Translations under genes and position numbers: made by a program
Shown here: positions 1 to 49,224 of the stretch, piece after piece
Position numbering within the stretch: position 1 is the first letter of the stretch
Layout of the letters: every line of letters starts with the position of its first letter
Origin: Bacilli bacterium
GTDB lineage: Bacteria; Bacillota_I; Bacilli_A; RFN20; CAG-826
Assembly (NCBI GenBank): GCA_017540455.1
Contig: JAFYAZ010000047.1
Location: 1 to 49,224 of the forward strand
Reading direction: 5' to 3'
DNA: 49,224 nt
The notes under the pieces: generated by a model
What the model was told of the DNA's origin: nothing
What the model saw: the letters and a program-made list of their open reading frames with translations, nothing else
Databases searched by the model: none

Positions 1-529
1 CACCGCCAAGGTCGAAGACGAGGACTTTCTCGCTCTTGTCGCTGTCTAAGCCATAGGCTAAGCAGCTGGCGGTTGGCTCGTTGATGATACGGACGACATC
101 AAGACCGGCGATGGTGCCTGCATCTTTGGTCGCCTGACGCTGAGCGTCATTGAAGTAAGCAGGAACGGTGATGACGGCTTTCTTGACTGGCTGGCCGATG
201 TTCTTTTCGGCGTAGCTCTTCATATAGGAAAGGACCTTGGAGGAGATTTCCTGTGGGGTGAAGTCCTTATTTAAGCAATTGATGTGGAACTTCTCGGAAG
301 TGCCGATGGCGCGCTTGGCGCTTCTGACGGTGTCAGGATTGGTGATGGCCTGACGTTTGGCGGCATTGCCGACGATTTCCTCGCCGCTGCCTTTGAAGGC
401 GACGACCGATGGGGTGGTCATTGTTCCTTCTGGGTTTGGGATGACTTTGATTTGGCCATCAGCCTGCATGTAGCTGATGACGGAGTTGGTGGTACCAAGA
501 TCGATACCGACGATGATTTCTTTTGCCAT
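1..529 (-). CDS. dnaK: Molecular chaperone DnaK (Hsp70), N-terminal part only
   Basis: This is the ATP-dependent Hsp70 chaperone, working with GrpE and a J-protein. Translation from the ATG at 529 begins [17 protein letters not shown], the phosphate-1 motif of the Hsp70 nucleotide-binding domain, and the visible ~176 residues end in the phosphate-2 motif (VFDLGG). A typical DnaK is about 600 residues, so roughly 70% lies beyond the left edge. The start is fixed by an AAGGAG Shine-Dalgarno site that overlaps the grpE stop codon 15 nt upstream, so the two genes are tightly coupled. It is the third gene of the CIRCE-controlled hrcA-grpE-dnaK operon. Nothing suggests a defect. Confidence 0.96.
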
Positions 530-543
530 ATTCTTATTTCTCC

Positions 544-1188
544 TTAAGCTTTGTTAGCTTCGTTTTCTGCTGGGGCAGCTTCTTTGGCTTCTTCAGCTGG
601 TTTGTCTTCTTTTTTCTTGCTCACCTTGACCATGACCGGTTTGATGAGTTTCTCGTGGAGGCGATAGCCTTTTGAGTAGACCTGAAGGACTTTGTTTCCT
701 TCGTCATCGCTCTCCTCTACTTCCATGGCGTGCATGAAGTTCGGATCGAATGCATCGCCGATTTTAGGAAGGATCTCGGTGACGCCTTCCATTGAGAGGG
801 CGTTTTGGAGTTGGTTGTAGATGAATCCGAATCCCTGCTGGTAATTCTTGGCTTCTTGGCTTGTTGGCTCTGCGCTTAAGGCCATATAGAAGCTGTCGAG
901 GGCTGGGAGGAGATTCTCAACGAACCCTTCGGCTCTGTATCTAAGGGCCTCGCGGTGATCGGCTTCGAGGGATTTGCGGAGGTTAGCGGTATCGGCATAG
1001 GCCATATACGCTTTGTTCTTCCACTCTTCCTTCTCTTTCCTTTCGACCTCGGCGGCGTCCTTGAGTTTGAGGAAATCGCTATAGAGGATTTCAACCGTCT
1101 TAGGTTCCTTGTCCTCTTCCTTTATTTCTTCGCCTTTTTCTTCGGGCTGTTCGGACTTTTTCTCTTCGTCTTTTCTTTTGTTGAACAT
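544..1188 (-). CDS. grpE: Nucleotide exchange factor GrpE
   Basis: GrpE is the ADP-release factor of DnaK. The 214-residue protein has a highly charged, probably disordered N-terminus (residues 1-35), a long helix expected to form the dimeric coiled coil (about 35-110), and the C-terminal beta domain with the family-typical ending ([12 protein letters not shown], then [22 protein letters not shown]). A Lys/Glu/Ala-rich tail follows. A strong AGGAGG site precedes the ATG at 1188. That ATG lies 67 nt inside the upstream hrcA reading frame, so ribosomes leaving hrcA could reinitiate here. The gene lies between hrcA and dnaK, as in most Firmicutes. Confidence 0.95.
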
Positions 1189-2210
1189 TCCTTCCCTCCT
1201 TTTGTGTTCGCGCTGAAGTAATTGTCTAAGGCTTCAGCGAAGTACTGTAAGGTGGCAACGACTTTGTCGTAGTCCATACGGGCTGGGCCAAGGACGGAGA
1301 GGGTCCCTTTCTCGCCAGGGACGTTGATGTTCGTGCTGACGAGGGCGAGGTTCTCATAACCGAATTCCTTGTTGCCGATGGAAATCGTGATGTTGCCGCT
1401 TGTTTTACCTGAATTGAGGATTCGTTTGAATTCCTCTGGATCATCGATGAAGGATAAGAGTTCTCTTAATTTGCTGGCGTCGTTAGCGAACTCTGGCTGC
1501 TTGTATAGCTCTTCTTGGCCATAAAGCTCCATACGTTCGGTGGCGAGCTTGGCGAAGACTCCCATGATGGCTTCGTAGATGAGCTCCTGGCCGACCATGT
1601 AATCGGTGAGGGCTGGACGAAGCGCCTCCATCTTCGAGACGACTTGGCTGAGCGGGGTTCCCGTAAGGCGGTCGTTGAGGAGTTTGACGGTCTTGACGAC
1701 TTGGTCCACTCTCGTGCCTTCTTCCATTAAGAAGGTCTTATTCTCGACATAGCCTTTATCGGTAACGAACACAGCGGTTGCCGTATTGTTGCTAAGAGGA
1801 ATGACCTGAACGCTCACAAGCCTCTCATCATCGACGCTTTGACCGATGACGACGGAAGCTAAGTTAGTCATCTGAGAGAGAATCTCGCAGGATTCTTTCA
1901 TGACTTCCTCGACGCTCTTGGTCTTTTCGCTAAGGATGCTTTGGAGGGCGTGCTTGGCTTTGTCTTCAACGCCTCCGGTACGAAGGTTATCGACATAGTA
2001 TTGATAGCCTTTTTCGGTTGGCACGCGTCCACCTGAAGTATGAGGCTTCTCGATGAAACCCATTTTCTCAAGAGCATTCATCTCGTTGCGGATGGTCGCG
2101 CTGCTGATGTCGAGTTTGTATTTCGTCATCAGGGTCTTGCTGCCAATCGGCTCGGCATATCGGATGAAATACTCGACAATTAGTTTGAGGATCTCGTCAC
2201 GCCTAGTCAT
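1122..2210 (-). CDS. hrcA: Heat-inducible transcription repressor HrcA
   Basis: HrcA represses class I heat-shock operons by binding CIRCE operators. The 362-residue protein starts with the winged-helix segment (residues about 1-75, with SSATIRNEMNALEKMGFIEK and HTSGGRVPTEKGYQYYVD, both highly characteristic) and continues with the GAF-like dimerisation domain. The ATG at 2210 has an AAGGAG site about 8 nt upstream. The last ~22 residues are a Lys/Ser-rich extension encoded by DNA that also encodes the start of GrpE in another frame. HrcA is usually about 340 residues, so the tail looks like a local extension. Two CIRCE-like sites around the promoter indicate autoregulation. Confidence 0.95.
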   Translation of the reverse strand: MTRRDEILKLIVEYFIRYAEPIGSKTLMTKYKLDISSATIRNEMNALEKMGFIEKPHTSGGRVPTEKGYQYYVDNLRTGGVEDKAKHALQSILSEKTKSVEEVMKESCEILSQMTNLASVVIGQSVDDERLVSVQVIPLSNNTATAVFVTDKGYVENKTFLMEEGTRVDQVVKTVKLLNDRLTGTPLSQVVSKMEALRPALTDYMVGQELIYEAIMGVFAKLATERMELYGQEELYKQPEFANDASKLRELLSFIDDPEEFKRILNSGKTSGNITISIGNKEFGYENLALVSTNINVPGEKGTLSVLGPARMDYDKVVATLQYFAEALDNYFSANTKGGKECSTKEKTKRKSPNSPKKKAKK

Positions 2211-2225
2211 CTTTTGCTCTCCTTT

Positions 2226-2252
2226 TTAGCAGTCACACCTTTCTGGTGCTAA
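2226..2252. promoter_or_regulatory. CIRCE-like operator, promoter-proximal copy (imperfect)
   Basis: An inverted repeat TTAGCAGTC-N9-TGGTGCTAA matches the CIRCE layout TTAGCACTC-N9-GAGTGCTAA with two or three mismatches. It lies between the -10 box and the hrcA Shine-Dalgarno site, so bound HrcA would block transcript initiation or clearance. It is less perfect than its partner at 2272-2298. Confidence 0.7.
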
Positions 2253-2256
2253 CGAT

Positions 2257-2284
2257 ATTATATGGCTCTCTTTAGCACTGTCAA
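2257..2284 (-). promoter_or_regulatory. Sigma-A promoter of the hrcA-grpE-dnaK operon
   Basis: On the minus strand a perfect TTGACA (2284-2279) and a perfect TATAAT (2262-2257) are separated by 16 nt. The -35 box overlaps the upstream CIRCE operator. This is the only full-consensus -35/-10 pair I found in the window. Confidence 0.88.
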
Positions 2285-2298
2285 TATACAAGTGCTAG
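2272..2298. promoter_or_regulatory. CIRCE operator (upstream copy)
   Basis: The arms are TTAGCACTG and AAGTGCTAG around a 9-nt spacer. Eight of nine positions in the left arm fit the CIRCE consensus, and the two arms are complementary across their eight outer base pairs or more. The site overlaps the -35 box of the hrcA promoter. HrcA is the known CIRCE-binding repressor and is encoded immediately downstream. Confidence 0.88.
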
Positions 2299-2327
2299 AA
2301 AAATGAAAATCCCCTTTAGGGGGACTC
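2298..2327 (-). terminator. Rho-independent terminator after hemW
   Basis: Reading the minus strand, a short GC stem (TCCCC/GGGGA, loop CTAAA) is followed by the T-rich run ATTTTCATTTTT. It lies between the hemW stop and the hrcA promoter and separates the two units. Confidence 0.65.
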
Positions 2328-2345
2328 TCTTTATGCGCGTGTTTC

Positions 2346-3440
2346 CTATTTAAATAAGGATAATAATACGCGATCAAGAAGGAGGATTCCTTTGTCCGTG
2401 CAACGAACTCGATTTCCCTCAAAGACCAAGAGGCCATCGAGCTTTAACTTCTCAAGTTGCTCTTTGTAATCCTCTAAGAAGGAAGAACCGAAGCGTTTCT
2501 CATAGTTCTCTAAAGAGAAACCTTCTTCTAAGCGGAGATTCGTTAGGAAGAATTCCTCTTTCAGATCCTTTGCAGTGAGAGTCTCCCTCTCCCCTTCGAA
2601 ATCCCCTTTGAGATAGCTAAGAAGGTTCTTCGTGAAGGTGAAACGCTCACCATTTAGATAACCGCTGGCACCAAGGCCGGCAGCATAGTATTCCTCATCA
2701 TGCCAATAGGTAAGGTTATGGCGAGATTCATAACCAGGTTTAGAGAAGTTTGATACTTCGTATCTCTTGTAACCCGCTTTTCTGAATTCATTGAGGATAA
2801 GATCGTATTGGTTTGCGGCATCTTCATCATCCATTTCACTATAGCCTTTGTTGTGCCAGGAAGTACCAGGATTGACGCTTAGACAATAGGTCGAAAGATG
2901 AGGGACATCAAAAGATAAAAGCGCCACCACATCTTGCTTTACATCTTCTAAAGTCTCAGTTGGGAGACCATAGATTAGGTCACAGGTTATGTTCGTGAAA
3001 CCACATTTTTTGGCTAGTTTCACTTTCTCTTTTGCTTCCTCGAAAGTGTGCGCCCTACCCATCAACTTAAGGAACTTAAGATGTGAGCTTTCGACTCCGA
3101 TTGAGAGGCGGTTAACGCCGCACTCGCGCATAATCAAAAGCTTTTCCTCGTTGAGGTTCTCTGGGTTGGCCTCGATCGTGAATTCGTAGTCTGATTCGTC
3201 GAGATAAGTAGATAGTTTGCTCAATATCTTCTTAAGAAGATCGGATGGCAATGAAGAAGGTGTTCCACCGCCTACATAGACCGTCTTTAGAGGCTTATTG
3301 ATACCAAGACCATCTAATTGCTCGATGAGTCTATTCACATAAGAAAAGGCCCACTCTTCTTGGTAAAGGACTTTCGTGAAGTCGCAATACCCGCAGATAT
3401 GGGCACAAAATGGAATGTGAACGTATAAAGAATCGGCCAC
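2346..3440 (-). CDS. hemW: HemW-like radical SAM protein (heme chaperone family)
   Basis: This 364-residue protein is in the HemN/HemW family. The radical-SAM cluster motif CAHICGYC (C12, C16, C19) is followed by the SAM-binding GGGTPS and by IEANPE, LSIGVES and YGLPTET segments. The C-terminal HemW domain is present (NLTYWHDEEYYAAGLGASG). The extra N-terminal residues of true coproporphyrinogen dehydrogenases are absent, which favours the HemW heme chaperone. The start codon is GTG (GTGGCCGAT at 3440), 5 nt after the upstream stop and with no clear Shine-Dalgarno site, so translation is probably coupled. It is the last gene of the operon with the Fic-like and small membrane proteins. Confidence 0.88.
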   Translation of the reverse strand: MADSLYVHIPFCAHICGYCDFTKVLYQEEWAFSYVNRLIEQLDGLGINKPLKTVYVGGGTPSSLPSDLLKKILSKLSTYLDESDYEFTIEANPENLNEEKLLIMRECGVNRLSIGVESSHLKFLKLMGRAHTFEEAKEKVKLAKKCGFTNITCDLIYGLPTETLEDVKQDVVALLSFDVPHLSTYCLSVNPGTSWHNKGYSEMDDEDAANQYDLILNEFRKAGYKRYEVSNFSKPGYESRHNLTYWHDEEYYAAGLGASGYLNGERFTFTKNLLSYLKGDFEGERETLTAKDLKEEFFLTNLRLEEGFSLENYEKRFGSSFLEDYKEQLEKLKLDGLLVFEGNRVRCTDKGILLLDRVLLSLFK

Positions 3441-3445
3441 AGCTA

Positions 3446-3853
3446 TTATTTGTCTTCTTTGTCTTCGAAGGCAGCAGCTTCTTCTGGATGCTCTTCGGCA
3501 TAGCGACGCATCGCTTCAGCGGCGGCTTCGTCCTCAACGGCTTCGGTAGCGCGCTCAACTTCTTCTTCAGCGACTTCTTGCTCGGTTGGACGATCGCTAT
3601 CTTTCTCAAGCTCGCGAGCGGCTTCGTTCATCTGCTGAAGGGTCTTTTCATCGGTGATGTCGGTGACAAGACGATTAACTTCTTCCTCGGCGATTTCTTT
3701 GTCGCTCTTTGGCTTCTCGGTGTTCTGGAAAGGCTTGACGTATTTCTTTACAAGAATGACGGCTAAGACGATGATTCCGAAGAAAATGACAAGAGCAAGG
3801 GTTATGAATAATGGACTCTGGAAGAAGTCCTCGATGCTAGCGTAGATTTTCAT
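3446..3853 (-). CDS. Small single-pass membrane protein with acidic cytosolic tail
   Basis: I do not recognise a family. The 135-residue protein has one predicted transmembrane helix (about residues 14-36, FITLALVIFFGIIVLAVILV), a short basic stretch, and then an Ala/Glu-rich, highly acidic helical tail with repeated EEEV elements to the end. The start at 3853 overlaps the TGA of the Fic-like gene (ATGA) and has an AAAGGAG site inside that gene's 3' end. The tail resembles coiled-coil scaffolds in composition only. Position suggests a role linked to the Fic-like protein, but that is inference. Confidence 0.75.
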   Translation of the reverse strand: MKIYASIEDFFQSPLFITLALVIFFGIIVLAVILVKKYVKPFQNTEKPKSDKEIAEEEVNRLVTDITDEKTLQQMNEAARELEKDSDRPTEQEVAEEEVERATEAVEDEAAAEAMRRYAEEHPEEAAAFEDKEDK

Positions 3854-5382
3854 TTCTTTTCTCCTTTAGTGGCTGGACGGTAGACGAATTTGTTCTTCAC
3901 TTGGAGCTTTTCGTAATATCCTTCGCTGGCCAAGTGGTCCATCGAAGTACGGGCTGTCTCATAAGCGCAACGGCAGAACGATTTGTACTGCTGAATCGTG
4001 TAATAACGGCCTGGGGTGCAGTGATTGGCTAAGAAAGTCGACTGCTTTCTGTTGAGGCTTGGGTTGGTCTCAAGCAGATAGCGGACGTATTCTTTGACTT
4101 CCTTGTCGCTCAAAGTGTTGGCAGGCACGCCGAAACGATAGGCAGGTACGGAAGCTGTTTCCATCATCTCTTCTGGGGTGATGAATCCGCTTGGTTTTAA
4201 CGCGTTCTTTGGTTCTTTTTTCTCGATGACTGGCTCTTCTTCAATTACTGGAGCCTCTTCAACTACTGGAGCCTCTTCAACTACTGGAGTTGGTTCTTCA
4301 ACCTTAACTTCCTCGACCGGTTTCTCGATTTGAGGTTCCTCGACTGGAGCGCTAGGTTTGACGATTTCCTCAGCCCTCTTCTCCTCTTCTGGGGAAAGGG
4401 TGTCGTATTCTTCCCTAAAGTGAGAGACACGAGCTTGCTGGATCTGATCTTTGAGAAGATCGAGCAAACGGTTGAGGGAATTCATGCATCCAAGGATGAA
4501 GTAAGTCAAATCGCCATCTTTCTTGCATTCTTTGATTGATTCCATGATGGCGTGGTCGCTAAGAAGGCCTTCAAGAGGAAGCATGAAAGCGCTGATGCCA
4601 GAGCTTCCGCCCGCATAGACATCCTTCGCTAAAAGGATGGATAACGGGTAATTGAGATCATCGAATGGCTGAATGTAGGCGACATAGAATAAAGCAGTCA
4701 GAGTATTGATGAGAAGCTTATCGGTTCCTTTGAGCATCTCAAAGAGACGTTCCATCATCGCTTCGATGTCTCTAGCTGGGGCTTTGTCGTAGTCATAGCC
4801 ATTGATGATCGAGGTTGGACGATAGGAGCTTGGGCCTTCTTCGCGGTAGAACTTCGTGAGTTCAGGGACGCCAAGAAGATAGGTGAAAGCGTCGGCTAAG
4901 AAATTGTCGTCTGGTGGGAGGAGCCTTTGATCCTCGGCGAGATAATGGTCGAGGGTGTGGAGGTAATGGATGACAGGCGTATGCGTTGGAGCGTCTTCAC
5001 GGTAGGTTCCGTTAAGCAAGGCTCTTGTCGAAATATCGCTGATCTCCACTCCTTCATAGACGGAAATAGCGCGGAGCCACGGGAAAAAAGCGTTCTTCCT
5101 GACTTCGTACTTCGCCTTCTCATCGAGTCCACGGTAAAGCCTAAGAGTGTTGTCGATTTTGTTCTCGAACATCGCGATTTTGTCATTAATCACAGGAGTG
5201 AGCGTGACATAAAGCGGAGTTCTGTTGATCAAATAGATAGGAAGCTGGTAACGATACTGCTTTCTGTACTCTTCTTGCTCTTTCCAAAAGGAATCGACGA
5301 AAGTCGTGTTCAAAGCGCGAGACAATTCACGGCGATTAAGATACTTCTCGTCGGTATAAAGAGACGTGTATTTAGATGACAT
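3850..5382 (-). CDS. Fic-domain-like protein with degenerate active site, C-terminal winged helix
   Basis: This 510-residue protein resembles Fic AMP-transferases in layout. An EG element resembling the inhibitory-helix motif lies at residues 107-111 (SVYEG), a YRPTSIING strand at 187-195, and the active-site loop at 238-248 reads QPFDDLNYPLS. The canonical loop is HPFxDGNGRxxR. The catalytic His is Gln238, both Gly are lost (Leu243, Tyr245) and the Arg residues are Pro246 and Ile249. A Pro/Val/Glu repeat linker spans about 340-395. The C-terminus (about 455-503) looks like the winged helix found at the end of many Fic proteins (YYTIQQYKSF...TARTSMDHLASEGYYEKL). No AMP-transfer is expected. 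The ATG follows a TATAAT box by 8 nt, with no Shine-Dalgarno site. Confidence 0.68.
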   Translation of the reverse strand: MSSKYTSLYTDEKYLNRRELSRALNTTFVDSFWKEQEEYRKQYRYQLPIYLINRTPLYVTLTPVINDKIAMFENKIDNTLRLYRGLDEKAKYEVRKNAFFPWLRAISVYEGVEISDISTRALLNGTYREDAPTHTPVIHYLHTLDHYLAEDQRLLPPDDNFLADAFTYLLGVPELTKFYREEGPSSYRPTSIINGYDYDKAPARDIEAMMERLFEMLKGTDKLLINTLTALFYVAYIQPFDDLNYPLSILLAKDVYAGGSSGISAFMLPLEGLLSDHAIMESIKECKKDGDLTYFILGCMNSLNRLLDLLKDQIQQARVSHFREEYDTLSPEEEKRAEEIVKPSAPVEEPQIEKPVEEVKVEEPTPVVEEAPVVEEAPVIEEEPVIEKKEPKNALKPSGFITPEEMMETASVPAYRFGVPANTLSDKEVKEYVRYLLETNPSLNRKQSTFLANHCTPGRYYTIQQYKSFCRCAYETARTSMDHLASEGYYEKLQVKNKFVYRPATKGEKK

Positions 5383-5390
5383 ACCCCCAT

Positions 5391-5419
5391 ATTATAGGCA
5401 AAACGGGTATGTGAAACAA
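5391..5419 (-). promoter_or_regulatory. Promoter of the Fic-like/hemW operon, predicting a leaderless mRNA
   Basis: On the minus strand, TTGTTT (5419-5414) and TATAAT (5396-5391) are spaced by 17 nt. The ATG (5382) begins 8 nt after the -10 box, so a normal start point falls at or within 1-2 nt of the start codon. No Shine-Dalgarno site fits in between. Confidence 0.75.
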
Positions 5420-5427
5420 TACGATAA

Positions 5428-5448
5428 CTAAAAAACTACTAAAAGTAG
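5428..5448 (-). terminator. Terminator after lepA
   Basis: The minus strand has a CTACT/AGTAG stem with a TTT loop followed by TTTTTT. The stem is short (5 bp), but it lies between lepA and the next promoter, where a terminator is expected. Confidence 0.5.
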
Positions 5449-5481
5449 GTGGCAATTATATTGAATTAGAAAGGTAGGACG

Positions 5482-7299
5482 CTACTTTTCGTTGCTTTCG
5501 TCGATTGAGAGGAGAGCCATGAAAGCCTCTTGTGGAACCTCGACGGAACCGATGGCTTTCATTCTCTTTTTGCCTTCTTTTTGCTTCTCTAAAAGTTTCT
5601 TCTTACGGGAGATATCGCCGCCATAGCATTTTGCGAGAACGTCCTTGCGGACGGACTTGATATCGCTTCTGGCGATGACTTTGCCATTGATGGCGGCCTG
5701 AAGAGGAACTTCGAATTGCTGCTTAGGGATGATTTCTTTGAGCTTTGAGACGATGGCAAGGCCCCTGCTATAGGCACTCTTGCGATAAACGACTGTGCTT
5801 AAAGCGTCGATTGGGTCTCCATTTAGGTAGATGTCCATCTTAGCGAGGTCGCTTGGTCTGAATCCATCAAGCGTGTAATCAAGCGAAGCATAACCGCGAG
5901 ACACGCTCTTAAGGCGATCGAAGAAATTGAAGATGATCTCACTCAAAGGAATGAGGTACTTCAATGTCTCTCTCGTATCGTCGAAATAGATAAGGTCTTG
6001 GTAGATGCCGCGCTTGTCTTGGCAAAGCTGCATGATGGCGCCGACATAGTCTTTTGGCGTCATGATCGAAGCCATTACATAAGGCTCTTCGATTGTCTTA
6101 ATCTTCGATGGCTCCGGCATTTCGCTTGGGTTGTCGATGGTTAAAACCTCACCGTTGGTGAGATTGACTCTGTATTTGACGGAAGGCGCTGTGAGGATGA
6201 GGTTAAGGTTATACTCCCTTTCAAGCCTTTCCTGGACGACATCCATATGGAGAAGGCCTAAGAAACCGGCACGGAAACCAAAACCCAAAGCCTTTGAACT
6301 CTCAGGTTCATAGACGAGCGAAGCGTCATTTAAGGTGAGTTTCTCTAAAGCGTCTTTCAAATCGCCGTATTTTTGAGAATCGACTGGATAAAGACCACAG
6401 TAAACCATCGGCATGATTTTGCGGTAGCCAGGCAATGGTTCTTTTGCTGGTTTGTTTTCCAAAGTGACGGTCTCACCTGGGAAAACATCTTTGATGTCTT
6501 TGATTGTCGCGGTCAAATAACCGACTTCGCCGCACTCAAGAACGCCGGTTGAGAGTTCTTTTGGCGTGCGGATGCCGACTTCGGTAACGGTATATGATTT
6601 GCCGCTTTGCATAAGGCGGATTCTGTCTCCGACTTTGACGCGGCCGTTTTTAACTCTGATTAAGACGACGACACCACGATAGGAATCGTAATAAGAGTCG
6701 AAGATCAAGGCCTCGAGAGGTGCCTCGCTATCTCCGCTTGGAGGCGGGACGAGTTCCACTACTTTCTCAAGCATATCTTCGATGCCGGCGCCAGTTTTTC
6801 CGCTAACGGAAACAACATCGTTGGTGGAAAGACCGATCTTGGTTTCGATTTCTTTTTTGGCTAATGGGATATCGGCGCTTGGGAGGTCAATCTTGTTGAT
6901 GACCGGGATGATCATGAGGTCATTGTCGACGGCAAGGTAGACATTAGCGAGCGTCTGCGCTTGCACGCCTTGCGTCGCATCGACAACCAAAACGGCACCT
7001 TCGCAGGCCGCTAAGCTTCTGGAAACTTCGTAGGTGAAGTCCACGTGCCCAGGAGTGTCGATAAGGTTGAAAACATATTCGTTTCCGTCCTTTGACTTAT
7101 AAGTCATGGTGACGGCGTTTAGCTTGATTGTGATGCCGCGTTCCTGCTCAAGTTCCATATCATCGAGCATTTGGGCTGAAAGATTACGCTTCTCGACCGC
7201 TCCGGTTTTCTCAAGGATTCGGTCGCAGATAGTGCTCTTGCCATGATCGATGTGGGCAATGACGCAGAAGTTTCTAATATACTTTTTGTTGAACGGCAT
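5482..7299 (-). CDS. lepA: Elongation factor 4 (LepA), ribosome-associated GTPase
   Basis: EF4/LepA is a translational GTPase that acts on stalled or mistranslocated ribosomes and in 30S biogenesis. The 605-residue length is normal. The G1 motif AHIDHGKST (about 14-22), [14 protein letters not shown] and NKIDLP are intact, and the LepA-specific C-terminal domain ends as usual ([25 protein letters not shown]). The ATG lies 22 nt after the stop of the helicase gene. No Shine-Dalgarno site is visible, but a TATAAT box (7319-7314) ends 14 nt before the ATG, so a very short-leadered transcript is likely in addition to read-through. Confidence 0.96.
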
Positions 7300-7313
7300 A
7301 ATTGACTCGAAGA

Positions 7314-7319
7314 ATTATA
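7314..7319 (-). promoter_or_regulatory. -10 box upstream of lepA
   Basis: A perfect TATAAT on the minus strand lies in the 22-nt gap before lepA. The best -35 at 17-nt spacing (TTCCCT) is weak. The predicted leader is only about 7 nt, with no Shine-Dalgarno site. Confidence 0.45.
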
Positions 7320-7321
7320 AT

Positions 7322-9676
7322 TTATTTCTTTCCTTTAGGGAAGAAACTATCTAAAGACTCTTTGACTTCCTCTGGAGAGAAGGCGACCTCGTATCCGCTA
7401 TAGGAGCGTTCCAAGACCATCCTATACTCGTTTTGGAGATAACGATCGTCAATCAAAAGGGCGACACCGCGGTCGTTTTCGCTTCTGATTAATCTGCCCA
7501 TCGCCTGCATAACTTTATTGAGGCCAGGGTTTTTATAAGAATATTCAAAACCGTCGGTGTTTTTCGCGTCGTAATAATCTCTGATCAAGTCTCTTTCGTA
7601 GGAAAGCTGAGGCAAGCCAATGCCGACGATAGCGACACCAATAAGGCGGTCATCGACCATATCGATGCCTTCGCTGAAGGAACCGCCCATGATCAAGAGG
7701 CCGATATGTGTTTTCTTTGGGTTCACCCTGAAATGCTCAAGGAATTCTTCTTTTTCCTCGTTTGTCATATTCCTTTCTTGGACATAGACATGAGCATCCT
7801 TGAAGGAGAGTTTTTCTTTGATGTTCTCAAGGTATTCATATGATGGGAAGAAAATGAAATAATTCCCCTTCTTTCCTGATACAAAGGTTTTGAGATATTT
7901 TGCGACCTCATCGTAGTTTTTCGCTCTGTCTTTGTATCTTGTTGAGATGCCGGGGGCAACGATGATTTTGAAGTTCTTAGGAGGGAATGGGGATGGCAAT
8001 AAAAGATATGGTTTTCCTTCCTCCCCTTCGATAGCGTTCATGTAATACTCAATCGGCGATAACGTCGCGCTGAAAAGAACGTGCCCTTTGACCTTTTTGA
8101 GAGACTCGCTCAAAAGAGGCGCCGGGTCTGGGCAATAAATTCTAAAGACAAAGTCATCGCCCTTCTTCTCGGCGTAGCAAGTCAAGTGTTCTGAATAACC
8201 TTCGTAAATGGACGTGAAAGCGTGGCATTCTCTAGAGAATTCGCGGTATTCAGTCGGATATGGAAGATGCTGTTCCTTGTCCAAAGACCTCTGCTTGGTA
8301 CCTAAGGATTCAAGCGCAGAAAGCAAAGTATCAGGAACCTTTTCATAGATCTTGTGTTCCTCTTCGTTCTCTTCCATAAGAGCTTTGAGAGTTCTTAGGA
8401 TTTTATTGAGGGCAAGCCTTAAAGGCTTATTCGTTTTGGTACCGATGGCTTTCTTCGCACTCTTGCACTCTAGAAGCGAAACATGCGAACCATACATATC
8501 GCGGCCTCTTTCGACGAGATTGTGGGCTTCATCGATAAGAAGAACATATTTGGATGGATCGGCTTCTTCGCCAAAATATCTCTCTAATTTGACGAGAGGA
8601 TCGAAGAAATAGTTATAGTCGCAGATGATGACGTCGCTCCAAAGGGAGAGGTCAAGTTCCATTTCGAACGGGCAGATTTGTTCTTCTTCCGCTAGCTCGA
8701 CAATGTAATCAGGTGAGAAACGTCTGCCGCTTTGAATGGCTTTCTCGGTGACTGAGCGGATTTTATCGTAATAGCCTCTAGCGTATGGACAATCATCAGG
8801 ATTGCAGGAAGCCCCAGGCCTAAAGCAGATTTTCTCTTTAGAGAGTAATGTTGAATCTCTTGCACAAAGGCCTTTCTCGTATAGCTTTCCCAAGGCATCG
8901 TAAGCAGCAATCGCCCCGCTATTCTTTGCAGTTAAATAGAAGATCTTCTCAGTCTTTCCGGTTGCAAAACTTTTTATTGAAGGGAAGAGTGCGCTCATCG
9001 TTTTGCCAATTCCCGTAGGTGCTTCGACGAGGAAGGTTCCGCCATTAGAGGCGACAGAATAAACATACTTGGCCATATTACGTTGGCCCGCTCTGAATTT
9101 AGGGAATGGGAAAGGAAGGTCTTTGGCCTTTTCGTTCCTTTCTTTTAAATGATCGAATTCGGTATTCCAAAAGCTGAGATACCTATCCATCAAACCGCCG
9201 ATGTAGTCTTCGATTTCTTTGATTGTGTAGACGTGTTCGTGAGTCTTTTTGCTGTTATCAATTTGAGAGATGTAGGTCAAGCGGACGCCCATCTTCTCGC
9301 AGTTGTTTTCATGGGCATACATCAAGGCGTAGCACATCGCTTGCGCCTCATGCCATTCCTGCTGTTGCTCATAGAAGACATCAAGAGGCAAAACAGAGCT
9401 TTTGATTTCATCAACGATTGGAAAAGGACCGCCGACGATGATTCCATCAGCCCTGCCTTCTAAGGTTATGACCCCTAAAGGCCTATCGAATGTCTCACGG
9501 AGAGGGACTTCGCTTAAGTATTCGTTCCCCTGCTTTTTCTGGAATGAAGCGTGGATCTTCGTTCCGACAAGCATGGTCTCTTGGTTATAGACTCGGTTGT
9601 CGATATCGCCTTTACGCAGCAAAAAGTCCACTAAATCATGGACTGAGAGCGTGAGGTATTGTTTTTCTTTCGACAT
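7322..9676 (-). CDS. DinG/Rad3-type Fe-S helicase with N-terminal PD-(D/E)XK-like domain
   Basis: This 784-residue protein is a superfamily 2 helicase of the XPD/DinG group: Walker A GIGKT (about 222-226), DEAH (382-385), FSATLSP, and the final QAMGRLIRSENDRG. Between Walker A and DEAH lies a Cys set (near 284, 291, 296 and 335) fitting the XPD-type 4Fe-4S domain. Residues 1-190 carry an apparent PD-(D/E)XK nuclease core: H42, GRAD (D77), VDEIK (E90, K92) and a QAMCYA element (Q112), as in RecB/Cas4-like nucleases. The start at 9676 is chosen because it follows the fmt stop by 4 nt. An ATG at 9718 would add 14 residues and overlap fmt. Neither has a good Shine-Dalgarno site. Confidence 0.85.
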   Translation of the reverse strand: MSKEKQYLTLSVHDLVDFLLRKGDIDNRVYNQETMLVGTKIHASFQKKQGNEYLSEVPLRETFDRPLGVITLEGRADGIIVGGPFPIVDEIKSSVLPLDVFYEQQQEWHEAQAMCYALMYAHENNCEKMGVRLTYISQIDNSKKTHEHVYTIKEIEDYIGGLMDRYLSFWNTEFDHLKERNEKAKDLPFPFPKFRAGQRNMAKYVYSVASNGGTFLVEAPTGIGKTMSALFPSIKSFATGKTEKIFYLTAKNSGAIAAYDALGKLYEKGLCARDSTLLSKEKICFRPGASCNPDDCPYARGYYDKIRSVTEKAIQSGRRFSPDYIVELAEEEQICPFEMELDLSLWSDVIICDYNYFFDPLVKLERYFGEEADPSKYVLLIDEAHNLVERGRDMYGSHVSLLECKSAKKAIGTKTNKPLRLALNKILRTLKALMEENEEEHKIYEKVPDTLLSALESLGTKQRSLDKEQHLPYPTEYREFSRECHAFTSIYEGYSEHLTCYAEKKGDDFVFRIYCPDPAPLLSESLKKVKGHVLFSATLSPIEYYMNAIEGEEGKPYLLLPSPFPPKNFKIIVAPGISTRYKDRAKNYDEVAKYLKTFVSGKKGNYFIFFPSYEYLENIKEKLSFKDAHVYVQERNMTNEEKEEFLEHFRVNPKKTHIGLLIMGGSFSEGIDMVDDRLIGVAIVGIGLPQLSYERDLIRDYYDAKNTDGFEYSYKNPGLNKVMQAMGRLIRSENDRGVALLIDDRYLQNEYRMVLERSYSGYEVAFSPEEVKESLDSFFPKGKK

Positions 9677-9680
9677 CAAA

Positions 9681-10625
9681 TTATTTGAGGTGGCACGGGA
9701 AGACGAGTCGAGCGCCATTGAGGAAGGCGTTTCCGGCCATCAGTTTCTTGCCTTCAGGCTGAACTTCATCAAGAGAGATGACACCGTCTTTGAGTTGGAG
9801 AAGCAGATGCTTTTTGTTTTGGACGATTTCTCCGATCTCGTGGGACTTTTCTTCACTAAAAAGAGACGCTTTGAGGACCTTGAGTTTCTTATCGCCAAGA
9901 TAGAGATAAGCACCCGGTTCATAGCTGAGGCCTTTGATGTAATTAATCGTTTCTTTGCAGGTCAAAGTAAGAGGCAAATGTTCATCTTCGACAAGGATCT
10001 TCTCGGCAAAGGTGACTTTGGATTCGTCTTGCGGGATTCCTTTGAGCTCGCCATTGGCGTACTTCAAAACGTCTTTCTTAGCCATTTCACCCGCGGCTAA
10101 GCCCATCTTCTCGTAGAGGTCGCTATAATTCGCGACGCCATCGAGAGGGATGACGCATGTGTCATAGACATCCCCTGCATCCATTTTGGAAACCATTTCC
10201 ATGAGGCTGACGCCAGTCTCGGTTTCTCCATTCATGAGCGCACGTTGTATAGGCGCGGCTCCGCGATATTTAGGTAACAACGATCCATGGAAGTTAATCG
10301 CGCCTAAAGAAGCCATCTTAAGAAGCTCATCAGGGACTATCTGGCCATAGGCCATGCAGACGATCAAATAGAAGCCAAGCTCTTTCGCCCATTCGTAGTC
10401 TTTGCGGATCTTGGCAGGTTGGAAAACAGGAACGCCTGCTTTGAGGGCGATTTTCTTAACTGGGCTTGGGGTAAGGACGCCACTTCTGCCATTTGGCTTA
10501 TCGGCTTGGGTGACGACGCCAACAACATTGAAACCTTCTTCAAGGAGGGCCAAAAGTGGGTAAATGGCGATTTTTGGGGTTCCTAAGTAAAGGACTTTGA
10601 CATCGCTAGGTTTTTCAAATTTCAT
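9681..10625 (-). CDS. fmt: Methionyl-tRNA formyltransferase
   Basis: Fmt formylates initiator Met-tRNA using 10-formyl-THF. The 314-residue protein has the N-terminal formyltransferase fold with the active-site region NFHGSLLPKYRGAAPIQRAL (Asn-His pair, SLLPxxRGAAP) and MDAGD, and the C-terminal OB-like domain. A GAGGAGG site lies 7 nt before the ATG at 10625. A GTG one codon upstream (10628) is only 4 nt from it and is less likely. A TATAAT box at 10655-10650 gives a short leader. The gene is first in a minus-strand run with the helicase and lepA. Its presence shows formyl-Met initiation. Confidence 0.95.
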   Translation of the reverse strand: MKFEKPSDVKVLYLGTPKIAIYPLLALLEEGFNVVGVVTQADKPNGRSGVLTPSPVKKIALKAGVPVFQPAKIRKDYEWAKELGFYLIVCMAYGQIVPDELLKMASLGAINFHGSLLPKYRGAAPIQRALMNGETETGVSLMEMVSKMDAGDVYDTCVIPLDGVANYSDLYEKMGLAAGEMAKKDVLKYANGELKGIPQDESKVTFAEKILVEDEHLPLTLTCKETINYIKGLSYEPGAYLYLGDKKLKVLKASLFSEEKSHEIGEIVQNKKHLLLQLKDGVISLDEVQPEGKKLMAGNAFLNGARLVFPCHLK

Positions 10626-10719
10626 CACTATGCCTCCTCGTTCTTATAAATTATACTCGCCCTAACCTTATTCTTGGAATAAGATAGTAAAGATTAAGCA
10701 GAAGGAAATATAAGATACT

Positions 10720-12744
10720 ATGCCTATTATCTACACAGAAAAAGATTGCCAAAAGTTCATTGACAGCGCTCTTGACCTCCAAAAGACCAACATGCGCTTC
10801 GAGGACATCTTCAAATACATCATCACCAAAAGGTCCCTCGAAAAAGCGGTCCTCTACTTCGACGAAGACAACAAACTTCGTTCTTACAATTACAAGACTT
10901 ATGGCGAATACGCCTATTCTTTAGCCCGTCACCTCGCGAGCGCTTTAAAGGATATTCATCCTAACGCTCCAGTAGGTCTCAAGATGAGAAACACCCCAAA
11001 CTGGCCACTCCTCTTCTGGGCTATTCTCATGAACGGTCACCCAGTCCTTCTTATCGACGCACGCTTAGAGCACACCAACACCGAAAACTTGCTTGCTCAA
11101 GCTAAGGCTGAAGCCATCGTCGTCAACGAATTCGACCCATATTCCGTCCTTTCTCTTAGATTAAATGAGATTCAAAAGTCCCCAGAGGTTGATTCTTTCG
11201 CTCCTCATTGGGCTGATGAAGCCATGTTCTGCTCTAGCGGCACCACGGGCGACATCAAGATCATGGTTATGCCTGGAAAAGCCATCTGCAATCAGATCAT
11301 CGCTTCCCATAACATGCCTCTTGAAAGCACAACCATCATGCATCCGGGAAAAATCAACATCTTGGCCATGCTTCCTCTCCACCACATCTTCGGCTTCAGC
11401 GCCGTCCTTATGTGGTATAGCTTCTACGGAAAGACCCTTGTCTATCCAGCCGGAATGAGCGCGGGCGACCTCAAAAACGCCTGCAAAAAAGGCAAATGCA
11501 CCCACATCTTCTCCGTTCCACTCGTTTGGGATTCCGTTGCCCAGGGACTTAAGCGTTCTATGGAAATGTCCAACAAGAGAACCGAGAAACTCTTCAAGAA
11601 GATCATGGGCTACAACCTTGGTGAGATGACCAAGAAAGAAGCTGGCGTCCTTGCTTCTAGCAAATTCATGACCAAGTTCGTCCAGAGAAAGCTCTTTGGA
11701 TCTCAGGTTCAGTTCTGCATCTCCGGCGGCGGCTACCTCAATGCCGATACCGCTAAGACCATCAACGGAGTTGGCTACCCTCTCTATAACGGATTCGGCA
11801 TGACCGAAGCCGGCATCTGCTCCGTCGAACTCTCCAAAGACGTCAAAACCAGACTTAAGTGTTCCATCGGCCATTCCTTATATGGCATCGAATATAAGCT
11901 CAAGAAAGATGAGGAAAGCAAGAAACAAGGCGAACTCATGATCAAGAGCGAACTCCTCCACAGTGAGGAAATCATCGGCGGTGTTCGTAAAAAAGCTGAA
12001 TACGAAAACGGCTTCATGGCCACTGGCGATATCGCTGAGATCGAAGAAGACGGCCGCGTCTACATCAAGGGCCGTTTGAAAGACACCATCATCGGTGCGA
12101 ATGGCGAAAACATCTTCCCTGATGAAATCGAGACCTACTTCCAGGAAATCGCAGGCGTCGAACATGTCTGTGTCTTCGGATATAGCCGTGGCATGGACGA
12201 GAAAATCATCCTTGTCGCCGAACTCAGCAACAAAGTTGCCAGCGAAGAATTCCCAGAAATCAAAAAGAAGCTTGATGAAATCAACGACAAGATCCCAAGC
12301 GGCAAGAAAGTCTCTGAGTTCTATGTCTATAAGAAGGCCATCCCGATCTCCAACTCCATGAAGGCCAAGCGCTTCGCGGTCAAAAAAGATTTCTCCGAAC
12401 ACCCAGAGAACTTCGTTGACTTCATCCAAAGACAGAAAACCGTCGTCTCCTTCGAAGGATTCGATAGCAAAGAGGTTGAGGAAACCATCAAAACCGTCAA
12501 GAAGGTCTTCGCCAAAACCCTCCTCCTTCCAGACTACAAGATCGCCAATGACGCGATTTGGAATGTCGAGCTTGGCGGCGACTCCATGTCCTACATTCAG
12601 ATGATCCAGGATTTGGAAATCACCTTCTCCATCACAATTCCTACGGAACTCTATGGCAAACTTGGTACCGTCAACGATTTCGCCTTCCAAGTCTTGACCC
12701 TAAAGAAGCCTGCAGGTAAGCAAGGAAAACACAAAGGACAATAA
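10720..12744 (+). CDS. Adenylate-forming acyl/aminoacyl ligase fused to an acyl carrier protein domain
   Basis: Residues about 1-560 are an ANL-superfamily adenylation enzyme: phosphate loop SSGTTG (172-177), YNGFGMTEAG, TGDIAEIEEDGRVYIKGRLKD and a C-terminal NSMKAKR that supplies the catalytic Lys. Residues about 590-665 look like a carrier protein with LGGDS (618-622), whose Ser622 would receive phosphopantetheine. The reaction would be activation of an acid with ATP and loading onto the built-in carrier thiol. No condensation, thioesterase or tailoring gene is adjacent, so substrate and product are unknown. It is the only plus-strand gene between fmt and rpsT. AGAAGGAA lies ~12 nt before the ATG. 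AcpS at 29758-30075 is a candidate activating enzyme. Confidence 0.85.
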   Translation: MPIIYTEKDCQKFIDSALDLQKTNMRFEDIFKYIITKRSLEKAVLYFDEDNKLRSYNYKTYGEYAYSLARHLASALKDIHPNAPVGLKMRNTPNWPLLFWAILMNGHPVLLIDARLEHTNTENLLAQAKAEAIVVNEFDPYSVLSLRLNEIQKSPEVDSFAPHWADEAMFCSSGTTGDIKIMVMPGKAICNQIIASHNMPLESTTIMHPGKINILAMLPLHHIFGFSAVLMWYSFYGKTLVYPAGMSAGDLKNACKKGKCTHIFSVPLVWDSVAQGLKRSMEMSNKRTEKLFKKIMGYNLGEMTKKEAGVLASSKFMTKFVQRKLFGSQVQFCISGGGYLNADTAKTINGVGYPLYNGFGMTEAGICSVELSKDVKTRLKCSIGHSLYGIEYKLKKDEESKKQGELMIKSELLHSEEIIGGVRKKAEYENGFMATGDIAEIEEDGRVYIKGRLKDTIIGANGENIFPDEIETYFQEIAGVEHVCVFGYSRGMDEKIILVAELSNKVASEEFPEIKKKLDEINDKIPSGKKVSEFYVYKKAIPISNSMKAKRFAVKKDFSEHPENFVDFIQRQKTVVSFEGFDSKEVEETIKTVKKVFAKTLLLPDYKIANDAIWNVELGGDSMSYIQMIQDLEITFSITIPTELYGKLGTVNDFAFQVLTLKKPAGKQGKHKGQ

Positions 12745-12758
12745 AGTAAACAAAAGTG

Positions 12759-12787
12759 TTGTCTAAACGCGCAAGCGAAGTTAGAAT
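12759..12787 (+). promoter_or_regulatory. Promoter of rpsT
   Basis: TTGTCT (12759-12764) and TAGAAT (12782-12787) are separated by exactly 17 nt, about 30 nt before the start codon and just after the upstream gene's stop. Confidence 0.75.
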
Positions 12788-12819
12788 AACTCACGCATAA
12801 CAAAAGGAATCTAAGTAAT

Positions 12820-13083
12820 ATGGCAAACATTAAATCAGAACAGAAGAGATTAGAGGTCCGCAGAAGGAACAACGCCCGCAACAGCGCCGCCAAATCGGAA
12901 ACCCGTACCGCCATCAAAAAGGCTGAGGCCGCTCTTGCCGCCGGCAACAAAGAAGAAGCTACCAAGCTCGTCAATGCCGCCCTTTCCCTTCTCGACAAAC
13001 TCGGACAGGCCAACATCATCAGCACCAACAGTGCTCTTCGCAAGAAGGCCCATCTCCAGAAAGAACTCGGCAAGCTTAACTAA
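12820..13083 (+). CDS. rpsT: 30S ribosomal protein S20
   Basis: The 87-residue protein is a complete bS20: MANIKSEQKR at the start, the helical 16S-binding core with NNARNSAAKSETRTAIKK, and the ending NSALRKKAHLQKELGK. It binds 16S rRNA early in 30S assembly. The start has AAAGGAAT upstream. It has its own promoter and terminator, and it lies beside holA and comEC, as in many Bacilli. Confidence 0.97.
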   Translation: MANIKSEQKRLEVRRRNNARNSAAKSETRTAIKKAEAALAAGNKEEATKLVNAALSLLDKLGQANIISTNSALRKKAHLQKELGKLN

Positions 13084-13102
13084 GCCCTTCTAAAAACAAA
13101 TT

Positions 13103-13129
13103 AAAAGAGCCACCACGGCTCTTTTTTTG
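13103..13129. terminator. Bidirectional terminator between rpsT and the phosphoesterase gene
   Basis: AAAAGAGCC and GGCTCTTTT pair around a 5-nt loop (ACCAC), followed by a T run on the plus strand. The minus strand also ends in TTTT, so the hairpin can serve both convergent genes. Confidence 0.88.
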
Positions 13130-13138
13130 TGCTTCTTT

Positions 13139-13585
13139 CTATAACTCTTTGAAGGTGGCCTTCACTTCTTTCTCGGTGATATCGAGGATGAGATAGGTTC
13201 CTTTATCATTATCGCGAGGGAACGCTAGCGAACCTGGGCAGAATGTGTAAACGCCATTCTCGTTCCTTTGCTCTCTCACGTGGGTGTGACCATGAATGAA
13301 GATCTTAACCCCTTCTGTTTCCAAAGACGCTTCATAGATATCTCTGACTGGATAATGCTCCATATGGAGTTTTCCATAAGGAGTTTGGATTTCATAAGAC
13401 GGCTTATAGTCCTCGCGGAAATAACCGTCGCAGTTCCCTCTCACCGCAGCGAAAGGAGAGATGCTCTCTTTTGGGGCACAAACATCGCCAGCATGAAGAT
13501 AAAGGCTGATGCCAGGCTCTCTTAAAGCAACTTGTTCTAAAGCGTAATTGTCACCGTGTGTGTCGCTTACGACTAGGATTCTCAT
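13139..13585 (-). CDS. YfcE/MJ0936-family metallophosphoesterase
   Basis: This is a compact calcineurin-like phosphoesterase of 148 residues. All metal motifs are present: SDTHG (7-11), HAGDV, RGNCD and GHTH near residue 100. Members hydrolyse phosphodiesters or phosphomonoesters with Mn2+ in vitro, and physiological substrates are mostly unknown. The ATG at 13585 overlaps the holA stop by 4 nt (ATGA) and lacks a clear Shine-Dalgarno site, so it is probably coupled to holA. Confidence 0.9.
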   Translation of the reverse strand: MRILVVSDTHGDNYALEQVALREPGISLYLHAGDVCAPKESISPFAAVRGNCDGYFREDYKPSYEIQTPYGKLHMEHYPVRDIYEASLETEGVKIFIHGHTHVREQRNENGVYTFCPGSLAFPRDNDKGTYLILDITEKEVKATFKEL

Positions 13586-14556
13586 AGGGAGAAATTGGCT
13601 AAGAAGAGATTGAAGGCGAGATCTTCGTCGATCTTGCCAGTCATGACCCCGAGCTCAGCCTGATAAAGGTCTTCGATCGCTTTCTCAAGGCACTTGTCAC
13701 TCATCTTGCGGACAGAGAATAAAGAGGCATTCGCACGACCAATGGAACAACCGAGTTCCTTCGCTATCGCTTGCGGGTTCAATCCGTTGTTGTTTAGGTA
13801 CTGAACCTGGTGAAGGAAAGTCAATTGCTTCACTAAAGCATTCATAAGAGAAATACCACGCGTATTCTTGACTTTCAAATCATTGTAAACATTTAAGGCT
13901 TTCTTTTTGTCGCCACGAGTCAAAGCGTTGCTAAGTTCAAACATATTTTCTTCAAGAGGCTGGCTGACAAGGGTTTCAACCATCGCTTTGGTGATGGTTT
14001 CGCCATTCGCATAAGTGACGAGCTTAAGAGCTTCGTTAAGGAAGGCCGAGTAATCATTATTAACTCTAGTGATGAGTTCCTTTACGGCATCGGGGTTTAT
14101 CTTGGTGTTTCTCTTCTCGAAGAAGTTTTTGACGACAATCGGCCATTGGTCGGCGCCGAAAGAGTTTACGACCGTGACTTTGGCGCCACCTTCTTTGAGG
14201 GCCTTAAAGAACTCACCATTCTCATCTAAAGCTTCGGCATAAACCAAAATGTAAAGAAGGATATCAGGGTTAGGTTTGCGGAAGAAATTCAAGATATCAT
14301 CGGCGACATCGCCCTTTTGAGGCTTCTGTTTTGTCTTAGTTTTCTCAAGATAATAAAAGTTCTCAGCGACCACCGCTTTCTTGTCATAGCCAAGAGGAAG
14401 CGACTCACATTCGTTAGCCAAATCGATGAGGCGCTCTTTGCCCATATCAAGCTCGACGTAGTTCATCTCATCGCGCTCAGGGAGATCGTTTTTGAGGACT
14501 TTCCTGAGAGCGGTTTTGCACATGCTGCTCTGAGGGTTATAGATAACTTGAATCAT
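13582..14556 (-). CDS. holA: DNA polymerase III delta subunit (clamp loader)
   Basis: HolA opens the beta clamp as part of the clamp loader. The protein (about 324 residues) fits the family length and position next to comEC. Recognisable parts are the N-terminal degenerate AAA+ fold (MIQVIYNPQSS...), the DILLYILVYAEALDENGEFFKALKEGG region and a C-terminal helical collar. Conservation is low, as usual for HolA. I chose the ATG at 14556: an ATG three codons upstream (14565) is part of a TATAAT box that would then lie 7 nt before the chosen start, so the upstream one is not transcribed in full. No Shine-Dalgarno site precedes either. Confidence 0.82.
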   Translation of the reverse strand: MIQVIYNPQSSMCKTALRKVLKNDLPERDEMNYVELDMGKERLIDLANECESLPLGYDKKAVVAENFYYLEKTKTKQKPQKGDVADDILNFFRKPNPDILLYILVYAEALDENGEFFKALKEGGAKVTVVNSFGADQWPIVVKNFFEKRNTKINPDAVKELITRVNNDYSAFLNEALKLVTYANGETITKAMVETLVSQPLEENMFELSNALTRGDKKKALNVYNDLKVKNTRGISLMNALVKQLTFLHQVQYLNNNGLNPQAIAKELGCSIGRANASLFSVRKMSDKCLEKAIEDLYQAELGVMTGKIDEDLAFNLFLANFSL

Positions 14557-14563
14557 TTGATTC

Positions 14564-14569
14564 ATTATA
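14564..14569 (-). promoter_or_regulatory. -10 box of holA, overlapping an upstream in-frame ATG
   Basis: A perfect TATAAT on the minus strand lies 7 nt before the ATG at 14556, predicting a leaderless mRNA. The 17-nt-spaced -35 is poor (CTAAAA). Confidence 0.55.
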
Positions 14570-14586
14570 GCGCATTTAAGAGCCTT

Positions 14587-16677
14587 TTAGGTGCTAGAGA
14601 AAACCAAATTTTGCCGATAGGTAATGGAACCTTCGACATCGGTTCGCCTTACTTTGATACCTAGTCGTTCAAACCTAGCCAAAACCTTGGTGCTTGGATG
14701 ACCATACGAATTCTTTTTGCCAACCGAGAGAATCGCGACATCAGGAGTAACGCATTTAAGGAATTCCTCACAAGAGGAGGTGTCGCTTCCGTGGTGCCCT
14801 GCTTTCAATATGTCGCAATCAAGGTCTGGATGCTCTTTGATAATTTGACGTTCGAGAGATTCTGGAGCATCACCCATGAAAAGCCATTTCTTCCCCATGA
14901 AATCTAACGACATGACAAGCGAATTGTTGTTCTCCTCTTTCGTATCTTTAGAGTTGTTATTGTAGTTAACAAAGCGCAAATCTCCGATGGTTAGCGGGAA
15001 ATTGCTCTTGTCAGTTATGACATGTTTCACATTGAAGTTCTTCTTTAGTGAAGCCACACCACCGGAGTGGTCCACGTCAGCGTGAGTGACAATCACATAG
15101 TCGATTTTGGAAAGTCTTTGACTCCGTAGGAACGGTATATCAACTTCAGTCGCGATATCGAATGGTGTATTTCCACCAGTATCAATGAGGACGGTTTTGT
15201 TTTGGTTTCGGATAACGATGCAATCGCCCTGCCCGACATTTAGGAATGTGATCTGGTTGCTCGCGTAATTTATTAGCGGGCAAACATTGATGATGAATGC
15301 CACGACCCCAACAATCGGAATGAGGTTAGCAATACGGTCGAAGCACCAATCCTTGATGTAAAAATAGATAACCAAACCATAGTAATAAATAAAGATGGTC
15401 AAATCATTGAAAAGCCCGACAGTCACTACTATATCGTAATTCTCTAGGACCGATAAAGCGAAACCAAGGAACGAAGAGTATGCGTTCAGCGCAGTGACAA
15501 AAGGCAGCGAGAAGAAACTTAGATAGCCCATTGCCGCAAAAGGACTAACTAAAGGTATCAAGAGAACGCTATAAAGCGGACCCAAGAAATGAAAGGCATT
15601 CCCTTTAACATATAGCGGCAACAAGAACAAAAGGAGATAAATGAAGTTCATCGCCTTTTTGTCTTTTCGCTTGTAGATGGCTCTATGAGGATCGGTGAGA
15701 TTTAGGAATAATGACAGACCAAATCCAACGAGATACCCGCTTTGCAGCGCGTTCCACGGATTGATAAGGAACAAGAATGTGCCAATGAGGGAAGTCCTTG
15801 TTAATGGATTGGTTTCCTTACCGCTTATCGTCGAAGCTAAAGCAACCGCCCTTCCAAGATAAACCCTCCAGAATCCGATTTTGTGAATGCCAAACGGAAA
15901 CAAGAAAGTGATGATGATAAATACGATGATGTCTGATGTTTTGTCTTTAAATCCTAACCGGAAGAACCAACCAAGGAACTTCAAGAAGAAGGATAAGATC
16001 ATCCCCGACATGCTTAGGAAAGTCAGGGCGTTCATACTGGCAGCCAACGCAATCGTTTCATTTGAATAATCCTTCGCCCCGAAGAGGACCGACGAAAGAA
16101 GCCCTCTCGTCGGCTCTTCGAAATTACTGAGGAACTTATTCTCTCTAGAGGCCAATCTTAAGGGCCTAGCGAACTTAATTTCCGTTTCATATGCATGTAA
16201 TTCAGAATCGACTCCTTTCTTGTTGAGATAGCTCTCAAAAGAGAAATAGCCCTCATAAGAGGTAATCTTTAAAGGCGACGCTTTGCCCGTAATCGACAAG
16301 ATGTCCCCTTCTTCTCTTTCGCAATCTTTCTCATACACGTAATAGCGGTGAAAACCGCTGTCAAACAGGAAATAGTTATCCCTGTTCTCAACAACCACGC
16401 CTTCGTAGACACCATAGTCTGTGCGCGCTTCCGTTTTGGGAATGGCAAAAGCAAACCCGACCAAAAGGGCGACACCCATAGTGATCATTCCGATCTTCCC
16501 TCTTTTTCTTAGAGGCCAAACGAAAAGAATCAACACCAAAAGAGGGAGGATTACGGCAAGGCTGAAAAGGTAGAAACCAATATTGAAGCCGATGATTAGA
16601 CCGGCCAAAGCAAAGAACGCAAGATAGGGTTTCAGGATCAGACCGTGAGACTTATGTACTTCTTGTTCTTTTCCCAT
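14587..16677 (-). CDS. comEC: ComEC/Rec2 DNA-uptake channel protein
   Basis: ComEC forms the inner-membrane channel for single-stranded DNA during transformation. The 696-residue protein has N-terminal membrane helices (about 15-80), an OB-like extracellular segment (about 85-170), the multi-helix Competence domain (about 190-460) and a C-terminal metallo-beta-lactamase-like domain. That domain has FLNVGQGDC (478-486), LIDTGG (497-502) and THADVDH (531-537), a nuclease-type metal motif. The ATG at 16677 lies 40 nt inside comEA with a weak GGAG, so it is translationally coupled. The domain set is complete and looks functional. Confidence 0.93.
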   Translation of the reverse strand: MGKEQEVHKSHGLILKPYLAFFALAGLIIGFNIGFYLFSLAVILPLLVLILFVWPLRKRGKIGMITMGVALLVGFAFAIPKTEARTDYGVYEGVVVENRDNYFLFDSGFHRYYVYEKDCEREEGDILSITGKASPLKITSYEGYFSFESYLNKKGVDSELHAYETEIKFARPLRLASRENKFLSNFEEPTRGLLSSVLFGAKDYSNETIALAASMNALTFLSMSGMILSFFLKFLGWFFRLGFKDKTSDIIVFIIITFLFPFGIHKIGFWRVYLGRAVALASTISGKETNPLTRTSLIGTFLFLINPWNALQSGYLVGFGLSLFLNLTDPHRAIYKRKDKKAMNFIYLLLFLLPLYVKGNAFHFLGPLYSVLLIPLVSPFAAMGYLSFFSLPFVTALNAYSSFLGFALSVLENYDIVVTVGLFNDLTIFIYYYGLVIYFYIKDWCFDRIANLIPIVGVVAFIINVCPLINYASNQITFLNVGQGDCIVIRNQNKTVLIDTGGNTPFDIATEVDIPFLRSQRLSKIDYVIVTHADVDHSGGVASLKKNFNVKHVITDKSNFPLTIGDLRFVNYNNNSKDTKEENNNSLVMSLDFMGKKWLFMGDAPESLERQIIKEHPDLDCDILKAGHHGSDTSSCEEFLKCVTPDVAILSVGKKNSYGHPSTKVLARFERLGIKVRRTDVEGSITYRQNLVFSST

Positions 16678-17180
16678 GTAGCGGCTCCGATGCCACTCAC
16701 GTTCTGTATTTCTTCAAGACGATGGAACGAGCCATGTTCGCTCCGATAATTCACGAGAGCCTGCGATTGGCTTTCGCTTAACGAAGTCTTCGCCAAAAGC
16801 GTGGTCTTATCGGCGCTATTGATGCAGGCTTTATCAATTGGGCTCGAGCTACAAGCGTCGGTGCTATCGTAAATCGGGGCGATATAGAAAGCCATATCCC
16901 CATCGAGAACGAAGGACGTTTCGTAGCATTTTGAATCGGCGTTGCTTGTGACGCCACCAGCCGCCCTTATGGCATCAGCCAGGGTGCTGTTCATCGGTAA
17001 GAGATAAGTCCCAGCGAGTTCCACTTCTCCTGAAAGAGTTACTTCAATACCTTCAGTGTCAGATACTACTAGGACCTCACCGCCTTCTTCGGTGATTTCG
17101 GTCGTGATTTTGTCGACGACGGCCATGATGATAAGCGAGATGATCGTCACGGCCAAAACTATGAGAATTGTTTTGAACAT
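16638..17180 (-). CDS. comEA: ComEA-like DNA receptor for transformation
   Basis: ComEA binds incoming double-stranded DNA outside the membrane and hands it to ComEC. The 180-residue protein has one N-terminal transmembrane anchor (about 3-24), a SLBB-like segment (VTLSGEVELAGTYLLP...ADAIRAAGG) and a C-terminal helix-hairpin-helix pair (INSADKTTLLAKTSL, then FHRLEEIQNVSGIGAATW). The ATG at 17180 follows GAGGAGG by about 6 nt. The longer frame to 17195 would use a GTG located inside that Shine-Dalgarno site and is rejected. Four Cys residues outside the membrane could form disulphides. Confidence 0.9.
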   Translation of the reverse strand: MFKTILIVLAVTIISLIIMAVVDKITTEITEEGGEVLVVSDTEGIEVTLSGEVELAGTYLLPMNSTLADAIRAAGGVTSNADSKCYETSFVLDGDMAFYIAPIYDSTDACSSSPIDKACINSADKTTLLAKTSLSESQSQALVNYRSEHGSFHRLEEIQNVSGIGAATWEKNKKYISLTV

Positions 17181-17238
17181 AAAAAGCCTCCTCACTTATT
17201 AGATAGAAGGCTTTCGTGGATTTTTTCAGAAATTCGTC

Positions 17239-17266
17239 AAAAAAAGAGGCGTTTGACCGCCCCTTA
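17239..17266 (-). terminator. Terminator after greA
   Basis: On the minus strand, AGGGGCG and CGCCTCT pair around GTCAAA, followed by TTTTTTT. It lies directly after the greA stop. Confidence 0.85.
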
Positions 17267-17270
17267 ATTT

Positions 17271-17774
17271 TTATTTATCAGAAGATTGGTAGGAAACCGA
17301 GAGGATCTCGATATCGTATGGCGAGTTGCACTCGACTCTGACGATGTCACCGACTTCGTGACCGATGAGAGCAGCTCCAAGAGCGGATCTGCCGCTGATA
17401 TAAGGAATCTGAGTCTTGCTGGCAAGTGGGTCAACCTCAACGGTGCCGACGACTTTGACTTTGCATTCCTCGCCGGTCTTGACCTCACGGTAATCAACGG
17501 TGTGACCGATGTTGATCTTCTTTCCGCTCTTATTGGAGGTAGAGATGATGACGGCAACATCTTTGATGTGCTGTAATTGCTCGATTTGGCCATCGATCTC
17601 GCCTAATTTGTGCTTAGCGGCGGTATAGTCGGCGTTCTCAGAAAGGTCGCCTTGTTCACGGGCGGCAACGAGAGCCTCAAGGACTTCTTTACGTTCGACG
17701 TCAAGAAGGTAGCGGTACTTTTTTTCAACTTCATCAAGACCCGCTTGGGTCATTTCAATTTTTTCTTCTGCCAT
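17271..17774 (-). CDS. greA: Transcription elongation factor GreA
   Basis: GreA rescues backtracked RNA polymerase by stimulating transcript cleavage. The 167-residue protein has the N-terminal coiled coil with the tip motif QGDLSENADYTAAK (acidic D and E for metal binding) and the C-terminal FKBP-like domain (PYISGRSALGAALIGHEVGD). A GGAG site precedes the ATG. It has its own strong promoter and terminator, although it follows the alaS operon on the same strand. Confidence 0.96.
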   Translation of the reverse strand: MAEEKIEMTQAGLDEVEKKYRYLLDVERKEVLEALVAAREQGDLSENADYTAAKHKLGEIDGQIEQLQHIKDVAVIISTSNKSGKKINIGHTVDYREVKTGEECKVKVVGTVEVDPLASKTQIPYISGRSALGAALIGHEVGDIVRVECNSPYDIEILSVSYQSSDK

Positions 17775-17799
17775 TTTCGTTCTCCGATTTCGCCCCTAG

Positions 17800-17835
17800 A
17801 TTATATGGATTATGGGGCTAAGAAACAAGTTTCTT
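17800..17835 (-). promoter_or_regulatory. Promoter of greA with -35 box inside a palindrome
   Basis: TTGTTT (17828-17823) and TATAAT (17805-17800) are separated by 17 nt. The -35 box lies in an inverted repeat with 7-nt arms (AAGAAAC-TT-GTTTCTT, 17820-17835). The repeat also touches the stop codon of the upstream gene, so it may be an operator or a weak terminator hairpin. Confidence 0.75.
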
Positions 17836-18098
17836 TATTTAATCTCCTGGATATCAGGATCTTCTTCGTAGGTGTTAAGCATCTCCTGAGCTTCCTTCAT
17901 CTCTTCCTCAGAGACGTCCATAAGGGTCTCATGATCCTCGCTAGCCATGACGATTAAGCTGTCTGGGTCTTCTTCCTTGAAGAGGAAAAAGAAGTCCTTG
18001 TTCCTCTCTGGGTTGTGGTAATAGAAATAGATCTTCCAGGTGTCTTCAGTGCCATCATCTCTCGTGATAATGACGGTGTTGTCAGTGATTTCTAGCAT
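17835..18098 (-). CDS. DUF1292 (YrzB-like) family protein
   Basis: The 87-residue acidic protein matches the short DUF1292 proteins found beside ruvX and alaS across Firmicutes: an N-terminal TVIITRDDGTE segment, a beta-rich FYYHNPERNKDFFFLFKEEDPDS core and an acidic helical end. Function is unknown. The ATG at 18098 has an AAGGAG site 8 nt upstream. A longer frame to 18152 would start inside ruvX and has no Shine-Dalgarno site. It is the third gene after alaS and ruvX. Confidence 0.85.
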   Translation of the reverse strand: MLEITDNTVIITRDDGTEDTWKIYFYYHNPERNKDFFFLFKEEDPDSLIVMASEDHETLMDVSEEEMKEAQEMLNTYEEDPDIQEIK

Positions 18099-18111
18099 AT
18101 GGATGCTCCTT

Positions 18112-18543
18112 TCATAGGGTTTTCGCTTCAGGCGAATTGAGGAATGATTCAAGGATGATGACCGCGCTTTGCTGGTCGATGACCTTGTGGCGTTTGCCGC
18201 GGCTTATATCGGCCTCGAGCATTGAGCGGTTAGCCATCACGGTCGTGAGTCTTTCGTCGACGAGATAGACCTTGAGGGTTGGGTCGCTTTCGAGAAGCTC
18301 TTCTTTGAAACGCTCGCTACGGAGTGCGCTTTCGCCTTTGCTGCCATCCATGTTGAGAGGATAGCCAAGCGCGACGACTCCAACGTTCTCTTTCTTGAGA
18401 TATTCAAGAATGTAGGCAAGGACCTGACGGTAGGCACCATCGGTGAAACGATAGTTCTCACGGCCATGGGCGATGCCTAAAACATCGCTGATGGCGATGC
18501 CACATGTGCGGCTACCAAGATCGAGTCCAAGAACCTTCTTCAT
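18112..18543 (-). CDS. ruvX: YqgF/RuvX-family Holliday-junction resolvase-like nuclease
   Basis: The 143-residue RNase H-fold protein has the family motifs GLDLGSRTCGIAISD (first Asp), VALGYPLNMDGSKGE, YLVDERLTT (acidic pair) and a final HKVIDQQSAVIILESFL. Members act in pre-16S rRNA 5' end processing and have been proposed as junction resolvases. The ATG overlaps the alaS stop by one base (TGATG), with AAAGGAG inside the end of alaS. Confidence 0.94.
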   Translation of the reverse strand: MKKVLGLDLGSRTCGIAISDVLGIAHGRENYRFTDGAYRQVLAYILEYLKKENVGVVALGYPLNMDGSKGESALRSERFKEELLESDPTLKVYLVDERLTTVMANRSMLEADISRGKRHKVIDQQSAVIILESFLNSPEAKTL

Positions 18544-21146
18544 CAGAAGTTCTCCTTTAAGCTTTCGACGGCTTCGACGAAACCGCCAGAGGATTTGACC
18601 TGACCGGTCGCCATTTCTGGACGTCCGCCACCGCCGCCTCCAAGGCGTTTCGCCATCTCTTTGACGATATCTCCGGCTTTGGTTTTCTTTAAGGCCTCAC
18701 CGCCAACCATGGCGACGAGAGGTCTCGCACCTTCTTTGCCGCCGAGAAGGATTAAGACATAGTCTTTTCTGTTGGCTTTGAGGGTATCGGCAAGGGTAAG
18801 AAGATCATCTCTAGAAGCGCCTTCTTTGATTTCTTTGATGAAGGCGATTCCGTTGACGCTGTCAACGTTTTTCTCCATCTCTTTGGCTTCAAGGGCCGCG
18901 ATCTTGGCTTTGAGCTGATCGTTCTCTTTGCGGAGGGCTTCCTTATCGCTAAGGAGACCTTTGATGTGACGGCTGAGGTCGGCGTCATTGGCGCCAAGTC
19001 TCTTCTCATTCTCATCTAAGAGCATGAGACGGTTGTTGAGGTAGTCGTAAGCGCCGACGCTGGTGATGGCTTCGATACGGCGGACACCGCTCGAGATAGC
19101 CTCATCGGACTTCACTAAGAAGAGACCGATTTCGCTGGTGTTCTTAACGTGGGTGCCACCGCAGAATTCTTTGGAATACTCGCCAAACTCAACGACGCGG
19201 ACGGTGTCGCCATACTTCTCGGCGAATTCCATCTCAGCGCCTTTCTTCTTGGCTTCTTCGATTGGGAGGACTTCAGTGATTTCTTCGATGCCCTCTTCGA
19301 TTTTGGCATTAACTTCTTTCTCAAGAGCAAACAAGTCTTCTTCGCTCATCTTCTTTGGGGCGCTGTAGTCGAAACGGAGGTATTCTTCGTTGACGAAGCT
19401 GCCGCGTTGGTCGACATGCTCACCAAGGATATTGCCTAAGGCACTATGGAGAAGGTGGGTCGCGCTGTGGTTGCGCTCGATAAGGTGACGTCTCCTCTTG
19501 TCGAGGACGATGTTGACCTTGTCTCCTTCTTTGATGGTGCCGTATTTCATGACGATCTCATGGAGATGCTGGCCGTTAGGAGCTTTGCTGACGCTGACGA
19601 TCTCGCCTTCGAAGCCTTCGCCATAGACGAAGCCTTTGTCGCTGACCTGGCCGCCCATCTCGGCGTAGAATGGGGTTTCTTCGAAAATGGCTTCGCCTTC
19701 TTCATCAAGGGAAGAAACGCGGACGCCGTCTTTGAATAAACCTAGTGTTTTGGTATTGGATTCCTCTAAGTCGTAGCGGAATTCGCTCTTTTCTTTGAAG
19801 GCCATGAGGTCTTTGGATTGCTTCTTGAAGGAATCGATTTGTCCACGGGCTTCTTTGGCGCGCTTCCTCTGCTCTTCCATCAAGGAATCGAAATTATCGA
19901 GGTCGACTTTGGCGCCAAGCTCAAGACCCATCTCGGAGGTGAGGTCTTTTGGGAAACCATAGGTATCGTAAAGAAGGAAGGCGTCTTCGCTTGAGATCAT
20001 GCCTTTTTCTTCGACGATCTTCTTGAGTTTCTTCTCACCGACCATGAGGGTCTGGCTGAATTTATTCTCTTCGCCAAGGATCATCTTCTTGACGAGTTCT
20101 TTCTTCTCGAGGAGGTTTGGGTACCATTCAGCGTATTTCTCGACGACGATGTCGACAAGATTCCAAAGGAATGGGCCATTGATGCCAAGTTTCTGGCCAT
20201 ATCTCATGGCGCGGCGGGCGATTCTTCTTAAGACGTAGCCACGTCCTTCGTTAGAGAAGATGGCGCCATCGCTAAGGGCGAAGGTAAGGCATCTGATGTG
20301 GTCGGCGATGACGCGGAAGCTCATGAGGTTTGGCTCAGCGTATTCTTTGCCAGAAAGTTTCATGACCGCTTCGATGATTGGCATGAAAAGGTCGGTCTCG
20401 AAGTTGGTTGGCGTCTCTTGGCAAATGCAGGCAAATCTCTCCAAACCTGCGCCGGTATCGATATTTTTGGATGGGAGTTCTTTGTAGTCTTCTCTCTTGA
20501 CGCCATTAACCGCGTTGAACTGGCTGAAGACGATGTTCCAGATTTCGATGTAACGGTCATTCTCTTCGTCGTTCTTAAGCATTTCGACGCCGCGGTGCTC
20601 TGGGTCATACTTCTCGCCACGGTCGAAGAACATCTCGGTGTCAGGTCCGCATGGGCCTTCGCCGATCTGCCAGAAATTGCCTTCGAGAGGAATCATGTGG
20701 TCTGGGATCATGCCAACCTTGATCCAAAGCTCAAGGGAGGCTTTATCCATTGGGTTATAGGTGATGTAAAGTTTCTCTTTTGGGAAGCCAAATCCCACTT
20801 CTTCATCGGTGAGAAGCTCAAAGGCCCATGGGATGACCTCATCACGGAAATAGTCACCGATTGAGAAGTTTCCAAGCATCTCGAAGAAGGTATGGTGACG
20901 GGCGGTATGGCCGACGTTTTCGATGTCGTTGGTGCGGATGCACTTCTGGACGTTGGTCATACGTCTATTGGCAGGAATTTCGCTGCCATCGAAATATTTC
21001 TTTAAGCCAGTGACGCCTGCGTTGACCCAAAGAAGCGATTTATCGCCATGAGGGACGAGCGAGACGCTTGGCACGTTCTTATGTCCTTTTGATTCGAAGA
21101 ATTTAATCCAGCGGTTGCGGATTTCCATTCCGGTAAGTGGTTTCAT
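18543..21146 (-). CDS. alaS: Alanyl-tRNA synthetase
   Basis: AlaS charges tRNA-Ala. The 867-residue protein is full length: class II catalytic core (MKPLTGMEIRNRWIKFFESKGH, TNDIENVGHTARHHTFFEMLGNFS), the editing domain with HSATHLLHSAL and CGGTH zinc-binding residues, and the C-terminal Gly-rich segment (KRLGGGGGGRPEMATGQ). The ATG at 21146 follows an AGGGGG site. A TTG at 21164 lies within that site and is rejected as a start. Expression is set by the T-box leader immediately upstream. Confidence 0.97.
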   Translation of the reverse strand: MKPLTGMEIRNRWIKFFESKGHKNVPSVSLVPHGDKSLLWVNAGVTGLKKYFDGSEIPANRRMTNVQKCIRTNDIENVGHTARHHTFFEMLGNFSIGDYFRDEVIPWAFELLTDEEVGFGFPKEKLYITYNPMDKASLELWIKVGMIPDHMIPLEGNFWQIGEGPCGPDTEMFFDRGEKYDPEHRGVEMLKNDEENDRYIEIWNIVFSQFNAVNGVKREDYKELPSKNIDTGAGLERFACICQETPTNFETDLFMPIIEAVMKLSGKEYAEPNLMSFRVIADHIRCLTFALSDGAIFSNEGRGYVLRRIARRAMRYGQKLGINGPFLWNLVDIVVEKYAEWYPNLLEKKELVKKMILGEENKFSQTLMVGEKKLKKIVEEKGMISSEDAFLLYDTYGFPKDLTSEMGLELGAKVDLDNFDSLMEEQRKRAKEARGQIDSFKKQSKDLMAFKEKSEFRYDLEESNTKTLGLFKDGVRVSSLDEEGEAIFEETPFYAEMGGQVSDKGFVYGEGFEGEIVSVSKAPNGQHLHEIVMKYGTIKEGDKVNIVLDKRRRHLIERNHSATHLLHSALGNILGEHVDQRGSFVNEEYLRFDYSAPKKMSEEDLFALEKEVNAKIEEGIEEITEVLPIEEAKKKGAEMEFAEKYGDTVRVVEFGEYSKEFCGGTHVKNTSEIGLFLVKSDEAISSGVRRIEAITSVGAYDYLNNRLMLLDENEKRLGANDADLSRHIKGLLSDKEALRKENDQLKAKIAALEAKEMEKNVDSVNGIAFIKEIKEGASRDDLLTLADTLKANRKDYVLILLGGKEGARPLVAMVGGEALKKTKAGDIVKEMAKRLGGGGGGRPEMATGQVKSSGGFVEAVESLKENF

Positions 21147-21345
21147 AAATGACCCCCTAAACAAAATAAAACACCCTGCGAAGGAACGCGGTGTCGCGCG
21201 GTACCATCCTTCTTCACACGGGGTGCACTCGATTTCTTCTTAACGCGAAGCACGGTGACATTGCTCACATTTTCAGATAAGTGGCGTGTTTCCTAGGCTT
21301 TTCCACTCCGAGGCCCTCTCTAAAAGGAAACTTTGCTTATCCTAC
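21147..21345 (-). promoter_or_regulatory. T-box riboswitch for alanine (alaS leader)
   Basis: The minus strand carries the T-box core (GATGGTACCGCG). Stem I is closed by GATAAG (21341-21336) and CTTATC (21281-21276). Above it an internal loop has ACGCCA on its 3' side, giving the specifier GCC (Ala, 21285-21283), and a GTTTCC/GGAAAC helix follows. The antiterminator pairs GAAGGA with TCCTTC (212-207 with 185-180, all +21000), bulging TGGTACC for the tRNA acceptor end. The competing terminator pairs ACACC with GGGTGT ahead of TTTTATTTT. Uncharged tRNA-Ala should favour read-through into alaS. Confidence 0.93.
21161..21194 (-). terminator. Conditional terminator of the alaS T-box
   Basis: ACACC-GCG pairs with CGC-(AG)-GGTGT on the minus strand, followed by TTTTATTTT. 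It shares bases with the antiterminator, as required for a T-box switch. Confidence 0.85.
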
Positions 21346-21351
21346 AGGAGA

Positions 21352-21357
21352 ATTATA
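21352..21357 (-). promoter_or_regulatory. -10 box of the alaS T-box transcript
   Basis: A perfect TATAAT lies about 11 nt before the base of Stem I, placing the transcript start right at the leader. No convincing -35 box at 16-18 nt. Confidence 0.6.
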
Positions 21358-21380
21358 CAAACGGGCTCTCGATTTTTCTA

Positions 21381-21421
21381 TAAAGAAAAAATAGTTGTGA
21401 GGGGTTTCGTCACAACTATTT
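21381..21421 (-). terminator. Terminator after the phosphatase lipoprotein gene
   Basis: A perfect 12-bp stem (AAATAGTTGTGA with TCACAACTATTT, 9-nt loop) is followed on the minus strand by TTTCTTTA. Confidence 0.88.
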
Positions 21422-21444
21422 GATTTCTTAGGCTTTGAGGGAGG

Positions 21445-23118
21445 TTAATCCTTCATGATATAGAGGCTGTCGAAGAGTTTGACCTCGTCGCTGTTTACTG
21501 TGTAAACGTCGTAGGAAAGGGTCTTGTCATCGAGGTTAAGGACGCCGAACATCTGAGCGTTTACGTTGCCAGTCGCCGGATCGCCGACATGGTAATCCTG
21601 GGCGGAGGTATAGCCGCTTACGGTATAGGACTCGTACTGGTTCTCGTATTTGATGGTGCCAACTTCAATCTTGTACTTGTTGCTAAGGAATGTCTTCGAT
21701 GGGTTGAGGCCTTTGATCTCGCCATTTTCGTCTTTGGTGACTTCGGACCAGACGCCATCGGCCTCGGAAGCACCGCATCTATGTCCAGCAGCGCCAGTCG
21801 TTACATAGTAAGTGCCGTTAGGATTCTTGTCGTAGGATTTGCCATCTTTCTCCGCCACTTCAACATCGAAATTGACGACTTCTTCGTTGTCCCAAGTCGT
21901 TGTGTAACCAGCAGCATCCCACTTATAAGGCTTGGTCTTGTTGTAGGTATGGTCGTGAGCCTGCAAGACTAAGTCGACATGCTTCTCAGAGAAAATCGGG
22001 GTGAGTTTCTCGACCATCTTCTGGTTGTCGCTGGAGTTGCTGTTATCGCCCGTGGAATATGGGGAGATATGAAGCATGACGATTTTCCATTTGGCATTGG
22101 ACGCGCTTTCGAGGTCAGAAGTAACCCAATTGAGCTCTTCGGTATCGAGATCATTGGAATTCATGACCGTGAAGTGAGCGAAGCCATAATCGTATGAATA
22201 ATAGGCACCAGACCAGCCATAACCGGCATAGTCGATGTCGCTCATGAGATATTGGCAATATGGAGCGGTTCTCTCGTGGTTGCCAGCAGATGCCATATAT
22301 GGGAGAGAGGCTTTGTAATCAAAGATAACGTCATAGGCTTTCGCATAGCGAAGGATACGCGATGGGCTCTTGGAATCGCTTGAGTTGAGCTTTTCCATAT
22401 TCTGGTCGAATTGGTCGCCGTTGTAGAGGACGGTGTCCAAAGCATCACCGGCTTTATCAACGGCCTTGGTGAAGGTATTTCTCCAAACATTATGTTTGCT
22501 AGGATCTTTGGTCTGAGCGTCGCTCATATGAACAGCGGTAACGTTGTTGATCTGCTCACCTTCGACGATGAAGGCGCCATAGGCGTATGAATCGGCAGCG
22601 CCGATCTTATAGCTATAAGCCTGGCCTTTTTCGAGATTTTCAACATGAACCTTATGGGTTCTGCAGGTAGTGTTGTCGATGGAGCTCGAGGTTTTACCGC
22701 TTGCGGTATAGGCTGGGATCTCATTATCTTTGCTTGAGAAAGCGCCACCTTGAGAATAGGTGACCTCGATGCTAGAGCCACTAATCGGGACGGCGCCGGT
22801 GAAGTCGGCCGCTTGTCCTTTATCGCTCTTGACCAAATAGAGTTCGGTATCCTCGACATCCGTGCTCGTGAGATAAGAGAAACCACGGGAATAGATATCG
22901 GAGTAATAGCTCATATTGATGCCAGATGGCATGGCGGTTACTTTGTAAGTCTCGTAGTCTGGCGTGAATTCAGGGCGGACGATCTTAAAGGAAGACGAGG
23001 CTTCATTAGAAGAAGACTCCACTGCTGGTTGGTTTTGGCATGATGTCAAAGACAAGGTCAAAAGACCAAAGCTCAAAACCAAAAGACGTGGGTAAAGGCT
23101 ATTTTTTGATTTCATCAT
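21445..23118 (-). CDS. Secreted lipoprotein, purple acid phosphatase-like metallophosphoesterase
   Basis: The 557-residue protein begins with a lipoprotein signal peptide (LTLSLTSC, lipid-modified Cys at about 27) and a Ser/Glu-rich linker. A fibronectin-like N-domain follows (about 50-190, ending GQAYSYKIGAADSYAYGAF). The catalytic domain has VHMSDAQ, LYNGDQFD, SAGNHE, VMLHISPY and LQAHDHTY, matching the metal-ligand blocks of purple acid phosphatases, although the first block (SDAQ) follows the PAP pattern rather than SDTH. It probably releases phosphate from organic phosphates outside the cell. It has its own promoter and terminator. No phosphate transport gene is adjacent. Confidence 0.88.
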   Translation of the reverse strand: MMKSKNSLYPRLLVLSFGLLTLSLTSCQNQPAVESSSNEASSSFKIVRPEFTPDYETYKVTAMPSGINMSYYSDIYSRGFSYLTSTDVEDTELYLVKSDKGQAADFTGAVPISGSSIEVTYSQGGAFSSKDNEIPAYTASGKTSSSIDNTTCRTHKVHVENLEKGQAYSYKIGAADSYAYGAFIVEGEQINNVTAVHMSDAQTKDPSKHNVWRNTFTKAVDKAGDALDTVLYNGDQFDQNMEKLNSSDSKSPSRILRYAKAYDVIFDYKASLPYMASAGNHERTAPYCQYLMSDIDYAGYGWSGAYYSYDYGFAHFTVMNSNDLDTEELNWVTSDLESASNAKWKIVMLHISPYSTGDNSNSSDNQKMVEKLTPIFSEKHVDLVLQAHDHTYNKTKPYKWDAAGYTTTWDNEEVVNFDVEVAEKDGKSYDKNPNGTYYVTTGAAGHRCGASEADGVWSEVTKDENGEIKGLNPSKTFLSNKYKIEVGTIKYENQYESYTVSGYTSAQDYHVGDPATGNVNAQMFGVLNLDDKTLSYDVYTVNSDEVKLFDSLYIMKD

Positions 23119-23167
23119 AAGATCCTCTAAAGAGAATGTTGGACAAAAGGTTCAACTACTTTATTTA

Positions 23168-23196
23168 TTCTAGCAATGTGAAATTGAGGCTTAAAT
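23168..23196 (-). promoter_or_regulatory. Promoter of the phosphatase lipoprotein gene
   Basis: TTTAAG (23196-23191) and TAGAAT (23173-23168) are spaced by 17 nt, about 50 nt before the start codon, with an AGAGGA Shine-Dalgarno site between. Confidence 0.6.
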
Positions 23197-23204
23197 ACCT
23201 AAGT

Positions 23205-23232
23205 AAAAGAAAAAGGACAATTAAATGTCCTG
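23205..23232 (-). terminator. Terminator overlapping the mnmA stop codon
   Basis: AGGACA and TGTCCT pair around TTTAAT, followed by TTTTCTTTT. The mnmA stop codon TAA lies in the hairpin loop. Confidence 0.8.
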
Positions 23233-24360
23233 TCTCTTTCCTTTATAGAAGGTCTTCTCGATGATTCCTCCACCGAGAAGTCGGCCATCTTCGGCGTAGA
23301 TCGCCGCCCACTGACCTGGGGTGACCGCTTTGACGATATGGTCGAACGTCAAAGTGGCTTCATCGCCAAAAAGTTCGATGGTTATTGGGTTATCGACTTG
23401 GCGGTATCTGAATTTTGCGAAGCACTTTAGAGGTTTCTCTGGCCTTGGTCCGACCCAGTTGAGACGGCTGAGCGTGCAGGAATCGCTATTGAGGTGTTCG
23501 TCTTCTTCGCCGCGTCCAACGTAGAGAATGTTATTCTGGACATCTTTCTTGGCAACGAACCAAGCGGTGTCAGGCTCCCCTTTCACCCCTCCGATGCCTA
23601 AGCCTTTTCTTTGGCCGATCGTGTAATAGAGGACTCCGATATGCTCACCGAGGACTTTGCCGTTCTCAATATCGACGATTTTGCCATTATGGGCAGGGAA
23701 ATAATTCTGTAAGAATTCCCTGAAATGTCTTTCTCCAATGAAGCAAACACCGGTTGAGCCATGCTTGCCTGCAACCTCATCGAGGCCTAATTTGTCGGCG
23801 ATTTCTCTCGCTTCGACCTTGGTGATGTCTTCCATTGGCCAAAGGCACTTCTCGATTTGGCTTTCGTCGAGATCGCAAAGGAAATAGGTCTGGTCTTTCT
23901 TAAGGTCGGTTGGCTTTGAAAGGTAGTAGATGCCATCTTTCATGACCTTTTTGGCGTAATGACCCATGGAGATATAGTCGTATCCATTCTCAACGGCGTA
24001 CTTAAGGAACGGACCGAATTTGATCATCGAATTGCAAAGGATATCCGGATTTGGGGTGCGGCCCTTCTTATATTCGTCGAGGAAGTATGAGAAAACGTCA
24101 TCCCAGTATTCTTTGACATAGTCAATACGGATAAGTGGGATGCCAAGTTTCTTAGCGACTGCCACCGCATCGTCATAGTCTTTTTCCTGTGGGCACTGAT
24201 CGTTTTTGATGGTCGGGTTTCCAAGGATGTCACCATTGGTGAAAGCGTCCCAGTTGCGCATGAAAGCGCCGGTCACATCGTAACCTTGCTCAAGGAGCTT
24301 ATGGGCCGCGATTGCGCTATCGACCCCGCCGCTAAGACCTAAGAGGACTTTCTTTTTCAT
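23221..24360 (-). CDS. mnmA: tRNA 2-thiouridine synthase MnmA
   Basis: MnmA thiolates the wobble uridine of Lys, Glu and Gln tRNAs using ATP and a sulfur donor. The 379-residue protein has the PP-loop SGGVDSA (10-16), the catalytic Cys pair C109 (RTPNPDILCN) and C206 (GSTGVCFIGE), and the C-terminal beta domains (YTIGQRKGLGIGG, VTPGQWAAIY). A GGAGG site precedes the ATG at 24360, which overlaps the dtd stop by 4 nt. Its terminator hairpin contains the stop codon. Confidence 0.96.
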   Translation of the reverse strand: MKKKVLLGLSGGVDSAIAAHKLLEQGYDVTGAFMRNWDAFTNGDILGNPTIKNDQCPQEKDYDDAVAVAKKLGIPLIRIDYVKEYWDDVFSYFLDEYKKGRTPNPDILCNSMIKFGPFLKYAVENGYDYISMGHYAKKVMKDGIYYLSKPTDLKKDQTYFLCDLDESQIEKCLWPMEDITKVEAREIADKLGLDEVAGKHGSTGVCFIGERHFREFLQNYFPAHNGKIVDIENGKVLGEHIGVLYYTIGQRKGLGIGGVKGEPDTAWFVAKKDVQNNILYVGRGEEDEHLNSDSCTLSRLNWVGPRPEKPLKCFAKFRYRQVDNPITIELFGDEATLTFDHIVKAVTPGQWAAIYAEDGRLLGGGIIEKTFYKGKRQDI

Positions 24361-24818
24361 TGTTTGCCTCCAAAGATCTCATCGCTATCAAGCCACAAAG
24401 TGAATGGGCCATCGTTAACGAGCTCGACTTTCATGTCCGCTCCGAAAACGCCTTCCCCTAACTCCGGGAACTTTTCTCTTAGAAGGCCATTCCAATATGC
24501 GAAGAGGGTTTTAGCCTGGTCTGGGGCCATCGCCTTCACAAACGATGGACGGTTTCCTTCTTTTGCTGAGGCGTAAAGGGTGAATTGGCTGACCGATAGG
24601 ATGTTCCCTCCGATGTCGAAGATCGATTTATTGGTTTTGCCATTCTCGTCTGGAAAGATGCGAAGCTTGGTGACTTTTTCGGCCATACGCTCAGCGACGG
24701 AACGGTCATCGCCCTCAGTGAAGGCGACGAAAAGCAAGAAGCCACGGCCAATTTTGGCGACTTCCTTCTCTTCGATTGTGACCGATGCCCTAAGCACCTC
24801 TTGGACAAGAACTCTCAT
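24357..24818 (-). CDS. dtd: D-aminoacyl-tRNA deacylase
   Basis: Dtd removes D-amino acids and glycine wrongly attached to tRNA. The 153-residue protein shows the two family motifs, SVSQFTLYA (about 75-83) and NDGPFTLWLDS near the C-terminus. The second usually reads NxGPVT, so the Val to Phe change is a small deviation at the cross-subunit Gly-Pro motif. No Shine-Dalgarno site is evident before the ATG at 24818. A hairpin lies about 25 nt upstream. It is co-transcribed with mnmA. Confidence 0.94.
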   Translation of the reverse strand: MRVLVQEVLRASVTIEEKEVAKIGRGFLLFVAFTEGDDRSVAERMAEKVTKLRIFPDENGKTNKSIFDIGGNILSVSQFTLYASAKEGNRPSFVKAMAPDQAKTLFAYWNGLLREKFPELGEGVFGADMKVELVNDGPFTLWLDSDEIFGGKQ

Positions 24819-25123
24819 GTTTTCTGTTTGTGATTTTGTCTCTGGAGAACGTCTAAGACATTCTCCCTGACGCTAGGAGAATACCCCTAAAAGCCTTTTT
24901 CTTCAACTCTGACGAGAAGAAGAAGAGACGAAATCCGTCCATTTTTGCACTCCACGCTGAATCAAAATGAATTGAAGATTGACGAAGATTTTTGCCCTAT
25001 TTCCCTTATTAATAAGGATATATATGCGTATTGACTGAAATTTTCTGATTGGTTCTTAACAATTATCAAAATTGTTTCGTACCCTATTTATTTTTTTCGA
25101 GCGATTCTATTATAATAGAAAAG
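24819..25123. other. Intergenic region between divergent dtd and the rRNA methyltransferase gene
   Basis: About 305 nt without a gene. The dtd side holds a perfect-ended hairpin (GGAGAA at 24844-24849 and TTCTCC at 24861-24866, with inner GTC/GAC) and a further GGAGAA copy at about 24876. The remainder is AT-rich and ends in the promoter of the methyltransferase gene. I see no tRNA or riboswitch consensus. Confidence 0.6.
25111..25116 (+). promoter_or_regulatory. -10 box of the rRNA methyltransferase gene, predicting a leaderless mRNA
   Basis: TATAAT ends 7 nt before the ATG at 25124 and no Shine-Dalgarno site is present. The -35 region is AT-rich and not close to consensus. Confidence 0.55.
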
Positions 25124-26440
25124 ATGGATTTTCAGAATTCACTAGCACCATACCTTCCTGAAGAAGAGATTCAGGGACTCTTAAAGGCAATCCAAGAGGG
25201 TAAAACCACCCACTGTCTTTTGATTAACACTGACAAGATTACCGATGAGGAATTCGTCAAGCGTTTCCCAAACGTCAGGAAGCATCCTTTTGTTGAGCAC
25301 GCTTATTATTACGACAAAGAGGAATACGATTTCGGATCGAGCCTCTACTATCTTGCCGGCGTCTATAGCATTCAGGATGCCAGCGCCATGATGGTCAATT
25401 ACTTCCTTAAGCCAGAAGAAGATGACGTCATCCTCGATATGTGCGCCGCTCCTGGCGGAAAGAGCATCGGTTGCTCGATCGCCATGAATGGCAAAGGCTG
25501 CATCATCTCTAACGATATCTCTTACCCAAGAGCCAAAGAAATGTCCCAGAACGTCGAGAGAATGGGTCGCGGAAACATCGTTGTTTCCTCCACTGACTTC
25601 GTCTTCTCCTACGTCCACTTCGGCGACACCTTCGACAAGATCATCCTCGACGCCCCATGCAGCGGTTCGGCGATGATGAGAAAAAACGAAGCAGCCGAGC
25701 AAGATTGGAAATATTCCAAAGTCAAAGCCAACGCCAAACGCCAAAGCGAACTTCTTGAGCTTGCCTATAACATGCTTAAACCTGGCGGAATCATCTCTTA
25801 CAGCACCTGCTCTTTCTCCTACGAGGAAGATGAGGCTGTTGTCCTTGCTTTCAAAGAAAAGCATAAGGAAATCGAGATCGTTCCTCTTCCAGAACATCCT
25901 TCCTTCTATAGGACGAGCGCACTTAAGGAAGCGGTTCGCCTCCATCCAAATCACTTTGAAGGCGAAGGACAGTTTATCTGTCTCCTCAAAAAGCCTGGAA
26001 CCATCGTCAAAACCAAAAAGACCATCATCTCCAACGAAAGATACAAACTCTTCTGCCAAGACTATGGCATTCAGGATAGAAGCAACGAGCTTCGTAGAGA
26101 CAAATTCTATTCCTTATACCAGCACTTTGATGTCAGCCATCTCAATATTTTGAGATACGGCGTCAAACTCTTCGAGATGCGTGACAGCGGAATCTTCATC
26201 CCTGACCACCACCTCGCCGCCTATCTTGATGTCTCTTATTCCGTCAAGATCACCGAAGAGGAGGCTAAAGCCTATATCTACGGAAACACCTTCCCAATGG
26301 ATAAAGAAGACGGCTTCTACATCGTGAGCTACGACAACGTCAACTTAGGTTTTGTCAAAGTCACCCAAGGCATCGCCAAAAACCACTATCCAAAGAGCTG
26401 CATAGTGATGGCGAAGCAAAGGAAAATCTTCGGAGATTAG
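25124..26440 (+). CDS. rsmF: RsmB/RsmF-family rRNA (cytosine-5) methyltransferase
   Basis: This 438-residue NOL1/NOP2/Sun-family enzyme methylates C5 of a cytosine in rRNA. It has the SAM-binding CAAPGGKS motif, the motif IV Cys in DAPCSGS and the motif VI catalytic Cys in YSTCSFS. A C-terminal PUA-like RNA-binding region follows (GIFIPDHHLAAYL... to the end), as in RsmF/YebU types. I chose MDFQNSLAPYLPEEE at 25124 because it matches the usual N-terminus; a longer frame to 25049 runs back through the promoter. The exact target base cannot be told from sequence. The stop overlaps that of the convergent acyltransferase gene by 4 bp. Confidence 0.9.
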   Translation: MDFQNSLAPYLPEEEIQGLLKAIQEGKTTHCLLINTDKITDEEFVKRFPNVRKHPFVEHAYYYDKEEYDFGSSLYYLAGVYSIQDASAMMVNYFLKPEEDDVILDMCAAPGGKSIGCSIAMNGKGCIISNDISYPRAKEMSQNVERMGRGNIVVSSTDFVFSYVHFGDTFDKIILDAPCSGSAMMRKNEAAEQDWKYSKVKANAKRQSELLELAYNMLKPGGIISYSTCSFSYEEDEAVVLAFKEKHKEIEIVPLPEHPSFYRTSALKEAVRLHPNHFEGEGQFICLLKKPGTIVKTKKTIISNERYKLFCQDYGIQDRSNELRRDKFYSLYQHFDVSHLNILRYGVKLFEMRDSGIFIPDHHLAAYLDVSYSVKITEEEAKAYIYGNTFPMDKEDGFYIVSYDNVNLGFVKVTQGIAKNHYPKSCIVMAKQRKIFGD

Positions 26441-27285
26441 GCGATTTCCTTCATCTCATCGAAGTCATAACGGACGAAGATATCCCTCTTCCTCTTGCGG
26501 AGAGGGATTTTTTGTTCGCCCATTTCAAAGTACTTTTTGTCGAATTTCTTTAGACGCTCAATCTGAGAGATGGTCCACTCACGGACTCTCTCGGCGAGTT
26601 CCTCGCTAGAAAGGTCTTTATATTCTTCAGCGGTGATCGGTTTGCCGAAAACAATGCTGATTGGGAGCGATTTATAGTCTGGTTTGGTCTTTAGACCACG
26701 GAAGTTGCCCCACATGGCGATTGGGATGATCGGAGCGCCTACGCGGGTCGCTGCCTTAAAGGTGCCGGCGTGATAATCGGCAGGAAGGGTATTCTCAGCG
26801 TCCTTGTTCCTCGTTCCTTCTGGGAAAATGAGGACGGAGCCTTTCTTGGTCTTCAGGGTGTTGCTGCACTCAAGGATGATCTTAAGTGACTGCTTGAGGT
26901 CTTCTCTATCCATGAAGACGCCGCTGATCGATTTGAAAGCGACGCCGACGAAAGGCATCTCCTCCACTTCTTTTTTGCCAACCAAAAGGAGAGGCTCCTT
27001 AATGAAAGACATGAGGATGAGCGGGTCTAAGAATGAGGTATGGTTTGCAACAATCAGGGCTTTCTCCCCGGATTTGTTGAGGTTTTCGTAATTTTCAAAG
27101 CCCTCAACGGTGATATCCATATGGAAATGGCGGGTCAAAGACTGAAGGGTTTTCTGAGCCTTTCCCCATCTTTCTTCCCAAGGGTATCTTTCAGGGTGCT
27201 TAGCTCTTTTCCTGAAATGGTGCAGATAATCATGGAGGATTCTGACACCGAGAGTAGGTACGATTCTAAAATACTTGTTGCACAT
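26437..27285 (-). CDS. plsC: PlsC-type 1-acyl-sn-glycerol-3-phosphate acyltransferase
   Basis: The 282-residue protein carries the glycerolipid acyltransferase motifs NHTSFLDPL (HX4D catalytic pair, about 82-90), FMDRED, FPEGTRNKD and PIIPIAMWG. It should add the second acyl chain in phosphatidic acid synthesis at the membrane. The C-terminus is unusually basic (KIPLRKRKRDIF), perhaps a membrane-surface contact. A TATAAT box ends 7 nt before the ATG and no proper Shine-Dalgarno site is seen. It is the last gene after ftsK-acpS-pulA and may have its own promoter. Confidence 0.9.
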   Translation of the reverse strand: MCNKYFRIVPTLGVRILHDYLHHFRKRAKHPERYPWEERWGKAQKTLQSLTRHFHMDITVEGFENYENLNKSGEKALIVANHTSFLDPLILMSFIKEPLLLVGKKEVEEMPFVGVAFKSISGVFMDREDLKQSLKIILECSNTLKTKKGSVLIFPEGTRNKDAENTLPADYHAGTFKAATRVGAPIIPIAMWGNFRGLKTKPDYKSLPISIVFGKPITAEEYKDLSSEELAERVREWTISQIERLKKFDKKYFEMGEQKIPLRKRKRDIFVRYDFDEMKEIA

Positions 27286-27292
27286 GCCTCAA

Positions 27293-27321
27293 ATTATAGC
27301 ACCTTGTAGCCAGTAGGCTAA
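27293..27321 (-). promoter_or_regulatory. Promoter of plsC, predicting a leaderless mRNA
   Basis: An extended -10 (TGC-TATAAT, box at 27298-27293) ends 7 nt before the ATG. TTAGCC (27321-27316) lies at 17-nt spacing as a weak -35 and overlaps the end of the upstream gene. Confidence 0.62.
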
Positions 27322-27662
27322 GCGACGCTTCTTAATTCTTTGGAAGATGACTTTCTTGGACTAGTCGTTCTCTTCTCTTTTGGTAAAGGGAAAAGTTCTT
27401 CGAGTTCAGAAATGACGACAACTCCAATCTCATCTCTTGTCTCAATCCAACCGCGCACGATGACGCGTGTTCCTTTAGGAAGGGAGTAGAAAGATGTTTT
27501 GATGTTCCCAAAAGCGTGGACTGGGACTTTGAAGACACTCCCAAAAGGCCTTTCGGCATAAAGATCCGCGACGGCATGAAGATTGACGTAACGGTAAAGC
27601 TCTCCGCTTTCGAGAGCGAAAATGTCGCCGAGTTCACCGGCGAGAAGCGTGGTCGAAATCAT
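27318..27662 (-). CDS. Small OB-fold-like protein, possibly SSB-related
   Basis: The 114-residue product is not clearly recognisable. The order of elements resembles a single-stranded-DNA-binding OB fold: an N-terminal strand, VFKVPVHAFGN (compare the VPVVAWG strand of SSB), KGTRVIVRGWIETRDE and VVISELEELFPLP, then a basic Ser/Lys-rich tail with no SSB acidic tip. Length matches short SSB-like proteins of Firmicutes. A GGAGG site lies 9 nt before the ATG. It follows pulA by 23 nt in the same operon. Treat the function as tentative. Confidence 0.6.
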   Translation of the reverse strand: MISTTLLAGELGDIFALESGELYRYVNLHAVADLYAERPFGSVFKVPVHAFGNIKTSFYSLPKGTRVIVRGWIETRDEIGVVVISELEELFPLPKEKRTTSPRKSSSKELRSVA

Positions 27663-27685
27663 TGGTATTTCCTCCTATTCGTCGA

Positions 27686-29761
27686 TCAATTTGCCACGAC
27701 TAGAAGGGATTCCTTTGGTACCAAGACGTTGTTGAGCTTCGTATTCGTTCCTATAGCCTTTCCTCCACCAGTGAAGAGGAGGGTGACTTCTTTCTCGAAC
27801 GAATAGTTGATTGCCTCGTTAGTAGGATTGAGGAAGATCGAGATGTCTTTGAGCGGGTAGAATGACTTCTCGTCGTGTAGCACTACGAGAATAGCGCCTC
27901 CACCTATTTCTTTTACATCAACATGTGGTGCAATTTTTGAAAAATCAGGCGATTTTAGTGATTTAAAGGCGGACCGAAAACTCAGTAAATCTCGGAAGAA
28001 ATTGGCCTCCATGTTCTTGGAGTCTAAAAGTACATAGGAAAATTTATTTATGGTGTCTCCGGCCTTGTAGGAGTTCTCATTTCCGAACTTGCTCTGGCCG
28101 ATTTCCTGACCCATGTGGAAGAATGGGATGCCAAAGGAGAAAGCCACTGCGGCAAGGGCCAATTTGCATCTTGCCTCTTTCTCTTTGGAACTCTTGATCC
28201 CTCTTGTCTCAAGGTAATCGAAGTATGTGCGATTATCATGGCACTCAACATAGTTGATGGTCTGGGTTGGGTGCTTGAACATCGGGAGACGGCCGCTCCA
28301 TTCTTGGGAGGAGCCGAATAAGCTATAAAGGAAATGGTCTTTGGCGGCCATGTCCCCAGCGATATAGGCTTTCACGCTTTCACGGTATGAGTCATTGAAG
28401 AAAGCGAATTCCGGGAGGATTGAGGCATTCCCCATGTTCGCGAGTTTGTGATGGGTCTCGCAACCCATATTCCAACCCTCTCCATAAGTCATAAAGGACG
28501 GGTCTTTGGATCTGCCATATTTCGCGATTTCCCTGACAGTTTCCACGTCGATTATGCCCATAAGGTCGAAACGGAAGCCATCAACATCGTAGTAATCGAT
28601 CCACCACTTCGCCGAATCGACGATGAGTTTGTGGACCATTTTCTTTTCGCTTGCGAGGTCATTGCCGCAATAGGAAGCGTTCTGAAGTTTGCCGTTCTTG
28701 TGCTTTCTGAAGTAATAGCCAGGGACGATTTTCTCAAAAGAGGAATTGAGGTAATCGTAGACATGGTTATAGACCACATCGAGATTGACCCTAATGCCTT
28801 TCTTATGGAAAGCCTCAATCATCATTTGAGCCTCAACGACTCTTGCTTTTGGGTCATTAGGATTTGAGGAATAAGAACCCTCTGGGACGAAATATTGGGC
28901 TGGGTCATAACCCCAGTTATAGGAATTCTCCGGATGGAGTTCATCAATGGTCGCGACATCGTTGATCGGGAGAAGCTGGAGATGGGTAAAACCAAGGCTA
29001 GTGAAGTAATCGAAACCGGCACGATGGCCTTTTTCGGTCTTTCTGTTTTCTTCGATGAGGCCTAAATATTTTCCTTTGTTTACGATGGTCGAATGAAGAT
29101 CGCTCGTCATGTCTCTGACATGGCCTTCATAGATGATCGCATCCGTGTAATTGTCGATGATAGGAAGGTTCGTTCTTTCCTTTTTGACTGAGAGTTTTTC
29201 GAGATTAAGGACGACGCTGGATTTGGCGTCCGCCATCGAGCCTTTGGCATATGGATCGATGCTCTCTAGAGCGATTTCGTTATTCGTGACTTCGTAAAGG
29301 TACTCAGCCTCGTCGAGGTCGCCTTTGACGACAATCTCATAAACGCCTTTCTCTCTCCTAAACATATCGATGTTTGAAAAGAACTCGTCACCTTTCTTTT
29401 TGAGTTTGAGGACGACTTTCGAGGCTAAAGGAGCCCAAAGCCTAAAGGTTGTCTGGGTCTTTCTATACATCGCACCAAGCTCACCATCGAAGTAATATTC
29501 CTCATCAAAATTCTTGAACGCGGTCGCGTCTTTGACGTCGAGCGGCACTCTTCCAACGGAAGGGACAAGCAAGAAATAACTATGGCCTAACGGAAGAGGC
29601 TTAGTCAGATGGAAATCGACGTAATTCCTTCCTTTTGTGCCGTGGAGTTTCAAAACATCCTTATGGTCGATAAGGAGGGAGATATGGGGGTCCTCTATTG
29701 CTGGGGAAAGACGTATGACGTCTTCCTCAATCAGTTTCGCAAAGATAAATAGCTCTTTCAT
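27686..29761 (-). CDS. pulA: Type I pullulanase (GH13), cytoplasmic
   Basis: This debranching enzyme cleaves alpha-1,6 bonds of pullulan, glycogen or branched dextrins. The 691-residue protein has an N-terminal domain (1-95), a CBM48 (about 100-190) and the GH13 barrel. The type I marker YNWGYDP is at 281-287, DVVYNH at 328-333, the nucleophile Asp399 (GFRFDL), the acid Glu428 (YGEGW) and Asp509 (ECHDN). There is no signal peptide, so it acts on intracellular glycogen or imported dextrins. The start overlaps the acpS stop by 4 nt (ATGA) without a Shine-Dalgarno site. No other glycogen gene is nearby. Confidence 0.95.
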   Translation of the reverse strand: MKELFIFAKLIEEDVIRLSPAIEDPHISLLIDHKDVLKLHGTKGRNYVDFHLTKPLPLGHSYFLLVPSVGRVPLDVKDATAFKNFDEEYYFDGELGAMYRKTQTTFRLWAPLASKVVLKLKKKGDEFFSNIDMFRREKGVYEIVVKGDLDEAEYLYEVTNNEIALESIDPYAKGSMADAKSSVVLNLEKLSVKKERTNLPIIDNYTDAIIYEGHVRDMTSDLHSTIVNKGKYLGLIEENRKTEKGHRAGFDYFTSLGFTHLQLLPINDVATIDELHPENSYNWGYDPAQYFVPEGSYSSNPNDPKARVVEAQMMIEAFHKKGIRVNLDVVYNHVYDYLNSSFEKIVPGYYFRKHKNGKLQNASYCGNDLASEKKMVHKLIVDSAKWWIDYYDVDGFRFDLMGIIDVETVREIAKYGRSKDPSFMTYGEGWNMGCETHHKLANMGNASILPEFAFFNDSYRESVKAYIAGDMAAKDHFLYSLFGSSQEWSGRLPMFKHPTQTINYVECHDNRTYFDYLETRGIKSSKEKEARCKLALAAVAFSFGIPFFHMGQEIGQSKFGNENSYKAGDTINKFSYVLLDSKNMEANFFRDLLSFRSAFKSLKSPDFSKIAPHVDVKEIGGGAILVVLHDEKSFYPLKDISIFLNPTNEAINYSFEKEVTLLFTGGGKAIGTNTKLNNVLVPKESLLVVAN

Positions 29762-30075
29762 TCGTATAAAGCCGTGGCAATCGCAAAACCACCGTCATCG
29801 CTGATGGAAACGCTATAGGTTTTGCCTTTGAAAAGGATATATGGGGCGCCTTCTTCTTCGTGGAGGACCTCCACTTCGTTCATTGGGGCTAAGGCTAAGC
29901 CTTTGCCTGTCGCTTTCATGAAGGCTTCTTTGGCTGCGAAGAAACCCGCGACGCACTCAGCTTTGTTGGTGCGGGCTTCGTAATATTCCATTTCCTTAGA
30001 GGAAAGTATTTTCTTCGCAAGACGGTCCGGATCTTTGATTCGGGCTATCTCAACCATATCCGTTCCGATTCTCAT
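29758..30075 (-). CDS. acpS: Holo-[acyl-carrier-protein] synthase
   Basis: AcpS transfers 4'-phosphopantetheine from CoA to ACP. The 105-residue protein is at the short end of the family. It keeps the Mg-binding Asp in IGTDMVEIARI and the FFAAKEAFMKATGKG block. The usual SISH near the C-terminus reads VSISDDGGFAIA, so the His is replaced by Asp. The ATG overlaps the ftsK stop by one base (TAATG). It could activate the fatty-acid ACP and possibly the carrier domain of the adenylation protein at 10720-12744. Confidence 0.92.
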   Translation of the reverse strand: MRIGTDMVEIARIKDPDRLAKKILSSKEMEYYEARTNKAECVAGFFAAKEAFMKATGKGLALAPMNEVEVLHEEEGAPYILFKGKTYSVSISDDGGFAIATALYE

Positions 30076-32966
30076 TAGTTATCCGATCCGAGCTTGATGT
30101 CCTCTAGTTCGTTTGGCGCATGGACAAGGACTTTGCAACCCTTTGAGGAGCTAGGACTATCTGGTGCCATGGCGACGATTCCATCTGCCTGAAGCATCGC
30201 GAATAATTTGCCTGCGCGAGGGAATCCGACGCCGAATTGTCGCTGAATTTTGGAAATTGAGGTGTATTCGGTGGCCATGACTTGCTCTTTGACCATGTTA
30301 TAGAAATCCTCATCGGATTGGGCTTTGAGCTCGGCTCTAGAAACGGTTGGCATTGCCGCTTCAGCCGCTTTCGCTTCGGCCTCATGGTCAACGAGGTCAA
30401 GGAAGTTCTCATCATACATGGTGCCTAAGCCTTGGCTATTGATGAAGGAGACGACTTTCTCGATTTCGCCATCATCAACAAGGCAGCCCTGGGCACGGGT
30501 TAAGCCGTTTCTTGTAATGAGTGAGCAATCGATAAGCATGTCGCCATGACCGACGAGGTCTTCGGCACCGCCCTGACCGATGATGGTCTGGGAGTCGATT
30601 GCGCTAGACATAGAGAGAGCGACACGGACTGGGATGTTCGCTTTGATTACGCCGGTGATGACCTGGACGCTTGGACGCTGGGTGGCGATGACAAGATGGA
30701 TGCCAGCAGCACGGGCTTTTTGAGCTAAACGGACCACCGCTTCGCCGATGTTCTTGCAGGTATCTGAAAGGTCGGCGTATTCATCAATGAACACGGAGAT
30801 GAATGGCAGTTTCTTAAGGCCGTTCTTAGGAGCGTAGGAGGAGTTGAAAGCACGGATGTCACGGACTTCCGCCAACTCAAACAATCTGTAGCGGCGTTCC
30901 ATTTCCTCAATGAGTTTGTCCATGCAGACCTTAGCCTCGCTTGGCTCTTTGATGATTGGGCAAAGAAGGTGAGGAAGATCTTTGTACTTAGACATCTCGA
31001 CACGCTTTGGATCGACGAGGACGATCTTGCAATCCTCAGGCCTATTTCTCATGATGAGGGACATGATAAGACCGTGCATGAAGATGGATTTACCTGAACC
31101 GGTCGTACCTGAGACGAGAAGGTGAGGGAATTTGCTTAAATCTGAGCAGATGCATTCGCCAGAAATGTTCATACCGAAAGGAACATACATGTTCGAGGAT
31201 GGATCGGTTGGCATGCTTTCGATCATTTCTTTGAGAGAGACGATGGTAGTTTTGAGGTTAGCGATTTCTAAACCGGAGGTGTCCTTGCCTCTGACGACTT
31301 CCTCAAAACGGACGGCCACGCCATTAAGTTTCATTGAGATGTCTCTCATGTAACGGCCAATGGATGAGACGGAAACGCCGGTGTCAGGCTGAATATCGTA
31401 ACGGGTGACGGATGGACCGACCGTAAATCCAACAGCCTGCGCGCCTACGCCTAAATTAGCGAACGTCTGGTTGATGACATTAACCGTATTCTGGCAATCC
31501 TTTTGGATTTGCTCGGCATTTTGGTCGTTGGAATAAGTCTTGAGGAGGTCAAGGCTTGGGAACGTGTAATCAGGGAGAGGCGTCGCTTTTTCGGCGCGTA
31601 GCTCACGGAGTTTCCTCTCAAATGGGGTGAGCTGTGGCTCTGGGTCTGGTTCTGGCTCTGGCTCTCTCACTGGGGTGATGACTGGAGCAGGAATAGGCTC
31701 AGGTTCTGGCTCACTCTCATAATAAGGCGGGTAATTGTCATTCGCTGGGGCTTCTTCTTGAACGGAGCCGTGGATGATTGGCTCTGACTCATAGGAATCG
31801 CTAGAAACCTCTGGCTCTTCTGGGGCTTCGTAGGCTGGGATTGGTTTCTCCGCTGGGGCAGGTTCTTCGTAAACTGGGGCTGGCTCAGGGATGATTGGCT
31901 CATCGTAGGCCGGGGCAACTTCTTCCTCAAGAGGTTCTTTAACCTCATTAGGAACGGCAAAAGAGACAGGTTTTGCTGGCTCTTTTTTTGGTTCTGGGGT
32001 TATTGCGGCCGGTTTTGGTTTGGCGGTTTCAGGGATGTTTGAATCAAAAGAGAAAACGGCAGTCCTCAGACCGCTTCTGGACATGTTGTTTGGTGAGAAA
32101 GAATTTGGCCTTTCGTAGGTTGCCTCCACTTCTTGCGCGCTTGGGTATTGGCTAGCTGGACGGCTATGGTAATCGGCCGCTCTCGATGGGAGAGGCGCGC
32201 TAGGAGCCGGGGTCGGTTCTTTTTTCTCCTCTTCTACGAAGATTGGTTTTTGCTCAGGGGTGAAGGTCAACTGTGGAGCACCAAATGGGGAAGCATTTGG
32301 ATTCTCTCCGCCAAATGGTGGTTCATTAGACGCCATGCTGGCTTTCTCTTCTTCGAAGCGGGCGAGAGCCTCTGCTCTTTGCCTTTCGATTTCTTTCTGG
32401 CTCTTTCTCTTTGCGTTGGCCTGGCCGATCTTTCTAGAGATAACGCCAATGAGGACGAAGAGAGGTCTCCAGAACATGACGATCGCACCGCCACAAAGGA
32501 AGAGGACGGCAAGAAGAAGCGGCATGAAATCGAGGCCGCCTTTGAAGGTGCTTGTGATGCTTCCGAAGAGGATGCCGCTAGCGAGTCTAGCGTCGCCAAT
32601 GAGGATGGCGTCTTGGTTATTCCAAACCTCTTCGAAGATCGGGTTAAGGTTTTCAAGCGCTCCGGTGCCGGCGGCGATGAAACCCATAAGGAAACCAAAG
32701 CCGATCCAGAATAAGAAGGCACCAAGATAGAAATTCCAGCCTAGGACCGCGCCTAATCTGCCTTTGATGGCAAGGGTAAGACCAACGGCTGCGAACAAAA
32801 CGAGGGAATAGTAATAGAAAGCGTAGCCAAAAAGATAAACCATCCCAAATGTGATTGGGAAGAGCTTAGTGAAAGGCGCCAAAAAGAAGATGACGCTAAG
32901 AAGGAAAACCATCACTCCGATGGCTTGGAGAATATTCTTTTTGCTAAAGCTGTGTTTTTCTTTCAT
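30075..32966 (-). CDS. ftsK: DNA translocase FtsK/SpoIIIE
   Basis: FtsK pumps DNA through the closing septum. The 963-residue protein has about four N-terminal membrane helices (about 13-180), a Pro/Glu-rich linker of roughly 270 residues (about 185-455), the alpha-beta motor with Walker A SGTTGSGKS (619-627) and VFIDEYADL, and the C-terminal gamma winged helix (about 885-950; YTSISKIQRQFGVGFPRAGKL) that reads KOPS/SRS-like DNA signs. The ATG lies 6 nt after the rnj stop with no Shine-Dalgarno site, so it is probably coupled. Confidence 0.95.
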   Translation of the reverse strand: MKEKHSFSKKNILQAIGVMVFLLSVIFFLAPFTKLFPITFGMVYLFGYAFYYYSLVLFAAVGLTLAIKGRLGAVLGWNFYLGAFLFWIGFGFLMGFIAAGTGALENLNPIFEEVWNNQDAILIGDARLASGILFGSITSTFKGGLDFMPLLLAVLFLCGGAIVMFWRPLFVLIGVISRKIGQANAKRKSQKEIERQRAEALARFEEEKASMASNEPPFGGENPNASPFGAPQLTFTPEQKPIFVEEEKKEPTPAPSAPLPSRAADYHSRPASQYPSAQEVEATYERPNSFSPNNMSRSGLRTAVFSFDSNIPETAKPKPAAITPEPKKEPAKPVSFAVPNEVKEPLEEEVAPAYDEPIIPEPAPVYEEPAPAEKPIPAYEAPEEPEVSSDSYESEPIIHGSVQEEAPANDNYPPYYESEPEPEPIPAPVITPVREPEPEPDPEPQLTPFERKLRELRAEKATPLPDYTFPSLDLLKTYSNDQNAEQIQKDCQNTVNVINQTFANLGVGAQAVGFTVGPSVTRYDIQPDTGVSVSSIGRYMRDISMKLNGVAVRFEEVVRGKDTSGLEIANLKTTIVSLKEMIESMPTDPSSNMYVPFGMNISGECICSDLSKFPHLLVSGTTGSGKSIFMHGLIMSLIMRNRPEDCKIVLVDPKRVEMSKYKDLPHLLCPIIKEPSEAKVCMDKLIEEMERRYRLFELAEVRDIRAFNSSYAPKNGLKKLPFISVFIDEYADLSDTCKNIGEAVVRLAQKARAAGIHLVIATQRPSVQVITGVIKANIPVRVALSMSSAIDSQTIIGQGGAEDLVGHGDMLIDCSLITRNGLTRAQGCLVDDGEIEKVVSFINSQGLGTMYDENFLDLVDHEAEAKAAEAAMPTVSRAELKAQSDEDFYNMVKEQVMATEYTSISKIQRQFGVGFPRAGKLFAMLQADGIVAMAPDSPSSSKGCKVLVHAPNELEDIKLGSDN

Positions 32967-32972
32967 GAAAGG

Positions 32973-34646
32973 TTAGATTTCGACGATTACTGGGATGAGG
33001 AGAGGTTCTTTGCCCGTCATTCTCCTGATAGCGCGGGAACAACGTTCGTGGCAGCCTTCTTTGATGGTGTCTAAGGTGTCGTTGTTGTTGAGGCCTTCTT
33101 CTAAGCAGGCCATGAAGATCTTGGTGACGTCACGGAGAAGGACTTCGCCATCGCGGGCGAAGACGATGCCACGCGCCTGAACGTCAGGCCCTGCCACCAC
33201 CTTGCGGGTTTCTTTGGAGACGCTGACGGAAATGATGACAACACCTTGAGAGAGTTTCTCACGGTCTTCGATAACTGCGCGGCTTACGTCGCCAACGCCA
33301 ATGCCATCGATCATGATGTCGCCATGGGGGATGTTCTCTTGGAGAATATGTCCGCCAGTCTCATCAAAGAGAAGGGACATGCCATTCTCAAGAAGGAAGA
33401 TGTTCGAATGGTTAAGGCCGGTTCCGGTGTTGACCGCGACTTTCGCGTTGTTGAGAAGGTCTTTGAAGAAGCCTTTGACAGGAACGTAATACTTCGGGCG
33501 GAAGAGGGAAATCATCATCTTAAGGTCTTCCTCAGAAGCGTGCATCTTGCGGAATTCCTTCTTGGTGATGTTAAAGACGTTGCAGCCAGAGCGATAGAGC
33601 TCATCGAGGGCGTCGGTCGCCTCAAGCTCTTCGTTGTCGTCGGCTGGGACGGCATTGATGAAGAGATCGGTTTCTTTGAGGTGAATAGGTCTGCCTGCTT
33701 CGGTCTGACCTGCCGCTAAAAGCGCGATCTTATGGTATATTTTCGGATGGTATCCGAGCATTAAGACAATAATGTCTTGATCACGATAACGGTTGATATC
33801 GTCGACTGATCCGTAGTTTTCCCTTGGAATCAAGAGCTGGCCGCATTCCTGCATGGCTCTGATGGTCTCGGTCGTATCGTCATCGTAAGGGATGATTTTC
33901 TTTTTGGTTTGGATGGCGAGGCTAATGACTTCGTCAATGTTATAGAAGTTAAGCGAATAGAGGGCGATGAAGACGCGTCCCACCGCATTTTCGACGTTCC
34001 TCTCGATGATCGGCTTGAGCTTGTATTTTGGGGCCGTATATCCAGGTCTTTCAGCGTAAATCGATGGGGTAAGAAGCGCTAAAGTAGGATTCTTTTCGGC
34101 AATCGCTGAAAGCGAAGCCATATCGCCTAAGTAGTTCTTGGTGGCATTATTCTCAACGACATAGTCGCTTGTGAAGACGATGTTGCCATAGCTGGTGTTG
34201 ATGGCGATGCCACTAGAAAGAGCGATGTTATGGGAGGTCTGGAAGAAGGAGATTTCTCTTCCTGCGACCTTGAAAGTACAGCTTGGGGTGACCTCATGGA
34301 ATTCGAACTGGGTTTCGCTAACGCCAACGTGCTTAAGGAAGTTACGCATCATGGCGAGGGTAACCTTAGAACCGAAGACTGGAGCTGGAGCATCTTTGTA
34401 GAGATAGGCAAGGCCGCCGATTTCATCATCGTGACCATGAGGGAGGAAATAGGCTTTGACCCTTTCCTTGTTTTCGATGAGGTAGGAGAAATTAGGGATG
34501 ATATAGTCGATGCCTGGCGTGGTTCTGTCTGGGAAACGGAGTCCGCTTCCAATAACAAAAATGTCACCATTGATATCGATGGTGTAACAAGATTTGCCTC
34601 TTTCATCGAGGCCGCCTAAAGCGACAATTCTGATTCTATCGTTCAT
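32973..34646 (-). CDS. RNase J-family protein with degenerate active site (RNase J2-like)
   Basis: The 557-residue protein has the RNase J layout: metallo-beta-lactamase core, beta-CASP insert and C-terminal domain. Catalytic motifs are eroded. HGHxDH reads HGHDDE (70-75, last His replaced by Glu75), HTGD reads FTSD (158-161, His to Phe), and PVHGE reads PVKGF (His to Lys), while H70, H72, D74 and D161 remain. In known species RNase J2 is a poorly active partner of J1, and this protein fits that role. The ATG at 34646 has AGGAG ~11 nt upstream and matches the usual N-terminus (VALGGLDERGKS); a longer frame to 34703 runs through the promoter. First gene of the ftsK run. Confidence 0.85.
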   Translation of the reverse strand: MNDRIRIVALGGLDERGKSCYTIDINGDIFVIGSGLRFPDRTTPGIDYIIPNFSYLIENKERVKAYFLPHGHDDEIGGLAYLYKDAPAPVFGSKVTLAMMRNFLKHVGVSETQFEFHEVTPSCTFKVAGREISFFQTSHNIALSSGIAINTSYGNIVFTSDYVVENNATKNYLGDMASLSAIAEKNPTLALLTPSIYAERPGYTAPKYKLKPIIERNVENAVGRVFIALYSLNFYNIDEVISLAIQTKKKIIPYDDDTTETIRAMQECGQLLIPRENYGSVDDINRYRDQDIIVLMLGYHPKIYHKIALLAAGQTEAGRPIHLKETDLFINAVPADDNEELEATDALDELYRSGCNVFNITKKEFRKMHASEEDLKMMISLFRPKYYVPVKGFFKDLLNNAKVAVNTGTGLNHSNIFLLENGMSLLFDETGGHILQENIPHGDIMIDGIGVGDVSRAVIEDREKLSQGVVIISVSVSKETRKVVAGPDVQARGIVFARDGEVLLRDVTKIFMACLEEGLNNNDTLDTIKEGCHERCSRAIRRMTGKEPLLIPVIVEI

Positions 34647-34668
34647 GCTCGAAAAATCTCCTACGCAT

Positions 34669-34674
34669 ATTATA
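34669..34674 (-). promoter_or_regulatory. -10 box of the RNase J-like/ftsK operon
   Basis: A perfect TATAAT on the minus strand, about 22 nt before the start codon, with an AGGAG site between. The -35 region is not recognisable. Confidence 0.5.
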
Positions 34675-34718
34675 CCCAAGCGCGCACAAAGTGGCACAGG
34701 CAATTTTGGAAATTGTAT

Positions 34719-34747
34719 AAAGAAAAGGCGCTTCTATTGAGCGCCTT
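34719..34747 (-). terminator. Terminator after the DUF1667 gene
   Basis: GGCGCT and AGCGCC pair on the minus strand around an 8-nt loop, followed by TTTTCTTT. It ends the three-gene FAD operon. Confidence 0.85.
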
Positions 34748-34761
34748 AATCAGATACGTCC

Positions 34762-35115
34762 TTAAATTTTCTCCATGTTGCGGCAAGCGATGACGTCAAC
34801 GCCAGTGCCCGCAACGTCCTTGATGATGACGTCACCAATGTGGACAGGAGCCTTGATTTCGACCTTGTTGATTGACGACATAATCTCGAAGATTTTGCCT
34901 TTAGGGATTGGATCCTTTGTCTTGACTGGGCAAAGAGGCAATTCGGCGTTATCGATACGCACGGTCGAGGTCACGACACGGGTTGGGTTCGTGACTTCTT
35001 GTTTGCCATATGCGGCGCCTCTAGGACAGAAGTTTCCAGTGACGTTAAGATCTTTGTCTACATGGAGATGGCAACCACGTGGACAGACGATGCAAATTAA
35101 ATCTCTCTCTTCCAT
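34762..35115 (-). CDS. DUF1667 Cys-rich protein, third subunit-like partner of the G3P dehydrogenase set
   Basis: The 117-residue protein has C8, C11, C15 (CIVCPRGC) and C30 (CPRG), consistent with a metal or Fe-S site, then the DUF1667 core (TRVVTSTVRI, PVKTKDPIPKGKIFEIM, GTGVDVIACRNME). DUF1667 proteins occur next to GlpA-like and FAD/NAD dehydrogenases in Firmicutes, and an electron-transfer role is likely. The start at 35115 follows GGAGATGTAAT located in the end of the upstream gene. A longer frame to 35163 has no Shine-Dalgarno site. Confidence 0.88.
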   Translation of the reverse strand: MEERDLICIVCPRGCHLHVDKDLNVTGNFCPRGAAYGKQEVTNPTRVVTSTVRIDNAELPLCPVKTKDPIPKGKIFEIMSSINKVEIKAPVHIGDVIIKDVAGTGVDVIACRNMEKI

Positions 35116-35116
35116 A

Positions 35117-36376
35117 TTACATCTCCTTTGCCACCATCTTAATGGTGATTGGCGAGCTCTCATCTACGAGCTGCTTTCTAGGTAATTTCTGGATTTCCAT
35201 TTCACTAGGAATTATCGCAGTTTTGAGAACTTTCTTGATGACGTTTCCATTCTGTTCGTACTGGATGTAAACGTTCTTCGATGGCTTACGGACGCGGAAC
35301 TTGAAAGTGATGTTTTCAAGACTATCGTCGATCGCGATTTTTCCAGGGACGACATAGCCGATCCCATCCCCGGCGATGACCTCGATTTCAGAGGTCGCTT
35401 TCTTCTCTTCGCCTTTAAGATAAATGGCCGCGTTCTTGCCGGCTTCCCTAGCCTCTTCGACGACGTTGTCGACAAGGTCGTGGACGTGGAGAACATTGCC
35501 GCAAGAGAAGATGCCTGGAACACAGGTTTCGAGTTTATCATTGACTAAAGAACCACGGCTTCTGGAGGTTGGGATTCCAAGGTGATTCAAGAGGTCATTA
35601 TTCGGGAGGAGACCGATGGAAAGGATGAGGGTATCAACCTCGAATTCCTTCTCGGTTCCTGGGATTGGCTGCATCTTTTCATCGACTTTGGAAAGAACGA
35701 TTTTCTCTAATCTGCCTTTACCAACGACTTTGCTCACGGTGTGGCTGAGGTAAAGCGGGATGCCATAGTCTTCTAAGCACTGAACCATGTTTCTGTTGAG
35801 ACCGTTTGACCAAGCGCAGATCTCAGCGACGCCAAGGACTTTGGCACCTTCTAGGGTGAGGCGTCTGGCCATGATAAGGCCGATATCGCCTGAGCCAAGG
35901 ATGAAGACCTTCTTACCGGTCATATAACCATATTCATTAAGGAAAAGCTGAGCCTGACCTGCGGTCAAGACGCCGGCTGGACGATCGCCAGGGATGCCGA
36001 TGGCCCCTGCATTTCTTTCATAGCAGCCCGCAGCCATGACGATGGCTTTGGCCTGGACCATGACGACGCCGTCATCCTTTGAGGTATAGGTGATGACTTT
36101 GTCTTTGCTGATATCAGTGACGAAGGAATGGAGTTTGAATTCGATCCCTTTCTCTTTGACTTGCTCGATGAAACGGGCAGCGAATTCTGGGCCGGTGAGC
36201 TCTTCTTTGAACTCAGTGAGGCCAAATCCGTTATGGATGCATTGATTGAGAATGCCACCAAGGAATTCGCCTTTTTCGAGGATGAGGATGTCCTTGATGC
36301 CTTCGTTATAGGCGCCGATCGCTGCGGCCATGCCTGCGGAACCACCGCCGATGATGACTAAATCTCTGTACTCCAT
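35117..36376 (-). CDS. FAD/NAD-dependent oxidoreductase (GlpB/NoxA-like partner)
   Basis: This 419-residue pyridine nucleotide-disulphide-oxidoreductase-fold protein has an N-terminal FAD motif (VIIGGGSAGMAAAIGAY), a second nucleotide motif (FILGSGDIGLIMARRL), the AAGCYERNAGAIGIPGDRPAG segment and a late CGNVLHVHDLVD that binds FAD. It lies between a GlpA-like gene and DUF1667, a set known from Clostridia and Mollicutes relatives. It probably passes electrons from glycerol-3-phosphate oxidation to a carrier. The ATG at 36376 has AAAGGAG 9 nt upstream; the frame continues further but inside the neighbouring gene. Confidence 0.88.
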   Translation of the reverse strand: MEYRDLVIIGGGSAGMAAAIGAYNEGIKDILILEKGEFLGGILNQCIHNGFGLTEFKEELTGPEFAARFIEQVKEKGIEFKLHSFVTDISKDKVITYTSKDDGVVMVQAKAIVMAAGCYERNAGAIGIPGDRPAGVLTAGQAQLFLNEYGYMTGKKVFILGSGDIGLIMARRLTLEGAKVLGVAEICAWSNGLNRNMVQCLEDYGIPLYLSHTVSKVVGKGRLEKIVLSKVDEKMQPIPGTEKEFEVDTLILSIGLLPNNDLLNHLGIPTSRSRGSLVNDKLETCVPGIFSCGNVLHVHDLVDNVVEEAREAGKNAAIYLKGEEKKATSEIEVIAGDGIGYVVPGKIAIDDSLENITFKFRVRKPSKNVYIQYEQNGNVIKKVLKTAIIPSEMEIQKLPRKQLVDESSPITIKMVAKEM

Positions 36377-36377
36377 C

Positions 36378-37832
36378 TTATTTGGCTCCTTTCGTGGCTT
36401 CGCTAAGAACGATCTCGGAACCCTCTTTGTCGTAAAGGATCTCCATTGGCGTGACGCCATAATGTTTGCTTAAAAGCCTGATGACGTTAGGCTGGCAGAA
36501 ACCGCCTTGGCATTTGCCAAAACCGGCACGGGTTCTCTTCTTGAGGGCCTTGATGGTCATGCATGGGAGAGATCTATTGAGCGCGTCTTCGATTTCTCCT
36601 AAGGAGACTCTTTCGCAGTTGCAGACCATCTCGCCGAAGTCTGGGTTCTTCTTAATGAGAGCGTTTCTCTCTTCCAAAGAAAGGTTGAGTGGGCGGATAT
36701 ATGGCCTGATGGTTTTCTTGAAGGAAGGATTCTTCTCTGGCTTGAGGATCGGATAAACGAGCTCATTGGCGACATATTCGCCGATGGCCGGAGAAGAGAC
36801 GAGGCCTGGGGATTCGATGCCAGCGACATTGATGAAATGAGGATGGTTCTTCGAAGGCTCGATGATGAAATCGTGGTTGCTTGGGGTTGAGCGGTTGCCA
36901 GCGTAGACCCTGATCTGCTCACCAAATGGGATGCCTGGGACCATCGCTGTGGCCTGAGCCTTGACGTTGGCAAGAGTCATCGAATCAGTTGAGACGTCAG
37001 AAATGTCATCGACTGGCTCGCTTGATGGGCCGACGATGTAGTTTCCGCTTGTGGTTCTGGAAACAAGAATGCCTTTTCCTTTCTCGCTTGGGAGAGGGAA
37101 AACGACAGAGTTGACGAACTTTTTCCCTGGCAAATCCTTATCGAAATGGTTCAAAACATAGTACTGACCCTTGCGTGGGGTGATGTGCCAAGAAATGTCG
37201 TCCATCATCTTCGCGAACTTGTCGCTAGAGAGGCCAGCGGCGTTGATGACGACCTTAGCTTCGTATTCGGCTTTGTTCGTTTTGACGATGAAATGATCGC
37301 CTTTGTCCTCGACGTTAAGGACGGCTTCCATCAAATGGAGCTCAACGCCGTTATCCATCGCGTTTTCCATCGCGTGGCTGGTGAGAGTGAACGGATTGAC
37401 GATTCCGCCGGTCGGGCAGAAAAGAGCGCCTTTGACGTCTTTGGTGATGTTTGGCTCTCTTTCAAGAACCTCTTCTTTAGAAAGGATATGGGCTTCTACG
37501 CCGTTGAGCTTAGCGCGTTCCGCCAAATCTTTAAGGGTTGGAAGCTGTTCCTCATATAAGGCTAAGGTCAAAGTGCCATTCATCTCGAATTCGACGTCGA
37601 GGTCTTTGCAAACCTCAGGCATCATCTTGTTTCCGAGAACATTGAATTTGGCTTTGTTGGTGCCAGGAACAGGGTCATAGCCACTATGTGCTATGGCGCT
37701 ATTGGCCATCGATGTCACATCGCCGACATCGGTTTCTTTTTCGATTACTAATGTGTGGAGCTTATAGGCGGAAAGGCTTCTGGCGATGAAGGAACCGACC
37801 GCACCCGCTCCGATGATTATTACGTCGTGCAT
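36378..37832 (-). CDS. GlpA-like FAD-dependent glycerol-3-phosphate dehydrogenase with BFD-type [2Fe-2S] domain
   Basis: The 484-residue protein starts with a DAO-type FAD motif (VIIIGAGAVGSFIARSLS) and contains ATGGIVNP-like and INAAGLSSD segments. The C-terminus has a bacterioferritin-associated-ferredoxin-like [2Fe-2S] domain with C404, C406, C441 and C446. That domain separates it from plain L-2-hydroxyglutarate oxidases and supports an anaerobic GlpA role, although the substrate is inferred. The ATG follows a TATACT box by 7 nt with no Shine-Dalgarno site. First gene of the trio. Confidence 0.86.
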   Translation of the reverse strand: MHDVIIIGAGAVGSFIARSLSAYKLHTLVIEKETDVGDVTSMANSAIAHSGYDPVPGTNKAKFNVLGNKMMPEVCKDLDVEFEMNGTLTLALYEEQLPTLKDLAERAKLNGVEAHILSKEEVLEREPNITKDVKGALFCPTGGIVNPFTLTSHAMENAMDNGVELHLMEAVLNVEDKGDHFIVKTNKAEYEAKVVINAAGLSSDKFAKMMDDISWHITPRKGQYYVLNHFDKDLPGKKFVNSVVFPLPSEKGKGILVSRTTSGNYIVGPSSEPVDDISDVSTDSMTLANVKAQATAMVPGIPFGEQIRVYAGNRSTPSNHDFIIEPSKNHPHFINVAGIESPGLVSSPAIGEYVANELVYPILKPEKNPSFKKTIRPYIRPLNLSLEERNALIKKNPDFGEMVCNCERVSLGEIEDALNRSLPCMTIKALKKRTRAGFGKCQGGFCQPNVIRLLSKHYGVTPMEILYDKEGSEIVLSEATKGAK

Positions 37833-37839
37833 GTGGACT

Positions 37840-37845
37840 AGTATA
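37840..37845 (-). promoter_or_regulatory. -10 box of the FAD-oxidoreductase operon, predicting a leaderless mRNA
   Basis: TATACT on the minus strand (37845-37840) ends 7 nt before the ATG at 37832. The -35 region is weak (TAAGAT at 17-nt spacing). Confidence 0.52.
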
Positions 37846-37927
37846 TTACGCTTTCTCTAATTATCTTAGCAGTAAATCCGAGGAAAAAATACCGAATATC
37901 CTCGAAATGCTAACGCTCAAGTTTTAC

Positions 37928-37956
37928 TTGTGGTAACATTAGCCCGTTCATAATTT
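37928..37956 (+). promoter_or_regulatory. Promoter of pnp
   Basis: TTGTGG (37928-37933) and TAATTT (37951-37956) are spaced by 17 nt. An AAGGA site follows before the ATG at 37977. Confidence 0.55.
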
Positions 37957-37976
37957 AGTAAGGAAAAGAGAAAAAC

Positions 37977-40199
37977 ATGAAACAAGTATTCGAACTTGAA
38001 TTTGAAGGTCGTCACCTTCAAGTTGAAACCGGAGAGATCGCCAAGCAAGCCGATGGTGCGGTCTTTGTCCGTTTCGGCGAGACAGTCGTTCTCTCGACTG
38101 CCTGCTGCGCCGATGAACCAAAGGGAGGCGATTTCTTCCCTCTCACCGTCGACTATCAAGAGAAACAGTACGCCGCTGGCAAAATCCCTCAGGGATTCCT
38201 TCGCCGCGAAGGTCAGCCAGACGCCCACCAGACCTTAAGCGCACGTCTTATCGATAGACCAATCCGCCCACTTTTCGCTGAAGGCTTCAGAAACGAAGTC
38301 CAGATCATCAACACCGTCATGTCCGCTGATCCAGATTGCAGCCCAGAGATGACCGCCATGCTTGGCGCTTCCCTCGCCCTTTGCATCAGCGACATCCCAT
38401 TTGACGGCCCAATCGCCGGCGTCATCGTCGGCAGAGTCGATGGCAAGTTTGTCATCGATCCAACCGCTGAGCAGAAAGAAAAATCCGACATCAACCTCAC
38501 CGTCGCTGGAAGCGAATCCGCGATCATGATGATTGAGGCCGGTGCCGACCAGGTTCCAGAGGAAGAGATGCTCGACGCCATCGAATTCGGCTTCGCTGCC
38601 ATCAAGAAACTCTGCGCCTTCGAGAAAGAAATCATCGCTGCCGTTGGCAAACCAAAGAGAGAGATTCAGCTCTTCACCGCCGACGAGTCAGTCAAAGCCC
38701 ACATCCAGGAAGAGATCGGCGAGAAACTCGTCAAGGCCATCTCCATCTTCGACAAGCTCGAGAGACAGGATGCCGTCGCCGCTCTTAAGAAACAGATCCT
38801 CGATGAATATGACGCCATCGAACCAGAGGCCAAAGACCACAACGCCAAGATGATGATGGTCGCTGACATCCTCGAAGAGATGGAAGCCAATGAGGTCAGA
38901 CGTCTCATCATCGAAGACAAGATCAGACCAGACGGACGTAAAGTCGACGAAATCCGTCCTCTTAACGCTCAGATCGACCTTCTTCCAAGAGCACACGGTT
39001 CCGCCATGTTCACCCGTGGTCAGACCCAGGTCATCTCCACGACCACCCTTGGCCCTCTCTCCGATGCCCAGATCATCGACACCATCAATGCCGAAGGCAC
39101 CAAGAGATTCATGCATCACTACAACTTCCCACCATTCTCCGTTGGTGAGATCGGAAGAACCGGACGTCCAGGCCGTCGCGAAATCGGCCATGGCGCCTTA
39201 GGCGAGAGAGCCCTTAGCTACGTCATCCCAAGCGAGGACGAATTCCCATACACCATCCGCTGCGTCGCTGAAGTCGTCGAATCCAATGGCTCCTCTTCCC
39301 AAGCCTCCATCTGCGCTTCCTGCCTCTCCCTTATGGCCGCTGGCGTCCCGATCAAAGGCATGGTTAGCGGCATCGCCATGGGCTTAATCACCACTGACCC
39401 AAGCCGTTCCCCAGACAAAAAGACCAACCATTACACCATCCTCACCGATATTCAGGGTCTTGAAGACCACTTCGGTGATATGGACTTCAAGTGCGCTGGC
39501 ACCGAAAAAGGTATCACCGCCCTTCAGATGGACATCAAGATCCACGGCGTCACCCGTGAGGTACTTAGCGAAGCTCTTGCCCAGGCCAACAAAGCCCGCG
39601 CTGAGATCCGCGAAGTCATGAAAGGCGCTATCGCTGAGCCAAGAACCGAAGTCAGCAAATACGCTCCTAAGATGGTCACCTTCAACATCGATCCAGATAA
39701 GATCCGTGACGTCATCGGCACCGGCGGAAAAGTCATCAACGACATCATCGCCAAGTGCGACAACGTCAAGATCGACGTCGAGGATTCTGGAAGAATCACC
39801 ATCTACCACAGCAACGCCGATGCGATCAACGCCGCTAAGACCATGATCGACAACATCGTCCGCGAAGCCAAAGTCGGCGAGATCTACGAAGGCGAAGTCA
39901 CCCGTGTTGAGGAATATGGTGCATTCGTCAACCTCTTCGGCACCACCGATGGCTTATGCCATGTCTCGAGACTCGACTGGAACTACGTCGAAGACGCCAC
40001 CAAGTTCGTCAAGCTCGGCGACAAGCTCAAAGTCGTCGTCATCGGACTTGAGGATGGCAAGATCAAGCTCTCCCACCGTGAGTTCCTTGAGAAACCAGAA
40101 GGCTATGTTGAGCGCCCAGAGCGCAAGCCAGGAAACGACCGTCCAAAAGGCGGCAAGGATTTCCATGGCGGACACGGCCATGGCGGAAAGCGTCACTAA
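37977..40199 (+). CDS. pnp: Polyribonucleotide nucleotidyltransferase (PNPase)
   Basis: PNPase degrades RNA 3' to 5' using phosphate. The 740-residue protein has two RNase PH cores (first: LIDRPIRPLF; second: RPDGRKVDEIRPL, RGQTQVI), the linking helical domain, a KH domain (IRDVIGTGGKVINDI) and an S1 domain (GEVTRVEEYGAFVNLF...GLCHVSRL). A Gly/His/Lys-rich tail ends the protein. It lies just before rpsO, the reverse of the classic rpsO-pnp order. Its own promoter and terminator make it monocistronic. Confidence 0.97.
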   Translation: MKQVFELEFEGRHLQVETGEIAKQADGAVFVRFGETVVLSTACCADEPKGGDFFPLTVDYQEKQYAAGKIPQGFLRREGQPDAHQTLSARLIDRPIRPLFAEGFRNEVQIINTVMSADPDCSPEMTAMLGASLALCISDIPFDGPIAGVIVGRVDGKFVIDPTAEQKEKSDINLTVAGSESAIMMIEAGADQVPEEEMLDAIEFGFAAIKKLCAFEKEIIAAVGKPKREIQLFTADESVKAHIQEEIGEKLVKAISIFDKLERQDAVAALKKQILDEYDAIEPEAKDHNAKMMMVADILEEMEANEVRRLIIEDKIRPDGRKVDEIRPLNAQIDLLPRAHGSAMFTRGQTQVISTTTLGPLSDAQIIDTINAEGTKRFMHHYNFPPFSVGEIGRTGRPGRREIGHGALGERALSYVIPSEDEFPYTIRCVAEVVESNGSSSQASICASCLSLMAAGVPIKGMVSGIAMGLITTDPSRSPDKKTNHYTILTDIQGLEDHFGDMDFKCAGTEKGITALQMDIKIHGVTREVLSEALAQANKARAEIREVMKGAIAEPRTEVSKYAPKMVTFNIDPDKIRDVIGTGGKVINDIIAKCDNVKIDVEDSGRITIYHSNADAINAAKTMIDNIVREAKVGEIYEGEVTRVEEYGAFVNLFGTTDGLCHVSRLDWNYVEDATKFVKLGDKLKVVVIGLEDGKIKLSHREFLEKPEGYVERPERKPGNDRPKGGKDFHGGHGHGGKRH

Positions 40200-40208
40200 T
40201 TAAAAATT

Positions 40209-40238
40209 AGCCTTGAGTGAAAGCTCAGGGCTTTTTTT
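40209..40238 (+). terminator. Terminator after pnp
   Basis: AGCCTTGAG and CTCAGGGCT form a 9-bp stem (one G-U pair) with a 6-nt loop, followed by seven T. Confidence 0.9.
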
Positions 40239-40239
40239 G

Positions 40240-40267
40240 TTGCAAACCCACGCTATTTCTTTATAAT
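40240..40267 (+). promoter_or_regulatory. Promoter of rpsO
   Basis: TTGCAA (40240-40245) and TATAAT (40262-40267) with a 16-nt spacer, immediately after the pnp terminator. The resulting leader is about 83 nt. Confidence 0.78.
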
Positions 40268-40290
40268 TACCCCTGCGACATCTCTTTGAT

Positions 40291-40350
40291 GCAGCCCCTA
40301 AATGCGTTTCGGGGACTCGTCATTGGGAATGTTAAGTAAACGAAAGGAGA
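40291..40350 (+). promoter_or_regulatory. Candidate structured leader of rpsO
   Basis: The leader contains an AG-CCCC / GGGG-(A)-CT hairpin with a large loop (40293-40318) and a GGGAATG stretch before the Shine-Dalgarno site. S15 genes are often autoregulated through leader RNA, so this could be the S15 site. The assignment is by position only. Confidence 0.35.
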
Positions 40351-40357
40351 AACGCAC

Positions 40358-40624
40358 ATGCTCAACAAAGAAGAGAAGAAGAATCTCGTCAAGAAGTATG
40401 GCAAATCCGAGAAAGACACCGGAAGCGTTGAAGTCCAGGTCGCCATCCTCACCAAGAGAATCAGCGATTTGACCGCTCACCTCAAGTCCAACCATGGTGA
40501 TGCCACCGCCAAGAGATCCCTTATGGAGCTCGTTGGAAAAAGACGTACCCTTCTTGCCTACCTCTCCAAAACTGATCATGACGCCTACGAGAAGTTAATC
40601 GCTTCCCTCGGCCTCAGAAAGTAA
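40358..40624 (+). CDS. rpsO: 30S ribosomal protein S15
   Basis: The 88-residue protein is a complete uS15: DTGSVEVQVAILTKRISDLTAHLKSN, RSLMELVGKRRTLLAYL and the ending YEKLIASLGLRK. It binds the 16S rRNA three-way junction. An AAAGGAG site lies 9 nt before the ATG. Confidence 0.98.
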   Translation: MLNKEEKKNLVKKYGKSEKDTGSVEVQVAILTKRISDLTAHLKSNHGDATAKRSLMELVGKRRTLLAYLSKTDHDAYEKLIASLGLRK

Positions 40625-40643
40625 GAGGAAAGAAAAAGAACTC

Positions 40644-40670
40644 AAAACTCGGCAAATCGCCGAGTTTTTT
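40644..40670 (+). terminator. Terminator after rpsO
   Basis: AAAACTCGGC and GCCGAGTTTT pair around AAATC, followed by TT. Confidence 0.9.
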
Positions 40671-40711
40671 GTTACTTTTCCCACATTAATTGTCGACTTA
40701 GAAAATAATTC

Positions 40712-40764
40712 TTGAAAAAAGAGGATTCATACTTACAATAGGCTCACATATGGGTATAACCCAT
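40712..40764 (+). promoter_or_regulatory. Promoter and 5' stem-loop of the first lipoprotein gene
   Basis: TTGAAA (40712-40717) and TACAAT (40734-40739) with a 16-nt spacer place the transcript start near 40746. A perfect 6-bp hairpin with a 3-nt loop (ATGGGT-ATA-ACCCAT, 40750-40764) then forms the 5' end of the mRNA, 6 nt before the AGGAGG site. Confidence 0.7.
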
Positions 40765-40781
40765 TTATCCAGGAGGAATTA

Positions 40782-42446
40782 ATGATGAAAAAACTTACAT
40801 CTGCAGCTCTCTTGTCCTTAGCTTTAATTCTCGCTTCATGCACAGGTAACGGCGAAACGCCAGCCACCTCATCGCTTGAGAATTCAGATAGCGCAAGCAC
40901 TTCGTTGGAAAGTGACAGCGCCACTACTAGCCAAGCAGACACTTCAGAAGAAACTTTAGCCGATAAGGTCAAGTCCTTATTCACAACCTTAGCCGAAACC
41001 AATAACGGCACCTACACTTCCAAAGGCTATTTCACCGAACAGCACTTTGGCGATGGCATGCTCCATCTTCTCGATAGCTCTAAGCGTACCGACGCTTGGG
41101 GTTATGGCGAAGCCAAGATCGCTAACTATGGTATCGCTCAGTTCCTTTACACCAACGACACCATGGGCGTTGACACCGAGAAAGCCAGCATCGTTTCCCC
41201 AAATACCAACCTTACCTACAAAGAATACAACCACATTCTTGCTGATTTAGGCGAATCCGGAAAGAACATCACCTTTACCGAGGCTTCCCGCAGCCACACC
41301 TTCAGCACCAACGATGCCGAATTCATTCAATCCTTAGTCGATCTCGACCAGCTTGGTCTTGATGGCGTCGCTGATGAATTTACCGAAATCAAAGCCTACT
41401 TCAATCTTTCTGACGACGGCAAAGGCTTTGAGAGCATTGGCTATTCCCTCAAAGGTTCCAAGAGTCAGAAATACAATGACATCGCTTATTCCGGCTGCAG
41501 CTTAACCAACATCGGCACCACCGCCAAGAACAGCAAGATCGATGCCTATGTTAAGAGCAACCCAACCTTCAGCCCAGCTACCGCTTGGGATGCTGATACC
41601 ATGGCTTATATCGCCCAGTCCGCTGGAAGCGTCAGTTTCACTCTCCCATTCCCAGCTCAGACCTCTTATGCCTATTCGATGCCAGCTAACTCAAGCAACG
41701 GCATGATCTATGCCGATCTCGGTTCTGGAAACAAGAACACCGCTTACGGCCAGGCCTTAGTCGCCGCTGGCTTCGAACTCGATGCCGAAAATAGCAGCGC
41801 CGCTGACAACCTCTATGTCTATACCAAGACAATCACCGAACGTCAGGGCTTCCAGGGTGCCAAGATTGCCTTAGTCGGTCTTTCCTACAGCACCGCCACC
41901 GACGAGGCTGCCACCATCTATCCAAATGGTATTTGGAGCGTCTACTTCTTAGTCCAGACTGAGACCTCCTTCGAGAACGTCACCCTTGCTGAGGTCAACA
42001 CTGAGCTCCAGAGCCACAAGCTCATCTCCAACCCAGCTACCCCAATCGTTCCAACCTTCACCTTACTTGATGGCTACACCAAGATCGACTACCTCGATAC
42101 CGGAGCCGATACAGCTGAATACCTTGAAGCCATGGCCAGCTACTACGGCCTCACCATCACCATCGATGCTTGCTTCGGTGCTGAGATCCATGTCTATTAC
42201 CCAGAGGCCAGTGCCGATGCCGCTGTCGCCAACGTCATCTCTCAGGTGACTGCCGCTGGTTTCACTCAGGAAACCAACTCAACCACCGGACAGCCAATTG
42301 AAGGATCCTATTCTTCTAACGCCGACGCCACTGCTGATGCCAGTCTTGAAGTCAGCGTTGCCAAAGCCCTTGATTCAACAACTGGTGCTTACAAAGGCTT
42401 CATCTACATCGCCGTTACCCATCTCAAGTATTCCGTCTCTCGATAA
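40782..42446 (+). CDS. Lipoprotein of unrecognised family, paralogue of the next gene
   Basis: I do not recognise the family. The 554-residue protein has a lipoprotein signal (LALILASC) and a Ser/Thr/Glu-rich linker to about 55, then a beta-rich extracellular region. It shares ordered blocks with the following gene: DKVKSLF, a GY-TE element, SRSHTFST-DAEF, SFTLPFP with a GSGNKNTAY element, and YPNG-W. The end repeats the theme with a shorter copy (VTAAGFTQET). No enzyme motif is visible. ATGATG gives two possible starts; the first is 5 nt and the second 8 nt from AGGAGG, so 40785 is also plausible. Monocistronic. Confidence 0.88.
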   Translation: MMKKLTSAALLSLALILASCTGNGETPATSSLENSDSASTSLESDSATTSQADTSEETLADKVKSLFTTLAETNNGTYTSKGYFTEQHFGDGMLHLLDSSKRTDAWGYGEAKIANYGIAQFLYTNDTMGVDTEKASIVSPNTNLTYKEYNHILADLGESGKNITFTEASRSHTFSTNDAEFIQSLVDLDQLGLDGVADEFTEIKAYFNLSDDGKGFESIGYSLKGSKSQKYNDIAYSGCSLTNIGTTAKNSKIDAYVKSNPTFSPATAWDADTMAYIAQSAGSVSFTLPFPAQTSYAYSMPANSSNGMIYADLGSGNKNTAYGQALVAAGFELDAENSSAADNLYVYTKTITERQGFQGAKIALVGLSYSTATDEAATIYPNGIWSVYFLVQTETSFENVTLAEVNTELQSHKLISNPATPIVPTFTLLDGYTKIDYLDTGADTAEYLEAMASYYGLTITIDACFGAEIHVYYPEASADAAVANVISQVTAAGFTQETNSTTGQPIEGSYSSNADATADASLEVSVAKALDSTTGAYKGFIYIAVTHLKYSVSR

Positions 42447-42461
42447 GTGAACGCTTGAATA

Positions 42462-42489
42462 AGCCGGGCCAATCCCCGGCTTTTTTTAT
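42462..42489 (+). terminator. Terminator after the first lipoprotein gene
   Basis: AAGCCGGG and CCCGGCTT pair around CCAATC, followed by a T run. Confidence 0.9.
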
Positions 42490-42724
42490 TGCCAAAACCC
42501 TTGTTCATATGGGCAAATACCCGCCCAAATTAATTAACTCAGGGGGTTTTGAAATAGACTTTTGTACAAATTTGAATTATTTCATTCGGCTTTGTCTTTG
42601 TTTTTGTTAGGTTTGTAAATATCCCAATTTTGATACCGATTCAGAAATAGCACGGTTTTGCAGGGAATTTTTAGTTCGTTCGCGCCCCTACGCGAAAATA
42701 AGTATTGAATTATCGGCTCTCGTC
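42490..42724. other. AT-rich intergenic spacer between the paralogous lipoprotein genes
   Basis: About 235 nt with no supported gene, between the terminator of the first lipoprotein gene and the promoter of the second. Several T-rich tracts are present. A short GCGCCCCTACGCGA element near 42683 stands out in base composition. No repeat or RNA motif that I can name. Confidence 0.5.
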
Positions 42725-42759
42725 TATAAAATACTTGCATGTTCCATGGCCTAGCCATG
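42725..42759 (+). promoter_or_regulatory. -10 box and 5' stem-loop of the second lipoprotein gene
   Basis: TATAAA (42725-42730) places the transcript start near 42737. The hairpin CATGGC-CTA-GCCATG (42745-42759) follows, with the same 6-bp stem and 3-nt loop as the first paralogue, just before AAAGGAG. The -35 (TATTGA, 16-nt spacer) is weak. Confidence 0.58.
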
Positions 42760-42771
42760 AAAGGAGCACCT

Positions 42772-44376
42772 ATGAAGAAAAACAACCTATTACTTGCTCT
42801 TCTTGCTAGCTCGCTCATCCTCACCTCTTGCGGAGGAGATGACAAGCCAGCCGATGAAAGCGCAAAAGAAGCCGAGACCTCACAGCAATCTGGCGACTCG
42901 ACCGTAGCGTCAGGCGAACCAGGTACCACTTCCGAACCAGAAATCTCAGTCGACACAAGAAGCAACGCCGACAAGATCAAAGACCTCTTTGCTTTGATGG
43001 CGTCCGGAAAGTCTTCCACCGTCGAATACAATGGCTACACCACTGAGTTCTATGGCGAAGACAAAGGCATCTGGAATGAAGTTCCTGCCTCTGACACCGA
43101 ATCCGAAAGTTCCGGTGTTGCCGTTATCCCAAACTATGGCATTTATTCTGTTAGCTGGGATGATGCCTCCAATGAGTATTATTTAGCCGGCATCATGACT
43201 CCAAATACCACTTTGGATATCGGCGATGTTCAATACACCACCGTCGATTTAGGCAAGGCTGCCGCTAGTATCACCTTCGCCGAATCTTCAAGAACCCACA
43301 CCTTCAGCACTGAAGATGCAGCATTCTGCACCGCTATGCTCGGTGTCCTTGGCGCCTCTTCCTTAAGCAGCGTTTACGCTGGCAAGAAAGTCAGCTTCAA
43401 CGTCAACGAGGATGGCTCCGCTCTTACTAACGTTTCGCTTTCCCTCACCCAGCCAACCGACAGCCAATACAAGGCCACCACAATCGAAGGCATGAAGATC
43501 TCTAAGATCGGCACGACCACCAACCTCGACTTTGAGGTTTTGATCACCAACCCTGGCATCAGTGCGAGAACCACTTGGACCTCTTACGAGCTTCAGTATT
43601 TCGCCCATCTCCACGCCAGCTTCACTCTCCCGTTCCCAACCGGTGCTTCATACGCCGTTAACGTCAGCGTCCTTGAAGAGGGTGAGTTCTGCTTCCAGGA
43701 CCTCGGTTGTGGCAACAGAGTCAACGCTTATAAGACCCAGCTTGAAGGTGCCGGATTCACTCAGAACGACGATTATACCGACACTGCAAAAGGCATCTTT
43801 GCCTATGAGAAAACCTTAGAGCCAGCCACCGCAACTGTTGGCGCTCTCAAGGAAATCGTCAGGTTTACCTGGGTGAATGACGCCAGCCAAGCCGTCTATT
43901 ATCCAAATGGACAATTCATCGTCATTGCCTACCCAAAACAGGAACTCCTTAAGATTACCGTCGCCGAGCTTACCACTCTGCTTACTTCTAAAACCCTCAG
44001 CGATGGCACCCAGTACTGGCCAGACATGGCTTATGACAACTGCACCGGCGCTGCCGTTGAAGATTTGACCGAAGATGCTTATGACTACTATTACTACTAT
44101 GGCTATGAGACCAATTACTACGCTTTCATCAATCTCTACTATGCAACCGAAGCTCAAGCCATTGCCGCTGCCAACTACATCAACACCCAACTTGGCAAAA
44201 ACGGTTACGTCGCCAACACCTCCAATGGCACCTATACTTTGAGCACAACTGATCCATACACATATGATTCAGAAGATGTTATTGTTAGGGCTCAAGTCGC
44301 ATACGATGACAACGGCAACTACCTTGGTTACGTTGAAGTCTTGATCTGGCACTACATCGAAGAGTCCTGGTATTAA
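42772..44376 (+). CDS. Lipoprotein of unrecognised family, second paralogue
   Basis: The 534-residue protein has a lipoprotein signal (LASSLILTSC) and a Glu/Ser/Thr-rich linker to about 62. The same block order follows as in its upstream neighbour: ADKIKDLFALM, YNGYTTEFYG, SSRTHTFSTEDAAF, SFTLPFP, DLGCGNRVNAY, YPNGQF. A Tyr-rich stretch (DYYYYYGYETNYY) lies near the C-terminus. No catalytic motif is seen. The ATG at 42772 is set by AAGGAG 8 nt upstream and the signal peptide; an upstream in-frame ATG at 42739 coincides with the predicted transcript start. Own terminator. Confidence 0.88.
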   Translation: MKKNNLLLALLASSLILTSCGGDDKPADESAKEAETSQQSGDSTVASGEPGTTSEPEISVDTRSNADKIKDLFALMASGKSSTVEYNGYTTEFYGEDKGIWNEVPASDTESESSGVAVIPNYGIYSVSWDDASNEYYLAGIMTPNTTLDIGDVQYTTVDLGKAAASITFAESSRTHTFSTEDAAFCTAMLGVLGASSLSSVYAGKKVSFNVNEDGSALTNVSLSLTQPTDSQYKATTIEGMKISKIGTTTNLDFEVLITNPGISARTTWTSYELQYFAHLHASFTLPFPTGASYAVNVSVLEEGEFCFQDLGCGNRVNAYKTQLEGAGFTQNDDYTDTAKGIFAYEKTLEPATATVGALKEIVRFTWVNDASQAVYYPNGQFIVIAYPKQELLKITVAELTTLLTSKTLSDGTQYWPDMAYDNCTGAAVEDLTEDAYDYYYYYGYETNYYAFINLYYATEAQAIAAANYINTQLGKNGYVANTSNGTYTLSTTDPYTYDSEDVIVRAQVAYDDNGNYLGYVEVLIWHYIEESWY

Positions 44377-44390
44377 TCAAACAGTTTGCT

Positions 44391-44419
44391 AAGCCGATCA
44401 GAAATGGTCGGCTTTTTTT
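44391..44419 (+). terminator. Terminator after the second lipoprotein gene
   Basis: A 10-bp stem (AAGCCGATCA with TGGTCGGCTT, one G-U) closed by a GAAA tetraloop, followed by T. Confidence 0.92.
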
Positions 44420-44427
44420 GTTGGTCA

Positions 44428-44535
44428 CCCCTCCCTCATCCAAGAGATCGCAAAAGCTATTTTGAGAGAGGGGCGGCCTAAAGGTTAACAACGGCCCCAT
44501 GCCAATGAGACCTAGAGGAGAGTGTCTCCCTCCTC
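44428..44535. other. Unassigned region with three potential RNA helices upstream of hpt
   Basis: The 258-nt gap between the terminator and hpt contains CCCCTCCCTC (44428-44437) able to pair with GAGAGAGGGG (44464-44473, one mismatch), a GGCC/GGCC pairing further on, and a bulged hairpin GAGGAGAG-TGT-CTC-CC-TCCTC (44515-44535). It could be a leader structure or a small RNA on either strand. It matches no riboswitch or RNA family I know. The rest of the gap (to 44640) is AT-rich. Confidence 0.35.
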
Positions 44536-44677
44536 ACTTCTCATATATAAGGAAAAAAAGAAATTTTCCGAAAATTCTAAAATTTTCTTCTTTTGAGATT
44601 GTTCCTTTAGGAAGCGCTTTCAGGGTAGTAAATATTTTTTATGTTTGTAGAATATTTTTGTTACAGGAAAAAACCTT

Positions 44678-45271
44678 ATGGAAAAACTTATTCTCTCTGA
44701 AGTGGAAGTCGAAGCCATCTGCGAAAGACTTGCCAGCGAAATGGACAAGCAAATGGACAAGGACGGCAGCAACCTCCCTGTTTTGCTTGGCATCATGAAC
44801 GGCGCTCTTCCATTCATGTATCAGCTTGTCAAAAGCATCAAGCATCCAAACGAGATCGACACCATGCAGGTCTCTAGCTATAACGGAACCGTCTCAACCG
44901 GCGAGCTCATAGTTAAGAAGAAACCTGAGCGCAATCTCGAAGGCAAAGACGTCTACATCATCGAGGATATCATTGATACCGGCCTTACCATGCACTTACT
45001 CCGTAAGTACATCATGGACGTTTACAAGCCACGCCACCTCTATGTCGTCATCATGATCAAAAGACATGTCGACAAACCTCATTACCAGGAAGTCGCCGAC
45101 TTCACCGGCGTCGTCCTTGAGGAGCAGCGTTACATCGTCGGCTACGGTTTTGACTACTATGGAATCGGCCGTTGCCTCCCATACGTCTTCGTTCCATCTG
45201 AGGAAGACTTCAAGACCTGGGACGCGATCCTAACGAAAGATAACCCAGACTACAAAAACAAGAAGAAATAA
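44678..45271 (+). CDS. hpt: Hypoxanthine-guanine phosphoribosyltransferase
   Basis: Hpt salvages hypoxanthine and guanine with PRPP. The 197-residue protein has the PRPP loop VYIIEDIIDTGLTM (92-105), the flexible-loop SYNG, MIKRHVDKP and VGYGFDYYGIGRCLPYV near the C-terminus. AGGA lies in front of the ATG and TAGAAT at 44648-44653 is a possible -10. A terminator follows directly. The usual neighbours tilS and ftsH are absent. Confidence 0.94.
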   Translation: MEKLILSEVEVEAICERLASEMDKQMDKDGSNLPVLLGIMNGALPFMYQLVKSIKHPNEIDTMQVSSYNGTVSTGELIVKKKPERNLEGKDVYIIEDIIDTGLTMHLLRKYIMDVYKPRHLYVVIMIKRHVDKPHYQEVADFTGVVLEEQRYIVGYGFDYYGIGRCLPYVFVPSEEDFKTWDAILTKDNPDYKNKKK

Positions 45272-45288
45272 TTTACTACAAAAAATCT

Positions 45289-45320
45289 AAAAATCCCCTG
45301 CAAAACGCAAGGGATTTTTT
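45289..45320 (+). terminator. Terminator after hpt
   Basis: AAAAATCCC-C-TGC and GCA-A-GGGATTTTT pair around AAAAC, with a T-rich end. Confidence 0.88.
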
Positions 45321-45352
45321 AAATACGTATGCAAAACTCAGCTTTTTCGGAT

Positions 45353-45380
45353 AATGAAAAGACCCCGCATCGCAGGGTCT
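45353..45380 (-). terminator. Terminator after the minus-strand orphan gene
   Basis: AGACCC and GGGTCT pair on the minus strand with inner GC pairs, followed by TTTTCATT. Confidence 0.75.
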
Positions 45381-45392
45381 AGAGAATATCAA

Positions 45393-45881
45393 TTAGCCGT
45401 GGATATGAACGCTGAATTCAAACGCGCGGAGAAGCTGGATAAGGGTGAGGTCGGCGAGATGTTTGGTAACGTTGAGGTTGACGCTGAACTCATATTTCTT
45501 CTCTTGTCCGTGATTGTCATACAGATCGAAGACGAAGCGAAGGTGATGTTTATTGAAGAAGTCGATTTCGGTTTTGAGGTAGATGGTGCTCTTGGCGGTG
45601 CTGAGCTCTTCTAAATTGCCAAGGATCTCAAGTTTCTTTTTGTTGAGGTTCATCGCATCCTTCCAGGAGAAGTAGCCGCGGAACTTAAGCCACTCATCAA
45701 GGCTCATAGCCCAGAAGAGGTCGTGTCCGATTGGCTGATCGAGGTCATCGATGATGTTGTGTTTCTCGTACTTGTTTTTGACGATGAGGTGGACGACGTC
45801 ATCCATCCACTCCTTAACGATTTCGGGATCGTAGTTTAAAGCTTCTTTTGTCTTCAGTTCGACAGTGATATTTTCTTTCAT
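45393..45881 (-). CDS. Hypothetical cytoplasmic protein, unrecognised family
   Basis: I do not recognise this 162-residue protein. It has no signal peptide or membrane helix. The N-terminal half is helical with Trp and His residues (EWMDDVVHLIVKNKYEKHN, LFWAMSLDEWLKFRGYF), and the C-terminal half alternates in a beta-like pattern (STIYLKTEIDFFNKHHLRFVFDLYD, KYEFSVNLNV). An AAGGAG site lies 7 nt before the ATG. It is alone on the minus strand between hpt (convergent) and the membrane-protein gene (divergent). An enzyme role cannot be inferred. Confidence 0.82.
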   Translation of the reverse strand: MKENITVELKTKEALNYDPEIVKEWMDDVVHLIVKNKYEKHNIIDDLDQPIGHDLFWAMSLDEWLKFRGYFSWKDAMNLNKKKLEILGNLEELSTAKSTIYLKTEIDFFNKHHLRFVFDLYDNHGQEKKYEFSVNLNVTKHLADLTLIQLLRAFEFSVHIHG

Positions 45882-46099
45882 GTTTTGCTCCTTGATTAAT
45901 TTTAACTATTTTTCATACAAAAAAACTAGAGATTTGCTAAGGAATTTGCAGATTTGTTTTTGCTGAAAACGGTGAAAAACGGTGAAAATTTACAAAAATA
46001 ATTAGTAGATTTCTTTGAAAAAACGCTAAATGTAAGCGGTTACATACCACTAAACCCAAACTACTTAAAAATAATTATTTCCTTTTTCGCGATTGCGTG
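45882..46099. other. AT-rich divergent intergenic region
   Basis: About 220 nt between divergent genes. It carries two tandem copies of a GAAAAACGGT-type 10-11-mer at about 45964-45988, the cre-like site at 46031-46044, and the promoter of the plus-strand gene at its right end. No gene supported. Confidence 0.6.
46031..46044. promoter_or_regulatory. cre-like catabolite-response element
   Basis: TGTAAGCGGTTACA fits the Firmicutes CcpA consensus TGWAANCGNTNWCA at every fixed position and is nearly palindromic. It lies about 60 nt before the predicted -10 box of the membrane-protein gene, where CcpA often activates; it could also act on the divergent gene. Confidence 0.6.
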
Positions 46100-46126
46100 T
46101 ATTATGCGGACAAGGGCAGAAACCCT
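46100..46126 (+). promoter_or_regulatory. -10 box and 5' stem-loop of the membrane-protein gene
   Basis: TATTAT (46100-46105) puts the transcript start near 46112. AGGG-CAGAAA-CCCT (46113-46126) then forms a 4-bp hairpin at the 5' end, followed closely by AAAAGGAG. The -35 is weak. Confidence 0.48.
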
Positions 46127-46145
46127 GAGAAAAGGAGAAAGACCT

Positions 46146-47795
46146 ATGAAAGATTTTGAAAGATTCAAGAAAAAGGTTCTTCGTGAACACATCATCAAAT
46201 CCGCATTAGTGGGTTTGGGAATCGGTCTCCTTGCCGCTGCTTTAGCGATCGTCATCTCATTCTTGACTAATCCACCTGCAGCCGTGTGGACCGGCATTAT
46301 TGCTGGCGTTCTCTTCGCCGGCGCTGGTGGATATTATTATTGGTACAAAACTAAGCCAACCGACAAGAAAATCGCCCTTCGTCTCGATAAGAAACTTGGT
46401 TTGCATGAGAAATGCGCGACCATGATCGAATTCCAGGAGAAGGAAGGCGCAATCCTTGCCAAACAGCGTGAAGACGCCACCACCACTTTGGCCGAAAAGC
46501 CAACCAAGGCTCTCAAGTTCAGCGTGGGCATCTGGGTCATCCCAGCCCTTGCCGTCGCGAGCGCTTTCTTCACTGCGGCCTTCTTCACCCCACAGAACGC
46601 CAACGATCCATACACCTCGAGAGTCGATAGCTCCGAGTTTGACTGGAACAGCGTGACTTCAGACATGGTCAGCGATGCTATGAGCCATGTTAATGAAAAC
46701 AGCAACATCGCCTCTGAATTCCAATCGTTCCTTTCCCAGATTCTTAGCGAAGTCCAATCGGACCTTACCGACAACAGCAACGTTTCTGAGAGAAGCTCAA
46801 TCATCGGCGACGCTCAATCCGCTATCGATTCGTTCCTCGATCAGATCAACTCCAAAGAGGAAATCGGCAAGGCGCTTAAGACTGAGCAGGATCAGCACCT
46901 CAAGGATCAGGGAGATGACCTCATCGCCGGTGATATCCCAGGTCTCCGTCAAGACTTCCAGGATCTCTATGACGACCTCAGCCAGTTAGAAGGCGAGGCA
47001 TTAAGAGAATACGCTGGTGAGCTTGCCGATCAAATCGATGACGCCCTTGCGAAAGCCGTTCAGGCTGGCGTCAGCGAAGATGACGACCTCTACCAAACCT
47101 ATAAACAGCTTGCCAATTGGTTGAGAAGCATTGAGGAAATGCCAACCGATACACAGCCAAGTTCTGGCGAACAGCAATCTGGTTCCGGTTCTGGACAGAC
47201 CAACTACGATAGCAAAGCCCACGAAGCTGCCGAATCAGCAATCGCTCAGGCTGCTAGCAACGCCGCTTCGAACGTCAATCAGCAGAATGAAAACGAAGCT
47301 ATGGCATCGGCTATCAAATCCATGATGGAATCAATGATTGACCCAAGACCAGGCAGCGAAGCAAGCGGTACCGAAGGTTCCGGCCCAACAACCGAAGGCT
47401 CCGGCCCAGTTTCTGGCCCAACAACCGAAGCATCCGGCCCAGTTTCTGGCCCAACAACAGAAGCATCCGGCCCAGTTTCTGGCCCAACAACCGAAGCTTC
47501 CGGCCCAGGAGAATCCGGTCCATCAACTGAAGCTTCTGGCCCAGTTCAGCCAGGCTCACAGCCAGGTTCTGGAGATCAGCCAGGATCTGGAGCTGGCCCA
47601 GGTAACTCAGGAGAAAACTCACATACCGACATCATTTATACCGGAGATGGCACAGTCGAATATGGTAGCGTCATTGACAGCTACGGCGGTGCTTACACCG
47701 ACGATCACGCCCATGGCGATACCGACGACGGTGATACCGCAGACGACTATTTCAAAAATCTCTACGGAGAAGATGGACAAGGCGGAGGAAAATAA
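46146..47795 (+). CDS. Membrane protein with DUF4175-like N-terminus and Ser/Gly/Pro repeat tail
   Basis: The 549-residue protein has membrane helices at about 18-40, 46-66 and 125-147. Between the second and third lies a segment with LDKKLGLHEKC (80-90), which resembles DUF4175-type proteins found near MoxR/BatA operons. Residues about 155-410 are helical and acidic, probably extracytoplasmic. Residues 412-467 are 11-residue repeats, and the end is Asp/Gly/His-rich (DDHAHGDTDDGDTADDYF), possibly metal-binding. The ATG at 46146 has AAAGGAG upstream. It heads a run with the MoxR ATPase and DUF58 genes. The family assignment is tentative. Confidence 0.82.
   Translation: MKDFERFKKKVLREHIIKSALVGLGIGLLAAALAIVISFLTNPPAAVWTGIIAGVLFAGAGGYYYWYKTKPTDKKIALRLDKKLGLHEKCATMIEFQEKEGAILAKQREDATTTLAEKPTKALKFSVGIWVIPALAVASAFFTAAFFTPQNANDPYTSRVDSSEFDWNSVTSDMVSDAMSHVNENSNIASEFQSFLSQILSEVQSDLTDNSNVSERSSIIGDAQSAIDSFLDQINSKEEIGKALKTEQDQHLKDQGDDLIAGDIPGLRQDFQDLYDDLSQLEGEALREYAGELADQIDDALAKAVQAGVSEDDDLYQTYKQLANWLRSIEEMPTDTQPSSGEQQSGSGSGQTNYDSKAHEAAESAIAQAASNAASNVNQQNENEAMASAIKSMMESMIDPRPGSEASGTEGSGPTTEGSGPVSGPTTEASGPVSGPTTEASGPVSGPTTEASGPGESGPSTEASGPVQPGSQPGSGDQPGSGAGPGNSGENSHTDIIYTGDGTVEYGSVIDSYGGAYTDDHAHGDTDDGDTADDYFKNLYGEDGQGGGK
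47379..47546 (+). repeat. 33-nt in-frame tandem repeats
   Basis: Four consecutive 33-nt units (starting 47379, 47412, 47445, 47478) encode SGPTTEASGPV with small changes, followed by a 36-nt variant (47511-47546) encoding ESGPSTEASGPV. Units differ by only a few bases, so length variation between strains by slippage is plausible. Confidence 0.92.
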
Positions 47796-47841
47796 TCCCC
47801 CGCTTTCTCCCCGTTTAAGGAAGGTTTCTATTTCAAAAGGA

Positions 47842-47869
47842 TATAAACAATTAGGTTCGCGTACGAACC
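47842..47869 (+). promoter_or_regulatory. -10 box and 5' stem-loop of the MoxR gene
   Basis: TATAAA (47842-47847) would start transcription near 47854, exactly where a perfect hairpin GGTTCG-CGTA-CGAACC (47854-47869) begins. The AAAGGAG site follows 10 nt later. No good -35 box. Confidence 0.5.
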
Positions 47870-47894
47870 AAGAAAAAAAAGGAGTATCAAAACA

Positions 47895-48884
47895 ATGGAA
47901 GAAAAAGAGCAAATGATTCAAGAATTCAGTGAATCAGTCGCAAAAATCAAAGCAGAACTTCACAAGGACATCATCGGCCAGGAAGAAGTTATCGATGACG
48001 TCGTCATCGCTATCATCGCTGGCGGCAACGTCCTTCTCGAAGGTGTCCCAGGCACCGGTAAAACCCGTTTGGTCCGTTCTTTAGGCCAGACCCTCGATTT
48101 ACCATTCAGCCGTATTCAATTCACCCCTGACCTCATGCCAAATGACGTCACCGGTACCAACATCATCAGAAAGGATGACGATGGCAATTTAACCACCCAC
48201 TTCCAAAAGGGTCCTATCTTCGCCCAGATCATCCTCGCCGACGAAATCAACCGTGCTACCCCAAAGACCCAGTCCGCTCTTCTCGAGGTCATGCAGGAGC
48301 ACAAGACCACCGTCGCCGGCAAAACCTACGTCATGCAGGAACCATACTTCGTTCTCGCTACCCAGAACCCAATCGAGCAGGATGGTACTTACCCACTTCC
48401 AGAAGCTCAGATGGACCGTTTCATGTTCAAGGTCGCCATGGACTTCCCAACCGTTCCTGAACTCGCTGACATCGTCAATTTGACCCAGCACTCCCAGGCT
48501 GAAAACGCCACCAAGGTCGTTGATGGCCCACAGATCATGAAGATGCGTGCCCTCGCTCAGGATGTCCCATGCATCAAGGAAGTCATCGACTACGCCATGA
48601 CCTTAGTCCACAACACCCACCCAGAATTCGACGAGACTTCTGAGGTCACCAAGAAATACATCCGTTATGGCTGCTCCCCACGTGCTGGCCAGGCTTTAAT
48701 CACCGGGGCCAAGATCCGTGCTTTAATCCATGGCAACTATAACGTTTCGTTCGACGATATCGACGCTTTGGCTTTCCCAGTCCTCCGTCACCGTATCAAG
48801 ATCAACTACAACGCCATCAACGAAGGCCTTTCGATCGACAAGGTCATCGAACTCCTCATCAAGGAAAACCGTAAGAATCGTTAA
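47895..48884 (+). CDS. MoxR-family AAA+ ATPase
   Basis: MoxR ATPases act as chaperones for partner proteins with von Willebrand A domains. The 329-residue protein has Walker A GVPGTGKT (50-57), Walker B ILADEIN (DE at 116-117), sensor 1 ATQNP, the arginine-finger region EAQMDRF and sensor 2 SPRAGQALI, with the C-terminal lid. Length and motifs are typical. GGAG lies 10 nt before the ATG. The DUF58 gene starts 5 nt after its stop, as usual for this pair. Confidence 0.95.
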   Translation: MEEKEQMIQEFSESVAKIKAELHKDIIGQEEVIDDVVIAIIAGGNVLLEGVPGTGKTRLVRSLGQTLDLPFSRIQFTPDLMPNDVTGTNIIRKDDDGNLTTHFQKGPIFAQIILADEINRATPKTQSALLEVMQEHKTTVAGKTYVMQEPYFVLATQNPIEQDGTYPLPEAQMDRFMFKVAMDFPTVPELADIVNLTQHSQAENATKVVDGPQIMKMRALAQDVPCIKEVIDYAMTLVHNTHPEFDETSEVTKKYIRYGCSPRAGQALITGAKIRALIHGNYNVSFDDIDALAFPVLRHRIKINYNAINEGLSIDKVIELLIKENRKNR

Positions 48885-48889
48885 TTAAT

Positions 48890-49224
48890 ATGGCATCGGT
48901 TATCGACGAAAGCTTTTTCCAACAACTTGAGCTATTCTCACTAGCGGTAAAGGACAATGTCGCTGGTCTTTTTGGCGGCAATCATAAATCGAAAAAGTTT
49001 GGTTCAAGCAGCGAATTCGCCGACTACCGCGACTACCTCGAAGGAGACGACATCACCAAGATCGATTGGAACATCTACGGACGAACCGAAAAGATGTACC
49101 TAAAGTTATATCTCGATGAGAGACAGATGCAGACCCGTATCTACATCGATTGCTCCACTTCCATGTCCTACAATGGAAAAGACGAGATGGCCGTCAGGTT
49201 GGCCGTTGCTTTGGCCTATCTCTC
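48890..49224 (+). CDS. DUF58 (VWA-like) protein, N-terminal part only
   Basis: The visible 111 residues contain the DUF58 signature (SSEFADYRDYLEGDDITKIDW, continuing into WNIYGRTEKMYLKLYLDER) and the MIDAS-like DCSTSMSY that begins a von Willebrand A fold. DUF58 proteins are the partners of MoxR ATPases and are usually about 290-430 residues, so most of it lies beyond the window. The short 5-nt gap and lack of a Shine-Dalgarno site suggest coupling to the MoxR gene. Confidence 0.92.
   Translation, partial: MASVIDESFFQQLELFSLAVKDNVAGLFGGNHKSKKFGSSSEFADYRDYLEGDDITKIDWNIYGRTEKMYLKLYLDERQMQTRIYIDCSTSMSYNGKDEMAVRLAVALAYL

Follow-up and report, generated by a model that had tools for sequence, protein, structure and literature searches.

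What a Fic-like protein without its active site does for a bacterium that retains it is the question raised by this locus. The open reading frame concerned (5382..3850, minus strand, 510 aa), here named FICL, lies in a window of 49,224 nucleotides, i.e., the whole stretch of DNA analysed, and a preliminary description had proposed a dead Fic protein kept for a non-enzymatic role, for example as a DNA-binding regulator or as a scaffold together with the small membrane protein encoded next to it. The gene and its neighbours are the following:

5482..7299, minus strand: lepA, conserved upstream neighbour of FICL
3850..5382, minus strand: FICL gene, 510 aa; open reading frame with profile and fold match to Fic and orthologues across the order
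3446..3853, minus strand: small membrane protein, 135 aa, with one predicted transmembrane segment (TM) near aa 17-35 and an acidic tail (hydropathy)
2346..3440, minus strand: hemW, conserved downstream neighbour (Pfam Radical_SAM and HemN_C, synteny)

Profile matches to FICL occurred in 257 of the 279 genomes of the order and in 142 of the 150 good-quality ones, a few weak matches possibly being ordinary Fic proteins only. The gene stood between lepA and hemW in all examined loci of the order whose contig reaches that far, in most of them with a small one-TM protein gene between FICL and hemW (in the window it shares 4 bp with the FICL end), and the operon runs on to hrcA and grpE. In families f4, f6 and f8 and in several other families of the class lepA is directly followed by hemW. 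The suggested partnership with the small membrane protein gains from the conserved neighbourhood and loses from genome G035 (L151:3408-3776), where the small gene is kept between lepA and hemW and FICL is gone; the two may nevertheless act as a pair.

The domain order of the protein is an N-terminal winged-helix-like domain, a degenerate Fic core, a Pro/Glu linker and a C-terminal winged helix:

5203..5373, minus strand: N-terminal helix-helix-helix-strand-strand domain, aa 4-60 (AlphaFold2 secondary structure)
4402..5196, minus strand: Fic core and flanking helices, aa 63-327, catalytically degenerate
4636..4671, minus strand: degenerate Fic loop QPFDDLNYPLSI, aa 238-249 (70-orthologue alignment)
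4120..4368, minus strand: disordered Pro/Glu-rich linker, aa 339-421, with pLDDT below 50 and the highest omega
3868..4119, minus strand: C-terminal winged helix, aa 422-505, with YETARTSMD recognition helix; most conserved part

Compared singly with PF02661, the FICL sequence reached E = 0.04 and 15.2 bits, under the Pfam cut-off of 24 bits, while a profile of 26 orthologues matched solved Fic proteins with E = 5e-16 (4rgl) and 5e-14 (8cil), and the top Foldseek matches of the AlphaFold2 model (mean pLDDT 74.9) were all Fic proteins (8cil, 3zcn, 3eqx, 4rgl; best E = 1.5e-6). By fold and by sequence homology FICL belongs to the Fic/Doc family (PF02661), as initially proposed, and not to an unrelated fold. 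It shares fold and domain order with Fic proteins bearing a C-terminal winged helix (SoFic 3eqx/3zcn, Coxiella Fic2 8cil, 4rgl), from which the FICL family differs in having lost the catalytic His, both Gly and both Arg, and FICL also in its long disordered linker, its fixed genomic position and its iteron sites, described below. The N-terminal domain, whose W33, Y39 and R40 are invariant, appears winged-helix-like from the order of its elements in the model. The predicted Pro/Glu linker was recovered as an acidic segment, disordered in the AlphaFold2 model, and the terminal winged helix, modelled alone (mean pLDDT 83.8), showed four helices and a two-strand wing. Its fold is that of centromere-binding and MarR/ArsR-type winged helices: centromere-binding AspA, the pNOB8 protein and TubR were among its closest, if weak, Foldseek matches (E = 2e-3 to 1e-2), and Penicillinase_R Pfam matches were found in 16 of the 26 members. 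With its modelled helix-turn-helix and beta wing and its conserved recognition helix, FICL would qualify as a winged-helix DNA-binding protein.

The loop QPFDDLNYPLSI stands where active Fic proteins have HPFxDGNGRxxR and, as first read, keeps P, F, D242 and N244 but neither the catalytic His nor the two Gly and two Arg. Among 70 aligned distinct full-length FICL orthologues none had a His at position 238, which is taken by Lys (40), Gln (12), Arg (6) or Glu (4), and also by M, N, V or A. Pro239 is invariant and Phe240 nearly so (68/70); the phosphate-site Gly-Arg has turned acidic, with Glu or Asp at 245 in 38/70 and Glu at 246, the Arg position, in 41/70. The family consensus of the loop is [KQ]PF[DE]xxN[ED]Ex[AS], and the AMP-transferase motif HxFx(D/E)GN(G/K)R with its catalytic His is absent from the family. 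The retention of D242 holds for this protein and not as a family trait (11/70), and the EG element (E110-G111) that had been likened to the inhibitory motif did not stand up, the Glu being present in only 27/70 orthologues and the first position of (S/T)xxxE(G/N) having neither Ser nor Thr. Further along the Fic core, D291-x-T293-Y is nearly invariant.

The survey of homologues confirmed that the altered loop is conserved and returned no close homologue with an intact HPFxDGNGR motif. FICL formed a single clade (100/99) apart from every active Fic homologue sampled, and it is under purifying selection, with an overall omega of 0.09-0.16. By region, omega was lowest in the winged helix (0.00-0.03), higher in the Fic core (about 0.07-0.10) and highest in the linker (0.21-0.41). 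The missing His, the separate clade and the low omega together rule out a recent pseudogene or a recent mutation, and so FICL is an old, functional, order-wide pseudoenzyme. It could be objected that FICL is still an enzyme in which Lys or Gln replaces the His of an unusual motif: conservation was higher in the degenerate loop (0.58) than in the Fic core (0.47), if highest in the winged helix (0.71), and the possibility that Doc clades in which Gln replaces His are still active has been raised (PMC4454073). We find this scarcely credible, given the variety of residues at position 238, the acidic residues in place of the phosphate-binding Gly and Arg, and the short orthologues of family f25 (same class, outside the order), in which a 300-aa protein at the same place, adjoining lepA in 6/7 loci, still has its N-terminal domain and winged helix on either side of a shrunken Fic middle that has dropped the loop altogether. 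Selection therefore keeps the ends of the protein and not the Fic loop. A precedent is Bartonella BepC, whose non-canonical Fic domain has no activity found and acts by binding GEF-H1 (PMC8401265); as FICL may do, it uses the Fic fold for binding and not for catalysis, although BepC is a secreted effector with a recognisable motif and FICL is chromosomal, order-wide and DNA-associated.

A candidate DNA target was found at the promoter of FICL itself, where a direct repeat with a period of 11 bp, TTAGTAnnnnnTTAGT, precedes the gene in nearly every relative. The elements read in the window are:

5427..5442, minus strand: candidate FICL operator TTAGTAGTTTTTTAGT, two TTAGT(A) iterons 11 bp apart
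5414..5419, minus strand: predicted -35 box TTGTTT, read from the sequence, with a 17-bp spacer
5391..5396, minus strand: predicted -10 box TATAAT, read from the sequence, 8 bp before the start codon

The iteron pair, the only such site in the window, stands just upstream of the predicted -35 box. The operator recurred within 2 mismatches in 50 of 76 upstream regions, compared with 2 of 1520 shuffled regions, and many other upstream regions had 3-4 iteron units with other spacer letters. A palindrome upstream of FICL, CTACTTTTAGTAG, was dismissed as operator, being not conserved among relatives whereas the direct repeat is. The -10 box lies at the same short distance from the start codon in several close relatives, so the FICL transcript is predicted to be nearly leaderless. 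In family f25, boxes like TTTTGTCGAAA, which resemble Spo0A boxes, take the place of TTAGTA iterons within 150 bp upstream of the short orthologues (L093-L099).

Whole-genome searches showed that the iterons fall in one part of the chromosome. A search with 16 fixed bases was noisy in these AT-rich genomes, the control equalling the hits, and was replaced by a gapped pattern and an array scan. In G271, with dnaA at 1024 kb and the terminus marked at 290-310 kb by GC skew and the switch of coding strand from plus to minus, the arrays lie at 289-308 kb; in G078, 16 of 22 exact matches fell within 142-220 kb, with the strand switch at 184.5 kb; in G116, all 10 matches were on one contig around the strand switch at 83.4 kb. 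All matches were likewise on a single contig in G240 (7/7) and G130 (4/4), in the latter on a contig other than that of FICL. A period scan of 763 kb of terminus-region DNA yielded 47 arrays at 11 bp, 31 of them with at least 3 units, against 0-7 arrays at other periods except the 22-bp harmonic, and 300 kb sampled elsewhere in G271, a low-density genome, contained none. Arrays were intergenic in 39 of 42 cases, though 5-8% of that DNA is intergenic, with gene calls around arrays resting on open reading frame length only; they occurred in every gene arrangement and in both orientations, between convergent genes as well, and some in gaps of 10-50 bp overlapping ribosome-binding sites. The exact gapped pattern was found 115 times in 19 genomes with FICL vs. 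63 for the reversed control, and 15 vs. 40 times in 8 genomes of the order lacking FICL; the f25 genomes had no iteron excess (4 matches vs. 33 in the control). Site density varies greatly among genomes, exact matches being few in G127, G162 and G103, and in several genera the clusters have the terminus at their centre.

The iterons thus form numerous sites without polarity that keep to the terminus region, as a MatP-like function would require; scattered non-polar sites are the mark of MatP/matS, which is confined to Enterobacteriaceae and Vibrionaceae (PMC7188993). The likeness extends to the position of the sites, scattered over the terminus region around dif, but MatP is unrelated to FICL (no MatP model was among the Pfam matches of 26 FICL members) and matS is a 13-bp site in an 800-kb domain, unlike the 11-bp direct-repeat arrays described here, which extend over roughly 30-120 kb with one of them locked to dif. 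A further comparison is RTP/ter of Bacillus subtilis, of a related class, with which a winged-helix protein and terminus sites near dif are shared. That FICL is a polar replication fork trap of that kind might be argued from these features, from its autoregulation-type site and from sites flanking the terminus. However, each RTP site is an inverted A/B repeat of 32 bp, the sites being grouped by polarity, and fork traps need opposed site groups (PMC13220808), whereas arrays on both replication arms were mixed in orientation (about 8 plus and 6 minus on the left, 7 plus and 11 minus on the right); the fork trap was set aside on this ground as very improbable, and a Pfam scan of 26 members gave no RTP match, FICL being non-homologous.

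The array nearest the strand switch adjoins a canonical Xer site. We mapped dif in 30 genomes, 22 with and 8 without FICL, and found in 20 of the 22 an iteron pair of the same orientation with 0-2 mismatches on the XerD side, its start and that of dif lying 122-175 bp apart; the exceptions were G019, with a degenerate remnant, and G025, with no iterons at dif. The 8 FICL-lacking genomes of the order had a normal dif and in no case an array beside it, one match at 2 mismatches standing at the wrong offset. The association of the dif array with FICL (Fisher p = 1.3e-4) is not corrected for phylogeny, and the FICL-lacking sample is phylogenetically clustered. Most of it comes from families in which the system may never have existed, which leaves few independent losses; a FICL-lacking contrast nested in a family that otherwise has FICL and iterons is offered by G035 alone. 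In the genome of the window dif lies at G000:C47:32039-32064 with a weak iteron pair 135 bp on, and further iteron sites occur at C47 22916, 36478 and 40863. Between dif and the iterons of most FICL genomes there is also a DnaA-box-like element, TTWTCCACA, placed on the XerD side some 90-125 bp from dif (L291-L313), and family f3 (G038, L292) has iterons on either side of dif, in greater numbers than the other families.

The placing of the array, constant in distance and orientation relative to dif, is that of Xer accessory sites, fixed spacing being the mark of those at cer (PMC5357621). ArgR/PepA at cer and ArcA at psi are likewise DNA-binding regulators with sites at a fixed distance on one side of the core, although cer and psi are plasmid sites and here chromosomal dif and an unrelated protein are concerned. 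Iterons that are scattered and non-polar and at the same time hold a fixed spacing to dif mean that the data show the marks of both MatP/matS and accessory sites.

The same sites could be read in a more ordinary way, with FICL an autoregulated transcription factor and the terminus sites the operators of a small regulon lying near the terminus by chance. The best-conserved site is indeed at FICL's own promoter, directly upstream of the -35 box, and the genome of the window has other iteron sites just before dxs and tkt. What makes this unlikely, while deserving consideration, is that sites also lie between convergent genes and over ribosome-binding sites in the short gaps, that one keeps its geometry relative to dif, a non-coding recombination site, and that clusters are centred on the terminus in several genera. 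The preliminary description was right about a dead Fic retained by selection, with DNA binding as its presumable role; since the apparent targets lie at its own promoter, at the terminus and at dif, 'regulator' is too narrow and a chromosome-terminus role fits better. A second doubt concerns the owner of the iterons: another winged-helix protein could bind them and FICL be merely one of its targets, FICL binding being deduced indirectly and the f25 orthologues, with a nearly identical recognition helix, having no such iterons. We consider this quite unlikely, because genomes that lack FICL lack the iterons too, among them G035, whose family otherwise has both, and because the FICL promoter site is present in G025 although dif there is without iterons.

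We therefore lean towards FICL as a dead Fic turned into a site-specific terminus and dif DNA-binding protein, autoregulating and MatP- or Xer-accessory-like, as the probable reading, in which binding to the iterons and the role of the complex are what we infer. The C-terminal winged helix, probably aided by the N-terminal one, would bind TTAGTA iterons spaced one helical turn (11 bp), and arrays so spaced would load several FICL molecules onto one face of the DNA. By binding immediately before the -35 box of its own gene FICL may regulate itself, and by binding the terminus arrays and the dif-adjacent array it may build a terminus nucleoprotein complex, which would hold or position sister termini and give the XerCD reaction its partner or its timing. 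The dead Fic core could serve as a dimerisation or partner-binding scaffold, core and acidic linker making protein contacts, and the small membrane protein is possibly the membrane anchor of the FICL complex. The fuller proposal, an undescribed terminus system of Bacilli in which FICL on 11-bp iterons joins with the small membrane protein to tether or synapse sister termini so that dimers are resolved, is put forward tentatively, at a little short of even confidence.

Neither the FICL family nor TTAGTA iterons were found described in a literature search. Few lineages have a known terminus organiser, and the link between terminus and division is an open matter in most bacteria. ZapT of Caulobacter crescentus (PMC7188993) is, like FICL as proposed, lineage-specific with a preference for terminus-proximal DNA, the protein being unrelated. 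With a gene present almost throughout the order, a short code in the DNA and a constant geometry relative to dif, small-genome Bacilli offer a system that can be tested directly. If the proposal is true, FICL would correspond to MatP and to the plasmid Xer accessory proteins without being homologous to them, would be the first chromosomal use of a dead Fic fold, and would illustrate clearly how the fold of an enzyme can become a chromosome-binding protein. It suggests that gut and rumen bacteria of the group finish copying and separate their circular chromosome in a way so far undescribed, and the iterons and dif geometry allow dif to be located and the terminus to be marked in uncultured genomes.

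Other Fic proteins are encoded in these genomes. A separate, apparently active class (L100, L103, L104, L158, L159, L161) carries HPYFDYNGRTAR, with Tyr for the first Gly of the motif. An origin of FICL from this HPYFDYNGR class of the same genomes was considered, the loops being alike, but the tree joins FICL to neither active class. The advised search for a second Fic in the genome of the window returned one above the Pfam cut-off (L031:644-1678, G000:C26), rejected as a close paralogue of FICL (profile similarity not significant, probability below 1%). Its motif HPYQHANGRLSR has the His and the Arg and is without the acidic metal-binding residue, and its gene directly precedes an EF-G-like GTPase gene.
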